Shown here piece after piece: positions 1 to 42,561 of a stretch of DNA of 42,561 nucleotides. Source of the stretch: Desulfobacterales bacterium. GTDB lineage: Bacteria; Desulfobacterota; Desulfobacteria; Desulfobacterales; JAHDSC01. The notes beneath the pieces are model-generated. The model ran no database searches, was not told the origin of the DNA, and worked only from the letters and a program-made list of their open reading frames with translations. The position numbers were made by a program, and so were the translations under genes. The stretch covers positions 1-42,561 of the forward strand of contig JAHDSC010000114.1 in assembly GCA_018432925.1 (NCBI GenBank), written 5' to 3'. The first letter of the stretch is position 1, and the number at the start of each line of letters is the position of its first letter.

Positions 1-911
1 CCTTCAAACTCATTGAAAGGGATCAGGTTTATTTTTGATTGAATCGGCCGGAGAAGTTTGACCAGCCGTTTTCCATCATCCGATGTATCGTTGATGCCGC
101 TGATAAGAATATATTCAATGGTAATTCTGCGCCGGGGCTTCAACGGATACCTGCGGCATGCCTCAAGGAGTTGTTCAATGGGGTACTTTCGGTTTATGGG
201 CATCAGCATATCGCGGGTCTTGTTTTCTGTGGCATTGAGTGATACGGCTAAATTTACTTGCGTATCCCGGCCTAAATCGGATAGCCCGGAGATCAGACCG
301 GAGGTGGAGATGGTGAGTCGCCGACTTGAAAACTGAAGCCCGAACTCGCTGTCTGTGAGAACTTCAATGGCACTGACAACGTTTTTATAATTTGCCAGAG
401 GTTCTCCCATTCCCATAAAAACAATGTTGGTGAGCGGCATGGAGCGGTCCAGATCATTTTTGATGTCACGAACCTGAGAAACCATTTCGCCTTTTGTCAG
501 ATTGCGTATAAAACCGCCCCTTGCACTCAGGCAAAAAACGCATCCCTGAGCGCAGCCCACCTGGCTTGATATGCAGAGTGTATAGTGATTTTTTTCCGGA
601 ATCAGAACGCTTTCAACGACATTTCCGTCCTCCAATCCGAAAAGGTACTTCCTGGAACCATCCAGAGAAATTTCCAGGCCTGTTTTTTTGAGGCGTTGAA
701 TTGTAAAATGGCGTGAAAGCAGATTTCTTATATCTTTGCTTAGATCCGACATGACTTCAAAAGTGTCCGCCTGACGAAGATAGATCCAGTTCAGAACCTG
801 TCCGGCCCGGTAGCACTTAACTCCCTGGTCGCTCAGCCATGAAGCCAGCTGGTTTCTGCTGAGCTCGATAATATTTTTCTTTTCTGATTCAATCGCCATT
901 TTTCTTGACAT
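1..911 (-). CDS. rlmN: Dual-specificity 23S rRNA/tRNA adenine-C2 methyltransferase RlmN, C-terminus outside window
   Basis: Radical SAM enzyme that methylates C2 of adenine in 23S rRNA and some tRNAs. The minus-strand translation shows the cluster motif CX3CX2C at Cys120, Cys124 and Cys127, the conserved upstream Cys113 in the family context LCISSQVGC, the GMGEP motif, and the family block around MPINRKYP. The frame is open to base 1, so the C-terminal end with the second catalytic Cys lies outside. The ATG at 911 is used; an in-frame ATG at 899 is an alternative, and neither has a strong ribosome binding site. It diverges from ffh across 79 bases. A second family member lies at 41171-42193. 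The family call is firm; RlmN rather than another RlmN-like member rests on overall resemblance. Confidence 0.93.
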   Translation of the reverse strand, partial: MSRKMAIESEKKNIIELSRNQLASWLSDQGVKCYRAGQVLNWIYLRQADTFEVMSDLSKDIRNLLSRHFTIQRLKKTGLEISLDGSRKYLFGLEDGNVVESVLIPEKNHYTLCISSQVGCAQGCVFCLSARGGFIRNLTKGEMVSQVRDIKNDLDRSMPLTNIVFMGMGEPLANYKNVVSAIEVLTDSEFGLQFSSRRLTISTSGLISGLSDLGRDTQVNLAVSLNATENKTRDMLMPINRKYPIEQLLEACRRYPLKPRRRITIEYILISGINDTSDDGKRLVKLLRPIQSKINLIPFNEFE

Positions 912-990
912 TATATTAAATACATTTTATTTTCAAGAATTTTGATCGGAGGCTTCTCGGAGAGGTGTTGGAGGCATTTGGGGCACATAT

Positions 991-2322
991 ATGTTTGACA
1001 ATCTAAGCGACAAGCTTAATTCCGTATTTAAAAAGCTCAAGGGGCACGGCAAGCTCACGGAGAAGAACATCGAGGAAGGCTTGAGGGAGGTTCGGATGGC
1101 GCTCCTCGAAGCCGATGTTCATTATGCGGTTGTAAAAAAATTTATAAACGATATAAAACAGCGGGCGCTTGGACAGGAAGTCATGGCAAGCCTGACGCCT
1201 GGTCAGCAGATCATCAAGATCGTCAATGATGAATTGACGAAACTGATGGGAAGCCGTCACGAGGATCTGAGCCTCTCGGGCCCATTACCGATATCGATCA
1301 TGCTGGTCGGTCTTCAGGGATCCGGCAAAACGACAACAGCCGGTAAGCTTTCTATTTTTTTGAAAAAAACCGGAAGAAAACCATATCTGGTTCCGGTGGA
1401 TGTTTACCGACCGGCTGCGATTGATCAGCTTAGAAAGCTGGGAGACCAACTCTCCGTTCCGGTGTTTCCATCCAACCCTGAAATGGATCCGGTGCGGATT
1501 TGCCGTGAGGCCAGGATAGCGGCGCAGAAAGAAGGATGCGATACGCTGCTGCTCGATACTGCCGGGCGTCTGCATATTGATGAAGCACTGATGGCCGAGC
1601 TTTGTCGTATCCGGGATGAGATGCAACCGTCCGACATACTTCTTGTGGCCGATGCCATGACGGGTCAGGACGCGGTAAATATCGCCAAATCCTTTGATTC
1701 CGCCCTGGATATCGGAGGGGTGATCCTTACCAAAATGGACGGGGATGCCCGAGGCGGAGCGGCTATTTCCATCAAAACGATTACCGATAAGCCGATTAAA
1801 TTTATCGGCGTCGGTGAAAAATTAAACGATTTAGAGTCTTTTCATCCGGACAGAATGTCTTCAAGGATACTGGGTATGGGAGACGTCCTTACCATGATTG
1901 AAAAGGCTCAATCGATGGTTGATGAAAAAAAAGCGGCTGAGCTTGAAAAAAAACTGAAAAAAAGTCAATTTACCTTGGAAGACTTCCGGGATCAGTTGAT
2001 TCAGATTCGAAAGATGGGCTCCCTTTCCGATTTGATCGGCATGATTCCGGGTATGAACAAGATCAAGCAGATGAAGAATCTCCAGGTGGATGAGAGAGAA
2101 TTGGTAAGGGTCGAAGCGATCATCAATTCCATGACGCCTTACGAACGTCGTCAACACAATATCATAAACGGAAGTCGCCGGAAGAGGATAGCCAAAGGAA
2201 GCGGTACAAATGTGCAGGATGTCAACCGGCTGCTTAAGAATTATACCCAGATGTTAAAAATGCTCAGAAAAATTAACAAAGGCGGCATACGCGGGATGAG
2301 CCGGGGTATGTTGCCATTCTGA
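991..2322 (+). CDS. ffh: Signal recognition particle protein Ffh (SRP54)
   Basis: GTPase of the signal recognition particle, which binds 4.5S RNA and delivers nascent membrane proteins to FtsY. The 443-residue length is typical. N domain about 1-95; G domain with P-loop GLQGSGKTTT at 107-116, the DVYRPAAIDQL motif, DTAGRL and TKMDGDARGG; methionine-rich M domain from about residue 325, including the GMIPGMNKIKQM stretch. It is the first gene of the rightward run, with rpsP only 12 bases behind. A GGAGG lies rather far upstream (about 16 bases) of the ATG. Nothing unusual in the protein. Confidence 0.98.
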   Translation: MFDNLSDKLNSVFKKLKGHGKLTEKNIEEGLREVRMALLEADVHYAVVKKFINDIKQRALGQEVMASLTPGQQIIKIVNDELTKLMGSRHEDLSLSGPLPISIMLVGLQGSGKTTTAGKLSIFLKKTGRKPYLVPVDVYRPAAIDQLRKLGDQLSVPVFPSNPEMDPVRICREARIAAQKEGCDTLLLDTAGRLHIDEALMAELCRIRDEMQPSDILLVADAMTGQDAVNIAKSFDSALDIGGVILTKMDGDARGGAAISIKTITDKPIKFIGVGEKLNDLESFHPDRMSSRILGMGDVLTMIEKAQSMVDEKKAAELEKKLKKSQFTLEDFRDQLIQIRKMGSLSDLIGMIPGMNKIKQMKNLQVDERELVRVEAIINSMTPYERRQHNIINGSRRKRIAKGSGTNVQDVNRLLKNYTQMLKMLRKINKGGIRGMSRGMLPF

Positions 2323-2334
2323 AGGGGAAGGGAA

Positions 2335-2589
2335 ATGGCAGTTAAAATTAGATTGGCGAGACACGGTGCAAAGAAAAGACCATTTTATCGAATTATCGTG
2401 GCGGATAGTGAAAGTCGAAGGGATGGCAGATTTCTGGATATTGTCGGAACGTATAATCCTTTACAGGAGCCGGCGGAGGTGAATCTTAAGGAAGAGCGGG
2501 TTCGGTACTGGATCGATCAGGGCGCCATCCCGACGAATACGGTAAAAAATCTTTTGAAGAACAAGGGTTTTTTTGCTAAACTTGATTAG
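2335..2589 (+). CDS. rpsP: 30S ribosomal protein bS16
   Basis: Small-subunit protein bS16, needed for 30S assembly. The 84-residue product has the family start ([20 protein letters not shown]) and the VGTYNPL and [11 protein letters not shown] blocks. A purine-rich GAAGGGGAAGG ribosome binding site precedes the ATG. The position between ffh and the KH-domain gene is the classical one. Firm call. Confidence 0.98.
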
Positions 2590-2634
2590 AAATTTTTTCC
2601 CTGACTCTCACCAGCCAACAAAGGAGATGCAGCT

Positions 2635-2865
2635 ATGAAAGATCTGATCAAGTATATTGCACAGGCATTAGTTGACCATCCGGACCAGGTTGCGGTTTCA
2701 GAAGTGGAAGGTAATCAGACCTCCGTACTGGAGCTTAAGGTGGCAAAAGAGGACTTAGGGAAGGTTATCGGAAAACAGGGCCGGACGGCCAGAGCCATGC
2801 GAACCATATTAAGTGCGGCTTCCGCGAAGGTAAAAAAACGCACGGTCCTTGAAATCATAGAATAG
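2635..2865 (+). CDS. khpA: KH-domain RNA-binding protein KhpA (YlqC family)
   Basis: Small RNA-binding protein of 76 residues consisting of one KH domain. The GxxG-type RNA-contact loop is visible as [16 protein letters not shown] at about residues 44-59. Homologues, often paired with KhpB/Jag, bind many RNAs and affect cell division in Gram-positive bacteria; the role here is inferred. AAGGAG lies 9 bases before the ATG. The stop is only 4 bases before the rimM start, so the two are probably translationally coupled. Placement between rpsP and rimM is a conserved arrangement. Confidence 0.93.
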
Positions 2866-2869
2866 TGTA

Positions 2870-3391
2870 ATGGAGGACAAGGGGTTTTTCTCTATCGGAA
2901 AGATCGTTGCTACCCACGGTATCAAAGGGGCTTTAAAGGTCTATCCATATACGGAATCCTTGTCTTTTTATGAGCCCGGGAATCAGGTCCTTGTAAGGGA
3001 CTCGAAGGGAAAGGAAAAAACATTCATCATTCAAAGTGCCCGCCCTCACCAGCGAAATATTCTTGTATTTCTGGAAGGGGTTACCGGTTGCAATCTTGCC
3101 CAGACGCTTATTGGTTCCGAACTGTATTCCGAAAAGGCAGAACTTCCCGAGCTTGAAGAAGGGGCTTATTACTGGCTGGATATTATCGGACTATCCGTTT
3201 ATGCCGCTGATAAAAGCTATATCGGTCAGGTTCAATCGGTATTTCGAACGGGCAGCAACGATGTTTTTGTCGTAACAGACCCAAGCGGTGAAAAAAACAG
3301 TGAAATCCTGATACCTGCTCTCGAATCCGTCATTTTAGAAATTGACCTGGAAAAAAAGACGATGCGGGTGGATTTGCCCGAAGGACTGTAG
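2870..3391 (+). CDS. rimM: Ribosome maturation factor RimM
   Basis: 16S rRNA processing factor that binds uS19 during 30S head assembly. It is 173 residues long with an N-terminal RimM domain (IGKIVATHGIKGALKVYP, residues 8-25) and a C-terminal PRC-barrel domain (from about residue 95, YYWLDIIGLSVY). Standard length. No clear ribosome binding site lies before the ATG, which fits coupling to khpA 4 bases upstream. It is followed by an unusual 300-base gap before trmD. Confidence 0.96.
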   Translation: MEDKGFFSIGKIVATHGIKGALKVYPYTESLSFYEPGNQVLVRDSKGKEKTFIIQSARPHQRNILVFLEGVTGCNLAQTLIGSELYSEKAELPELEEGAYYWLDIIGLSVYAADKSYIGQVQSVFRTGSNDVFVVTDPSGEKNSEILIPALESVILEIDLEKKTMRVDLPEGL

Positions 3392-3691
3392 AGCGCGTAT
3401 CGATTGATGAAGGAATCGGCCGGGTTGTTTGAACCGCAAGCAGCGGAGGTATTCGCCGTGGTTTGCCGCAGGGGCTTGTAGGTGAATCCAAAAACAGTCG
3501 AAGAGCCCTTGCCATAAAAGATTCGCAGCCGCAAGGTATGGAGTGCTTCCATAGAGGCATTCGAAAAATATTACGTTCGAGTTTCGGGCCGAAATGATTA
3601 CCGCGAGAGCCTGTCCGGTTCGAGACTTAACATTTGAGTTTGACGCCCGAGATAAGCCGGGCGTTTTTTCAGGGGCTTTGATGATTTCCAG
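3392..3691 (+). other. Non-coding gap between rimM and trmD, possibly structured RNA
   Basis: This 300-base stretch interrupts an otherwise tightly packed run. No convincing ORF is seen on either strand. Several short local complements are visible, such as CCTTGC with GCAAGG at about 3499-3535, and it ends in a terminator-like hairpin. It does not match tRNA, tmRNA, 4.5S or RNase P RNA by eye. It may be a leader, an attenuator or a small RNA; this is inference from local inverted repeats only. Confidence 0.3.
3643..3669 (+). terminator. Rho-independent terminator or attenuator upstream of trmD
   Basis: A perfect 7-bp stem, ACGCCCG at 3643-3649 pairing with CGGGCGT at 3658-3664, has an 8-base loop and runs into six T residues (3664-3669). 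It ends 22 bases before the trmD ATG, so full termination here would leave trmD and downstream genes without transcription from ffh; attenuation or a second promoter is possible. Confidence 0.6.
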
Positions 3692-3695
3692 ATGA
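3681..3695 (+). promoter_or_regulatory. Four-codon minigene overlapping the trmD start
   Basis: AGGGG at 3671-3675 is well spaced for an ATG at 3681, which opens a minigene encoding MISR. Its TGA (3693-3695) overlaps the trmD ATG (3692-3694) as ATGA. This is an arrangement for stop-start coupling. It may be chance, but trmD has no better-placed ribosome binding site. Confidence 0.25.
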
Positions 3696-4480
3696 ATTTC
3701 ATTGTCGTAACCATTTTTCCGGAGATGCTGAACCCCTTTTGGGAACATGGGATTGTCAGGAGAGCGATCCAGCAAAATAAAATTTGCGTATCGGCGCTTA
3801 ATTTAAGAGATTTTACAGAAGACCGGCATCGTACCACAGATGATAGACCCTATGGCGGCGGATGCGGGATGGTGTTAAAACCGGAGCCGTTAGCCGGTGC
3901 GATTCGAGCTGCGAAAAAGTTGGCTCCGGCCGCAAAAACGGTCTTGCTGAGTCCTCAGGGGCGCGTTTTTGATCAAGGCATGGCCCGTGAATTTTCATTT
4001 TTTGAAGGACTCGTATTGGTTTGCGGACGATACGAGGGTATGGATGAACGAATTTGTAATGATTTTATCGACTTTGAAATTTCTATCGGTGATTATATCC
4101 TGACGGGCGGTGAGCTTGCAGCCATGGTCATAATGGATGCCGTTACCCGATTGATTCCAGGCACACTGGGTGGGGTGGATTCAGCGCAAATGGATTCATT
4201 TTCAAGCGGCCTTCTTGAACACGCGCATTATACAAGGCCTCGAAACTTTGAAGGAGCTGAAGTTCCGGAAGTCCTGCTGTCGGGAAACCACAAGGAAATT
4301 GAAAAATGGAGGTTCGAAACATCGCTGATACGCAGTTTTCTCAAGCGGCCGGATCTTTTTAAAAAAAAGCCGCTCAGCAGACAAGAAATCGATACGCTTA
4401 AAAAGTGGTGCCGCGACATTGAAGAAATCATACATGCCCAATCTCTACGTGGCCCTGATGCATTATCCGGTGGTCAATAA
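3692..4480 (+). CDS. trmD: tRNA (guanine-37-N1)-methyltransferase TrmD
   Basis: SPOUT-class methyltransferase that makes m1G37 in tRNAs and prevents frameshifting. The N-terminus (MNFIVVTIFPEML) and the motifs RTTDDRPYGGGCGM and LVCGRYEGMDER are diagnostic; the knot region reads IGDYILTGGELAAM. Length 262 residues, slightly longer than many homologues because of the C-terminal tail. The ATG at 3692 fits the family start. The 3' end overlaps the next gene by 47 bases in another frame. Confidence 0.97.
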   Translation: MNFIVVTIFPEMLNPFWEHGIVRRAIQQNKICVSALNLRDFTEDRHRTTDDRPYGGGCGMVLKPEPLAGAIRAAKKLAPAAKTVLLSPQGRVFDQGMAREFSFFEGLVLVCGRYEGMDERICNDFIDFEISIGDYILTGGELAAMVIMDAVTRLIPGTLGGVDSAQMDSFSSGLLEHAHYTRPRNFEGAEVPEVLLSGNHKEIEKWRFETSLIRSFLKRPDLFKKKPLSRQEIDTLKKWCRDIEEIIHAQSLRGPDALSGGQ

Positions 4481-5000
4481 AAATGGCGATATCATCGCCT
4501 CCGCATTGACCAACCTCGATTTGCACGATATATCAAGAGCATCAAAGACATACGGGGTTCGCTCGTTTTATGTAGTCACCCCGCTTACGGACCAGAAAGA
4601 ACTTGCCGAAAGGATTGTATCTCACTGGAAAAGCGGATCCGGATCCATCTACAATCCGAAAAGGCGAGAAGCCCTGGAACTGATTTGTGTCAAGGATTCT
4701 ATCAAGGAGGTTGTGGAAGATATCCGTAACCAATGTGACGATTCACCAAAAACGGTCGCCACATGCGCCAAACATCGTTCCGGTGCCTTGCGTTTCGGCA
4801 GGTTTCAGCAAATGCTGAAAGAGGGCAAACCTTACTTGTTGATATTCGGGACGGCATGGGGGCTTGCGGAAGATTTCATCGCGGAGGTTGATTATGTGCT
4901 CGAACCGGTCAAAGGGAAGGAAAGTTATAACCACCTTTCCGTACGATCCGCTTCCGCCATTATACTGGACCGATTGATGGGAGAAAGAGGAAAAGGGTAA
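4434..5000 (+). CDS. SPOUT-type RNA methyltransferase (Methyltrn_RNA_4 family)
   Basis: Predicted S-adenosylmethionine-dependent RNA methyltransferase of about 188 residues. Family hallmarks are the start MPNLYVALMHYPVVNKNG, the block TNLDLHDISRASKTYGV, and the C-terminal knot region (LLIFGTAWGLAEDF, then NHLSVRSASAIILDRLMG), which resembles the SAM-binding knot of SPOUT enzymes. The RNA target is not known to me. It starts inside trmD (47-base overlap), so the pair is probably coupled. A TTG at 4419 would add five residues, but the ATG matches the family start. Genes of this type sit between trmD and rplS in related bacteria. Confidence 0.85.
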   Translation: MPNLYVALMHYPVVNKNGDIIASALTNLDLHDISRASKTYGVRSFYVVTPLTDQKELAERIVSHWKSGSGSIYNPKRREALELICVKDSIKEVVEDIRNQCDDSPKTVATCAKHRSGALRFGRFQQMLKEGKPYLLIFGTAWGLAEDFIAEVDYVLEPVKGKESYNHLSVRSASAIILDRLMGERGKG

Positions 5001-5054
5001 GAGGAAAATTATATAAACGGATCATCAGGTAATATTATTTTTTTGGGGTGAATT

Positions 5055-5402
5055 ATGGAAACGATAAGACGGTTGGAATTAGAAGCGCTACGGATGGATT
5101 TGCCCGATTTCAGCCCGGGCGACACCGTTAAAGTTCACGTAAAGATCAAAGAGGGTGAAAAAGAACGTATCCAGGTTTTTCAGGGGGTGGTGATCAGTAA
5201 ACGGCGAGGGACAACCAATGCGACATTCACCGTGCGAAAGGTTTCTTACGGCGTAGGGGTTGAACGTATCTTCCCGCTTCATTCACCGGTTATCGACAAA
5301 ATCGAAGTGATTTCCAGGGGTCGTGTCCGTCGCGCAAAGATCTATTATCTGAGGAAGCTCAGAGGTAAAGCATCGAGAATAAAAGAGCGTCGGATCGCTT
5401 AG
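5055..5402 (+). CDS. rplS: 50S ribosomal protein bL19
   Basis: Large-subunit protein bL19, at the 30S-50S interface. The 115-residue product carries [29 protein letters not shown] and the C-terminal block [26 protein letters not shown] precedes the ATG at good spacing. The C-terminus and length are ordinary. The rnhB start follows 19 bases after the stop. Confidence 0.98.
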
Positions 5403-5421
5403 CTTTTTTGCATGTAATTAC

Positions 5422-6033
5422 ATGGTATCGGATTTCTGGGCATTCGAAAAAAGAGCCGGAAACGAAGGCTTTAAAAGAATCGCCGGTATTGATGAGGCCG
5501 GCCGGGGACCCTTGGCCGGTCCGGTTGTTTCAGCCGCCGTTATTCTTCCCGCCTTTTTTCCGGTTTCCGGTATTGCGGATTCAAAAAAGTTAACACCCGG
5601 AAAACGGGATGATTTATACGAAAAGATATACGAGCATGCGGTTTCCATCGGCATTGGAATCGTGGATTCGATAGAAATCGATCGAATAAACATCTTAAAT
5701 GCCTCTCTCCTTTCCATGTGTTTTTCCGTTGAAAATCTTGATCCGCAACCCGATTTTCTTCTAATTGACGGTCCATTTGGAATCCAGTCTAATCTTCCCC
5801 AAAAACCGGTTATCCATGGAGATGAAACAAGCATCTCCATTGCTGCGGCATCCATCGTTGCCAAAGTCACTCGCGACAGACTGATGGAAATGTACGATCA
5901 GGATTATCCCCGCTATGGATTCCAAAAGCACAAGGGATATCCAACCAAGGCTCATAAAGAGGCGCTCCGAAAATTCGGATGTTGTCCCATTCACCGGAAA
6001 AGTTTCAAGGGGGTTCAGGCGGACCGGGCGTAG
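5422..6033 (+). CDS. rnhB: Ribonuclease HII
   Basis: Endonuclease that cleaves RNA in RNA-DNA hybrids, including single ribonucleotides in DNA. The active-site segment GIDEAGRGPLAGPVV carries the first Asp-Glu pair, LLIDG the next Asp, and AASIVAKVTRD the last. Length 203 residues, normal for bacterial RnhB. Its place behind rplS and before yraN is the common order. Confidence 0.97.
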   Translation: MVSDFWAFEKRAGNEGFKRIAGIDEAGRGPLAGPVVSAAVILPAFFPVSGIADSKKLTPGKRDDLYEKIYEHAVSIGIGIVDSIEIDRINILNASLLSMCFSVENLDPQPDFLLIDGPFGIQSNLPQKPVIHGDETSISIAAASIVAKVTRDRLMEMYDQDYPRYGFQKHKGYPTKAHKEALRKFGCCPIHRKSFKGVQADRA

Positions 6034-6258
6034 ATCTGCTTGCCGGTGGGTCTTTTTCAACCGAAGATGGGCGGAATCAATTTTTGCCGGACTGCGGAGC
6101 TCCGGTCCTCGGCTGCATCCATTTTTTAACGCCGCTATTGCCTGAAACAACACTTCCCAATAAAACGGATTTCTTTTCCGTGCGGCGGAGCAATACTAAT
6201 AGTCAGGAAATGGGGATCCTGAAAGGAAGATTTTTTTATCCGGAAGGGAGATCATCTG

Positions 6259-6630
6259 ATGCTGAACAAGCAGCAACAATTTGGGAAAAAAAGCGAGTCG
6301 ATTGCGGTGAAGCACTTGAAAAAACACGGTTACCGAATTTTGGAGCAAAATTACCGCAATGGACTCGGTGAAATCGACATCATTGCGAAGGAAAACGATA
6401 CAATTGTCTTCGTGGAGGTTAAAGCCAGAAGAACGGACCATTTCGGAAGTCCAAAATACGGAGTCACTCCGAAAAAACAACAGAAAATTTCAATGGTGGC
6501 ACTGTCTTATCTGAAAAACAACTGCCCGAAAGCGGAAAAAGCAAGATTTGATGTGGTGGCAATAAGCACCACAAAAGACATCCCGCAGATCGAGATTGTA
6601 AAAAATGCTTTTGAACTCGCCTACCGATGA
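6259..6630 (+). CDS. YraN family endonuclease-like protein (UPF0102)
   Basis: Predicted Holliday-junction-resolvase-fold protein of 123 residues with unknown cellular role. Nuclease-fold residues are visible in GLGEIDIIAKE and TIVFVEVKAR (the E-ID-EVK pattern). GAAGGGAGA precedes the ATG at good spacing. A 225-base gap without a recognisable gene separates it from rnhB. Its last 26 bases overlap rsmI, so the two are likely co-translated. Confidence 0.93.
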   Translation: MLNKQQQFGKKSESIAVKHLKKHGYRILEQNYRNGLGEIDIIAKENDTIVFVEVKARRTDHFGSPKYGVTPKKQQKISMVALSYLKNNCPKAEKARFDVVAISTTKDIPQIEIVKNAFELAYR

Positions 6631-7486
6631 TTGTGAATTCACGGGTAAGGAAGGCAGGCTATACGTTGTCGCAACGCCTATCGGCAACCAGGATGATATC
6701 ACCCTGAGAGCTTTGAAGACCCTGGCCCGGGTGGATCTTGTCGCAGCAGAAGATACACGACACACGGGCAGATTTCTTTCCTTTCACAAAATCAAAACCC
6801 GTTTGATCTCATACCATGAGCACAATGAAAAAGAGCGTACCCCGGAGCTCATCGATCGATTAAAAAAAGGTGCGACAATCGCACTGGTCTCAAACGCCGG
6901 GACCCCAACCGTATCTGATCCCGGCTATCGATTGGTGAGGGAGGCGATAAACCATGACATAAAAGTCATTCCGATTCCCGGAGCGTCGGCCGTGGTCGCC
7001 GCTCTCAGCGTTTCCGGGTTGCCGACCGATTCCTTTGTTTTCGTCGGATTCCCGGCGAAAAAAAAGGGAAAGCGTCTCACCCAGCTGAAAGAGCTTGTCA
7101 GCGAGCAAAGAACGATCGTATTTTACGAATCTCCTAAACGCATCTCAGGTTTTTTGGATGAAATCATGCAAATCATGGGAGACCGGAATGCAATTTTATG
7201 TCGGGAACTGACCAAGCTTCATGAAGAATTCGTGAGAGGCGTCCTGTCTGAAATTGTATTCGACCTGAAAAATCGACCTTCGATAAAAGGTGAATGCACC
7301 CTGCTTTTAACTGGATGTGAAGGGCATGAAAGAATTTCCATTGCAACGATCCGGAATGAAATAGAAAATGAAATGAAAACAAGCGGATTCAAGCTCACCG
7401 ATCTGTCGAAGAAGGTGGCGAAAAAATACGGTATTCCGAGCAGAAGAGTATATGATGAAGCCTTACGGATTAAAAGCAAGCGGTAG
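6605..7486 (+). CDS. rsmI: 16S rRNA (cytidine-1402-2'-O)-methyltransferase RsmI
   Basis: Tetrapyrrole-methylase-fold enzyme that 2'-O-methylates C1402 in the ribosomal P site. Diagnostic segments are VVATPIGNQDDITLRAL at about residues 21-37, AAEDTRHT, SNAGTPTVSDPG and IPGASAVVAALSVSG, followed by the C-terminal helical domain. Length 293 residues, typical. It starts inside yraN (26-base overlap) and ends the housekeeping run. Confidence 0.97.
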   Translation: MLLNSPTDDCEFTGKEGRLYVVATPIGNQDDITLRALKTLARVDLVAAEDTRHTGRFLSFHKIKTRLISYHEHNEKERTPELIDRLKKGATIALVSNAGTPTVSDPGYRLVREAINHDIKVIPIPGASAVVAALSVSGLPTDSFVFVGFPAKKKGKRLTQLKELVSEQRTIVFYESPKRISGFLDEIMQIMGDRNAILCRELTKLHEEFVRGVLSEIVFDLKNRPSIKGECTLLLTGCEGHERISIATIRNEIENEMKTSGFKLTDLSKKVAKKYGIPSRRVYDEALRIKSKR

Positions 7487-7546
7487 GCAAAGAGAGTAAC
7501 GGGCGGAAGGATGAAGGCCGAGTTTAATGTGAAGGGAAATCAAACC

Positions 7547-9712
7547 ATGCAGAATCTTGATGCAATTTTTTCTCCGGAATCGGTTGCGGTGATCGGTGCC
7601 TCCACCAAGGCCGGAAAGGTCGGACATGATATTTTTGCAAATATTCTCAGAGGAAATTATAAGGGTACTCTTTATCCGGTGAATCCATCCGCCAGATCGA
7701 TTTTAAGCGTAAAAGCATATCCGAAAATTTCAGAAATTCCCGATGCCGTTGATCTTGCAATCATCATCGTATCCCCCGAGATCGCCTTGCAGGTGGTCGA
7801 AGAATCCGTCAAGAAGGGAGTGAAAGGCCTCGTCATTGTATCCGCGGGCTTTCGCGAAGTCGGCGCCGAAGGTCTGGCGATTGAAAATAAGATTGTATCG
7901 ATATGCAAAAACGCGGGGGTGCGGCTGGTCGGGCCCAACTGTCTGGGGGTGATCAACCCGATGCCTTCGGTCAGTCTGAACGCAAGTTTTTCCGCTCGGA
8001 TGCCGGCATCCGGCAATATTTCGTTTATTTCTCAGAGCGGTGCTTTGTGCACGGCGGTTCTTGATTTTGCCGCCAACCGTGGTTTCGGATTTTCAAAGTT
8101 CATATCCATCGGCAACAAGGCGGATGTAGATGAGCTTGATCTTCTGCGTTATCTTCATGAAGATCCGGACACCGGTGTCATTATGATTTATGTGGAGGAA
8201 CTTCGAAGGGGTAAAGAATTTGTTGCGGCGGTAAAAGAAATTACCTCCGGAAAACGGCCGACCCCTATTTTGGCCATCAAATCGGGGAGAACGAGTGCCG
8301 GTGCGCGGGCAGCGGCATCGCATACCGGCGCGCTGGCCGGATCGGAGGCGGTATACGATGCGATTTTCCAGCAGTCGGGGATTATTCGCGCGGATTCCAT
8401 CGATGATCTTTTCGATCTGGCCGATGTTTTTACCTTCAAGGCTGAGACCCAGCTTGGAAAGATGGTCCGAAAGATTCCGAACGGAAACCGGGTTGCCATC
8501 GTCACCAATGCCGGCGGGCCCGGGATTTTAGCAACCGACATGACCGTATCATCGGGTTTGACGCTGGCTGAATTCAAAAAAGAAACCGTTGCGGTGCTGG
8601 AAAGGCATCTTCCGTCGACCGCCAATATCCATAACCCCGTGGATGTGATTGGAGATGCAACCCAGGATCGATATGAAATTGCCCTGGAAGCGGTGATCAA
8701 GGATGAAGGCGTTGACGGAGCCTTGGTAATTCTGACTCCCCAATCGATGACCAATGCGCTGGAGACGGCAAAAGCTATTGTGAGGATTGCAAGGAGGACG
8801 TACAAACCGATCGTCTGCTGTTTCATGGGGATCATTGATGTTTCTGCGGGGGTGGAATATCTCCAGAAACACGGGTATCCGGTTTACCGGTTCCCGGAGA
8901 ATGCAGCGAAGGCTTTCGCGGCGCTTTACCGGTACGCTGAATGGATGAACCGGGAACGGTTGGCGCCATTTACACGAACGCACAAAAGAGACAAGGCGGC
9001 TGAGATCATCGGCAATTGCATGGCCTCCGGGCAGCACTATCTGGGAGAGCTGGAGGGACTTGAAATTTTAAAATGCTACGGTTTTGAAGTGTTGCCGACA
9101 CACCTCGCAAGAGACGGAAAAGAGGCTTGCGACATTGCGGACATGATTGAATTTCCGGTCGTCATGAAGATTGTGTCCCCTCAAATTATCCACAAATCCG
9201 ATGCAGGCGGGGTGAAGGTCGGGCTTCACAATAAGGATGAGGTGAAAAAGGCGTATCATTCAATCATTGGGAATGTGAAAAATTATAATCCGGAAGCCGA
9301 AATAACCGGTGTTTTGGTTCAGAAGATGGCCCCGGAGGGCCAAGAAGTGATAATGGGGGCCAACCGGTATCCGGTATTTGGTCCGCTGGTCATGTTCGGC
9401 CTGGGGGGAATATTCGTGGAGGTTTTCAAGGATGTGGTCTTTCGCCTTGCCCCGGTATGCAGAAACGGAGCCCGGCGGATGATCCATGGCATCAAAGGTC
9501 TGAAGCTTTTGACCGGATTCAGAGGAAAACCGAAGGCGGACCTTGAAATCCTTGAAAAATTATTGGTCTGCATTTCGGATATGGTTACCGATCATCCGGA
9601 TATCGCGGAACTGGATATCAACCCGCTTCTGGTGCATGCCGAGGGAAAAGGAGCGACCGTTGCGGACTGCCGGATTATCCTCCGGGCGGCTGAGGAACCG
9701 AAAAAAAATTAA
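7547..9712 (+). CDS. Acyl-CoA synthetase (NDP-forming), fused alpha-beta
   Basis: Interconverts acyl-CoA plus ADP and phosphate with free acid, CoA and ATP; in anaerobes this conserves energy from acyl-CoA. Domains: N-terminal CoA-binding Rossmann fold (IFSPESVAVIGAS), CoA-ligase domain with SQSGALC and the presumed phospho-His259 in SHTGALAG, then a C-terminal ATP-grasp domain (VVMKIVSPQIIHKSDAGG, FGLGGIFVEV, ELDINPLLV). About 721 residues, the normal fused form. An ATG at 7511 would add 12 residues, but AAGGGA is well spaced for 7547 and this matches the paralogue's start at 31863. Acyl specificity cannot be read from sequence. Confidence 0.93.
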   Translation: MQNLDAIFSPESVAVIGASTKAGKVGHDIFANILRGNYKGTLYPVNPSARSILSVKAYPKISEIPDAVDLAIIIVSPEIALQVVEESVKKGVKGLVIVSAGFREVGAEGLAIENKIVSICKNAGVRLVGPNCLGVINPMPSVSLNASFSARMPASGNISFISQSGALCTAVLDFAANRGFGFSKFISIGNKADVDELDLLRYLHEDPDTGVIMIYVEELRRGKEFVAAVKEITSGKRPTPILAIKSGRTSAGARAAASHTGALAGSEAVYDAIFQQSGIIRADSIDDLFDLADVFTFKAETQLGKMVRKIPNGNRVAIVTNAGGPGILATDMTVSSGLTLAEFKKETVAVLERHLPSTANIHNPVDVIGDATQDRYEIALEAVIKDEGVDGALVILTPQSMTNALETAKAIVRIARRTYKPIVCCFMGIIDVSAGVEYLQKHGYPVYRFPENAAKAFAALYRYAEWMNRERLAPFTRTHKRDKAAEIIGNCMASGQHYLGELEGLEILKCYGFEVLPTHLARDGKEACDIADMIEFPVVMKIVSPQIIHKSDAGGVKVGLHNKDEVKKAYHSIIGNVKNYNPEAEITGVLVQKMAPEGQEVIMGANRYPVFGPLVMFGLGGIFVEVFKDVVFRLAPVCRNGARRMIHGIKGLKLLTGFRGKPKADLEILEKLLVCISDMVTDHPDIAELDINPLLVHAEGKGATVADCRIILRAAEEPKKN

Positions 9713-9770
9713 AACCGGATGGAGGCCCCATCGGCCTTCTGTTGGGTATGAATGAAGAAAGCGAAGTGAT

Positions 9771-10457
9771 TTGAGCACGATTTATCCGGTCATACTTCCC
9801 GTTCCCGACACAATCAAGAACCGTAAGGGCAGGGCAGGTGCTGCATACCTCAGTGGATATGCAAGATGCGCGCTGAAGATATCCTGTCGAAAAAGCGGTA
9901 TCTTTTTAAGCCGGATTTTGAAAAACGAAAACGGATCGCCTCTGCCGTTCGAAGGTTATTTCTGGTCTTTGACTCACAAACCAAAATATGTCGGCGCGGT
10001 CGTCGCGCCGTCGGGGATCGGGATGGATGTCGAAGAAATCCGACCTCGTCCAGCCGCTCTTTTTCGCAAGATAGCCGATGATCGCGAGTGGAACCTTACG
10101 AATGCGGATCCGGATAAGCTTTTCTTTCGATACTGGACTTCCAAAGAATCGGTGCTGAAAGCTTCCGGAAAGGGGCTTGGGGATCTTTCAAAATGCCGAA
10201 TCGAAGAAGTGATAGACGAAACGATGCTCATGATCCGCTACGGGGAAAAAAAATTACTCATCGCCCACTGTTATTTCGATGGGCATATCGCCTCGGTGGT
10301 CAAAAACGATTTTGATATTCAATGGACCTTTCCAAAGGCGCCGGCAGCCGGGATTTTCTGCTCGAAAGACGGCTCTGACGGAGTCGACCCTGAGCCGGTG
10401 ATCCGCACTGCTGCTAAATTTTTACGGAAGTTCCCAGCTCCGGGTCTGTTTGCCTAA
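9771..10457 (+). CDS. 4'-phosphopantetheinyl transferase, Sfp type
   Basis: Transfers phosphopantetheine from CoA to a Ser on carrier proteins. Seen directly: WSLTHKPKYVGAV at about 65-77, the metal-binding GMDVEEI (Asp86, Glu88), and the WTSKES motif (Trp122, Lys125, Glu126) with Lys130. Length 228 residues fits the Sfp class; the last ~45 residues are not conserved-looking. The start is a TTG at 9771 and no strong ribosome binding site is seen, so the exact start is uncertain. No carrier protein or synthase gene is visible in the window. It lies between an acyl-CoA synthetase and a corrinoid methyltransferase, perhaps without functional link. Confidence 0.85.
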   Translation: MSTIYPVILPVPDTIKNRKGRAGAAYLSGYARCALKISCRKSGIFLSRILKNENGSPLPFEGYFWSLTHKPKYVGAVVAPSGIGMDVEEIRPRPAALFRKIADDREWNLTNADPDKLFFRYWTSKESVLKASGKGLGDLSKCRIEEVIDETMLMIRYGEKKLLIAHCYFDGHIASVVKNDFDIQWTFPKAPAAGIFCSKDGSDGVDPEPVIRTAAKFLRKFPAPGLFA

Positions 10458-10499
10458 CGAATAACGATAAGCGAAAATGAAGGAAGTGGGGCAGTAATC

Positions 10500-11933
10500 A
10501 TGAATGATACGGCTCAGAAACCTTTCCTGTGTTTCCTTTCCCGGGAAGATAAGGAAAAACTCCACCGGTCGGCTCTGACGATTCTGAATGAAATCGGAAT
10601 GCAGGTTTTTCACGAGGAGGCATTGGCCATATTGAAGTCGGCCGGCTGCACGGTTTTCAAAGATGAAAGGGTCCTGATTCCCGGGAACCTGGTTGAAAAT
10701 GCGATTCAGAGCGCGCCTTCCCGCATCCTGATTTGCAGTCGGGAGGGAAGTCCGGCCATGAATCTTTGGGATTATGAATCCCATTTCGGCACAGGCTCCG
10801 ATCTGATCTATTCGCTTGATTCGGAGAAAATGCAGCGGCATCGATCCGTAATTGAAGATGTCGGCTTGGCTGCCCGGGTTTGCGATGCCCTGCCGAATAT
10901 CGATTTTATAATGTCTTGTGCGCATCCTTCGGATGTTCCGCCACATCAATCCTACCTCAAGAGTTTCCAGGTCATGGCGGAAAATTCTTCAAAACCGATT
11001 GTGTGTACGGCGGAGTGCCGGAACGACCTCAACGCGATATGGGAAATCGCCACCATTCTCAGGGAGGGTGAATTGTCGCTCCGTAAGCGCCCCTATTTTA
11101 TGCACTATGCCGAACCGATCAGTCCGTTCAAGCATCCTTTTTCCAGCCTGGACAAGCTTCTTTTTTGTGCTGAAAAAAAAATCCCTGTTATTTATTCGCC
11201 GGCGCCGATTGCCGGCTCTACGGCTCCCATAACCATTGCCGGTCATGTCGCTCAAGGTCTGGCGGAATGCTTTTGCGGTCTCGTCATCCATCAATTAAAG
11301 GCGACGGGAGCACCGTTTATCATGGGCATCGGTCCGGCAGTGATGGATATGACCAGTTGTCAGTGTTCTTACAATGCTCCGGAATATTATCTTGCTTACA
11401 TGGCCATTATAGAAATGAGCCATTATTACAATCTGCCCAGTTGGGGATATGCGGGAACAAGTGATTCCCAGGTGCCGGATGGCCAGGCGGTTTTCGAAGC
11501 GGGCCTCAGCACTTTTTTGTCGACAATGTCGGGCGCCAATCTGAATCACGATGTCGGCTATTTAGACTTCGGGCTGACCGGAAGCCTGGATATGATTGTA
11601 ATTTCAGATGAAATTATCGATGAGGTACGCCGCCTGAGAAAAGGAATTCCAATTAATAAGGAGACGATCGGGTTGGATGCCATGCGGGAAGTCGGATTTG
11701 CGGGAAATTTTCTCACCCATCCGCATACCCTGAAACACCTTCGAACCACCCAGTGGCGACCTAAACTTTTTACCCGGATGAGTCATGAAAAATGGGAAAA
11801 ATCAGGGAGTCCACGGCTTTTGGACCGTGCCCGGCAACGATTGCAAAAACTTGTTGAAACGCACCGGCCTGTCAAGATATCTGAAGAAAAGGCGAGAGAG
11901 ATCCAAAGGCGCATGGACGAATTTGAAGGGTAA
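10500..11933 (+). CDS. Trimethylamine methyltransferase family protein (MttB/MtgB-like, no pyrrolysine)
   Basis: Predicted cobalamin-dependent methyltransferase moving a methyl group from a quaternary or tertiary amine to a corrinoid protein. The 477 residues show family segments: LHRSALTILNEIGMQVFHEE near the start, SAPIAGSTAPIT-like wording near 240 (SPAPIAGSTAPITIAGHV), and GTSDSQVPDGQAVFEAG near 320. The frame runs through without any TAG, so this is not the pyrrolysine-containing trimethylamine enzyme but the non-Pyl branch, which includes glycine-betaine, proline-betaine and carnitine demethylases. A corrinoid protein, pterin methyltransferase and activator lie 9-12 kb downstream on the other strand. 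Substrate unknown. Confidence 0.88.
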   Translation: MNDTAQKPFLCFLSREDKEKLHRSALTILNEIGMQVFHEEALAILKSAGCTVFKDERVLIPGNLVENAIQSAPSRILICSREGSPAMNLWDYESHFGTGSDLIYSLDSEKMQRHRSVIEDVGLAARVCDALPNIDFIMSCAHPSDVPPHQSYLKSFQVMAENSSKPIVCTAECRNDLNAIWEIATILREGELSLRKRPYFMHYAEPISPFKHPFSSLDKLLFCAEKKIPVIYSPAPIAGSTAPITIAGHVAQGLAECFCGLVIHQLKATGAPFIMGIGPAVMDMTSCQCSYNAPEYYLAYMAIIEMSHYYNLPSWGYAGTSDSQVPDGQAVFEAGLSTFLSTMSGANLNHDVGYLDFGLTGSLDMIVISDEIIDEVRRLRKGIPINKETIGLDAMREVGFAGNFLTHPHTLKHLRTTQWRPKLFTRMSHEKWEKSGSPRLLDRARQRLQKLVETHRPVKISEEKAREIQRRMDEFEG

Positions 11934-12015
11934 CGGAATTTTCTTGATCGCTCATTTAACATCTGCTATCGCAAAACAATCAATCTTATAAAAAAGAACG
12001 AAAGGAGGAAGGAAT

Positions 12016-12780
12016 ATGTTGAAAAAACGCTTCTGGATCGGATGGCTTGTTTTTGTGTTTCTGATGGCCGGCCTGGGGAATTCAGCATTTGCTCAAGATA
12101 AGGTTTATATCAACGGGATCGACGCAAACTATCCGCCTTTTTCTTTTATCGATAAAAACGGCAATCCGGATGGGCTGGATGTAAAAGCGGTTGACTGGAT
12201 CGCAGAGGAAATGGGTTTCAAGGTCAAACACCAACCGACGGAATGGGACGCCATTATTCCAAGTCTGAAAAATAAAAAAATTGATATGATTGCATCCGGT
12301 ATGACGGTGACCGAAGAACGCAAAAAAGAGGTTAATTTTTCCATTCCCTATAATGAAACCATCATGGTGCTGGTGACCAAGAAAGATGCCGCCTTGACGG
12401 TGGAAAAAGCAAAAACCAAGGATGTAAAATGGGGGGTTCAGCGTGGAACGACCGAAGCCAAGTGGATTGAGGAGAATATGCTTCAAAAGGGATTTCAGTT
12501 CAAGCTGCAGCATTATGATTCCGCACCCCTTGCCGTGGAGGATGTCATCAACGGTCGTGTTGACTGTGCCGCCGTATCCACCACCACAGCCAATGAGATA
12601 ATCGATAAGGGTATTCCTATAAAAATCATCGGAAAATACGGGCAGCCGGATGATGTGGTCGCCTATGCCGTACGTAAGGAGGATACCCAATTGCTCAACA
12701 TATTGGACGAAGGGCTGAAGCGCCTGATGGCAACGCCACTCTGGAAAGAATTGAATGAAAAATACGGGGTAAAAAAATAA
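12016..12780 (+). CDS. ABC transporter periplasmic substrate-binding protein, family 3 (polar amino acid type)
   Basis: Exported solute receptor for the importer encoded behind it. The signal peptide covers residues 1-26 (basic start, hydrophobic core, cleavage after AFA), without lipobox. The mature protein has the SBP_bac_3 pattern: DANYPPFSFIDKNGNPDGLDVKAV, then DAIIPSLKNKKIDMIASGMTVTEERKK, and NFSIPYNE. Length 254 residues, typical. AAAGGAGGAAGG gives a strong ribosome binding site. A terminator directly follows, which would favour high expression of the receptor over the membrane parts. Ligand unknown; its place behind an MttB-family gene suggests a methylated amino acid. Confidence 0.93.
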   Translation: MLKKRFWIGWLVFVFLMAGLGNSAFAQDKVYINGIDANYPPFSFIDKNGNPDGLDVKAVDWIAEEMGFKVKHQPTEWDAIIPSLKNKKIDMIASGMTVTEERKKEVNFSIPYNETIMVLVTKKDAALTVEKAKTKDVKWGVQRGTTEAKWIEENMLQKGFQFKLQHYDSAPLAVEDVINGRVDCAAVSTTTANEIIDKGIPIKIIGKYGQPDDVVAYAVRKEDTQLLNILDEGLKRLMATPLWKELNEKYGVKK

Positions 12781-12814
12781 ATCCCGATTCGGATTTCGAA
12801 TTCATCATCCAATC

Positions 12815-12850
12815 AGAAGGCTTCAGTGGCTAAGCTGAAGCCTTCTTTTT
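12815..12850 (+). terminator. Rho-independent terminator after the substrate-binding protein gene
   Basis: A perfect 12-bp stem, AGAAGGCTTCAG (12815-12826) pairing with CTGAAGCCTTCT (12835-12846), has an 8-base loop and is followed by T residues. It lies 35 bases after the receptor stop and probably causes partial termination within the transporter operon. Confidence 0.85.
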
Positions 12851-13030
12851 GTGTTACGGAAAATTGTCTTAAAAAGAGCCCTTGTTGAGAATTTTAACTG
12901 GTGGTCTGACGATGGAAATCCTCTTGCGTTATTAATTTTTTTTAATCGAAATCCGGTTCTCCCGGTTTCAGATTTGAAATTTGAACCGAAACAGGGATTC
13001 ACGGTTTGTGGTTTGACGCAGGGAACTTCA

Positions 13031-13702
13031 ATGATACCACAAGGATTGACTGCGATTAAAGAAGGCCTTCCTTATCTGCTCGAAGGCGCACTGGTAAATA
13101 TTGCGGTCGTTTTGGGAGCGATGGCTCTGGGCTTTGCGCTGGGTCTTCCCCTTGCCGTCGGACATGTTTACGGAAACCGGAAAACTCGTGGTCTGATCGG
13201 AATTTACATATTGTTTTTTCGGGGCATTCCGCTGTTAGTCCTGCTGTTTCTTTTTTATTTCGGTCTGTTTTCTCTATCGGGTATCAACGCATCCGCTTTT
13301 ACGGTCGCAATTGTTGTGTTGGGTCTTATCAGCGCGGCCTATCAATCCCAGATTTTACGGGGCGCGATTTTATCCTTACCGGAAGGCCAGATGAAGGCCG
13401 CCCTGTCAATCGGAATGAGTAAAAAGAAGGCGATTTTTTTCGTCATTCTTCCCCAGGCGCTTCGATTGTCCATTCCCGGCTGGTCCAATGAATATTCCAT
13501 TTTATTGAAAGATTCGGCGGTGGCATATGCGCTGGGTGTGGCCGAGCTTATGGCCCGCGCCCACCATGTCGCTTCCCGGACATACCAGCATTTATATCTT
13601 TACCTGACCGCCGGCTTCATTTTTCTGTTGTTGACCTATCTTGGCACCAAGGGCCTTAATGTTCTTTATAAGAAGGTCGGAATTCCGGGTTACCTGCGAT
13701 AA
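13031..13702 (+). CDS. Amino acid ABC transporter permease (HisM/GlnP type), first
   Basis: Inner-membrane channel subunit of the importer, 223 residues with several hydrophobic segments. The HisM-type features are FFRGIPLLVLLFLFYFGL and the ATPase-coupling loop reading AALSIGMSKKKAIFFVILPQALR. An upstream TTG at 12851 would add 60 residues that do not look like a permease N-terminus; the ATG at 13031 has AGGGA at good spacing and gives the usual length. The 180 bases before it are therefore treated as leader after the terminator. Confidence 0.92.
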   Translation: MIPQGLTAIKEGLPYLLEGALVNIAVVLGAMALGFALGLPLAVGHVYGNRKTRGLIGIYILFFRGIPLLVLLFLFYFGLFSLSGINASAFTVAIVVLGLISAAYQSQILRGAILSLPEGQMKAALSIGMSKKKAIFFVILPQALRLSIPGWSNEYSILLKDSAVAYALGVAELMARAHHVASRTYQHLYLYLTAGFIFLLLTYLGTKGLNVLYKKVGIPGYLR

Positions 13703-13716
13703 GGATTTTTATCATC

Positions 13717-14481
13717 ATGACGATGGGACAGACTATTTTACGTGTTGAAAATATCCATAAGGAATTGGGAGGCAAAGCAATTTTGAATGGAGTCTCTCTC
13801 TCGGTTCGGAAAGGAGAGATCAAGGTTTTGATCGGCCCTTCCGGAGCCGGTAAAAGCACGTTTCTTCAGAGCATTAATTTTCTGGTCATGCCTGACCAGG
13901 GCCGTGTTTGGCTGGAAGAAAAACCGATAAATCCCACCGATAAAAAAGCGCTTTATGAATATCGCCAGCAAGTCGGGATGATCTTTCAGGATTTCAATTT
14001 GTTCGATCACCTGACCGCATTGGCAAATGTTGAAATCGGCCTCATCCGGGTCAAGGGAATGAAAAAAAACGTCGCGCGCGGAAGAGCAATGGACGAACTG
14101 GAGCGGGTCGGTTTAAAAAATCAGGTTTTGCAATACCCCGCTCAGCTTTCCGGAGGACAAAAACAACGGGTTTCCATTGCCCGTGCCCTGGCGATGGATC
14201 CCAAAGTAATGTTGCTGGATGAACCGACATCGGCACTGGACCCTGAGCTGATCGGTGAAGTCCACTCCGTGATCAGGGATTTGGCGATCCGAGGCATGAC
14301 CATGCTGATGGTTACGCATCAAATCCGATTTGCCCGTTCCCTTGCAAGCGAAATCGTATTTATGGAAAATGGAAGAATTCTGGAAAAGGGGCCTCCTGAA
14401 AAGATGCTTTCCGACGCGGAGTGTTCTCGAACGAGAGAGTTCTGCTCCAAGATCAATGAGATGAGCGGCCATTTATGTTGA
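13717..14481 (+). CDS. Amino acid ABC transporter ATP-binding protein (GlnQ/HisP type)
   Basis: Cytoplasmic ATPase that drives the importer. Walker A is GPSGAGKST (residues 40-48), the Q-loop reads MIFQDFNLFDHLTALANV, the signature is LSGGQKQRVSIARAL, Walker B is VMLLDEPTSALDP and the switch His is in MVTHQIRFA. Length 254 residues. It sits between the two permease genes, 14 bases after one and 1 base before the next. The ATG at 13717 or an in-frame ATG at 13723 could be the start. Confidence 0.96.
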   Translation: MTMGQTILRVENIHKELGGKAILNGVSLSVRKGEIKVLIGPSGAGKSTFLQSINFLVMPDQGRVWLEEKPINPTDKKALYEYRQQVGMIFQDFNLFDHLTALANVEIGLIRVKGMKKNVARGRAMDELERVGLKNQVLQYPAQLSGGQKQRVSIARALAMDPKVMLLDEPTSALDPELIGEVHSVIRDLAIRGMTMLMVTHQIRFARSLASEIVFMENGRILEKGPPEKMLSDAECSRTREFCSKINEMSGHLC

Positions 14482-14482
14482 C

Positions 14483-15157
14483 ATGAAAGAACTGATTTAT
14501 CTTTTTCATGATGTTTTTCCGGCATTAATGTCAGGATTATGGATCAGCATTCAGCTGATCATTCCCTCCGTGATTTTTGGGGCTTCCATGGGAATAATCG
14601 CCGGAACCCTTAGCGTCTACGGTCATCCACTCCTGAAAGTTGCCTCGAAAACTTATGTGACGATTTTTCGGGGATTCCCTTTACTCGTGCAACTCTACAT
14701 CTGGTATTTCGGACTTCCACGGATAGGAATCTATTTTTCTCCGATGGCGGCCGCTATTATCGGCTTTTCTCTTTGCAGCGGTGCCTATCAGTCTGAATAT
14801 GTTCGCGGCGCACTTCTTTCCATCAAAAAGGGCCAACTGCTGGCCGCCCATGCATTAGGTTTTTCCAGGACAAAAACCCTTTTATCCGTTATTTTGCCTC
14901 AGGCACTTCGGCGGGCTTTGCCCGGTTGCGGAAATGAAATCATTTATCTGATTAAATATTCTTCGTTGGCATACATGGTAACCTGTATTGAATTGACCGG
15001 GAAAGGGAAAATTCTTGCATCCGCTTCTCTGAAGTATACTGAAATTTTTATGATTGTCGGTGCAATCTATCTGGTTCTGGTTTCCGTTGCATCTCTATTG
15101 CTCAACCGGATGGAAACCTGGTTGAGTGTTCCCGGTTTTGAACAACATAGGGCCTGA
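14483..15157 (+). CDS. Amino acid ABC transporter permease (HisM/GlnP type), second
   Basis: Second channel subunit, 224 residues, paralogous to the first permease. Conserved segments are TIFRGFPLLVQLYIWYFGLP, the coupling loop AAHALGFSRTKTLLSVILPQALRRALPG and SSLAYMVTCIELTGKG. The start lies 1 base after the ATPase stop, indicating co-translation. Two distinct permeases suggest a heterodimeric channel as in the histidine importer. Confidence 0.94.
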   Translation: MKELIYLFHDVFPALMSGLWISIQLIIPSVIFGASMGIIAGTLSVYGHPLLKVASKTYVTIFRGFPLLVQLYIWYFGLPRIGIYFSPMAAAIIGFSLCSGAYQSEYVRGALLSIKKGQLLAAHALGFSRTKTLLSVILPQALRRALPGCGNEIIYLIKYSSLAYMVTCIELTGKGKILASASLKYTEIFMIVGAIYLVLVSVASLLLNRMETWLSVPGFEQHRA

Positions 15158-15266
15158 TCCCGATATTAAATGTTAAACAGTCGGATGCATCCTTTCCGTC
15201 CGGCTCACATGGGCTTAGGATTACCATTCGAATAAAAGCGTATCCCTAAATTTGAAGAGAGGTTAT

Positions 15267-16097
15267 ATGGCAATAACCGATTCAGTAATCAAACGCCTTG
15301 AGATGTGGATTCTTCCGCGACTGGCTCAAACGCCCGTGGTGTCTATCTATGCGGGAACGAGAGGATGGCCGTTTGTCATTGCCTGGATTCACCGGTTTTT
15401 CGGCATCCTGCTGGTGATTTATGTTTTATTTCATATTTACACCCTGTCGTTTCTGGAAACCCCCGCTCTTTTCGATCATAAAATGAAATTTTTCCGTTTT
15501 TTTCTTTTCGTACTTCTGGAGTGGCTACTGGCAATCCCGGTCATTTTCCACGCCCTTAACGGCAGCCGTCTGGTCCTTTATGAGAGTTTCGGCTTTAGAA
15601 AGGACGGACTCATGATTCGCCGGCTGCTCGGCATTTCCGTTGCTTACGTTTTTTTTCTGGGTTTGTGGATGCTTTTGGGCAATCAAACCGTAACGCCGCT
15701 CTTTTTTTGGCTGACTGTCAGCATAATCGCTGTAATCCCCGTATATCTCGTTACCGGTAAAATCTGGAAAACCGGGATGCCCGTGGGCTGGAAACTTCAA
15801 CGGATCACCGGCGCCTTTTTGCTGATTTCCATACCGGCACACCTTCTGTTTATGCATCTTCATCCTTCTATCGGTCATGAGTCGGATGTGGTGATTCAAA
15901 GGATGCAAAATACTTTTATCCGGTTTGTTGACATGGCGCTGGTCGTCAGTGTGCTTTACCATGGAGGATACGGCCTTTTGGCGATTGCCAAAGATTATCT
16001 GGAATCAAAACCGCTGCAGACCGCTTGCGCGGCAATAATATCTCTGGTGATGACGGTTTTTGCCTGGATCGGAATTCGATTGATTTTAACCGTATGA
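15267..16097 (+). CDS. Succinate dehydrogenase/fumarate reductase cytochrome b membrane anchor, apparently fused C+D subunits
   Basis: Membrane anchor that would bind haem b and quinone and hold the flavoprotein/iron-sulfur pair. The 276 residues contain about seven hydrophobic segments. The first half has the SdhC pattern, AWIHRFFGILLVIYVLFH then VIFHALNGSRLVLYE; the second half has a matching SdhD-like pattern, LQRITGAFLLISIPAHLLF then VLYHGGYGLLAI. Histidines in these segments are candidate haem ligands. The ATG at 15267 has AGAGG just before it; a TTG at 15252 would add five residues. Flavoprotein and iron-sulfur genes follow on the same strand. A single long anchor of another class is the alternative to a fusion. 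Confidence 0.82.
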   Translation: MAITDSVIKRLEMWILPRLAQTPVVSIYAGTRGWPFVIAWIHRFFGILLVIYVLFHIYTLSFLETPALFDHKMKFFRFFLFVLLEWLLAIPVIFHALNGSRLVLYESFGFRKDGLMIRRLLGISVAYVFFLGLWMLLGNQTVTPLFFWLTVSIIAVIPVYLVTGKIWKTGMPVGWKLQRITGAFLLISIPAHLLFMHLHPSIGHESDVVIQRMQNTFIRFVDMALVVSVLYHGGYGLLAIAKDYLESKPLQTACAAIISLVMTVFAWIGIRLILTV

Positions 16098-16230
16098 ATC
16101 GGAGGATCCCTTCCCCGGGAAAATTTTTACACTTTCCGAAGGATAAATGATCGTGTAATGGACTTTCCTTGTTCGTTGACTTGGAGACACAATAAATGAT
16201 TGATATGAAAATCATACCGGGAGCGCTGGA

Positions 16231-18027
16231 ATGAGCAAAACCTTGAAAATAGATTCAACGATCCGTTGTGATGTGTTGATTGTCGGTGCGGGTGGTGCCG
16301 GACTCCGATGCGCCGCTGAAATTCTTGAAAGGCGGCCGGGCTGCCGAATCATCGCCTTAACCAAGGTGCCCCATCCGCAGAAATCTCACACCTCCACCGC
16401 TCAGGGCGGGCTGGCAGCGGTGGACCCAAAAGATCCGTCGGATAAAAATCTATTTCACATGTTTGACACATGGAAAGGCTCCGATTGTACTGCCGATCAG
16501 AATGTGATCAAGAAAATCAGCGAAGCGTCCTGGGAACAGATCGTCTGGCTGGAAAATCGCGGGATGCATTTCAGCCGCGATCATGAGGGAAGACTCCTCA
16601 AGAGAACTTTCGGCGGCCATACGATCCGTTTCGGAGAATCCCCCGCGTATCGCGCCGTTTTCGAAGCGGATCGAACCGGAAAGGGCATCAATGACACCTG
16701 CTGGGGCGAAACCATCAAGCGGGGCATCTGCTTTATGAATCAGACGATTGCAACGGAACTTCTATTTAATGGGAATCGATGTGTCGGCAGTATTGTTTTC
16801 AAGCAGAAGGAAGGAAGTTTCGTTCGCATTCTTTCCAGGGCGACCGTGTTTGCCACGGGTGGTATCGGCCAGGTTTTCAAGGTTACCACCAATTGTCGAC
16901 AAAATACCGGAGACGGACTGGCCGTTGCACTCCGAGCCGGGTTTCCGATCATGGATCCGGAAGCGATTCAATTTCATCCAACCGGTATTGTGGGCCCCGG
17001 AATCCTTGCCAGCGAAACATTGCGCTCGGTGGGAGGAATTCTGCGAAACCGGCATATGGAAGGATTCATGGAGCGGTATGCGCCCAAGATGAAAGACCTG
17101 GCGCCACGGGATATGGTGGCGCGGGCCATCGAAACGGAAATTCGGGAAGGGCGGGGGATTTTGAATCCGGATCACCGGATTGAGCATGTCTGGATCGATC
17201 TGCGTCATCTTCCGCATTCGGTTCATGAGGAACAGATCCCGGAGGTGAGGGGATTTTTTCAAAAATATATGAATATCGATCCCAAAACACAACTTTGCCC
17301 GGTCCGACCGAGTCAGCATTACCATATGGGTGGGATTCCAACCAATGAGTTCGGTGAAGTGCAAACCGCTTTCCAAGAAACGGTTCCTGGATTTTTTGCC
17401 ATTGGTGAATGCGCCTCCGCCAGTTTTCATGGCTTCAATCGGCTGGGATCCAATTCCATTCTGGAATTAATTACCATGGGCAAATATGCCGGTGAGCGGG
17501 TTTTAAATTACATGGAAGATGCGGACACGGATTTGCCGGATGAACCCGCTGAAGCGACATTTTCGCAATTTAGTCGCTACGTTGAAAATCGAGGGCGGGA
17601 AAACATCGGAAAGATTCGAGAGGAGATGAAATCCTTGATGACCGAAAATGTGGGCGTCTTTCGAAACGAGGAAAAAATTGTTCGTGCGATTGAAGGCCTG
17701 GCTGATCTGAAAAAACGGGCCGGCAATATTCCGTTGTCCAGCGAAAGCCTGATCATGAACCAGGAACTGGTTGAACGATGGGAACTGGATAATCTCCTGG
17801 ACCTTTCGATGGTCATTGCCCACGCGTCCTTGAACCGAAGGGAATCGCGGGGAGCTCATTTCCGTGAAGATTTTCCCGAGAGAAAGGATGCATTCAACCA
17901 CCATACACTTGCCTCCATGACGGAATTCGGAAAAGTCAACCTCGGAAAGCGGTCTGTGAATCAATGCATTTTTGAAGCAAAAGAAAAATTCTATGAAAAA
18001 TTCGGCATCATTGAAAGAAGATACTGA
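16231..18027 (+). CDS. Succinate dehydrogenase/fumarate reductase flavoprotein subunit
   Basis: Catalytic subunit for succinate-fumarate interconversion. FAD fold GAGGAGL near residues 19-25; the SHT motif with His53 is the usual covalent FAD site, followed by AQGGLAAV; substrate-site segments are FHPTGIVGPG and the RPSQHYHMGGIPTNEFGE stretch near 360; HGFNRLGSNS follows. Length 598 residues, normal. Sequence does not decide between oxidation and reduction. It lies 133 bases behind the anchor gene and 118 before the iron-sulfur gene. Confidence 0.94.
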   Translation: MSKTLKIDSTIRCDVLIVGAGGAGLRCAAEILERRPGCRIIALTKVPHPQKSHTSTAQGGLAAVDPKDPSDKNLFHMFDTWKGSDCTADQNVIKKISEASWEQIVWLENRGMHFSRDHEGRLLKRTFGGHTIRFGESPAYRAVFEADRTGKGINDTCWGETIKRGICFMNQTIATELLFNGNRCVGSIVFKQKEGSFVRILSRATVFATGGIGQVFKVTTNCRQNTGDGLAVALRAGFPIMDPEAIQFHPTGIVGPGILASETLRSVGGILRNRHMEGFMERYAPKMKDLAPRDMVARAIETEIREGRGILNPDHRIEHVWIDLRHLPHSVHEEQIPEVRGFFQKYMNIDPKTQLCPVRPSQHYHMGGIPTNEFGEVQTAFQETVPGFFAIGECASASFHGFNRLGSNSILELITMGKYAGERVLNYMEDADTDLPDEPAEATFSQFSRYVENRGRENIGKIREEMKSLMTENVGVFRNEEKIVRAIEGLADLKKRAGNIPLSSESLIMNQELVERWELDNLLDLSMVIAHASLNRRESRGAHFREDFPERKDAFNHHTLASMTEFGKVNLGKRSVNQCIFEAKEKFYEKFGIIERRY

Positions 18028-18145
18028 TTTCTCCGGAAAAGGCTTTCCATTCTTTAGCCGGGTTTACCGGCAATTCAGAGCGAGCGGTTTAACCGCATGA
18101 ACAGTTTGAGTATTTTTATTCATGTCGCTTTTATAAAGGAATCCC

Positions 18146-18877
18146 ATGGAAGAAAATTATGATCTCACATTGATCATTCATCGTTATGACCCCGATACGA
18201 AAAGATCCTGGAAACAGACCTACCATTTGAATGCCGGTCGAATTCTTCGATTTGTCGATCTGTTTCGGAAAATCAATGAGGAAGAGGACCCCGGCCTTGC
18301 CTGGAATTCATCCTGCGAACACGGACAGTGCGGAAGTTGCAGCGTGAAAATCAACGGGAAGCCTCTGCTCGCCTGTGAACTGCTTGTTGAAAATGCCGTC
18401 GAATATTTTGGCACGACAACCTTTGAGATCGAGCCCCTGAACGTGGCACCCGTTATTCGTGATCTGGTAACCGATATCGAAAAGGCCTATAAACGGGTTG
18501 ACAAGGTGAAACCGTATATTATTCAATCCGCTCCTCTTTCGGAAAAGGGTGAGGCGTATTCCATCACTCCGGATGAAATGGCGCCTTACATTAATGCGAC
18601 CCGCTGCATTAATTGCTTTTGCTGTGCCTCCGCCTGCATCTCCAGCCATAGAGGTTTCTTGGGCCCGAACGCGATGTTGGCCTCCATCGTTCGCCTGATG
18701 GATCCCCGGGAGATGGAAAAGATCGAACGATTACGGGTTCTTTACAGTGATCAGGGCGTTTGTAGATGTCACTCCTCTCATGCTTGTTCCTTTGTATGCC
18801 CCAAGGAGATCGACGTAGCTCATTTCATTGCTCTGGCAAAGGAGGGACGATTCGGATCCAAATCCCAGAAAAAGTAA
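18146..18877 (+). CDS. Succinate dehydrogenase/fumarate reductase iron-sulfur subunit
   Basis: Electron-transfer subunit between flavoprotein and anchor. The N-terminal plant-type [2Fe-2S] site has Cys57, Cys62, Cys65 and Cys77 (CEHGQCGSCSV). The C-terminal ferredoxin-like domain has CINCFCCASAC (Cys154-Cys164) and CRCHSSHACSFVCP (Cys206-Cys218) for the other two clusters. Length 243 residues, typical. AAGGAA lies before the ATG. Gene order anchor-flavoprotein-iron-sulfur is standard. Confidence 0.94.
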   Translation: MEENYDLTLIIHRYDPDTKRSWKQTYHLNAGRILRFVDLFRKINEEEDPGLAWNSSCEHGQCGSCSVKINGKPLLACELLVENAVEYFGTTTFEIEPLNVAPVIRDLVTDIEKAYKRVDKVKPYIIQSAPLSEKGEAYSITPDEMAPYINATRCINCFCCASACISSHRGFLGPNAMLASIVRLMDPREMEKIERLRVLYSDQGVCRCHSSHACSFVCPKEIDVAHFIALAKEGRFGSKSQKK

Positions 18878-18967
18878 GTACATTGCCGTTATTGGGTCCG
18901 GTGACATCCGGAATGCTTTTTATCGGTCAAACCGGGCAATTTTTTTCTCTGGATGAAGGGAAAAAGC

Positions 18968-20347
18968 ATGGAAGAAACCAGGCATCTCATTCAAAAAACC
19001 CGTTCAATCAAATACCGCGATCTCCCTGACGAGGTTATTGACCGGGCGAAATATTTCATTCTTGACTACATCGGGGTTTCGGCGAGGGGAGCACTCTGTG
19101 ATTCCAGTTGCATGATTCAGAGCCTGTTCAGAAAAATCGATCAGGAATCCAGCGGTGCGGTGGTTATTGGGACAAACCTGAAGATCAGTCCCCTGAATGC
19201 GGCCATCGCAAATGGAGCAGCAGCCCATGCCGTGGAGTTGGACGATGTGGCGAACGCGGCTTCCCTTCACCCGGGGGCGGCAGTCATCACATCGGCTCTG
19301 GCTGCGTGCCATATGAGCGACTGCTCCGGAAAAGAATTCATAGAGGCCCTTGTTGCCGGCTATGAGGTAATGATTAAGCTGGGAATTGCCCTTGGACCGG
19401 CCGCGCATTATGCTCAGGGTTTTCACCCGACTGCAACCTGCGGTACCATGGGCGCTGCAATAACGGCGGCAAAGGTAGCCAAACTCGGTCAGACGGCCAT
19501 GACAAATGCCCTGGGAATAGCCGGAAGCCAGGCCGCCGGATCCATGGAGTATTTGGCGGAAGGTTCATTCACCAAACGGTTGCATCCCGGATGGGCGGCG
19601 CATAGCGGTTTAATGGCAGCGCTCCTGTCCCGGGAAGGCTTTACCGGTCCCGGGACGATTCTTGAGGGGAAATTCGGTTTTTTACACGCCTATTCCAAGG
19701 CATCGGATTCCGGCAAGATTCTGGAAAATTGGGGCAAACCATACGAGATCCTGAATACAAGCGTCAAACCGCATTCGTGTTGTCGGTATAAACAGGGTCC
19801 TATCGACGCCGTTTTGAAAATAATGAGCGAAAAGCGACTAAAACCCGAGGAAATTCAAAAGGTGTCCCTGGGGGTTTTAAAGACCGGATTCCCTCTTGTG
19901 GCCGAGCCCGAAGAAAAGAAAAAAAACCCCCGGTCCATCGTAGACGCTCAGTTCAGTATGCCTTTCGGGGCCGCTGTGGCGATTCTTTACGGAAAAGCCG
20001 GGTTGGACGAGTACACGAGGGAAAACATGGATTCTCCGCGGGTAAGAGGCCTTATGGACAAAGTGATCTGCGTGGAAGATCCTTCTCTGGAGGAGCAGTT
20101 TCCTAAAAGATGGCCGGCAAGTGCGGCCATAACGACAAAAAACGGACAAATCTATCGAACAAGAATTGAATATCCCAAGGGAGATCCGGAGAATCCGCTG
20201 ACGTGGGATGAACTGATCGTCAAGTTCAGATACCTGACCGCCCCGGTTTTTCCGGCAGAAAGAATCCAACAGATTATTGATGCGGTCAGGGGCATGGAAC
20301 AGGTCTCCGATCTGAAGGAGTTTTCAAGGCGATTGCTGAATTGTTAG
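18968..20347 (+). CDS. MmgE/PrpD family protein
   Basis: Member of the family that includes 2-methylcitrate dehydratase, cis-aconitate decarboxylase and iminodisuccinate epimerase. Visible family features are DYIGVSARGA, the segment NGAAAHAVELDDVANAASLHPGA (split across about residues 80-102), GFHPTATCGTMGAA and the KPHSCCRYKQGPIDA block. Length 459 residues, normal. The ATG at 18968 has GAAGGG before it; an ATG at 18953 is in frame but poorly placed. It lies 90 bases behind the iron-sulfur gene and may share the transcript. The reaction cannot be assigned; a dicarboxylate-related step with the neighbouring dehydrogenase is only inference. Confidence 0.88.
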   Translation: MEETRHLIQKTRSIKYRDLPDEVIDRAKYFILDYIGVSARGALCDSSCMIQSLFRKIDQESSGAVVIGTNLKISPLNAAIANGAAAHAVELDDVANAASLHPGAAVITSALAACHMSDCSGKEFIEALVAGYEVMIKLGIALGPAAHYAQGFHPTATCGTMGAAITAAKVAKLGQTAMTNALGIAGSQAAGSMEYLAEGSFTKRLHPGWAAHSGLMAALLSREGFTGPGTILEGKFGFLHAYSKASDSGKILENWGKPYEILNTSVKPHSCCRYKQGPIDAVLKIMSEKRLKPEEIQKVSLGVLKTGFPLVAEPEEKKKNPRSIVDAQFSMPFGAAVAILYGKAGLDEYTRENMDSPRVRGLMDKVICVEDPSLEEQFPKRWPASAAITTKNGQIYRTRIEYPKGDPENPLTWDELIVKFRYLTAPVFPAERIQQIIDAVRGMEQVSDLKEFSRRLLNC

Positions 20348-20419
20348 AATATTGCCCGGGCAACGAAGGAAAAGGCTGTAATCTTCAAGAAGGCCTCGCC
20401 ATACGGCATGTGCCACTAT

Positions 20420-20570
20420 TTAACAGGGTGTTGAAAAACTGCGCCTGAGGCCGCCATTCAGCGTTGCGGGGCTCTCGCCAATGCTCACATATGCTTGTAT
20501 ATGCTGCGCTTGTCGTATCGCCGCGCGCCTTGCCTGACGGCCTGATCCTTGTTTTTCAACACCCTGTTAA
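20420..20570. repeat. Palindromic ~150-bp repeat element, copy 1
   Basis: Perfect 20-base terminal inverted repeats: TTAACAGGGTGTTGAAAAAC at 20420-20439 and its complement at 20551-20570. Inside, AGGCCG (20448-20453) pairs with CGGCCT (20538-20543), TCAG with CTGA, GCGGGGC (20466-20472) with GCCGCGC (20520-20526) with one mismatch, and an apical CATAT/ATATG hairpin sits at 20488-20503. Same element as 24241, 27145 and 42421. It lies between two convergent genes and has no coding capacity. MITE-like; TA at both outer ends could be the target duplication of an IS630/Tc1-type mobiliser (inference). Confidence 0.9.
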
Positions 20571-20600
20571 GAGTGGAGTAGAGTTTTGCCGAAGCCGTCC

Positions 20601-22265
20601 TTATTTTGAAAACGGCAGACTGGAAACAAAGGTTTCCTGAAAAGCCGGATGAGAGGACAGATCCAGCACTTTGGTTTCGTGTATCAGTTCCTTGGCTCTG
20701 GTCAAAAAACCGCCGTTGTACAGTGAAAGAATTGCCCCCGCTCCCGCCGCATTCCCCACCACCTCGATGTTTTCTTCGGGAAGCTTCGGAAACATGCCGA
20801 TCGCCAATGCATCCTCTTTGAGGACAAAGCTGCCGAAAGCGCCTGCTACAAAAAGTTTTTCAGGATGCCCGATCCCTGTTTCCCGGCAGGCCAGCTCAAT
20901 ACCGGCACGAAGCGCCCCTTTTGCCAGCTGAATCCGGCGAATGTCTTTTTGGGTCAACGTAATGGCTCGTCCGGTTTGTGAGTTTTCCGCTGAGACCAAC
21001 TCAAATTCAAGCCCACCGTTTTCGCCGTATCGAAGATTCGGAAGATGGATGTCTGGATTGAACCTGCCGGTTTCCAAAATGATGCCGGTCCGAAGAAATT
21101 CAGCTACGGCGCTGACCACGCCTGATCCACAGATTCCGGAAGGTTTTTTCTCCTTATCCAAATCGTATTGCAGGACTGAACAAGCAATTTTCCGAGTTGT
21201 TCTGTCGATTTTTACCCCATCGATGGCTCCAGAAACTGCATTCATTCCATGGGAAATGGTGGCCCCCTCAAAGGCCGGACCGGTTGCGCAGGAAGTAGCC
21301 CAAAACCCATCCTCCGCCGATATCAGGATTTCCCCGTTTGTTCCCAAATCGACCAGCATGGTTCCTTTCGGAGCATTTTTAATCTCCGTGGCGATTCCTG
21401 CTGCTACGATGTCGGAGCCCAGAAAACCGGATATCAACGGAAGGGTCCGAATTTTTATCGAGGGGCTGAAAGCAAATCCGATTTCCTCGGCGATGAATGT
21501 TTTTTCCTCCACAAATAGCGGCTGATGGGGGCAGGTGCCGATTGAAGAGGGGTCTTCGCCGGCGAAAATGTGGATCATTACGCTGTTTCCCACGACCATC
21601 ATTTTTTTAAGTGTTTTCGGATCGGTGTTTGTTGACCGGCATAGTGAAACAACCCCCCATTCCACGGCCTTGATAGCCATCGCTTGAAGATGTGCCAGCG
21701 TTTTGTGGTTACCGGTTACCGCGTTGATTCGGCTCATCACGTCATCCCCATAAAACGATTGTGGGTTTCTTACGGAAATCGATGCCATTACTGCTGCGGA
21801 AACAAGATCACAAAGGTAGACGGCAATCGTCGTCGTGCCGAGATCCACTGCCAAACCATAGGTGTTTTCGATGCGATCCGGCGGAGCCTTGAAAACAGAA
21901 AAGGGCGTTCGAAGAAGGGGGCTTACAGGGCCTTTGCGGACAATATCGGGACTTTGGAAAGAATTTTCCGGGATCTCTATTACCAGATCACAGCAGACCC
22001 GCAGACGGCAAGCCAAGCGGTAGCCTGAATTCAGGAATCGTTTCCCCAGCAATTTTTGTTCGGATTCGTCCGGAGATTTCAACTCCGAATGGTCCGCACG
22101 GATGACCTTCAAAATGCATTTGCCGCAGCGCCCTTTTCCCCCGCAATCTGCGCGAAGAAAAATTCCGGCTTCGATCAGCGCTTCCATCAGGGTTCTGCCT
22201 CGCGCTGCATGGAAACATTGGTTGGTGGGCATCAATCGAATTTTGTGCATTTTTCTTTCAGCCAT
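20601..22265 (-). CDS. Ferredoxin-ASKHA corrinoid activation protein (RACo-like)
   Basis: Predicted ATP-dependent reductive activator returning Co(II) corrinoid proteins to the active Co(I) state. The N-terminal [2Fe-2S] ferredoxin domain has Cys41, Cys47 and Cys50 (CGGKGRCGKC) and a fourth Cys in YRLACRL near 86. The C-terminal ASKHA ATPase has the phosphate motif VDLGTTTIAVYL, then MLVDLGTNGEIL, ATGPAFEGA and KLFVAGAFGSF. The 554-residue length fits this family. It is the last of three minus-strand genes for corrinoid protein, pterin methyltransferase and activator, and repeat copy 1 follows its stop closely. Confidence 0.92.
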   Translation of the reverse strand: MAERKMHKIRLMPTNQCFHAARGRTLMEALIEAGIFLRADCGGKGRCGKCILKVIRADHSELKSPDESEQKLLGKRFLNSGYRLACRLRVCCDLVIEIPENSFQSPDIVRKGPVSPLLRTPFSVFKAPPDRIENTYGLAVDLGTTTIAVYLCDLVSAAVMASISVRNPQSFYGDDVMSRINAVTGNHKTLAHLQAMAIKAVEWGVVSLCRSTNTDPKTLKKMMVVGNSVMIHIFAGEDPSSIGTCPHQPLFVEEKTFIAEEIGFAFSPSIKIRTLPLISGFLGSDIVAAGIATEIKNAPKGTMLVDLGTNGEILISAEDGFWATSCATGPAFEGATISHGMNAVSGAIDGVKIDRTTRKIACSVLQYDLDKEKKPSGICGSGVVSAVAEFLRTGIILETGRFNPDIHLPNLRYGENGGLEFELVSAENSQTGRAITLTQKDIRRIQLAKGALRAGIELACRETGIGHPEKLFVAGAFGSFVLKEDALAIGMFPKLPEENIEVVGNAAGAGAILSLYNGGFLTRAKELIHETKVLDLSSHPAFQETFVSSLPFSK

Positions 22266-22328
22266 TTCACATCAGCAGGGAGTTATCCGACGCAAAAAAA
22301 ATCAAGAAGAGCTCGAGCGAAGCGGTTT

Positions 22329-23129
22329 TCAGGTTTGAATTTCACCCGCACGAACGGCTTTCAGATATTTGGCGCAGAAGTCGTCCCTTCCGAGAAGCAG
22401 TTCCGTTGTTCTGAGAACGGCCATGAGGTCCTGGTCCAGCGGATCCAGTATGGCGGCATCCAAGCCTGAAGTCATCATCAGTGACAAAAACGTGCGATTG
22501 ATGATTTTTCGTTGCGGCAAACCATAAGAAATGTTGGACAGTCCACAGATGGTTCGAACGCCGGGAATTTCATGTTTGATGCCTCTGATCGCATCCAACA
22601 CCGTTACGGCGTTTAAAGTATTTGTGCTCACAGGCTGAATCAACGGATCGATAAAAATACGATCCCGGCTTATCCCTGTATCTTCTAACGCTTCTGCAAT
22701 TCTTTTCGCCCGGTCGATCGTGTCTCGGGAATGGATGGGAAGCCCGGAATCGTCCATGCACAGGGCAACTATTTTGCATTCTTTTCCGTTCAGAAACGGA
22801 ACCATGGTCTGAAAGCGTTTTTTTTCGAGGCTGATGGAATTAATCATGGGCGGCTTCTTGACCATATCGTACGCGATTTTGAGTACATCCGGATCCGGGC
22901 TGTCAATGCAAAGCGGAACCGTTACCACTTGATCAACCACCTTTATAAGCCATTCCATATCCTCCTTTTCATGCCCGATGCGAGCTCCGGCGTTGATGTC
23001 TATATAGCTTGCTCCTTTTTCCTGTTGAGCGATGACATCCTGCTGTATATATTCTGCATCTCTGTGGGAAACCGCTTCCCGCACTCTTTTGCGCGAGGTA
23101 TTGATCCGTTCGCCGACAACTAAAAACAT
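22329..23129 (-). CDS. Methyltetrahydrofolate:corrinoid methyltransferase (pterin-binding, AcsE/MtgA/DHPS-like)
   Basis: TIM-barrel pterin-binding enzyme predicted to move a methyl group between the corrinoid protein and tetrahydrofolate. Pterin-site features: VVGERINTSRKRV near residues 4-16, YIDINAGAR, PLCIDSPDPDVL, and GLSNISYGLPQRKIINRTFL. About 266 residues, normal for AcsE or MtgA. The ATG at 23129 has GGCGGA upstream; an ATG at 23147 would add six residues. The activator gene follows after 63 bases. Direction of transfer is inferred from the MttB-family gene in the same locus. Confidence 0.9.
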   Translation of the reverse strand: MFLVVGERINTSRKRVREAVSHRDAEYIQQDVIAQQEKGASYIDINAGARIGHEKEDMEWLIKVVDQVVTVPLCIDSPDPDVLKIAYDMVKKPPMINSISLEKKRFQTMVPFLNGKECKIVALCMDDSGLPIHSRDTIDRAKRIAEALEDTGISRDRIFIDPLIQPVSTNTLNAVTVLDAIRGIKHEIPGVRTICGLSNISYGLPQRKIINRTFLSLMMTSGLDAAILDPLDQDLMAVLRTTELLLGRDDFCAKYLKAVRAGEIQT

Positions 23130-23185
23130 GATTTTCCGCCTTTCCATATCCGGGAGCTATTTTTTGCAGCAACTGTTTCATGAAT

Positions 23186-23222
23186 ACCCCTCGGCTCTTC
23201 CTTACCCCTTACAGCCGGGGGT
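23186..23222 (-). promoter_or_regulatory. Imperfect hairpin in the leader of the methyltransferase gene
   Basis: ACCCCTCGGCT (23186-23196) faces AGCCGGGGGT (23213-23222), giving about 10 pairs with one bulged base and a 16-base loop. It lies 57 bases upstream of the methyltransferase ATG. Role unknown. Confidence 0.3.
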
Positions 23223-23407
23223 GTGGTACTTGCGATAACAATTTCGATCGCTTCTTAACCAAACCGTCTTGAGAAACCGTCCCGTTGCAATCTATTCGAA
23301 TCAATTCTGCGGGCAGGATTCGAACGGTATCATCAATAGATAAAATGATTTTCCGTCAGTTTGAACGATTGTTACCAACTGTTTATATGGAAACTGAAAA
23401 TTGGAAG

Positions 23408-23425
23408 GGCGTTTCCCGAAACGCC
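23408..23425 (-). terminator. Terminator-like hairpin after the corrinoid protein gene
   Basis: Reading leftwards, GGCGTTT and AAACGCC form a perfect 7-bp stem with a CGGG tetraloop, 23 bases after the corrinoid-protein stop. The downstream tract (CTTCCAATTTT) is only moderately T-rich, so termination may be partial. Confidence 0.5.
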
Positions 23426-23448
23426 TTGGTCTGCTTTCAAGGTATAAT

Positions 23449-24090
23449 TTAGAAGGTAAGCTGTAACAACGCCTTGGCTAATTTGACAGCCGATCCGGCA
23501 TCCGGAGCATAACCATCGGCGCCGATGCTGTCGGCGAAATCCTGGGTAACCGGTGCCCCTCCCACCATAATTTTAACCTGATCCCTGATCCCATTTTTGA
23601 CGACTAAATCAATCGTTTCTTTCATCATGGGCATGGTCGTTGTCAGAAGCGCGGACAGGCAAAGCAGGGATGCTTTGTTTTCATTAATTGCCGCCAGAAA
23701 TTGATCCGGCGAAATATCCGCTCCCAGGTTATGCACTTCCAGTCCGGCGCTTTCCAGCATCATCGCGACCAGATTTTTTCCGATGTCATGCAGATCACCT
23801 TTTACCGTACCGATGACGACCTTACCCCTTGTTATAATGTCTTCGCCCACCATAAGAGGTTTTAATATCTCTAAACCGGCACTCATGGCTTTGGCTGCCA
23901 TCAGTACTTCAGGGATGAACAACTCGTCGTTTTCCATCTTTTCACCGACAGTATCCATTCCGGCAATAAGTCCGTCATACAAAATCTTTTTGGCAACCAC
24001 TCCCTGGTTCAACGCCTTCTGAACCAGGGCCGTCAGCTTTGATTCATCACCTTCAATTAGCGCATCAACTATGAGCTTAAAATCAAACAT
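23449..24090 (-). CDS. Corrinoid protein (B12-binding methyl carrier, MttC/MtgC-like)
   Basis: Carries the methyl group on a cobalamin between the two methyltransferases. The N-terminal helical cap domain covers about 1-85 (FIPEVLMAAKAMSAGLEIL); the C-terminal Rossmann B12 domain has GTVKGDLHDIGKNLV with the DxHxxG signature Asp99, His101, Gly104, and later MVGGAPVT. Length 213 residues, typical of MttC-type proteins. First gene of the leftward corrinoid set. MtxC subtype depends on the unknown substrate. Confidence 0.94.
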   Translation of the reverse strand: MFDFKLIVDALIEGDESKLTALVQKALNQGVVAKKILYDGLIAGMDTVGEKMENDELFIPEVLMAAKAMSAGLEILKPLMVGEDIITRGKVVIGTVKGDLHDIGKNLVAMMLESAGLEVHNLGADISPDQFLAAINENKASLLCLSALLTTTMPMMKETIDLVVKNGIRDQVKIMVGGAPVTQDFADSIGADGYAPDAGSAVKLAKALLQLTF

Positions 24091-24240
24091 CGTCTATACC
24101 TTAATTTTCGCAGTGGTAAGCAATTAAATGTATTTTTTAATGTTATTGTCGGATACCAAGATTCCGTTTGTTTTATTCCAAAGAAACCGTACCGACTCAG
24201 CGGGATCATCCATCGGATTACATTGTTTGTTTCTATAGTT

Positions 24241-24389
24241 TAGCAGGGTGTTGAAAAACTGCGCCTGAGGCCGCCATTCAGCGTTGCGGGGCTCTCGCCA
24301 ATGCTCACATATGCTTGAATATGCTGCGCTTGTCATATCGCCGCGCGCCTTGCCTGACGGCCTGATCCTCGTTTTTCAACACCCTGCTA
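24241..24389. repeat. Palindromic ~150-bp repeat element, copy 2
   Basis: Terminal inverted repeats TAGCAGGGTGTTGAAAAAC at 24241-24259 and its complement at 24371-24389. Both ends differ from copies 1, 3 and 4 at the matching position (AACAGG becomes AGCAGG, CCTGTT becomes CCTGCT), so pairing is kept. Same internal orientation as copies 1 and 3. It lies 150 bases upstream of the corrinoid protein start. Confidence 0.9.
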
Positions 24390-24865
24390 GATTCCAGTGT
24401 TACGCTGAAAAAACCATCCTTTCAGATTACAATCAGTAATTGGATCGGATGTGTAGGAGATCGCATGCCTGCAATTTAAGCGATGCAATCATATAGACGG
24501 TGAACTCCGAATTTGTCAACCGACAAATGGTGTTCGAATCATCGAAGCCTTTCGGTCGGTTGCGGTTTCCTTAAAAATAATGGAAGCCGTCACCATTCGG
24601 TGTTACGGATAAATAGTGGATACGTTCAAGGGATAGAATCATTGAATAAAATCGAAGAACGGATAGCGGAATAAAAAAGGGATCTCATGATCAACGACAA
24701 ATATTTCACCCTGAGGGATTCTTTTATATAGCGGCAGGTTCTGAGGCGTTAAGAGAAAAGAAAGAGATCGTTTACGTAAAATGCCCCGAGCATGCGGGGC
24801 ATTTTACAGACCTTCCGGTGGGTGATTTTTTTTCGTCTCGGGCGCCTATCGGAAAGCGCTTCTGT
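24390..24865. other. Gene-poor gap with hairpin and tiny ORF
   Basis: No gene is recognised in these 476 bases. It contains a strong hairpin at 24776-24807 and a 14-codon ORF at 24687-24731 (MINDKYFTLRDSFI) with AAAAAAGGGA upstream. The tiny ORF might be a leader peptide or the stub of a lost gene, or chance. Confidence 0.35.
24776..24807. terminator. Strong bidirectional terminator-like hairpin
   Basis: A perfect 13-bp stem, GTAAAATGCCCCG (24776-24788) with CGGGGCATTTTAC (24795-24807), has an AGCATG loop. The A/T runs at the stem base allow use in both directions. It lies 59 bases beyond the stop of the leftward gene at 24866 and probably terminates it. Confidence 0.8.
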
Positions 24866-25309
24866 TTATCGTTTATTCAGTTCATTATATTTCTGAACAA
24901 TATCATAGATGCCGTAATCAAAAATGCGTATCGTTTTGTTAATCGTTTCAACCTGTTGCTGAAGATCGGCCCCGGTGACCACAAGTGCCTGCGAGTCGGC
25001 ATATAACCATATATGTCTTCTCATCATGATCAGCGCATATATGGCTTCCTCCAAAGAAATTCCCTCTTTGTATCTTTCTTCCGCATATTTCTTGAAATAT
25101 TCGTGAACTTCTATGTAAGGCTTCTCACTAAAATATATCTCTCTCAGATTTTTACAAAAGTCTACAGCATGGAGGACGCATTGATCCTGGGTGGTGCTGT
25201 GGTATGAAGGCGTCCTGGGATTGGTTCTCACCGCTTTGCACCATCGTTCAGAAATTTCTCCTGCATGACGTTCCGTAACATCAATCAACTTGTCAGCAAA
25301 TGCTTTCAT
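24866..25309 (-). CDS. RsbRD N-terminal-like sensor domain protein
   Basis: A 147-residue all-helical soluble protein resembling the RsbRD/RsbT co-antagonist N-terminal domain: start KAFADKLIDVTERHAGEISERWCKAV, then RNLREIYF-like and EEAIYALIMMRRHIWLY, ending in DYGIYDIVQKYNELNK. The family call is from pattern memory. Such domains are thought to sense signals upstream of stress or two-component outputs; no output domain is present, so this is a stand-alone module. GGAGGGAGGAAC gives a strong ribosome binding site before the ATG. A strong terminator follows. No partner gene is adjacent. Confidence 0.65.
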   Translation of the reverse strand: MKAFADKLIDVTERHAGEISERWCKAVRTNPRTPSYHSTTQDQCVLHAVDFCKNLREIYFSEKPYIEVHEYFKKYAEERYKEGISLEEAIYALIMMRRHIWLYADSQALVVTGADLQQQVETINKTIRIFDYGIYDIVQKYNELNKR

Positions 25310-25530
25310 AATGTTCCTCCCTCCTGTATTGTTGCCCTTAAAATGTTTTCAAATCCTAATCAAGCCCATTTAAGCACCGAACCTGAAGCCTGAATCTCAA
25401 CTTGAATTTTTTAAAGCATCTGGAGAGTCTTTGATAATATTCTATATTTATATATCATTTTCAGTAATCACGGTCAACCGGCTTTAGAGAGCGGGTATTT
25501 CATCGGCAATCTTTAACGGAATTTTTTGTC

Positions 25531-25935
25531 ATGGCTATTGAGTCATTTTGTCTCCCGGCGATGTGAAACCGCCCATGGAAGGATAACGATTTCCTTTTCG
25601 AAGGAAAAATTCAGATATGCGGACATTGGATCGTTATTGTTGTATTTCAAAGAGGTTTTAATGTTTCGGCCCGGCAAGGGAAAAAACACATTTGCGAAAT
25701 CCGAGAGAAAGCCGATACCAAATATGTCGATGCTTTTTCCGCCGAGTTCAAAAAATTGCAGGATGATTTCGGCAATAACGTTTCAATCGGAGGATTCCGT
25801 GACACTTTCATGTTTCGATTCGGACATTTTAAAAAACCAAACGAATCGAACGTGGGCGACTTGCCTGCATCGCTTACGCTCGACAAGACCATGGGATCGT
25901 ATCAGGATCTCCTTCCGCTATTCAGAGGTTGGTAA
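25531..25935 (+). pseudogene. Unrecognised coding remnant with in-frame TGA
   Basis: The frame opened by ATG at 25531 meets TGA at 25564-25566, then stays open to TAA at 25933-25935. The open part (about 122 codons) reads like protein: DAFSAEFKKLQDDFGNNVSI and FRFGHFKKPNESN, with mixed polar and hydrophobic residues, unlike the Ser/Arg-rich overlapping frames. No ATG, GTG or TTG occurs soon after the stop and no ribosome binding site is seen. I do not recognise the family. Interpretation as a gene broken by one stop is inference; readthrough is possible but unsupported. It converges with the glycosylase gene, overlapping by 18 bases. Confidence 0.4.
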
Positions 25936-26376
25936 CATCCCTGTATGCGGTTGTTTTTCCCATGACCGGATGCCACCGGGCAGGATCTTGAAAATGGGAT
26001 GAGCGTCCGGCAATTTCGTTCTGCCCAGTGACGGGTCTTGCATGCCATGGCGTTTACAAAGTTTCAGTTTCAGGCGTTCCCACTCAAACAGCAGCTGTCC
26101 TCTCGTTTCGGCAATTTTTTGGTTGGTCTTTCTATGGACGATCTTGCTTATGTCAAACCGGTAGCCCCGACGGACGGCTTCTTGATGAACCACTATCAAG
26201 TAAGACGCGATACTGGCAACGGGATCATCTTGTTTTCTGAATCGCTCAAGTTGAGGATGTTTTCGATACCCTTTCGTCTCGCCGAGAAGAACCTTTTGTG
26301 CAAGAAGCGCCTCTCGCCACAGCGCCAGAAGGCCCTGAGGGTCAAGATATCTCGGGTGAAGTGTCCAGATACGCAT
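25918..26376 (-). CDS. Pyrimidine-dimer DNA glycosylase family protein (T4 endonuclease V-like)
   Basis: Predicted repair enzyme that excises UV-induced pyrimidine dimers. The N-terminus MRIWTLHPRYLDPQGLLALW and the segment GETKGYRKHPQLERFRKQDDP are characteristic of bacterial Pyr_excise (PF03013) proteins; EAVRRGYRFDISKI follows. Length 152 residues fits a single domain. I recognise the family from sequence pattern; catalytic residues were not mapped onto T4 endonuclease V. GGAAGG lies 10 bases before the ATG. It sits alone in the repeat-rich island, which may point to acquisition. Confidence 0.75.
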   Translation of the reverse strand: MRIWTLHPRYLDPQGLLALWREALLAQKVLLGETKGYRKHPQLERFRKQDDPVASIASYLIVVHQEAVRRGYRFDISKIVHRKTNQKIAETRGQLLFEWERLKLKLCKRHGMQDPSLGRTKLPDAHPIFKILPGGIRSWEKQPHTGMLPTSE

Positions 26377-27144
26377 TCAGAAAGACCTTCCTTCGGAGCG
26401 TAGCGCTCAGAGTATGAAATAGATTATAAAGAAGCACACCATTGCTAATGCAGTTAAACAGTTCGGTACTGAAACCCGATGGAATAGGTTTGATTTTTTT
26501 CAATCCGGTGTTTGAATCGATATTTTCGACCATTTTGATGGGTAGCCGATGAATGCCGAAAGAGCGATTTTTCCTGAGTCGTCGGTAAAATCGGCCGGAA
26601 GCGGCAGATAACGTCAGTGGCCGCGTATGATTGAGCATTCGGAATCCCGGTTGAATCTGAACCTCATTTAACACTTTCGTGCACGGTAAAAAGAACTTAC
26701 CGATTTTTAGAAAAGAAATATGATTTGGACGCTGAAATCAGATTCCGGTTGATCCATGGCAGCGATCCTAACTGCTTGATATGTTGCGATTCAACTGTAT
26801 TCGGGGAGATATGCAAGATTTTGAGATTGTATGTAAGCTTTAAGTTACTTTAGCTTTTTTATTGGCGATCTGCAAATAAAAATACAACATTACTATGATC
26901 GATCGGGATCTTCGTGTCGGTACGGATATTGACTCTGCTTGTTCAGCTTGACAAATTCCTTATAACGATCCGGAATTCCCGGTTGATCGGGGTGGCAGCA
27001 ACGGCCTTTCATCCGTCCGGCGTAAAGTTGAAAGGGGCGATATTTTCTCTCATCACAGATCGCCTTGGAAGATGAATGTATCAAAGCGACGACGGATCAA
27101 TGGATTTCGGGTAGCTATTTATATCACCGAAGACTGCATACACG
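26377..27144. other. Gene-poor region with possible decayed coding sequence
   Basis: No intact gene is recognised in 768 bases. A minus-strand frame at 26893-27084 reads protein-like near its end and is listed separately. The minus-strand frame 26342-26674 is Arg/Ser/Asn-rich and not family-like. Parts around 26820-26890 are A/T-rich. Confidence 0.35.
26893..27096 (-). pseudogene. Possible 3' end of a lost gene
   Basis: A minus-strand frame of about 67 codons, starting just after a TGA, reads SVVALIHSSSKAICDERK and later GIPDRYKEFVKLNKQSQYP, which looks like natural protein. It lacks a ribosome binding site and ends at TAG. The family is not recognised. It could also be a chance frame. Confidence 0.25.
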
Positions 27145-27297
27145 TTTAACAGGGTGTTGAAAAACTGCGACTGAGGCCGCCATTCAGCGTTGCACGGCTC
27201 TCTCCAATGCTCACATATGCTTGAATATGCTGCGCTTGTCGCTTCGCCGTGCGCCTTGCCTGACGGCCTGATTCTTGTTTTTCAACACCCTGTTAAA
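27145..27297. repeat. Palindromic ~150-bp repeat element, copy 3 (diverged)
   Basis: Terminal repeats TTTAACAGGGTGTTGAAAAA and complement span 27145-27297. The inner arm reads GCACGGC (27192-27198) and GCCGTGC (27246-27252), a perfect 7-bp pair; copies 1, 2 and 4 have GCGGGGC/GCCGCGC. Changes on one arm are matched on the other. Same orientation as copies 1 and 2. Confidence 0.9.
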
Positions 27298-27700
27298 GGT
27301 TCTCATCGGCTCAGGGGATTTCCGAGATTTGTTTCATTAGTCCGATAGGTCTCCAGCTGCTATTAAATCGACTAATTCAGAAAAGATGCGGAATTTTTGA
27401 CAGGACAAGCTTTTAATCATATGTCCGACAACTTGCAAACCGTTCGGTTTATCCTTCATAACATTCCAAACACAGATACGGGCGATCCGGATTTTCTATT
27501 CCGGCAGCAAAGCGATAGAAAAGGCTTAATCCTTTCGTTGAATCCCGTCTCTAAACCAAACCCGAGATTGCTGACATGAATTCAGACTGTTATTATGGAT
27601 TTTGATTGTCCACCCGAAGATTGATAATTAGCATAAAATGAACAGGATATCTTCGGGGCGGACTTGTCTCAAATGCAAAAATCGCACGATGCCTTCGGCG
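27298..27700 (+). pseudogene. Gap with a HAMP/PAS-like sensor remnant
   Basis: In this 403-base gap, a plus-strand frame (27376-27579) reads KDAEFLTGQAFNHMSDNLQ, close to the end of a HAMP linker (pattern DEIG-LA-AFN-M-NL), then FILHNIPN as at the start of a PAS domain. Stops close the frame on both sides; an upstream frame reading SPIGLQLLLNRL could be the HAMP start after a frameshift. No intact gene is present. Probably a relic of a sensor kinase, but the match is short and judged by eye. Confidence 0.3.
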
Positions 27701-28789
27701 CTATCCGTTTTTTCGTTCAAAATTTTTCATAAAATCGGTCAAAGCCTCGACCGCCGAAAGCGATACGGCATTATATAGAGACGCTCGGCAGCCGCCAACG
27801 CTGCGATGCCCCTTAAGCCCGCCCAGATCGTTGTCCAGTGCTTCCTGAATAAATTGTTTTTCCAGGTTTTCATTCGGAAGACGGAAGGTTACATTCATCT
27901 TGGATCGACTTCCCGGCGTCGCGGTTCCTCGATAAAAGCCGCCGGCATCGATTGTGCTATAAATGAGTTCCGCCTTTTTGCGGTTTATCTCCGCCATCTT
28001 TTCAAGTCCACCGATTGTCTCTTCGAGCCACTTCAATACAAGATGGACCGCATAAATCGCAACACATGGGGGCGTGTTATACAGTGATTTCTTTTCAGAA
28101 AAGATGGTATATTTCAGCATGGTCGGCAGATTATCCGGTACCCTTTCCAACATATCATTCCGGATGACGACCATGCATACCCCCGCAGGTCCGAGATTTT
28201 TCTGAGCACCTGCATAGAAGAGCCCAAAAGGCTTTGCATCAAAAGGCCTGCTCATCATATCGGAGGACATGTCTGCAATGAGCGGAATCCCTTTTGTGTC
28301 GGGAAAGGCCGGCCATTGAGTTCCTTTTATGGTATTGTTCGAGGTGATATGGACATATTCCGCATCGCCGCTGAATTGAATATTCTGCGGAATATAGGAA
28401 TAATCCCTGTCCTCGGAAGAGGCGACAACCTTGATTTTTTTACCCTGAATCCTGGCTTCTTTTATCGCCTTTTCAGACCATGTTCCGGTATTCACATAGT
28501 CTGCCGATTTTCCTTCCCGCAACAGATTCATTGGAATCATGCAAAACTGCATGCTTGCTCCGCTCTGGCAGAAAAGAACGTGAAATCTGTCGTCCAGATT
28601 CAAGAGGCGCTTCGTTCTGGAGATGGCATCATCTAAGATGCTTTCAAAATCTTTGGACCTGTGGCTGATTTCGGTGATCGACATGCCGGTTCCATTGAGG
28701 TTTAAAAAAGATTCTTTGATTTCTTCAAGAACGCTGAGCGGAAGTGCGGCCGGTCCCGGGTTGAAATTATAGATTCTATTTTTTTTCAT
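27701..28789 (-). CDS. serC: Phosphoserine aminotransferase
   Basis: PLP enzyme of serine biosynthesis, converting 3-phosphohydroxypyruvate and glutamate to phosphoserine (also used in PLP synthesis in some bacteria). Features: NFNPGPAALPLSVLEEI at the N-terminus, GTGMSITEISHRS, and the Schiff-base Lys197 in YAGAQKNLGPAG; the C-terminal block is GGLKGHRSVGGCRASLYNAV. Length 362 residues, standard. GGAGG lies 9 bases before the ATG. It diverges from hisD across 352 bases; no other serine gene is adjacent. Confidence 0.97.
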   Translation of the reverse strand: MKKNRIYNFNPGPAALPLSVLEEIKESFLNLNGTGMSITEISHRSKDFESILDDAISRTKRLLNLDDRFHVLFCQSGASMQFCMIPMNLLREGKSADYVNTGTWSEKAIKEARIQGKKIKVVASSEDRDYSYIPQNIQFSGDAEYVHITSNNTIKGTQWPAFPDTKGIPLIADMSSDMMSRPFDAKPFGLFYAGAQKNLGPAGVCMVVIRNDMLERVPDNLPTMLKYTIFSEKKSLYNTPPCVAIYAVHLVLKWLEETIGGLEKMAEINRKKAELIYSTIDAGGFYRGTATPGSRSKMNVTFRLPNENLEKQFIQEALDNDLGGLKGHRSVGGCRASLYNAVSLSAVEALTDFMKNFERKNG

Positions 28790-29141
28790 ATGGTGTCCTC
28801 CAGTAGGCTTGCTTGTTGAAACAGGGTTCTTTATTTTTTTCTTTTTTAAAAACTACAAAATGTGCAGATAGATCAAAATTTGTCAATCAGTATTTTTCAA
28901 CCCTCCCGTCTTTTTGATATCGTTGTGCGCGAAATCTTGACAAAACGCACGTTCTTATTTTAAGGCTTTTGTAAATGGTTTTGGGTTTGCATGAAAAGAA
29001 CCGGTTTTTGGTTTTATTCTCGGCGCAGGCGGCTTGGTACTTTTTATGTTCCGTCGAATTCTGAAAGGGTGGCCCTTATGATAGGATAAGGGCAGGCGGG
29101 GAGGCTCGGATGTCAATCTTGGAAATAAGAAAGAGACCGGA
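28790..29141. promoter_or_regulatory. Divergent control region between serC and hisD
   Basis: No gene in 352 bases. A TTGACA at 28937-28942 on the plus strand with a weak TTTAAG 16 bases later could serve hisD, with a ~180-base leader. A TTGACA on the minus strand (28881-28886) could serve serC, but its -10 match is poor. Both are tentative. Confidence 0.3.
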
Positions 29142-30452
29142 ATGAAAATCTATAATTATTCATCAGTATCAGCCGAAAAAAGAATTTCGGCAATTGTTAA
29201 CCGCGGACTTGCGTTCAAGAAAAAAGATTTTCTCGAAATTACACGTATCCTCGAAGAAATCCGAAGATACGGTGACAAGGCACTCATAAAGTACGTGAAC
29301 CTTTTTGATGCTCCCGATATGGGCATGGAATCACTGAAGGTTACTCAAGAGGAGATGGATACCGCCCTTGAAAGGGTGGAACAATCCTTTTTAAACGCAC
29401 TAAATCGTGCGGCAGATCAGATTGAATCGTTTCATAGACAGCAACTTGGCAGGTCATGGATCAACACGGAAAGACCCGGCACCCTTCTCGGCCAGTTGAT
29501 AAACCCGGTCGATGCGGCGGGTGTTTATGTGCCCGGGGGAAAAGGGGGCGAAACCCCCCTGGTTTCTTCTGCACTGATGGGGGCGATTCCTGCCGGAATC
29601 GCCGGTGTAAAAAAGATTATTATGGTAACCCCGCCGAGGAAGGACGGAACGGTTAACCCTCATTTGCTTGTGGCGGCCAAGAAAGCCGGTGTTCATGGGG
29701 TATACAAAGCGGGCAGTGCCTGGGCGATTGCCGCTTTGGCCTACGGAACCGAGACGATTCCAAAGGTTGATGTGATCGTCGGTCCAGGAAATATTTATGT
29801 GACGCTTGCCAAAAAAATCGTATCCGGTAGCGTCGGGATCGATATGCTTGCCGGCCCAAGCGAAATACTCGTAATTGCCGATCGTTCGGCGAATCCGGAA
29901 TTCATTGCAGCAGACCTGTTATCCCAGGCGGAACATGATCCGATGGCTTCCTCCATGCTTGTTACCGATTCCAAACAAATGGCAAAAGCGGTTTGTTCCG
30001 CCCTGAAAGAGCAGGTGAAGCATCTTTTCCGTAAAAAGATCGTCGAGGAATCCCTTGCCAAATATGGCGCGATCATAACGGTGCCCGATCTTGCCGTTGC
30101 GATTGAAGTTGCCAACCGGATTGCTCCGGAACACCTTCAACTTCAGGTAAAAGATCCTTTTGAATATATCGGGCAAATCCGGCACGCCGGTGCCGTATTT
30201 ATCGGAAGTTACACCCCGGAGCCTGTAGGAGATTATATGGCGGGACCGAACCATGTTCTGCCGACCGCCGGTACGGCAAGATTCGCTTCGGCACTATCTG
30301 TGGATCATTTCCTTAAAAAAACCAGTCTGATCCATTATTCCTTGGAATCCTTTGAGAGGGAAGCAAAAGATATTATTCGTTTGGCCGAGATTGAAGGACT
30401 GGATGCACATGCATATTCCATAAAGATCCGCCTACAGCCGAAAGACATTTGA
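29142..30452 (+). CDS. hisD: Histidinol dehydrogenase
   Basis: Zinc enzyme for the last two oxidations of histidine synthesis, histidinol to histidine with NAD. Features: VYVPGGKGGETPLVSSALMG near 128, the VDVIVGPGNIYVTLAKK block, Gln262 and His265 in SQAEHDPMAS (zinc site), Glu330-His331 in IAPEHLQLQV (catalytic base pair) and GPNHVLPTAGTARF. Length 436 residues, normal. No other his gene is next to it, so here it is detached from the pathway operon. HisD-like enzymes acting on other alcohols exist, but all main motifs fit the histidine enzyme. Confidence 0.95.
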   Translation: MKIYNYSSVSAEKRISAIVNRGLAFKKKDFLEITRILEEIRRYGDKALIKYVNLFDAPDMGMESLKVTQEEMDTALERVEQSFLNALNRAADQIESFHRQQLGRSWINTERPGTLLGQLINPVDAAGVYVPGGKGGETPLVSSALMGAIPAGIAGVKKIIMVTPPRKDGTVNPHLLVAAKKAGVHGVYKAGSAWAIAALAYGTETIPKVDVIVGPGNIYVTLAKKIVSGSVGIDMLAGPSEILVIADRSANPEFIAADLLSQAEHDPMASSMLVTDSKQMAKAVCSALKEQVKHLFRKKIVEESLAKYGAIITVPDLAVAIEVANRIAPEHLQLQVKDPFEYIGQIRHAGAVFIGSYTPEPVGDYMAGPNHVLPTAGTARFASALSVDHFLKKTSLIHYSLESFEREAKDIIRLAEIEGLDAHAYSIKIRLQPKDI

Positions 30453-30491
30453 ACGGTCATACATAATAACTTTTTCTGAAAGAAACATCAA

Positions 30492-30601
30492 AATCGATAC
30501 GGTTCCAAGATGTTTTTTATTTTTTACTTCGATTGAAAGACCTTGGCCGGAAGCAAGATGACAGAAATTTACGGGTTCACATATCGCAAGCCGTATCGAT
30601 T
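30492..30601. repeat. 11-bp inverted repeat between hisD and the radical SAM gene
   Basis: AATCGATACGG (30492-30502) is repeated inverted as CCGTATCGATT (30591-30601), 88 bases apart, in the gap between two convergent genes. It could form the base of a long transcript hairpin or be a binding-site pair. Role unknown. Confidence 0.4.
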
Positions 30602-30604
30602 GGT

Positions 30605-31624
30605 TCAATCGGAGGCTGAATTTTTTGCCGGGCCGGAAACATCTCGAACGAACGGGTTTTTCCTATTGTTGAAATCCGGCAAATATTCTTCCGATGCCTC
30701 CATTTCCTGAACCCATCCTCTTTCGAAACCAAGGGCATGGATAAGTTCAACGACTTCGTCATACTCTGACGCCGATATTTTTCTTGATAGGCGCGGAATC
30801 CCCGGTGCCAGGTGGCAGGGATAGTATTGCGCCATGATGCTGACCGTTACCCGGTTGGAAAGCTCTCTGGCAAGCCATGTGAGGGAATCTTCACTTCCTG
30901 CGGTATTGTTGGGCAAGATCAGGTGACGGACAATGATCCCCTTGCGTGCCACTCCGTCCTTGTCGGTCTCCAGATCACCAACCTGCCGATACATTTCTTT
31001 AATCGCCTGACGTGAATATCGAACATAATCCGGAGCTTTTGAAAATTCTTTCGCATAATGATCCGAGGCATATTTCAGGTCGGGCAAGTAAATATCAATA
31101 AGGCCGTTTAATTCCTCCAATGAAGAAAGTATCTCATATGCGTTACTATTGTAAACCAGTGGAATCCGTAGACCCATGGGTATTGCGGCAAGCAGAGCCC
31201 GCATCAGTTGAGGCAAAAAATGGGAAACAGAGACCAGATTGATGTTATGACAACCGAGTTCATTCTGGAGGTGGAGCATCTGCCCGGCCAGCGCATCAAA
31301 GTCCGCTTCGGAGGGTATGCAACTTGTGGAAGACTGACTGATCTGATGATTCTGGCAATAAACACATTTCATGTTGCAGTTCCCGAAAAAAATTGTTCCC
31401 GACCCACGGTTTCCGGAAATCGCGGGTTCTTCGCCATGGTGGTTACAGAAAGAGGCTACGACCGGCAAAAAACCCGAACGGCAGAACCCGTGTTGATTTT
31501 TCAACCGGTTTACCCGGCACTGTCGGGGACAAATATCACAGGCGGCCAACCGCGCTTCCATTGCCGCAGCTCTCTTCTCCAGTTCTCCGGAACGATATAA
31601 CTCAATATATCCAGGCTCAAACAT
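30605..31624 (-). CDS. PflX-like radical SAM protein (COG1313), PflA family
   Basis: Radical SAM protein related to pyruvate-formate-lyase activases. The CX3CX2C cluster is in FGNCNMKCVYCQNHQIS at about 82-98; an N-terminal Cys group (CDICPRQCRVNRL, then GFCRSGF) precedes it, typical of the uncharacterised PflX group; YNSNAYE and DIYLPDLKYA follow. Length 339 residues. Target unknown; no glycyl-radical enzyme is seen in the window, so an activase role is only family inference. It converges with hisD. Confidence 0.85.
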   Translation of the reverse strand: MFEPGYIELYRSGELEKRAAAMEARLAACDICPRQCRVNRLKNQHGFCRSGFLPVVASFCNHHGEEPAISGNRGSGTIFFGNCNMKCVYCQNHQISQSSTSCIPSEADFDALAGQMLHLQNELGCHNINLVSVSHFLPQLMRALLAAIPMGLRIPLVYNSNAYEILSSLEELNGLIDIYLPDLKYASDHYAKEFSKAPDYVRYSRQAIKEMYRQVGDLETDKDGVARKGIIVRHLILPNNTAGSEDSLTWLARELSNRVTVSIMAQYYPCHLAPGIPRLSRKISASEYDEVVELIHALGFERGWVQEMEASEEYLPDFNNRKNPFVRDVSGPAKNSASD

Positions 31625-31862
31625 CTACCGACCATCCCAGTTGATTTTTTTGTGAGGCCAAATGCCTTCCAATCCTGTTTTTGTTTTGATTCCGCTCAAT
31701 CAGAAATGAATCGGCTGAAAAATACGCTTCGCCCGATTCCATAATTTCTTTCTATCCGATTTAAACGACTTGCCAAGTCGCAGACGAATATTTAATAATA
31801 TTTTGCAGGCTCAGAAGAAAGTCAAATCAAAAACATAACTTTTAATCCCGGTGGAGGTAACC

Positions 31863-33872
31863 ATGGCTTTCAGTGACTTAAAACCTTTTTTTCAACCGGC
31901 AGGCGTTGCAGTGATCGGGGCTTCGGAAAATCCTGAAAAACTGGGGCATGAAATTGTTAAAAACCTGTTGGGTGGCGGCTTTAAGGGGCCGGTTTATCCA
32001 ATTAATCCTAAGCGGGATCGGATCCTGGGATTAGATTGTTTCAAAAACGTAAAGGATATTCCGGGACCGGTTGACCTTGCGGTCCTTATTATTCCGGCAC
32101 CTTTCGTGACCTCTGCGATTCGGGATTGCGGAACAAGAGGTGTAAAAGCTGCCATCATTATAACCGGCGGTTTCAGCGAAACGGGACCGGAGGGAGAAAG
32201 GTTACAAAAAACGCTTGCTCAGACTGCTCAGGAACATAAAGTTCGTCTGATCGGCCCTAATTGTCAGGGAGTCAACAATCCGTATCATAACCTGTGTGCC
32301 TCCTGGCCGCTTCTCACTCACCAAGGTCGGGTCGCGGTCATCAGCCAAAGCGGAACGGTCGGGGCTGCCATGATGGATTGGTTTTCCATTGAAGAACTGG
32401 GGGTTTCCAGTTTTGTGAGTATGGGAAACCGGGCAGATGTGGATGAGTCTGATTTGATTGAATATTTCAATAATGATTCAGCCACCGGGGTTATCGCCCT
32501 ATATCTGGAAGGCGTGAAGCGGCCCGCCCGTTTCCGGAAGGTACTGGCAAATCGTAAAAAGCCGATCGTCATACTCAAATCGGGACGTACGCCAAGGGGA
32601 AAAGTTGCGGCCGAATCCCATACAAAATCTCTGGCCGGTGCGGATGCCATTTATACCGCTCTTTTCCGATATCATGGAGTTTGTCAGGCGGAAACAATCG
32701 AGGAGTTTTTCGATTTTGCGAAGGCCTGGGCTTACCTTGAGCCACCTGCCGGCAATCGCATTCTATTCATAACAACTTCAGGTGGCGCAGCCATTTTGGC
32801 CACCGATACCGCTGAACTTGAAGGGCTGGAAACATCTCCGCTGCCGAAAAAGCTGGCCGAGGAGCTGGAGGGGATAATTCCCGTGCATGCCATTCGGGCC
32901 AATCCACTTGATCTTACGGGTGATGCCAACGCCGAAATGTTCCAGGAAGTGATTCGGCGGGCACGGAGCTATTATGATGTTCTTGGGATTGTCTTTGGAG
33001 ATCCGATTCGAAATGCTTCGCGGGTGGTCACTCCCGGTGCGAATGAACTCATTGTTTTTCTCGGCGGTGCGGAGGTGGAGCGTGAAGAAAGGGGGAAGAT
33101 GCATCGACGGGGTGTCCCCGTGTTTCCAACTCCTGATAGAGGCATGAAAGAATTGGCTCAATTGATTCCGGCGCAGAAAAAAAATACGCCCGCAGGCGTG
33201 ACACTTCCTTCGGCGATCGGCCAAACTCTGCTGAGTTTCAGCGAATGTGTTGAATTCTTGGTTGCCCGGGAGGTCAATTTTATTCCCAGCCGTTTTGCAG
33301 ACAGCCCTTCCAAAGCATCGGATCTGGCCGTTCAAATCGGTTTCCCTGTAGCTTTGAAAATCGATTCGCGCGATATCCTTCATAAATCCGATGCGGGAGG
33401 AGTCAAGCTTAACCTGCGCTCGATTGATGAGATGCAAAGGGCTTACAACCAAATGATTTATAACATTAAAACTCGTTATCCGAAAGCAAGGATCAATGGG
33501 GGGGTGGTTAGTGCCATGGCCTCTCCCGGCCTGGAGGTAATCCTGGGAATGAATCGCGACCCTCAATTCGGACCGGTTTTGATCTTCGGGCTGGGCGGAA
33601 TAAACGTTGAGCTGTTTCGCGACGTCTCAATGCGGGTTTTGCCTATCGATCGGGAGGAAGCGGTAAAAATGATTCATGAAATTAAAGGAGCTCCGCTTAT
33701 CAAGGGATATCGTGGTCAACCGCCGATAGATGAAAAGGATCTGGTGGATTTGCTTCTAAAGCTGGCCCACATAGCAGAAGCGCATCCAGATATCATGGAA
33801 ATCGACTTGAACCCGGTGATTGCCTACCCGGAAGGGACGGTTGTCGTCGACGCGCGGATCATGAGGAAATGA
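31863..33872 (+). CDS. Acyl-CoA synthetase (NDP-forming), fused alpha-beta, second copy
   Basis: Same domain order as the gene at 7547: CoA-binding Rossmann domain (FFQPAGVAVIGAS), CoA-ligase part with SQSGTVGAA and presumed phospho-His253 in ESHTKSLAGA, then ATP-grasp (VALKIDSRDILHKSDAGG, FGLGGINVEL, EIDLNPVIA). About 669 residues, some 50 shorter than the first copy, mostly in the middle. The ATG at 31863 has GGAGGT at ideal spacing; a GTG at 31851 overlaps that site and is unlikely. The paralogues are clearly diverged, so different acyl substrates are likely. It stands alone, with a 238-base gap upstream. Confidence 0.92.
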   Translation: MAFSDLKPFFQPAGVAVIGASENPEKLGHEIVKNLLGGGFKGPVYPINPKRDRILGLDCFKNVKDIPGPVDLAVLIIPAPFVTSAIRDCGTRGVKAAIIITGGFSETGPEGERLQKTLAQTAQEHKVRLIGPNCQGVNNPYHNLCASWPLLTHQGRVAVISQSGTVGAAMMDWFSIEELGVSSFVSMGNRADVDESDLIEYFNNDSATGVIALYLEGVKRPARFRKVLANRKKPIVILKSGRTPRGKVAAESHTKSLAGADAIYTALFRYHGVCQAETIEEFFDFAKAWAYLEPPAGNRILFITTSGGAAILATDTAELEGLETSPLPKKLAEELEGIIPVHAIRANPLDLTGDANAEMFQEVIRRARSYYDVLGIVFGDPIRNASRVVTPGANELIVFLGGAEVEREERGKMHRRGVPVFPTPDRGMKELAQLIPAQKKNTPAGVTLPSAIGQTLLSFSECVEFLVAREVNFIPSRFADSPSKASDLAVQIGFPVALKIDSRDILHKSDAGGVKLNLRSIDEMQRAYNQMIYNIKTRYPKARINGGVVSAMASPGLEVILGMNRDPQFGPVLIFGLGGINVELFRDVSMRVLPIDREEAVKMIHEIKGAPLIKGYRGQPPIDEKDLVDLLLKLAHIAEAHPDIMEIDLNPVIAYPEGTVVVDARIMRK

Positions 33873-33905
33873 AGAGAAAAGTAAGAATCCGGTCACAGGA
33901 AACGT

Positions 33906-34382
33906 TTATTCGGAAGATTTTTTCAATCTCTGGATACTGAACAGGGTATCTTCATAAATATCTTTTTTCAAGGGATCTGTTTCGATGGCTTTCAGGACAA
34001 GCCTTTCCGCTTCTTCGAGTTTTTTCCCCTTCATATAATATAGCCACGCAAGGTTATTATATGCGTCGGCACTCTGAAGGTTGTTTTCTATTGCCTTTTT
34101 GTAATGTGTTTCCGCCATGTCGGGTTCTTCTTTGATAAAATAGGCGTTTCCGAGATAAAGATGGGCTCGTGGGAGTTTTTTTAGAGCCAGATGATAATGT
34201 TTTATCGCGCTGTCAAAATCTTTGTTTTTTTCATACGCAACACCCAGATTTAAATGTTCTTCAGGAGTCAGAGGGTCATCTAAAACAATAATTCTTGGCA
34301 ATGAGCAGCCTGCAAGAGACAGCACCGACCCTAAAACGATGGTCAAAGGAATGGTCAACGCTTTTTTTATGAAAATCGTCAA
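33906..34382 (-). CDS. TPR-repeat lipoprotein (C-terminal part of a PA2778-like system)
   Basis: Predicted lipoprotein with tetratricopeptide repeats. From a TTG at 34382 the signal peptide is MTIFIKKALTIPLTIVLGSV ending in lipobox LAGC with Cys26. Three or so TPR units follow (EEHLNLGVAYEKNKDFDSAI; AHLYLGNAYFIKEEPDMAE; ADAYNNLAWLYYMKGKKLE). The TTG overlaps the upstream stop as TTGA, indicating coupling; an ATG at 34427 is in frame but would put 15 polar residues before the signal peptide. With the two genes upstream it resembles the PA2778/PA2779 pair, where peptidase and TPR parts are one protein. Confidence 0.8.
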   Translation of the reverse strand: MTIFIKKALTIPLTIVLGSVLSLAGCSLPRIIVLDDPLTPEEHLNLGVAYEKNKDFDSAIKHYHLALKKLPRAHLYLGNAYFIKEEPDMAETHYKKAIENNLQSADAYNNLAWLYYMKGKKLEEAERLVLKAIETDPLKKDIYEDTLFSIQRLKKSSE

Positions 34383-35005
34383 TTTTTTGGAGTGATGATC
34401 AGGGTCCAAAAATCTGTTTTTTCCCATGAATTCATGAAATTTCTGTTGGAGATGAACTTAAGCCGATCTCTTCCGGTATTTGCTATGATTCCATCTTTAT
34501 CGTATCCGACAATAACCATGAAGTGGTTCCGCTGACAAATCCAAAACCCATAATCAACCAAGACGATTATCGGATATCCCGAGTCGATATTCCGTCGGAT
34601 GTCTTCCATGCTGCCGCTGTATTGCCGGCCTTTTAGACCTTTTTTCCGCGCATAAAGGACCATATCCACATCCAGTGTTCCTTTTGCTGATTTACTGTAG
34701 ATATCGGTCGCGATTTCCTCCGCAGGCACATGGATATCCCAATAATTTAAAACACCGGCGATGGAAGCAGGCCCACACTGGTATGCTTCCTGAGGATAAA
34801 ACGGAACCTGATCGATGATATGATAGTTATTGTCTATACTTGAACTGTTGGTACCGGCACATGAAGAGGTGAAAAAAAGTATGCCTAAAAATATGCACCG
34901 GTACCTCTGGAATAATGCAAAGATCGGCCGGACCAAATTCCGCAAAAAAACGGCATCGTGCTCCATCCTCTGGAAAGGCGGGACCGGCGACCAAACATTT
35001 TTCAT
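34379..35005 (-). CDS. C39-family cysteine peptidase lipoprotein (PA2778-like)
   Basis: Predicted membrane-anchored papain-like peptidase. Active-site Cys77 is in QCGPASIAGVLNYW and His161 in NHFMVIVGYDKDG, as in bacteriocin-processing C39 domains. A hydrophobic stretch ends in a lipobox-like FTSSC (Cys49). The ATG at 35005 lies 2 bases after the upstream stop and gives 208 residues; an in-frame ATG at 34966 would shorten the N-region by 13. It overlaps the TPR gene by 4 bases. No bacteriocin or ABC transporter is adjacent, so its substrate is unknown. Confidence 0.82.
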   Translation of the reverse strand: MKNVWSPVPPFQRMEHDAVFLRNLVRPIFALFQRYRCIFLGILFFTSSCAGTNSSSIDNNYHIIDQVPFYPQEAYQCGPASIAGVLNYWDIHVPAEEIATDIYSKSAKGTLDVDMVLYARKKGLKGRQYSGSMEDIRRNIDSGYPIIVLVDYGFWICQRNHFMVIVGYDKDGIIANTGRDRLKFISNRNFMNSWEKTDFWTLIITPKN

Positions 35006-35007
35006 GT

Positions 35008-35397
35008 CTATCGGACGAGAACTCTTTTTCCAGTCACCATGAACCAAACGGCAACCAGTATCCCTATCAGAAGTATTACCACCAAAACTTCAAATCCTCC
35101 GCCACCGACCTTGATTTCATCCAGTTTCAGCGCAAGCTCATGAATCTGGTGATCATTGAGCTGAGTGAGCCTTGCCTGAATTTCTTGGGAGGATAAGCCC
35201 AATTCGGCAAAACGTTTTTTTACCATTTTAATTTCGAGGATCTTTTGAATACGCTCGAGGTCGGAAGCCCTATCAGCGGTTGATCGTGTTATGATTTCGG
35301 ACGGGCAAAATCCCGCTTCAATGCGTGGCGCGATCCCAATTACAAACATTGCCACTACGAGATACCATGACAGACATTTCACAAACCTTCTATTCAT
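35008..35397 (-). CDS. PA2779-like small membrane protein
   Basis: A 129-residue protein with an N-terminal signal-like segment (WYLVVAMFVIGIAP, residues 11-24), a helical middle with KRFAELGLSSQEIQARLTQL and NDHQIHELALKLDEI, a Gly run (VGGGG) and a C-terminal membrane helix (VLVVILLIGILVAVWFMV). This layout matches the PA2779 family, which is paired with PA2778-type peptidases. AAAGGAG precedes the ATG. First gene of the three-gene cassette; function of the family is unknown to me. Confidence 0.82.
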   Translation of the reverse strand: MNRRFVKCLSWYLVVAMFVIGIAPRIEAGFCPSEIITRSTADRASDLERIQKILEIKMVKKRFAELGLSSQEIQARLTQLNDHQIHELALKLDEIKVGGGGFEVLVVILLIGILVAVWFMVTGKRVLVR

Positions 35398-35689
35398 TTT
35401 TACTCTTTACTCCTTTCCTTTGTTAATTAGGAAAATTTTCGCCAAGGTTTATCCTTTACGGCTGACTTGATATGGCAAAACACCGATCATTCGGCTAGGG
35501 TTCAGGTTTTCCCTCGCAAAGAGTTATTACTTCCATGCGATTAAAATATCAATATTAAATTCGTCGAGATCTTGGTAACCTCCTCAACTATCTCGTGAAA
35601 CTCGAATCGGTTTTCGGTCACAATGGCCTTTTCCCGCTTGCATCATTGGTCCTTGATTTTCGATTGATTCATGACAGATGGAACATTTA

Positions 35690-35971
35690 TCAAACAATCC
35701 GGTACCGCGGTTCATCCAGGTGTTCGCTTTTACAGCGAGGGCAGCGCCCCGGTTTATTTAAGCGCTTCCGTTCCTTAAAGGTAAAGCCGCAGGAAATACA
35801 CTTTGACGGTATCAAAATAAGCTGTTTATTCAAGGATATTACTGAACGAGCGATATGGGGAAGATGGTAATAAACATCTTTTTCCCGGATACCAAGTTCC
35901 TGCGAAAGATCCCGGGCGGAATGCTCACCCTTCGATAGGAGGGCGATTATTTTTTGACGAAGCGTAAGCAC
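35690..35971 (-). CDS. Predicted transcriptional regulator, HTH plus zinc ribbon (COG3357-like)
   Basis: A 93-residue protein with an N-terminal winged-helix-like HTH (LRQKIIALLSKGEHSARDLS, then GIREKDVYYHLPHIAR, about residues 4-42) and a C-terminal zinc ribbon with Cys58, Cys61, Cys77 and Cys80 (CISCGF...CPRCKSE). This architecture is known from predicted regulators best represented in archaea. The start is GTG at 35971. Targets unknown. It lies alone, 292 bases before the PA2779-like gene on the same strand. Confidence 0.8.
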   Translation of the reverse strand: MLTLRQKIIALLSKGEHSARDLSQELGIREKDVYYHLPHIARSVISLNKQLILIPSKCISCGFTFKERKRLNKPGRCPRCKSEHLDEPRYRIV

Positions 35972-36277
35972 ATTAAGGATTAAAAACGGGATGAAAAGTT
36001 TTTATCGTTACCGGGACCAACTAAAAACCGGTTACATACGGATGCGGTATCGTTAACATACCGATTTGTGCTTATCAAGTTGATAAAAATATTTTCAGGC
36101 AGGATGCGGCGCATGGAGAGACTGTGGGATGTCTGTTATTTGCATTTGACCTCCGCATGCCGCTTTTCCGGAAACAAGGAGAGTATATACTCCGGGCGGG
36201 TTGACATCTTTTCTGAAAATTTTGGTCCTCTCCGCAATAATGGATTCGGGACATCCGCACACGAATTTTTTGAATCA
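35972..36277. other. Gap without a recognised gene
   Basis: These 306 bases hold no credible gene. A short perfect hairpin CGGTAT/ATACCG lies near 36045-36063. The frame continuing on the minus strand after the PilZ gene looks random. Confidence 0.4.
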
Positions 36278-36613
36278 TTATTTACGATTCTTTTTAAATT
36301 TTACAGCAATTCCATGCCTGGAGACCCGAATGATTTCACCCTTTATTTTAAGGTGTTTCAGACTCTTGGAGAAAGGAATCGTTATTATGATTTCTTGGCG
36401 GGGCGAGAACGGTTGCTTGGTTTCAATAAATACACCGCCCATGCTAATGTTTTGGATGAAATCCTTATACAGGCGATTTCGACAACTATAATCAATAAAC
36501 ATTACGTGATTTTTCCTTTGATCCGTTCTTTTCTCCGCCATTTGACCTTTCCCATGGAATTCCGAAGGGCGCCTCTGTTTTTCAGTGAGCGTATCTATAA
36601 TTTCTATAAACAA
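36278..36613 (-). CDS. PilZ domain protein (probable c-di-GMP receptor)
   Basis: A 111-residue single PilZ domain. Both c-di-GMP-binding motifs are present: RxxxR as Arg29-Arg33 (RTDQR) and NxSxxG as Asn55, Ser57, Gly60 (NISMGGVFIE); GEIIRVSRHGIAVKF closes the barrel. The TTG at 36613 is chosen because GGGAGGAAC stands directly upstream at good spacing; an ATG for MAEKRT would shorten it by 24 residues. A longer plus-strand frame over the same bases is a shadow. No motility or cyclase gene is adjacent. Confidence 0.87.
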   Translation of the reverse strand: MFIEIIDTLTEKQRRPSEFHGKGQMAEKRTDQRKNHVMFIDYSCRNRLYKDFIQNISMGGVFIETKQPFSPRQEIIITIPFSKSLKHLKIKGEIIRVSRHGIAVKFKKNRK

Positions 36614-36954
36614 ATTGTTCCTCCCGAGATCGAATAAAAATAGAATTCAAAGGGTATTATTCCCGATTTCTATAGTTGCTTATAACATCTTTTGCGTATT
36701 CAAAATGCATGCCATGAGTTCGATTTAACAAAATCCATAAAATTCAAATTGTTAAACAGCAAGAAAAGAACCGCTGAAAAAAGGTCGCAAAAAATTATTA
36801 AAGGATTAAGAGAGGATTTTCATACTTATATGAAAAATTTTGTCCAAACCACGGTCTTCAAAAAGGAATGCGCATTCGGCATATTCGTTGCTTGAGATGC
36901 GCTGAAAAATGCAATTGTCTCGGGAATATTTTTTGAAATTTCGGATTTTTTCAG
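36614..36954. other. Gap without a recognised gene
   Basis: A/T-rich 341-base stretch. A plus-strand Lys-rich frame (36692-36895) lacks a ribosome binding site and family features and is not called. Confidence 0.4.
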
Positions 36955-37209
36955 TTACTGGAGGGTTGCTGCATCCAAGGTTTCACGAAGCCGGATCATC
37001 TGATGATAATGCTTCAAACTGGTACGTCGGTGATCCGGGATTGCATCGAGACCAAGGAAAGCTTTAAGAATCATTCCTGCGATCATTTCTCATTGAAGTT
37101 TTTTTCCGTTATTTTGACTGCAGCTGGCGGAACTCTCACGGAAGATCTTCCAGATCATCCTTTCGAAAAATCTCTGATATTTCAGGACCCGTCCGTTGTT
37201 ATGAGTCAT
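36955..37209 (-). pseudogene. Small unrecognised gene interrupted by TGA, downstream of the Nudix gene
   Basis: An ATG at 37209, 27 bases beyond the Nudix stop, opens a frame of 39 codons (RVLKYQRFFERMIWKIFRES) that meets TGA at 37090-37092 and then stays open for 44 more codons (MILKAFLGLDAIPDHRRTSL, then MIRLRETLDAAT) to TAA at 36955. Both halves read as basic, helix-forming protein in the same frame. No clear ribosome binding site. Either a gene with one nonsense change, two tiny genes, or chance. Family not recognised. Confidence 0.33.
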
Positions 37210-37236
37210 GGTGGTCTGGGCTCTTGTTTTTTTTAC

Positions 37237-37797
37237 TTATTTTATTGACTTCTGCGACAGTTTTTTATCTTTTTCCAGCCGGTGCCGGGCCATAAAAAGA
37301 CCGGAAATTGTTTTGCCATCCTGAATATCCCCGCTGTAAATCATTCCTATTGCGTTATCGAGTTTAACCTCATGGACTTCCAGCATTTCATCGCGGTCAA
37401 GATTTTGGCCGACCGACTCCAGCCCTGTCGCCAGAAAAAGATGGATTCGTTCATCGGCGTAACCCGGCAAGGGAACGATTTCTCCCAGTTTTTGCCATTC
37501 ACATGCCGAAAATCCGGTTTCTTCAATCAATTCTCTTTTTGCACAATCAATGGCTGTTTCTCCCATTCGGAGTGTTCCTGCAGGTATCTCCCAGATGCAA
37601 TCCATGATGGCATGGCGGTATTGTTTAATTAAAAGGACGGTGTGGCTGCAGGTAAACGGAACAACTGCCGATGCGCCTGGATGCCGGATGATGTCCATAT
37701 CGATCTCTGTTCCGCAGGACAGGGTGATATTTTCTGATACCAATCTGAATACACTGCCTTTATGCAAGGTTGTGCTTCTGTTTACGTTTGCGAACAT
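37237..37797 (-). CDS. Nudix hydrolase (ADP-ribose pyrophosphatase-like)
   Basis: Hydrolyses nucleoside diphosphates linked to another moiety; resemblance is to ADP-ribose pyrophosphatases. The full Nudix box GX5EX7REUXEEXGU is present at about residues 74-96 (GTLRMGE, then CAKRELIEETGF). Typical ADPRase context: SAVVPFTCSHTVLLIKQYRH and WEIPAGT before the box, VPLPGYADERIHLFLA after it. The ATG at 37797 has GGAG 8 bases upstream; a TTG at 37809 overlaps that site. Length 186 residues, typical. Confidence 0.92.
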   Translation of the reverse strand: MFANVNRSTTLHKGSVFRLVSENITLSCGTEIDMDIIRHPGASAVVPFTCSHTVLLIKQYRHAIMDCIWEIPAGTLRMGETAIDCAKRELIEETGFSACEWQKLGEIVPLPGYADERIHLFLATGLESVGQNLDRDEMLEVHEVKLDNAIGMIYSGDIQDGKTISGLFMARHRLEKDKKLSQKSIK

Positions 37798-38255
37798 GTT
37801 GCACTCCAACGCTCGGAATTTTAAATAAATATTTGCTTACCGTGTCTTTTCATCCGATTTTCGTTCCGGCTCAAATGTTAACAACTTCGAAAAAGATCCA
37901 TATGCGAGTAGTGTTTCATTTCTCATGATTCACGCGCCTCGCCTCCAGGGTTTTTCCTGGTCGTCCGAATTTATTGTAGTTTGAGGCTTTTTACGATGCC
38001 CCCAATTTTAATCTTCGAAATACTTGAATGCTTTTCTTCGGCAAAAACCATCCCCAATCTGGAATTCGAACGAAATGAAACATTTTTCAAAGAAAACAAA
38101 ACGAAGTGGATGGAATCGGTACTTAAGAAAACTTTATAACCGGTTTTTTGCGAATGCAAATAAGGCAGATCGGAAGAAAAACGAAAGGAGATGATCTCTA
38201 TTTTGTTACTTCGTGTTTCAAATTTTGACGGGTTTTTCCATCTGTTAAGTTCGGA
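37798..38255. other. Gap without a recognised gene
   Basis: In these 458 bases only a 62-codon minus-strand frame (37971-38159) is open; it has no ribosome binding site and no family features and is not called. Confidence 0.4.
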
Positions 38256-38930
38256 TTATTTGCCGGGTAAATACGGGATGATATCCTGAACGTATTGGGT
38301 CATAACTTTGAATCCTGCTTCTGCCAGAATTGAAACCGCTTTATCTGCATCTATGCCTGCTACTCTCATCACTAGTTGATAAACCCCGGGCCATTTTTTT
38401 TCAGGCCAAGTGATAAAACTTCGAATATTGATCTGTGCCTCCTTGAGGATTCTAGTCACCTCGGCGATATTGCCGATCCGATCCTCAACCATAACCGAGA
38501 AACGGTAGCTGTTTTCATCGATGCCGATGGCCTCAAGCAAAACCTCCATGACATTTGTGGTTGTAATGATTCCGACGAGTTTTTTCCCTTCCAGCACCGG
38601 CAGCGAACCGATTCTGTTTTCTTGCATGATCCGTGCGGCGCGTTCAATGGTGGTATCGGGCGAAATGCTGATTATTTTTTTTACCATAATCATATCGACG
38701 GTCAGTTTGCTTAATAAATAGTTCAGTTCATGAACGCTGAGTGCCGTCGCCGGGGATGCCCAACTCTGCTTAAGGTCTCTATCTGAAACGATCCCGATCA
38801 GTTTTCCGTTTTTGTCAACGACCAAAAGGTGATCAATCCGTTTTTCGGCAATGATATCCTTTGCATTGGACAGCGGAGTATCGGGAGAAACGGTGACAAG
38901 GTCGGTATGCATGACACGCCCAACGTACAT
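38256..38930 (-). CDS. CBS-CBS-ACT domain protein (AcuB-like)
   Basis: Predicted cytoplasmic ligand-sensing protein of 224 residues. Two CBS motifs (VGRVMHTDLVTVSPDTPLSN to about 60; VDMIMVKKIISISPDTTIER to about 135) form a Bateman module that usually binds adenine nucleotides. A C-terminal ACT-like domain follows (FSVMVEDRIGNIAEVTRILK, then SFITWPEKKWPGVYQLVMRV), which usually binds amino acids. This order is that of AcuB-type proteins. AAGGAGGA gives a strong ribosome binding site. No partner gene is adjacent; target unknown. Confidence 0.9.
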   Translation of the reverse strand: MYVGRVMHTDLVTVSPDTPLSNAKDIIAEKRIDHLLVVDKNGKLIGIVSDRDLKQSWASPATALSVHELNYLLSKLTVDMIMVKKIISISPDTTIERAARIMQENRIGSLPVLEGKKLVGIITTTNVMEVLLEAIGIDENSYRFSVMVEDRIGNIAEVTRILKEAQINIRSFITWPEKKWPGVYQLVMRVAGIDADKAVSILAEAGFKVMTQYVQDIIPYLPGK

Positions 38931-39182
38931 GAGATATCCTCCTTGGCATGGTAAGGAAAATTTTTGCTTACAAATTAAGTTTTTTGCTGGTTTTACGCAT
39001 GCTTTGAAAAAGATAATTTATAAATAGATAAACCTTTACCCACTGTCAAGTAAAACCCAAGTTCCTAAAATTGTCATTATTTTCGTTGGTAAGAAGAACG
39101 ATTTATGCCCACTGGGACATTTTATCAGAAAAACAGCCTCTTCCCTATTATACACAAGAAGTATTTTATTTCGGGACCTTGA
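38931..39182. other. Upstream region of the CBS-ACT gene
   Basis: No gene is seen. The bases next to 38930 carry the ribosome binding site of the CBS-ACT gene; a promoter could not be picked with confidence. Confidence 0.35.
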
Positions 39183-39449
39183 ATCTCGATTCAGGGTCGG
39201 GGAAGGCGAATCGATAAGCGAAAAAACGTAATGGAGTGCAATCCTGAAACCAAGGGCATCATTTTAACCGGCTCCGGTGAAATGGTCTCCGAAGTTGACG
39301 CCATCAGATAGGATGCGGATGATCATCTGATCAAACCCTGTGAAACCGAAAAAATATTTTTTTGTGTGAATCGATGCCGATACTCTCCGTTTTTCCGGTT
39401 ATTCTCTTCTCTATTTTCTATAAGATCATGTGATTGGCGGTATCGGTAG
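39183..39449 (+). pseudogene. Receiver-domain (response regulator) remnant with in-frame TAG
   Basis: The plus-strand frame reads CNPETKGIILTGSGEM, VSEVDAIR, TAG, then DADDHLIKPCETEKIFFCVN. This is the second half of a receiver domain: the beta-4 IILTG with its Thr/Ser, the alpha-4 loop, and the invariant Lys-Pro after beta-5 (pattern GADDYLIKPC). The TAG at 39309-39311 stands where a Leu is usual, one base from TTG. The phospho-acceptor half is absent and no output domain follows; the frame ends at 39449. Truncation plus nonsense mutation indicates a dead gene. Confidence 0.6.
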
Positions 39450-39619
39450 CTAATTTTAGAATTGGGGATTTTTCCTATAAAAATGAGTTTTTTACTCTAT
39501 GGACAAAACCGTTTCGATCGATTAAAAAAATACAAGTAATGTATTTTCCGTGGGTAGGCGGTTGGGGGTTTTTGTTAAACTTTAGATGCCTTATGAATTT
39601 CCTATAGGGGGAGATGGGT

Positions 39620-40153
39620 ATGTTTGAACTTAAATCGTTGTCAAAAGAGACTATTCCTGCCGCTCTCAACAAAGCGGAGCGTTACCGGTTTTTAGGTGAA
39701 CCTGTAGAAGCGGAAAGCATCTGCCTTGATATTCTTGACGTCGAACCCGATAACGAGAAAGCATTGATTACCTTAATACTGGCCTTAACCGATCAGTTCG
39801 GGCAGAGGCAAAATCCCAATGCATTTAAAGAGGCATTAGATTCGGTTTCTCGACTTAAAGATGATTACAATAAAGCCTATTACACCGGAATAATCTATGA
39901 ACGACGTGCAAAGGCTCATCTGAACCAGCCTGTGCCGGGAGCCGGTCATGTTGCCTACGGCTGGTTTGCCAAGGCCATGGAATTTTTTGAAAAGGCGATT
40001 GCGATCAGTCCTGCTGGGAATGAAGATGCCATTTTGCGATGGAACACCTGTGCTCGGATACAGATTCGAAACCCGAGTGTTAGCCCACAACCCGAAACTG
40101 TCGAAACTACGATCATGGACGATGATCCATCCGGGCCCTGGCGCAAAAGATAG
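39620..40153 (+). CDS. TPR-like protein
   Basis: Soluble 177-residue protein with no signal peptide. Helical-repeat features: AALNKAERYRFLGEPVEAES then DVEPDNEKALITLILAL near the start and GWFAKAMEFFEKAIAISPAG near 115, as in tetratricopeptide repeats; the tail is Pro/Asp-rich (TIMDDDPSGPWRK). Such stand-alone proteins are scaffolds of unknown partners. The ATG at 39620 has GGGGAG 7 bases upstream; an ATG at 39614 is too close to it. Confidence 0.75.
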   Translation: MFELKSLSKETIPAALNKAERYRFLGEPVEAESICLDILDVEPDNEKALITLILALTDQFGQRQNPNAFKEALDSVSRLKDDYNKAYYTGIIYERRAKAHLNQPVPGAGHVAYGWFAKAMEFFEKAIAISPAGNEDAILRWNTCARIQIRNPSVSPQPETVETTIMDDDPSGPWRKR

Positions 40154-40469
40154 ACAAGAAACGTAAGGATTGAACAACCAGACAGGCGCATTTCCCTTTT
40201 TCTTGGAAGGGGGGAGTGCGTGAAACCGTGTGAAATATTCAGAAGTGGTTTCAAAGCCTTCAATCGGGTTTAAGATCAAGGTGAGCGGAGGCGTCCAACA
40301 CCAAGAATGAATGGAGTATTTTGGGAATTCAGCGCCTTGCTCCGGCCTGGAGATCGGGGCTGATCGGAGGTATTGAAACCACTTTTATATAAATATTATA
40401 AGACAGGACAAGGCCATTTATTATCCAGCCCTGTCTTATGAGTGTTTAAATTTATTTGGGAAGCACGAC
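40154..40469. other. Gap between convergent TPR-like and cold-shock genes
   Basis: No gene in 316 bases. An imperfect hairpin around 40186-40221 (TTTCCCTT facing AAGGGGGGA) may terminate the TPR gene; the hairpin at 40398-40439 faces the cold-shock gene. Confidence 0.4.
40398..40439 (-). terminator. Probable terminator of the cold-shock gene
   Basis: ATAAGACAGG (40398-40407) pairs perfectly with CCTGTCTTAT (40430-40439), 10 bp, with a 22-base loop. On the minus strand it follows the csp stop by 30 bases and runs into an A/T-rich tract. Confidence 0.6.
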
Positions 40470-40670
40470 CTACAGGCGCTTAACATTTACTGCCTGAGGT
40501 CCTTTTGGAGATTCTTCTATTTCAAAACTTACCCGGTCAAATTCTCGAAGCGTGCGGAAACCGGTACCCTCAATACTTGAGTAGTGCACAAAAACATCCT
40601 TCCCGTTATCCATTTCTATGAAACCAAAACCTTTTTTTTCATTGAACCATTTTACTCGACCTTCTGTCAT
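40470..40670 (-). CDS. Cold-shock domain protein (CspA family)
   Basis: Single-stranded nucleic-acid-binding OB-fold protein of 66 residues, acting as RNA chaperone. RNP1 is KGFGFIEM and RNP2 is DVFVHYSSI; the start [16 protein letters not shown] and the end [10 protein letters not shown] are typical. The ATG at 40670 has AAAGGAGT 11 bases upstream; an ATG at 40679 is too close to it. Longer upstream frames are not family-like. A promoter about 185 bases upstream would give a long leader as in cold-inducible csp genes. Confidence 0.95.
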
Positions 40671-40855
40671 TGACAACATTACTCCTTTCCATTTTTGTGC
40701 AGCACATCGGGAGATTACTTTGGACAAATCTTTTACAAGACCCATGCCGTTACGAAACCGATAGAAATCGGTGTCCAAGATCCGTTCCTAATTTGTTGTA
40801 CAAAAGTTAATGCCTTACCAAAGCATTCAGCTCAGGTAACCCATAGAATTCTTTT

Positions 40856-40884
40856 CACATAAAATATTAGCAAGTATGTGTCAA
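40856..40884 (-). promoter_or_regulatory. Candidate promoter of the cold-shock gene with long 5' leader
   Basis: On the minus strand TTGACA (40884-40879) is followed after 17 bases by TATGTG (40861-40856). Transcription would give a leader of about 180 bases before the csp start, as known for cold-shock mRNAs. Judged by consensus match only. Confidence 0.45.
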
Positions 40885-40994
40885 GCAAAACATCCAGGCA
40901 AAAAATCATAGAGCGGTCCATGCTAAAAAATTTGCATGGATTTTCAATCACTGATTGGAGAGGATAGAAGTCTGCGTCGGGGAAATTGTCCGGA

Positions 40995-41024
40995 TTGACA
41001 TTTCCTGAATATTGAATACATATA
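40995..41024 (+). promoter_or_regulatory. Candidate promoter of the second RlmN-family gene
   Basis: TTGACA at 40995-41000, an 18-base spacer and CATATA at 41019-41024; TATAAA overlaps just behind at longer spacing. It lies about 150 bases before the gene. The stretch 40885-41170 otherwise shows nothing recognisable. Confidence 0.4.
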
Positions 41025-41170
41025 AAGTAATGGGCTATTTGTTAAAATATTGATGCCAGAAAAGTGAAACGATCAGAGAGGCCGGGTTTTGCATTTGCAG
41101 AGTTTCGCAGGATGCCGGATCATGAAGCTGCGAAAAAGACCCATTGCTTGGATAATACGCTCGAGGGCTT

Positions 41171-42193
41171 ATGAAAATACTGGAATTGACATCAACGGAA
41201 TTGACTCATGAAATCAAGCGTCTCTATGGAAAAGGAGAATATTATGCTCAAGCGGTTTACCGACAGATTTATTGCCATGGGAACACAGATTTCAAACATG
41301 TTAAGGAATTCCAGAATTCAAGAAAACTGGTACGTGAACTCAAAATGGCCCTGGAATTAAATGCCTGCCCCGTCGTCGGCGAACAAAAAGAAGGAGACCT
41401 GACAAAATTCATTACGAAACTAAAGGACAACCTGCAAATCGAATCCGTCATTATTCCCATGGAAACTTATCAAACACTCTGCGTTTCTACACAGGTTGGG
41501 TGCCGAATGGGATGCCGTTTTTGCGCTACTGGACAACTTGGATTTCTGCGAAACCTTACGATAGAAGAAATTGTCGGGCAGTTATATACCGCAAAATTTT
41601 TTTATGGAATGGATATCCGGAATGTCGTTTTCATGGGCATGGGAGAGCCTTTTGACAATTTTGACAATGTCATCCAGGCGATCCGGGTCATGAGTGATCC
41701 AAAAGGATTGAATGTCCCTAAGAGTCGAATTACGATTTCAACCGCCGGAATGGTGGATGGCATCCTCAAGCTCGCTGAACTGAACTGGTCGGATTTGAAT
41801 CTGGCGGTTTCCCTGAATGCACCGAATAACCGGATACGATCATCAATTATGCCGATTAACCGGTCAGTTCCTATGGAAAAACTTAAAGAAGTTCTGTTGG
41901 GTTATCCCCTGAGTAAATCACGTAACTTTTTGGTGGGATATATTTTAATAAAAGATTTAAATGACACTCATCGTCATGCTCTTGATTTGGCAAAATTCCT
42001 CAGGCCATTGAGAGTAAAATTGAATTTGATTCCCTATAATCGGTGTTCCGATTCTCTTTTCGCTCCGCCATCCGATGAGCACATTCGTCGGTTTCAGCGT
42101 TGGTTGGTGAATGAAAAGTTCTTTGTCAGGACGCGTTCAATCCGGGGACGGAATGTGACGTCGGCTTGCGGACAATTAGGAAAGAAACAATAG
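41171..42193 (+). CDS. RlmN/Cfr-family radical SAM RNA methyltransferase, second copy
   Basis: A 340-residue paralogue of the gene at the left edge. The cluster motif is Cys111, Cys115, Cys118 (CRMGCRFC), the upstream Cys104 is in LCVSTQVGC, VFMGMGEP is present, and the C-terminal catalytic Cys333 is in TSACGQL. All residues needed for adenine methylation are therefore present. The usual acidic pair before the last Cys (GDDIDAACGQL-type) reads RGRNVTSACGQL here. It is RlmN-like overall, but whether it methylates C2 or C8, or another RNA, cannot be read. GAGGG lies close before the ATG. Confidence 0.88.
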   Translation: MKILELTSTELTHEIKRLYGKGEYYAQAVYRQIYCHGNTDFKHVKEFQNSRKLVRELKMALELNACPVVGEQKEGDLTKFITKLKDNLQIESVIIPMETYQTLCVSTQVGCRMGCRFCATGQLGFLRNLTIEEIVGQLYTAKFFYGMDIRNVVFMGMGEPFDNFDNVIQAIRVMSDPKGLNVPKSRITISTAGMVDGILKLAELNWSDLNLAVSLNAPNNRIRSSIMPINRSVPMEKLKEVLLGYPLSKSRNFLVGYILIKDLNDTHRHALDLAKFLRPLRVKLNLIPYNRCSDSLFAPPSDEHIRRFQRWLVNEKFFVRTRSIRGRNVTSACGQLGKKQ

Positions 42194-42420
42194 AAAACTG
42201 TTTGGTCAACTATTTGGAAATACAGTTAATAAAAATTTGACATGGAACCATGCATCGCCATCGGTTTGTTCATGCAAATTTTATTGGTTCTGCTAATTAT
42301 AATCAAACCATCATTCAACCTTATTGCAGAGTGCTGTGGAGATGCCTTTCGCGTATTTCGTGTCTTCCCCGCGGAGAACAGCCGCTTCATCATGTATTCC
42401 GAATTCCTTTCTTTCCTCTC

Positions 42421-42561
42421 TTTAACAGGGTGTTGAAAAACAAGAATCAGGCCGTCAGGCAAGGCGCGCGGCGATACGACAAGCGCAGCATATTCAAGCA
42501 TATGTGAGCATTGGCGAGAGCCCCGCAACGCTGAATGGCGGCCTCAGGCGCAGTTTTTCAA
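42421..42561. repeat. Palindromic ~150-bp repeat element, copy 4, cut by window end
   Basis: Starts with TTTAACAGGGTGTTGAAAAA and carries the complement of the copy 1 interior, so it is in the opposite orientation. The outer end of the right repeat lies beyond 42561. The interior matches copy 1 closely (GCGCGGC and GCCCCGC arms; apical CATATTCAAGCATATG). It lies 228 bases after the RlmN-family gene. The minus-strand frame crossing it is an artefact. Confidence 0.88.

Follow-up and report, generated by a model that had tools for sequence, protein, structure and literature searches.

A PA2779/PA2778 cassette in unfused, three-gene form, with a candidate glycine cut site in PA2779

The window analysed here, a 42,561-nucleotide stretch of Desulfobacterales DNA, carries on its minus strand, at 33906-35397, a PA2779/PA2778 cassette in which the C39 peptidase and the TPR region of PA2778 are encoded by two separate genes downstream of a PA2779-like gene. 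We put at about even the chances that the full reading of this cassette is right, namely that it is an unfused three-gene form, that the split state is the ancestral one and that the C39/TPR pair cuts PA2779 at a G-[G/A/S] site.

The three reading frames and their key codons were verified. The first gene (35008-35397, minus strand) encodes a 129 aa PA2779-family (DUF6627) protein, which scored 69.8 bits against NF033919 (cut-off 40) and 42.6 bits against PF20332/DUF6627 (cut-off 27). Two bases separate its stop codon from the ATG at 35005 that opens the gene of a 208 aa C39 cysteine peptidase, a putative lipoprotein (34379-35005, minus strand; PF13529, Peptidase_C39_2, 64.6 bits, gathering score 24 bits), for which Met14 is an alternative start. 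The stop codon of this gene overlaps, in the tetranucleotide TTGA (34379-34382, minus strand), the TTG start of a 158 aa TPR lipoprotein (33906-34382, minus strand) matching PF00515 at 65.7 bits over three stretches. The TPR start is also unsure, as an ATG at 34427 opens the same frame to 173 aa and would overlap the C39 gene by 49 bases. This upstream extension into the 3′ end of the C39 gene (34379-34427), beginning MGKNRFLD, has a similar counterpart at a number of split loci, probably because a conserved C39 end is being read in another frame. A single NCBIfam model, NF033920 (PA2778, 255 positions), spans both proteins, covering the C39 protein with positions 2-146 (117.1 bits, E 8.3e-34) and the TPR protein with positions 156-254 (37.5 bits, E 1.6e-9), and neither reaches its cut-off of 150 bits. 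Both parts are homologous to PA2778, then, and they lie in two frames with a 4-base overlap instead of in a single chain. The sequence-only reading had described exactly this trio, with its 2-base gap and TTGA overlap, and had put the peptidase and the TPR region in different genes, with a lipobox for each; frames, family matches and, for the export signals, sequence patterns bear it out. That the split is a chance event or an assembly artefact is ruled out, because 107 distinct sequences show the same split. Upstream of the cassette, the window encodes a PF0610-like winged-helix/zinc-ribbon protein (35690-35971, minus strand) and a PilZ-domain protein (36278-36613, minus strand).

Signal peptides were scored with a home-made lipobox pattern rule and not with a trained predictor. 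Under its strict form both putative lipoproteins of the window pass, the TPR protein with a strong lipobox (LSLAG-C) at Cys26 (34305-34307, minus strand) and the C39 protein with a weaker one (FTSS-C) at Cys49 (34859-34861, minus strand). The same strict rule was passed by 92 of the 107 unique split TPR proteins, with the cysteine visible by eye in the remaining 15, and by 63 of the 107 when a narrower rule was applied. The sequence-only reading had made its case depend on the TPR protein having a real signal peptide, and these counts came out in its favour. The rule is satisfied by 76 of the 107 split C39 proteins and by 57 of 63 fused ones; in some further split C39 proteins the cysteine is visible by eye. 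Twelve split C39 proteins have a plain signal without a lipid cysteine, and their partner TPR proteins all retain one, as would be expected if the TPR protein tethers the peptidase; the twelve fall in one cluster of 13 tree rows that is weakly supported (95/25). A fused PA2778 (locus L231) was modelled as a single confident fold (pLDDT 92, pTM 0.87), parts of which find their counterparts in TPR structures, in the C39-like peptidase 3erv and in the ComA peptidase 3k8u. We infer that the separate TPR lipoprotein would dock on the C39 protein. A PADLOC search gave no match for the PA2779-like and C39 proteins, and for the TPR protein one weak match over the repeats (E 7e-4) that we do not regard as meaningful.

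The predicted catalytic residues of the C39 protein, Cys77 (34775-34777, minus strand) and His161 (34523-34525, minus strand), are invariant in all 169 domains of the family, the window included, and the glutamine is present in 163 of them. In the profile comparison the ComA peptidase domain ranks first among solved structures, followed by 3erv, a putative C39-like peptidase, and by the PCAT double-glycine protease domain. In C39 double-glycine peptidases the third catalytic residue is an aspartate. The D-P pair that contains it in ComA, in PCAT and in all 10 outgroup domains is replaced by S/T-G in most of the family, where the aspartate position holds serine or threonine in 151 of 169 domains (threonine in the window) and aspartate in 8, and where the preceding residue is histidine or asparagine in 144. 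Since the aspartate is absent from so many members, the peptidase activity could be altered, and from the residues that are kept we infer a site that is probably active in a modified form. In the phylum of Marinobacterium jannaschii, two PA2778-like lipoproteins (L277 and L278, from genomes G1116 and G1141) end ahead of most of the TPR part; by eye their catalytic cysteine is changed to glycine or serine and their histidine to glutamine or arginine, the stretch fetched around them shows no match to PA2779, and they are apparently dead paralogues. The NF033920 matches of genomes G1092 and G991 end in a similar way.

The PA2779-like protein has an N-terminal signal or hydrophobic segment, periplasmic helices, a run of glycines and a C-terminal membrane helix. 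In its predicted structure, a low-confidence model (pLDDT 66, pTM 0.26), the signal segment is followed by helices at residues 40-65, 70-79 and 82-98, by a break at 99-101 and by the membrane helix at 102-122 (35032-35094, minus strand), which is also hydrophobic in sequence. The glycine run, Gly98-Gly101 (35095-35106, minus strand, codons re-read), is the proposed double-glycine cut site. C39 double-glycine peptidases cleave after GG, GA or GS. The accessible text of one FapD study gives GG as the usual cleavage motif of C39 domains and GA as an occasional one (PMC5557850). Of 197 PA2779 family sequences, 169 have a G-[GAS] pair (GG, GA or GS) at the break ahead of the membrane helix: 78 of 100 from split loci, 57 of 59 from fused loci, 30 of 34 orphans and 4 of 4 others, so that 22 of the 28 sequences lacking it belong to the split class. 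The column of the first glycine (187/197) is second in conservation only to a loop glycine that is present in all 196 sequences with a letter there. A coarser scan found the pair in 173 of 196 PA2779 sequences and in 30 of a control set of 95 other flanking proteins that have a hydrophobic segment close to their C-terminus, both sets including related sequences. When 21 PA2779 members were searched with leader-peptide models, matches were no better than chance would give (best E values 0.025 and 0.11, in one member each), and other models gave, beyond PA2779/DUF6627, weak matches in a few members (best E 0.0019).

Co-occurrence of C39 and PA2779 is almost exact. Among 291 genomes of the window's order, the C39 profile (A1, threshold 100 bits) found its target in 77, all of which also have PA2779, while four have PA2779 only and 210 have neither. 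The four (G062, whose match lies at a contig end, G140, G166 and G197) are 80-92% complete, and in a further genome, G094, a 52-column piece of C39 at a contig end falls below the threshold. A sample of 297 genomes from the phylum gave 71 with both, two with PA2779 only (G537, which has the TPR gene and no detected C39, and G381, where the contig ends 198 bases away), four with C39 only and 220 with neither. In three of the four C39-only genomes (G379, G484 and G526) the C39 gene lies within about 125 bases of the contig start; the fourth, G502, has C39 and TPR genes with no PA2779 detected, and G523 and G543, of the same family, have weaker C39 matches and no PA2779 either. These three genomes and G537 run counter to a strict linkage. 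C39 accordingly accompanies PA2779 in 77 of 81 and 71 of 73 PA2779 genomes; the two samples share some genomes and related genomes are not independent, which limits the Fisher p values. At least two PA2779 matches occur in 29 of the 81 order genomes (up to six, partial and weak ones included), not all of them next to the C39 gene, while only two of the 77 have two C39 matches of at least 100 bits. Several PA2779 matches per single C39 is the pattern of one enzyme with several substrates. Beyond the cassette no wider neighbourhood is constant, the largest non-cassette clusters reaching 10 of 125 loci in flanks of mostly 3-4 kb, and PA2779 is the sole partner found to track C39. As side observations on gene order, MlaE- and MlaD-like genes (by eye) lie upstream of the cassette and on its strand at L191 and five or six other split loci; L282 and L140 (genome G363) have the order C39-TPR-PA2779, with the C39 match of L140 in two pieces and apparently broken; and genome G378 has one locus with PA2779 and TPR genes and no C39 match (L147) and another with C39 and TPR genes and no PA2779 match (L274).

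These features suggest a mechanism in which PA2779 would be exported and stay anchored to the inner membrane through its C-terminal helix. The C39 enzyme and its TPR docking subunit, two lipoproteins on the periplasmic side, would cleave it at G-[G/A/S], immediately outside that membrane and ahead of the membrane helix, and so free its periplasmic helical domain. A precedent is FapD, described in the accessible text as a periplasmic C39 peptidase whose active cysteine is required (PMC5557850). A more elaborate version, in which a lipid-anchored C39 enzyme without the aspartate, guided by the TPR protein, sheds one to several PA2779 helical domains by periplasmic double-glycine cleavage, with the fused PA2778 as a later one-piece edition, is offered tentatively, and we would sooner bet against it than for it.

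PA2779 could instead be no substrate at all and act as the inner-membrane anchor or regulator of C39/TPR in a stable envelope complex, its glycine pair being a hinge. The frequent common gene order and the tight co-occurrence would suit any partnership, the glycine run is, in the predicted structure, the short break separating the membrane helix from the last periplasmic one, and 22 of 100 split PA2779 proteins do without the pair; however, a fixed complex does not sit well with several PA2779 proteins per single C39, some of them encoded at a distance, or with a first glycine whose column ranks second in conservation across the family, and we regard this explanation as possible, though rather unlikely. 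It is distinctly improbable that C39/TPR processes another exported substrate, with PA2779 as an adaptor and the cassette serving an unlinked secretion pathway. By analogy this might be suggested by FapD, which is thought, in the accessible parts of two sources, to process an exported substrate in Fap amyloid secretion (PMC5557850, PMC6173800), and genomes of family f148 have C39 with PA2779 undetected; but PA2779 alone tracks C39, and no other neighbour is constant in the flanks covered.

Both the split and the fused form are frequent. In the window's order, 79 places of at least 100 bits in the 77 genomes comprise 51 that are fused-sized, 26 that are split-sized and two at contig ends, judged by open-frame length, so that split is a frequent minority (26 vs 51 of 77 resolved places). 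In a sample of Nitrospirota, the phylum of the Nitrospirae genome of L191, 56 of 59 NF033920 places (58 of 148 genomes) end ahead of most of the TPR part and three are full length, classed by extent of the match and not by the presence of a TPR gene. The fused form is the norm in Pseudomonadota: 49 of 49 places (48 of 145 genomes) in the order of M. jannaschii reach model position 243 or beyond, and 38 of 43 places (41 of 299 genomes) in its phylum reach position 235 or beyond. The fetched loci, which were picked from matches and are not a fair sample (193 rows, some places twice), comprise as unique sequences 107 split, 63 fused, three with no TPR seen and one at a contig end; in one scan, the best 80 of 106 loci gave 79 classified, of which 57 were split, 20 fused and two C39 with no TPR seen. 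The statement in the sequence-only reading that Pseudomonas-type PA2778 is a single chain agrees with the Pseudomonadota counts, whereas the rarity of the split form that it implied is ruled out by the order and Nitrospirota figures. Split as the common state, which it had named as speaking against itself, describes the Nitrospirota sample and not the window's order. Of its two terms, "split or unfused", the separate genes stand and "unfused" is the better fit, as the favoured, if not settled, root makes the fused form the derived one. NF033920 misses most split forms at its cut-off, as both the window and 55 of the 58 matching Nitrospirota genomes fall below it.

In a tree of 169 C39 domains, one branch parts fused from split rows (100/99, and 100% of 200 bootstrap trees), and the split rows, which number 106 and come from several phyla, are deep and diverse. 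When 10 outgroup C39 domains were added to 68 ingroup rows, in an analysis whose bootstrap had not settled, the fused rows formed a clade (100/100) nested within split, and split appeared as one side in no bootstrap tree; a topology with split as one side nonetheless passed the AU test (p 0.20). A single change of state between the two forms is therefore well supported, whereas a split ancestor, with Pseudomonadota-type PA2778 arising from one C39-TPR fusion, is favoured and not settled. None of the 10 outgroup C39 proteins has a TPR match; against a split ancestor weighs that, at one of these loci, L263, a TPR gene in the same orientation lies about 400 bases upstream of the C39 gene. That the split form arose instead by fission of a fused PA2778 gene is very improbable, since, even though fused places outnumber split ones in the window's order by frame length and the AU test allows the two as sister sides, the split rows are deep and diverse, their TPR proteins bear signal peptides of their own and the outgroup proteins lack a TPR match. 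In the phylum of M. jannaschii, a 332-aa lipoprotein (L279:2161-3157) has TPR ahead of C39 in one chain, the reverse order, as if these parts had been joined a second time, independently; before it lies the gene of a 296-aa protein in which two stretches weakly resemble PA2779, and after it a gene that is caspase-like by eye.

PA2778 and PA2779 are family names used in automatic annotation, and our search of the open-access literature, lipoprotein C39 peptidases included and in part judged by title, found no functional work on the family. In the portions of these papers that are accessible, PA2779 is a hypothetical protein divergent from PA2780 (bswR) (PMC3985676) and a row in a promoter table (PMC10155442, the sole paper found by the DUF6627 and family names), PA2778 is named once (PMC3697988), and C39 and C39_2 are described in general terms (PMC10318531). 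The present analysis supplies a concrete candidate substrate and a candidate cut site, and the unfused form allows the peptidase and TPR parts to be deleted, tagged and purified separately; the cut-off of NF033920 leads most such forms to be overlooked.

Among the periplasmic C39 peptidases that we found described, FapD, from the Pseudomonas Fap amyloid system, comes closest; like the cassette enzyme it is an exported C39 peptidase without an ABC transporter. Unlike the cassette, it has a Sec signal and belongs to the fap operon, and the accessible text of the two sources mentions no PA2779 or TPR partner (PMC5557850, PMC6173800). The peptidase domains of the ABC transporters ComA and PCAT share with the cassette enzyme the C39 profile match and the common cysteine and histidine; the cassette differs in lacking an ABC transporter, in its predicted periplasmic instead of cytosolic location, in having Ser/Thr-Gly for D-P and in its TPR partner. 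PA2778 (NF033920) and PA2779 (NF033919) are themselves among the closest systems, and an Azoarcus plasmid provides an example annotated with both family names: the C39 domain and TPR region are homologous and the PA2779 gene is likewise upstream, whereas in the window PA2778 is represented by two genes, each with an export signal and neither at 150 bits.
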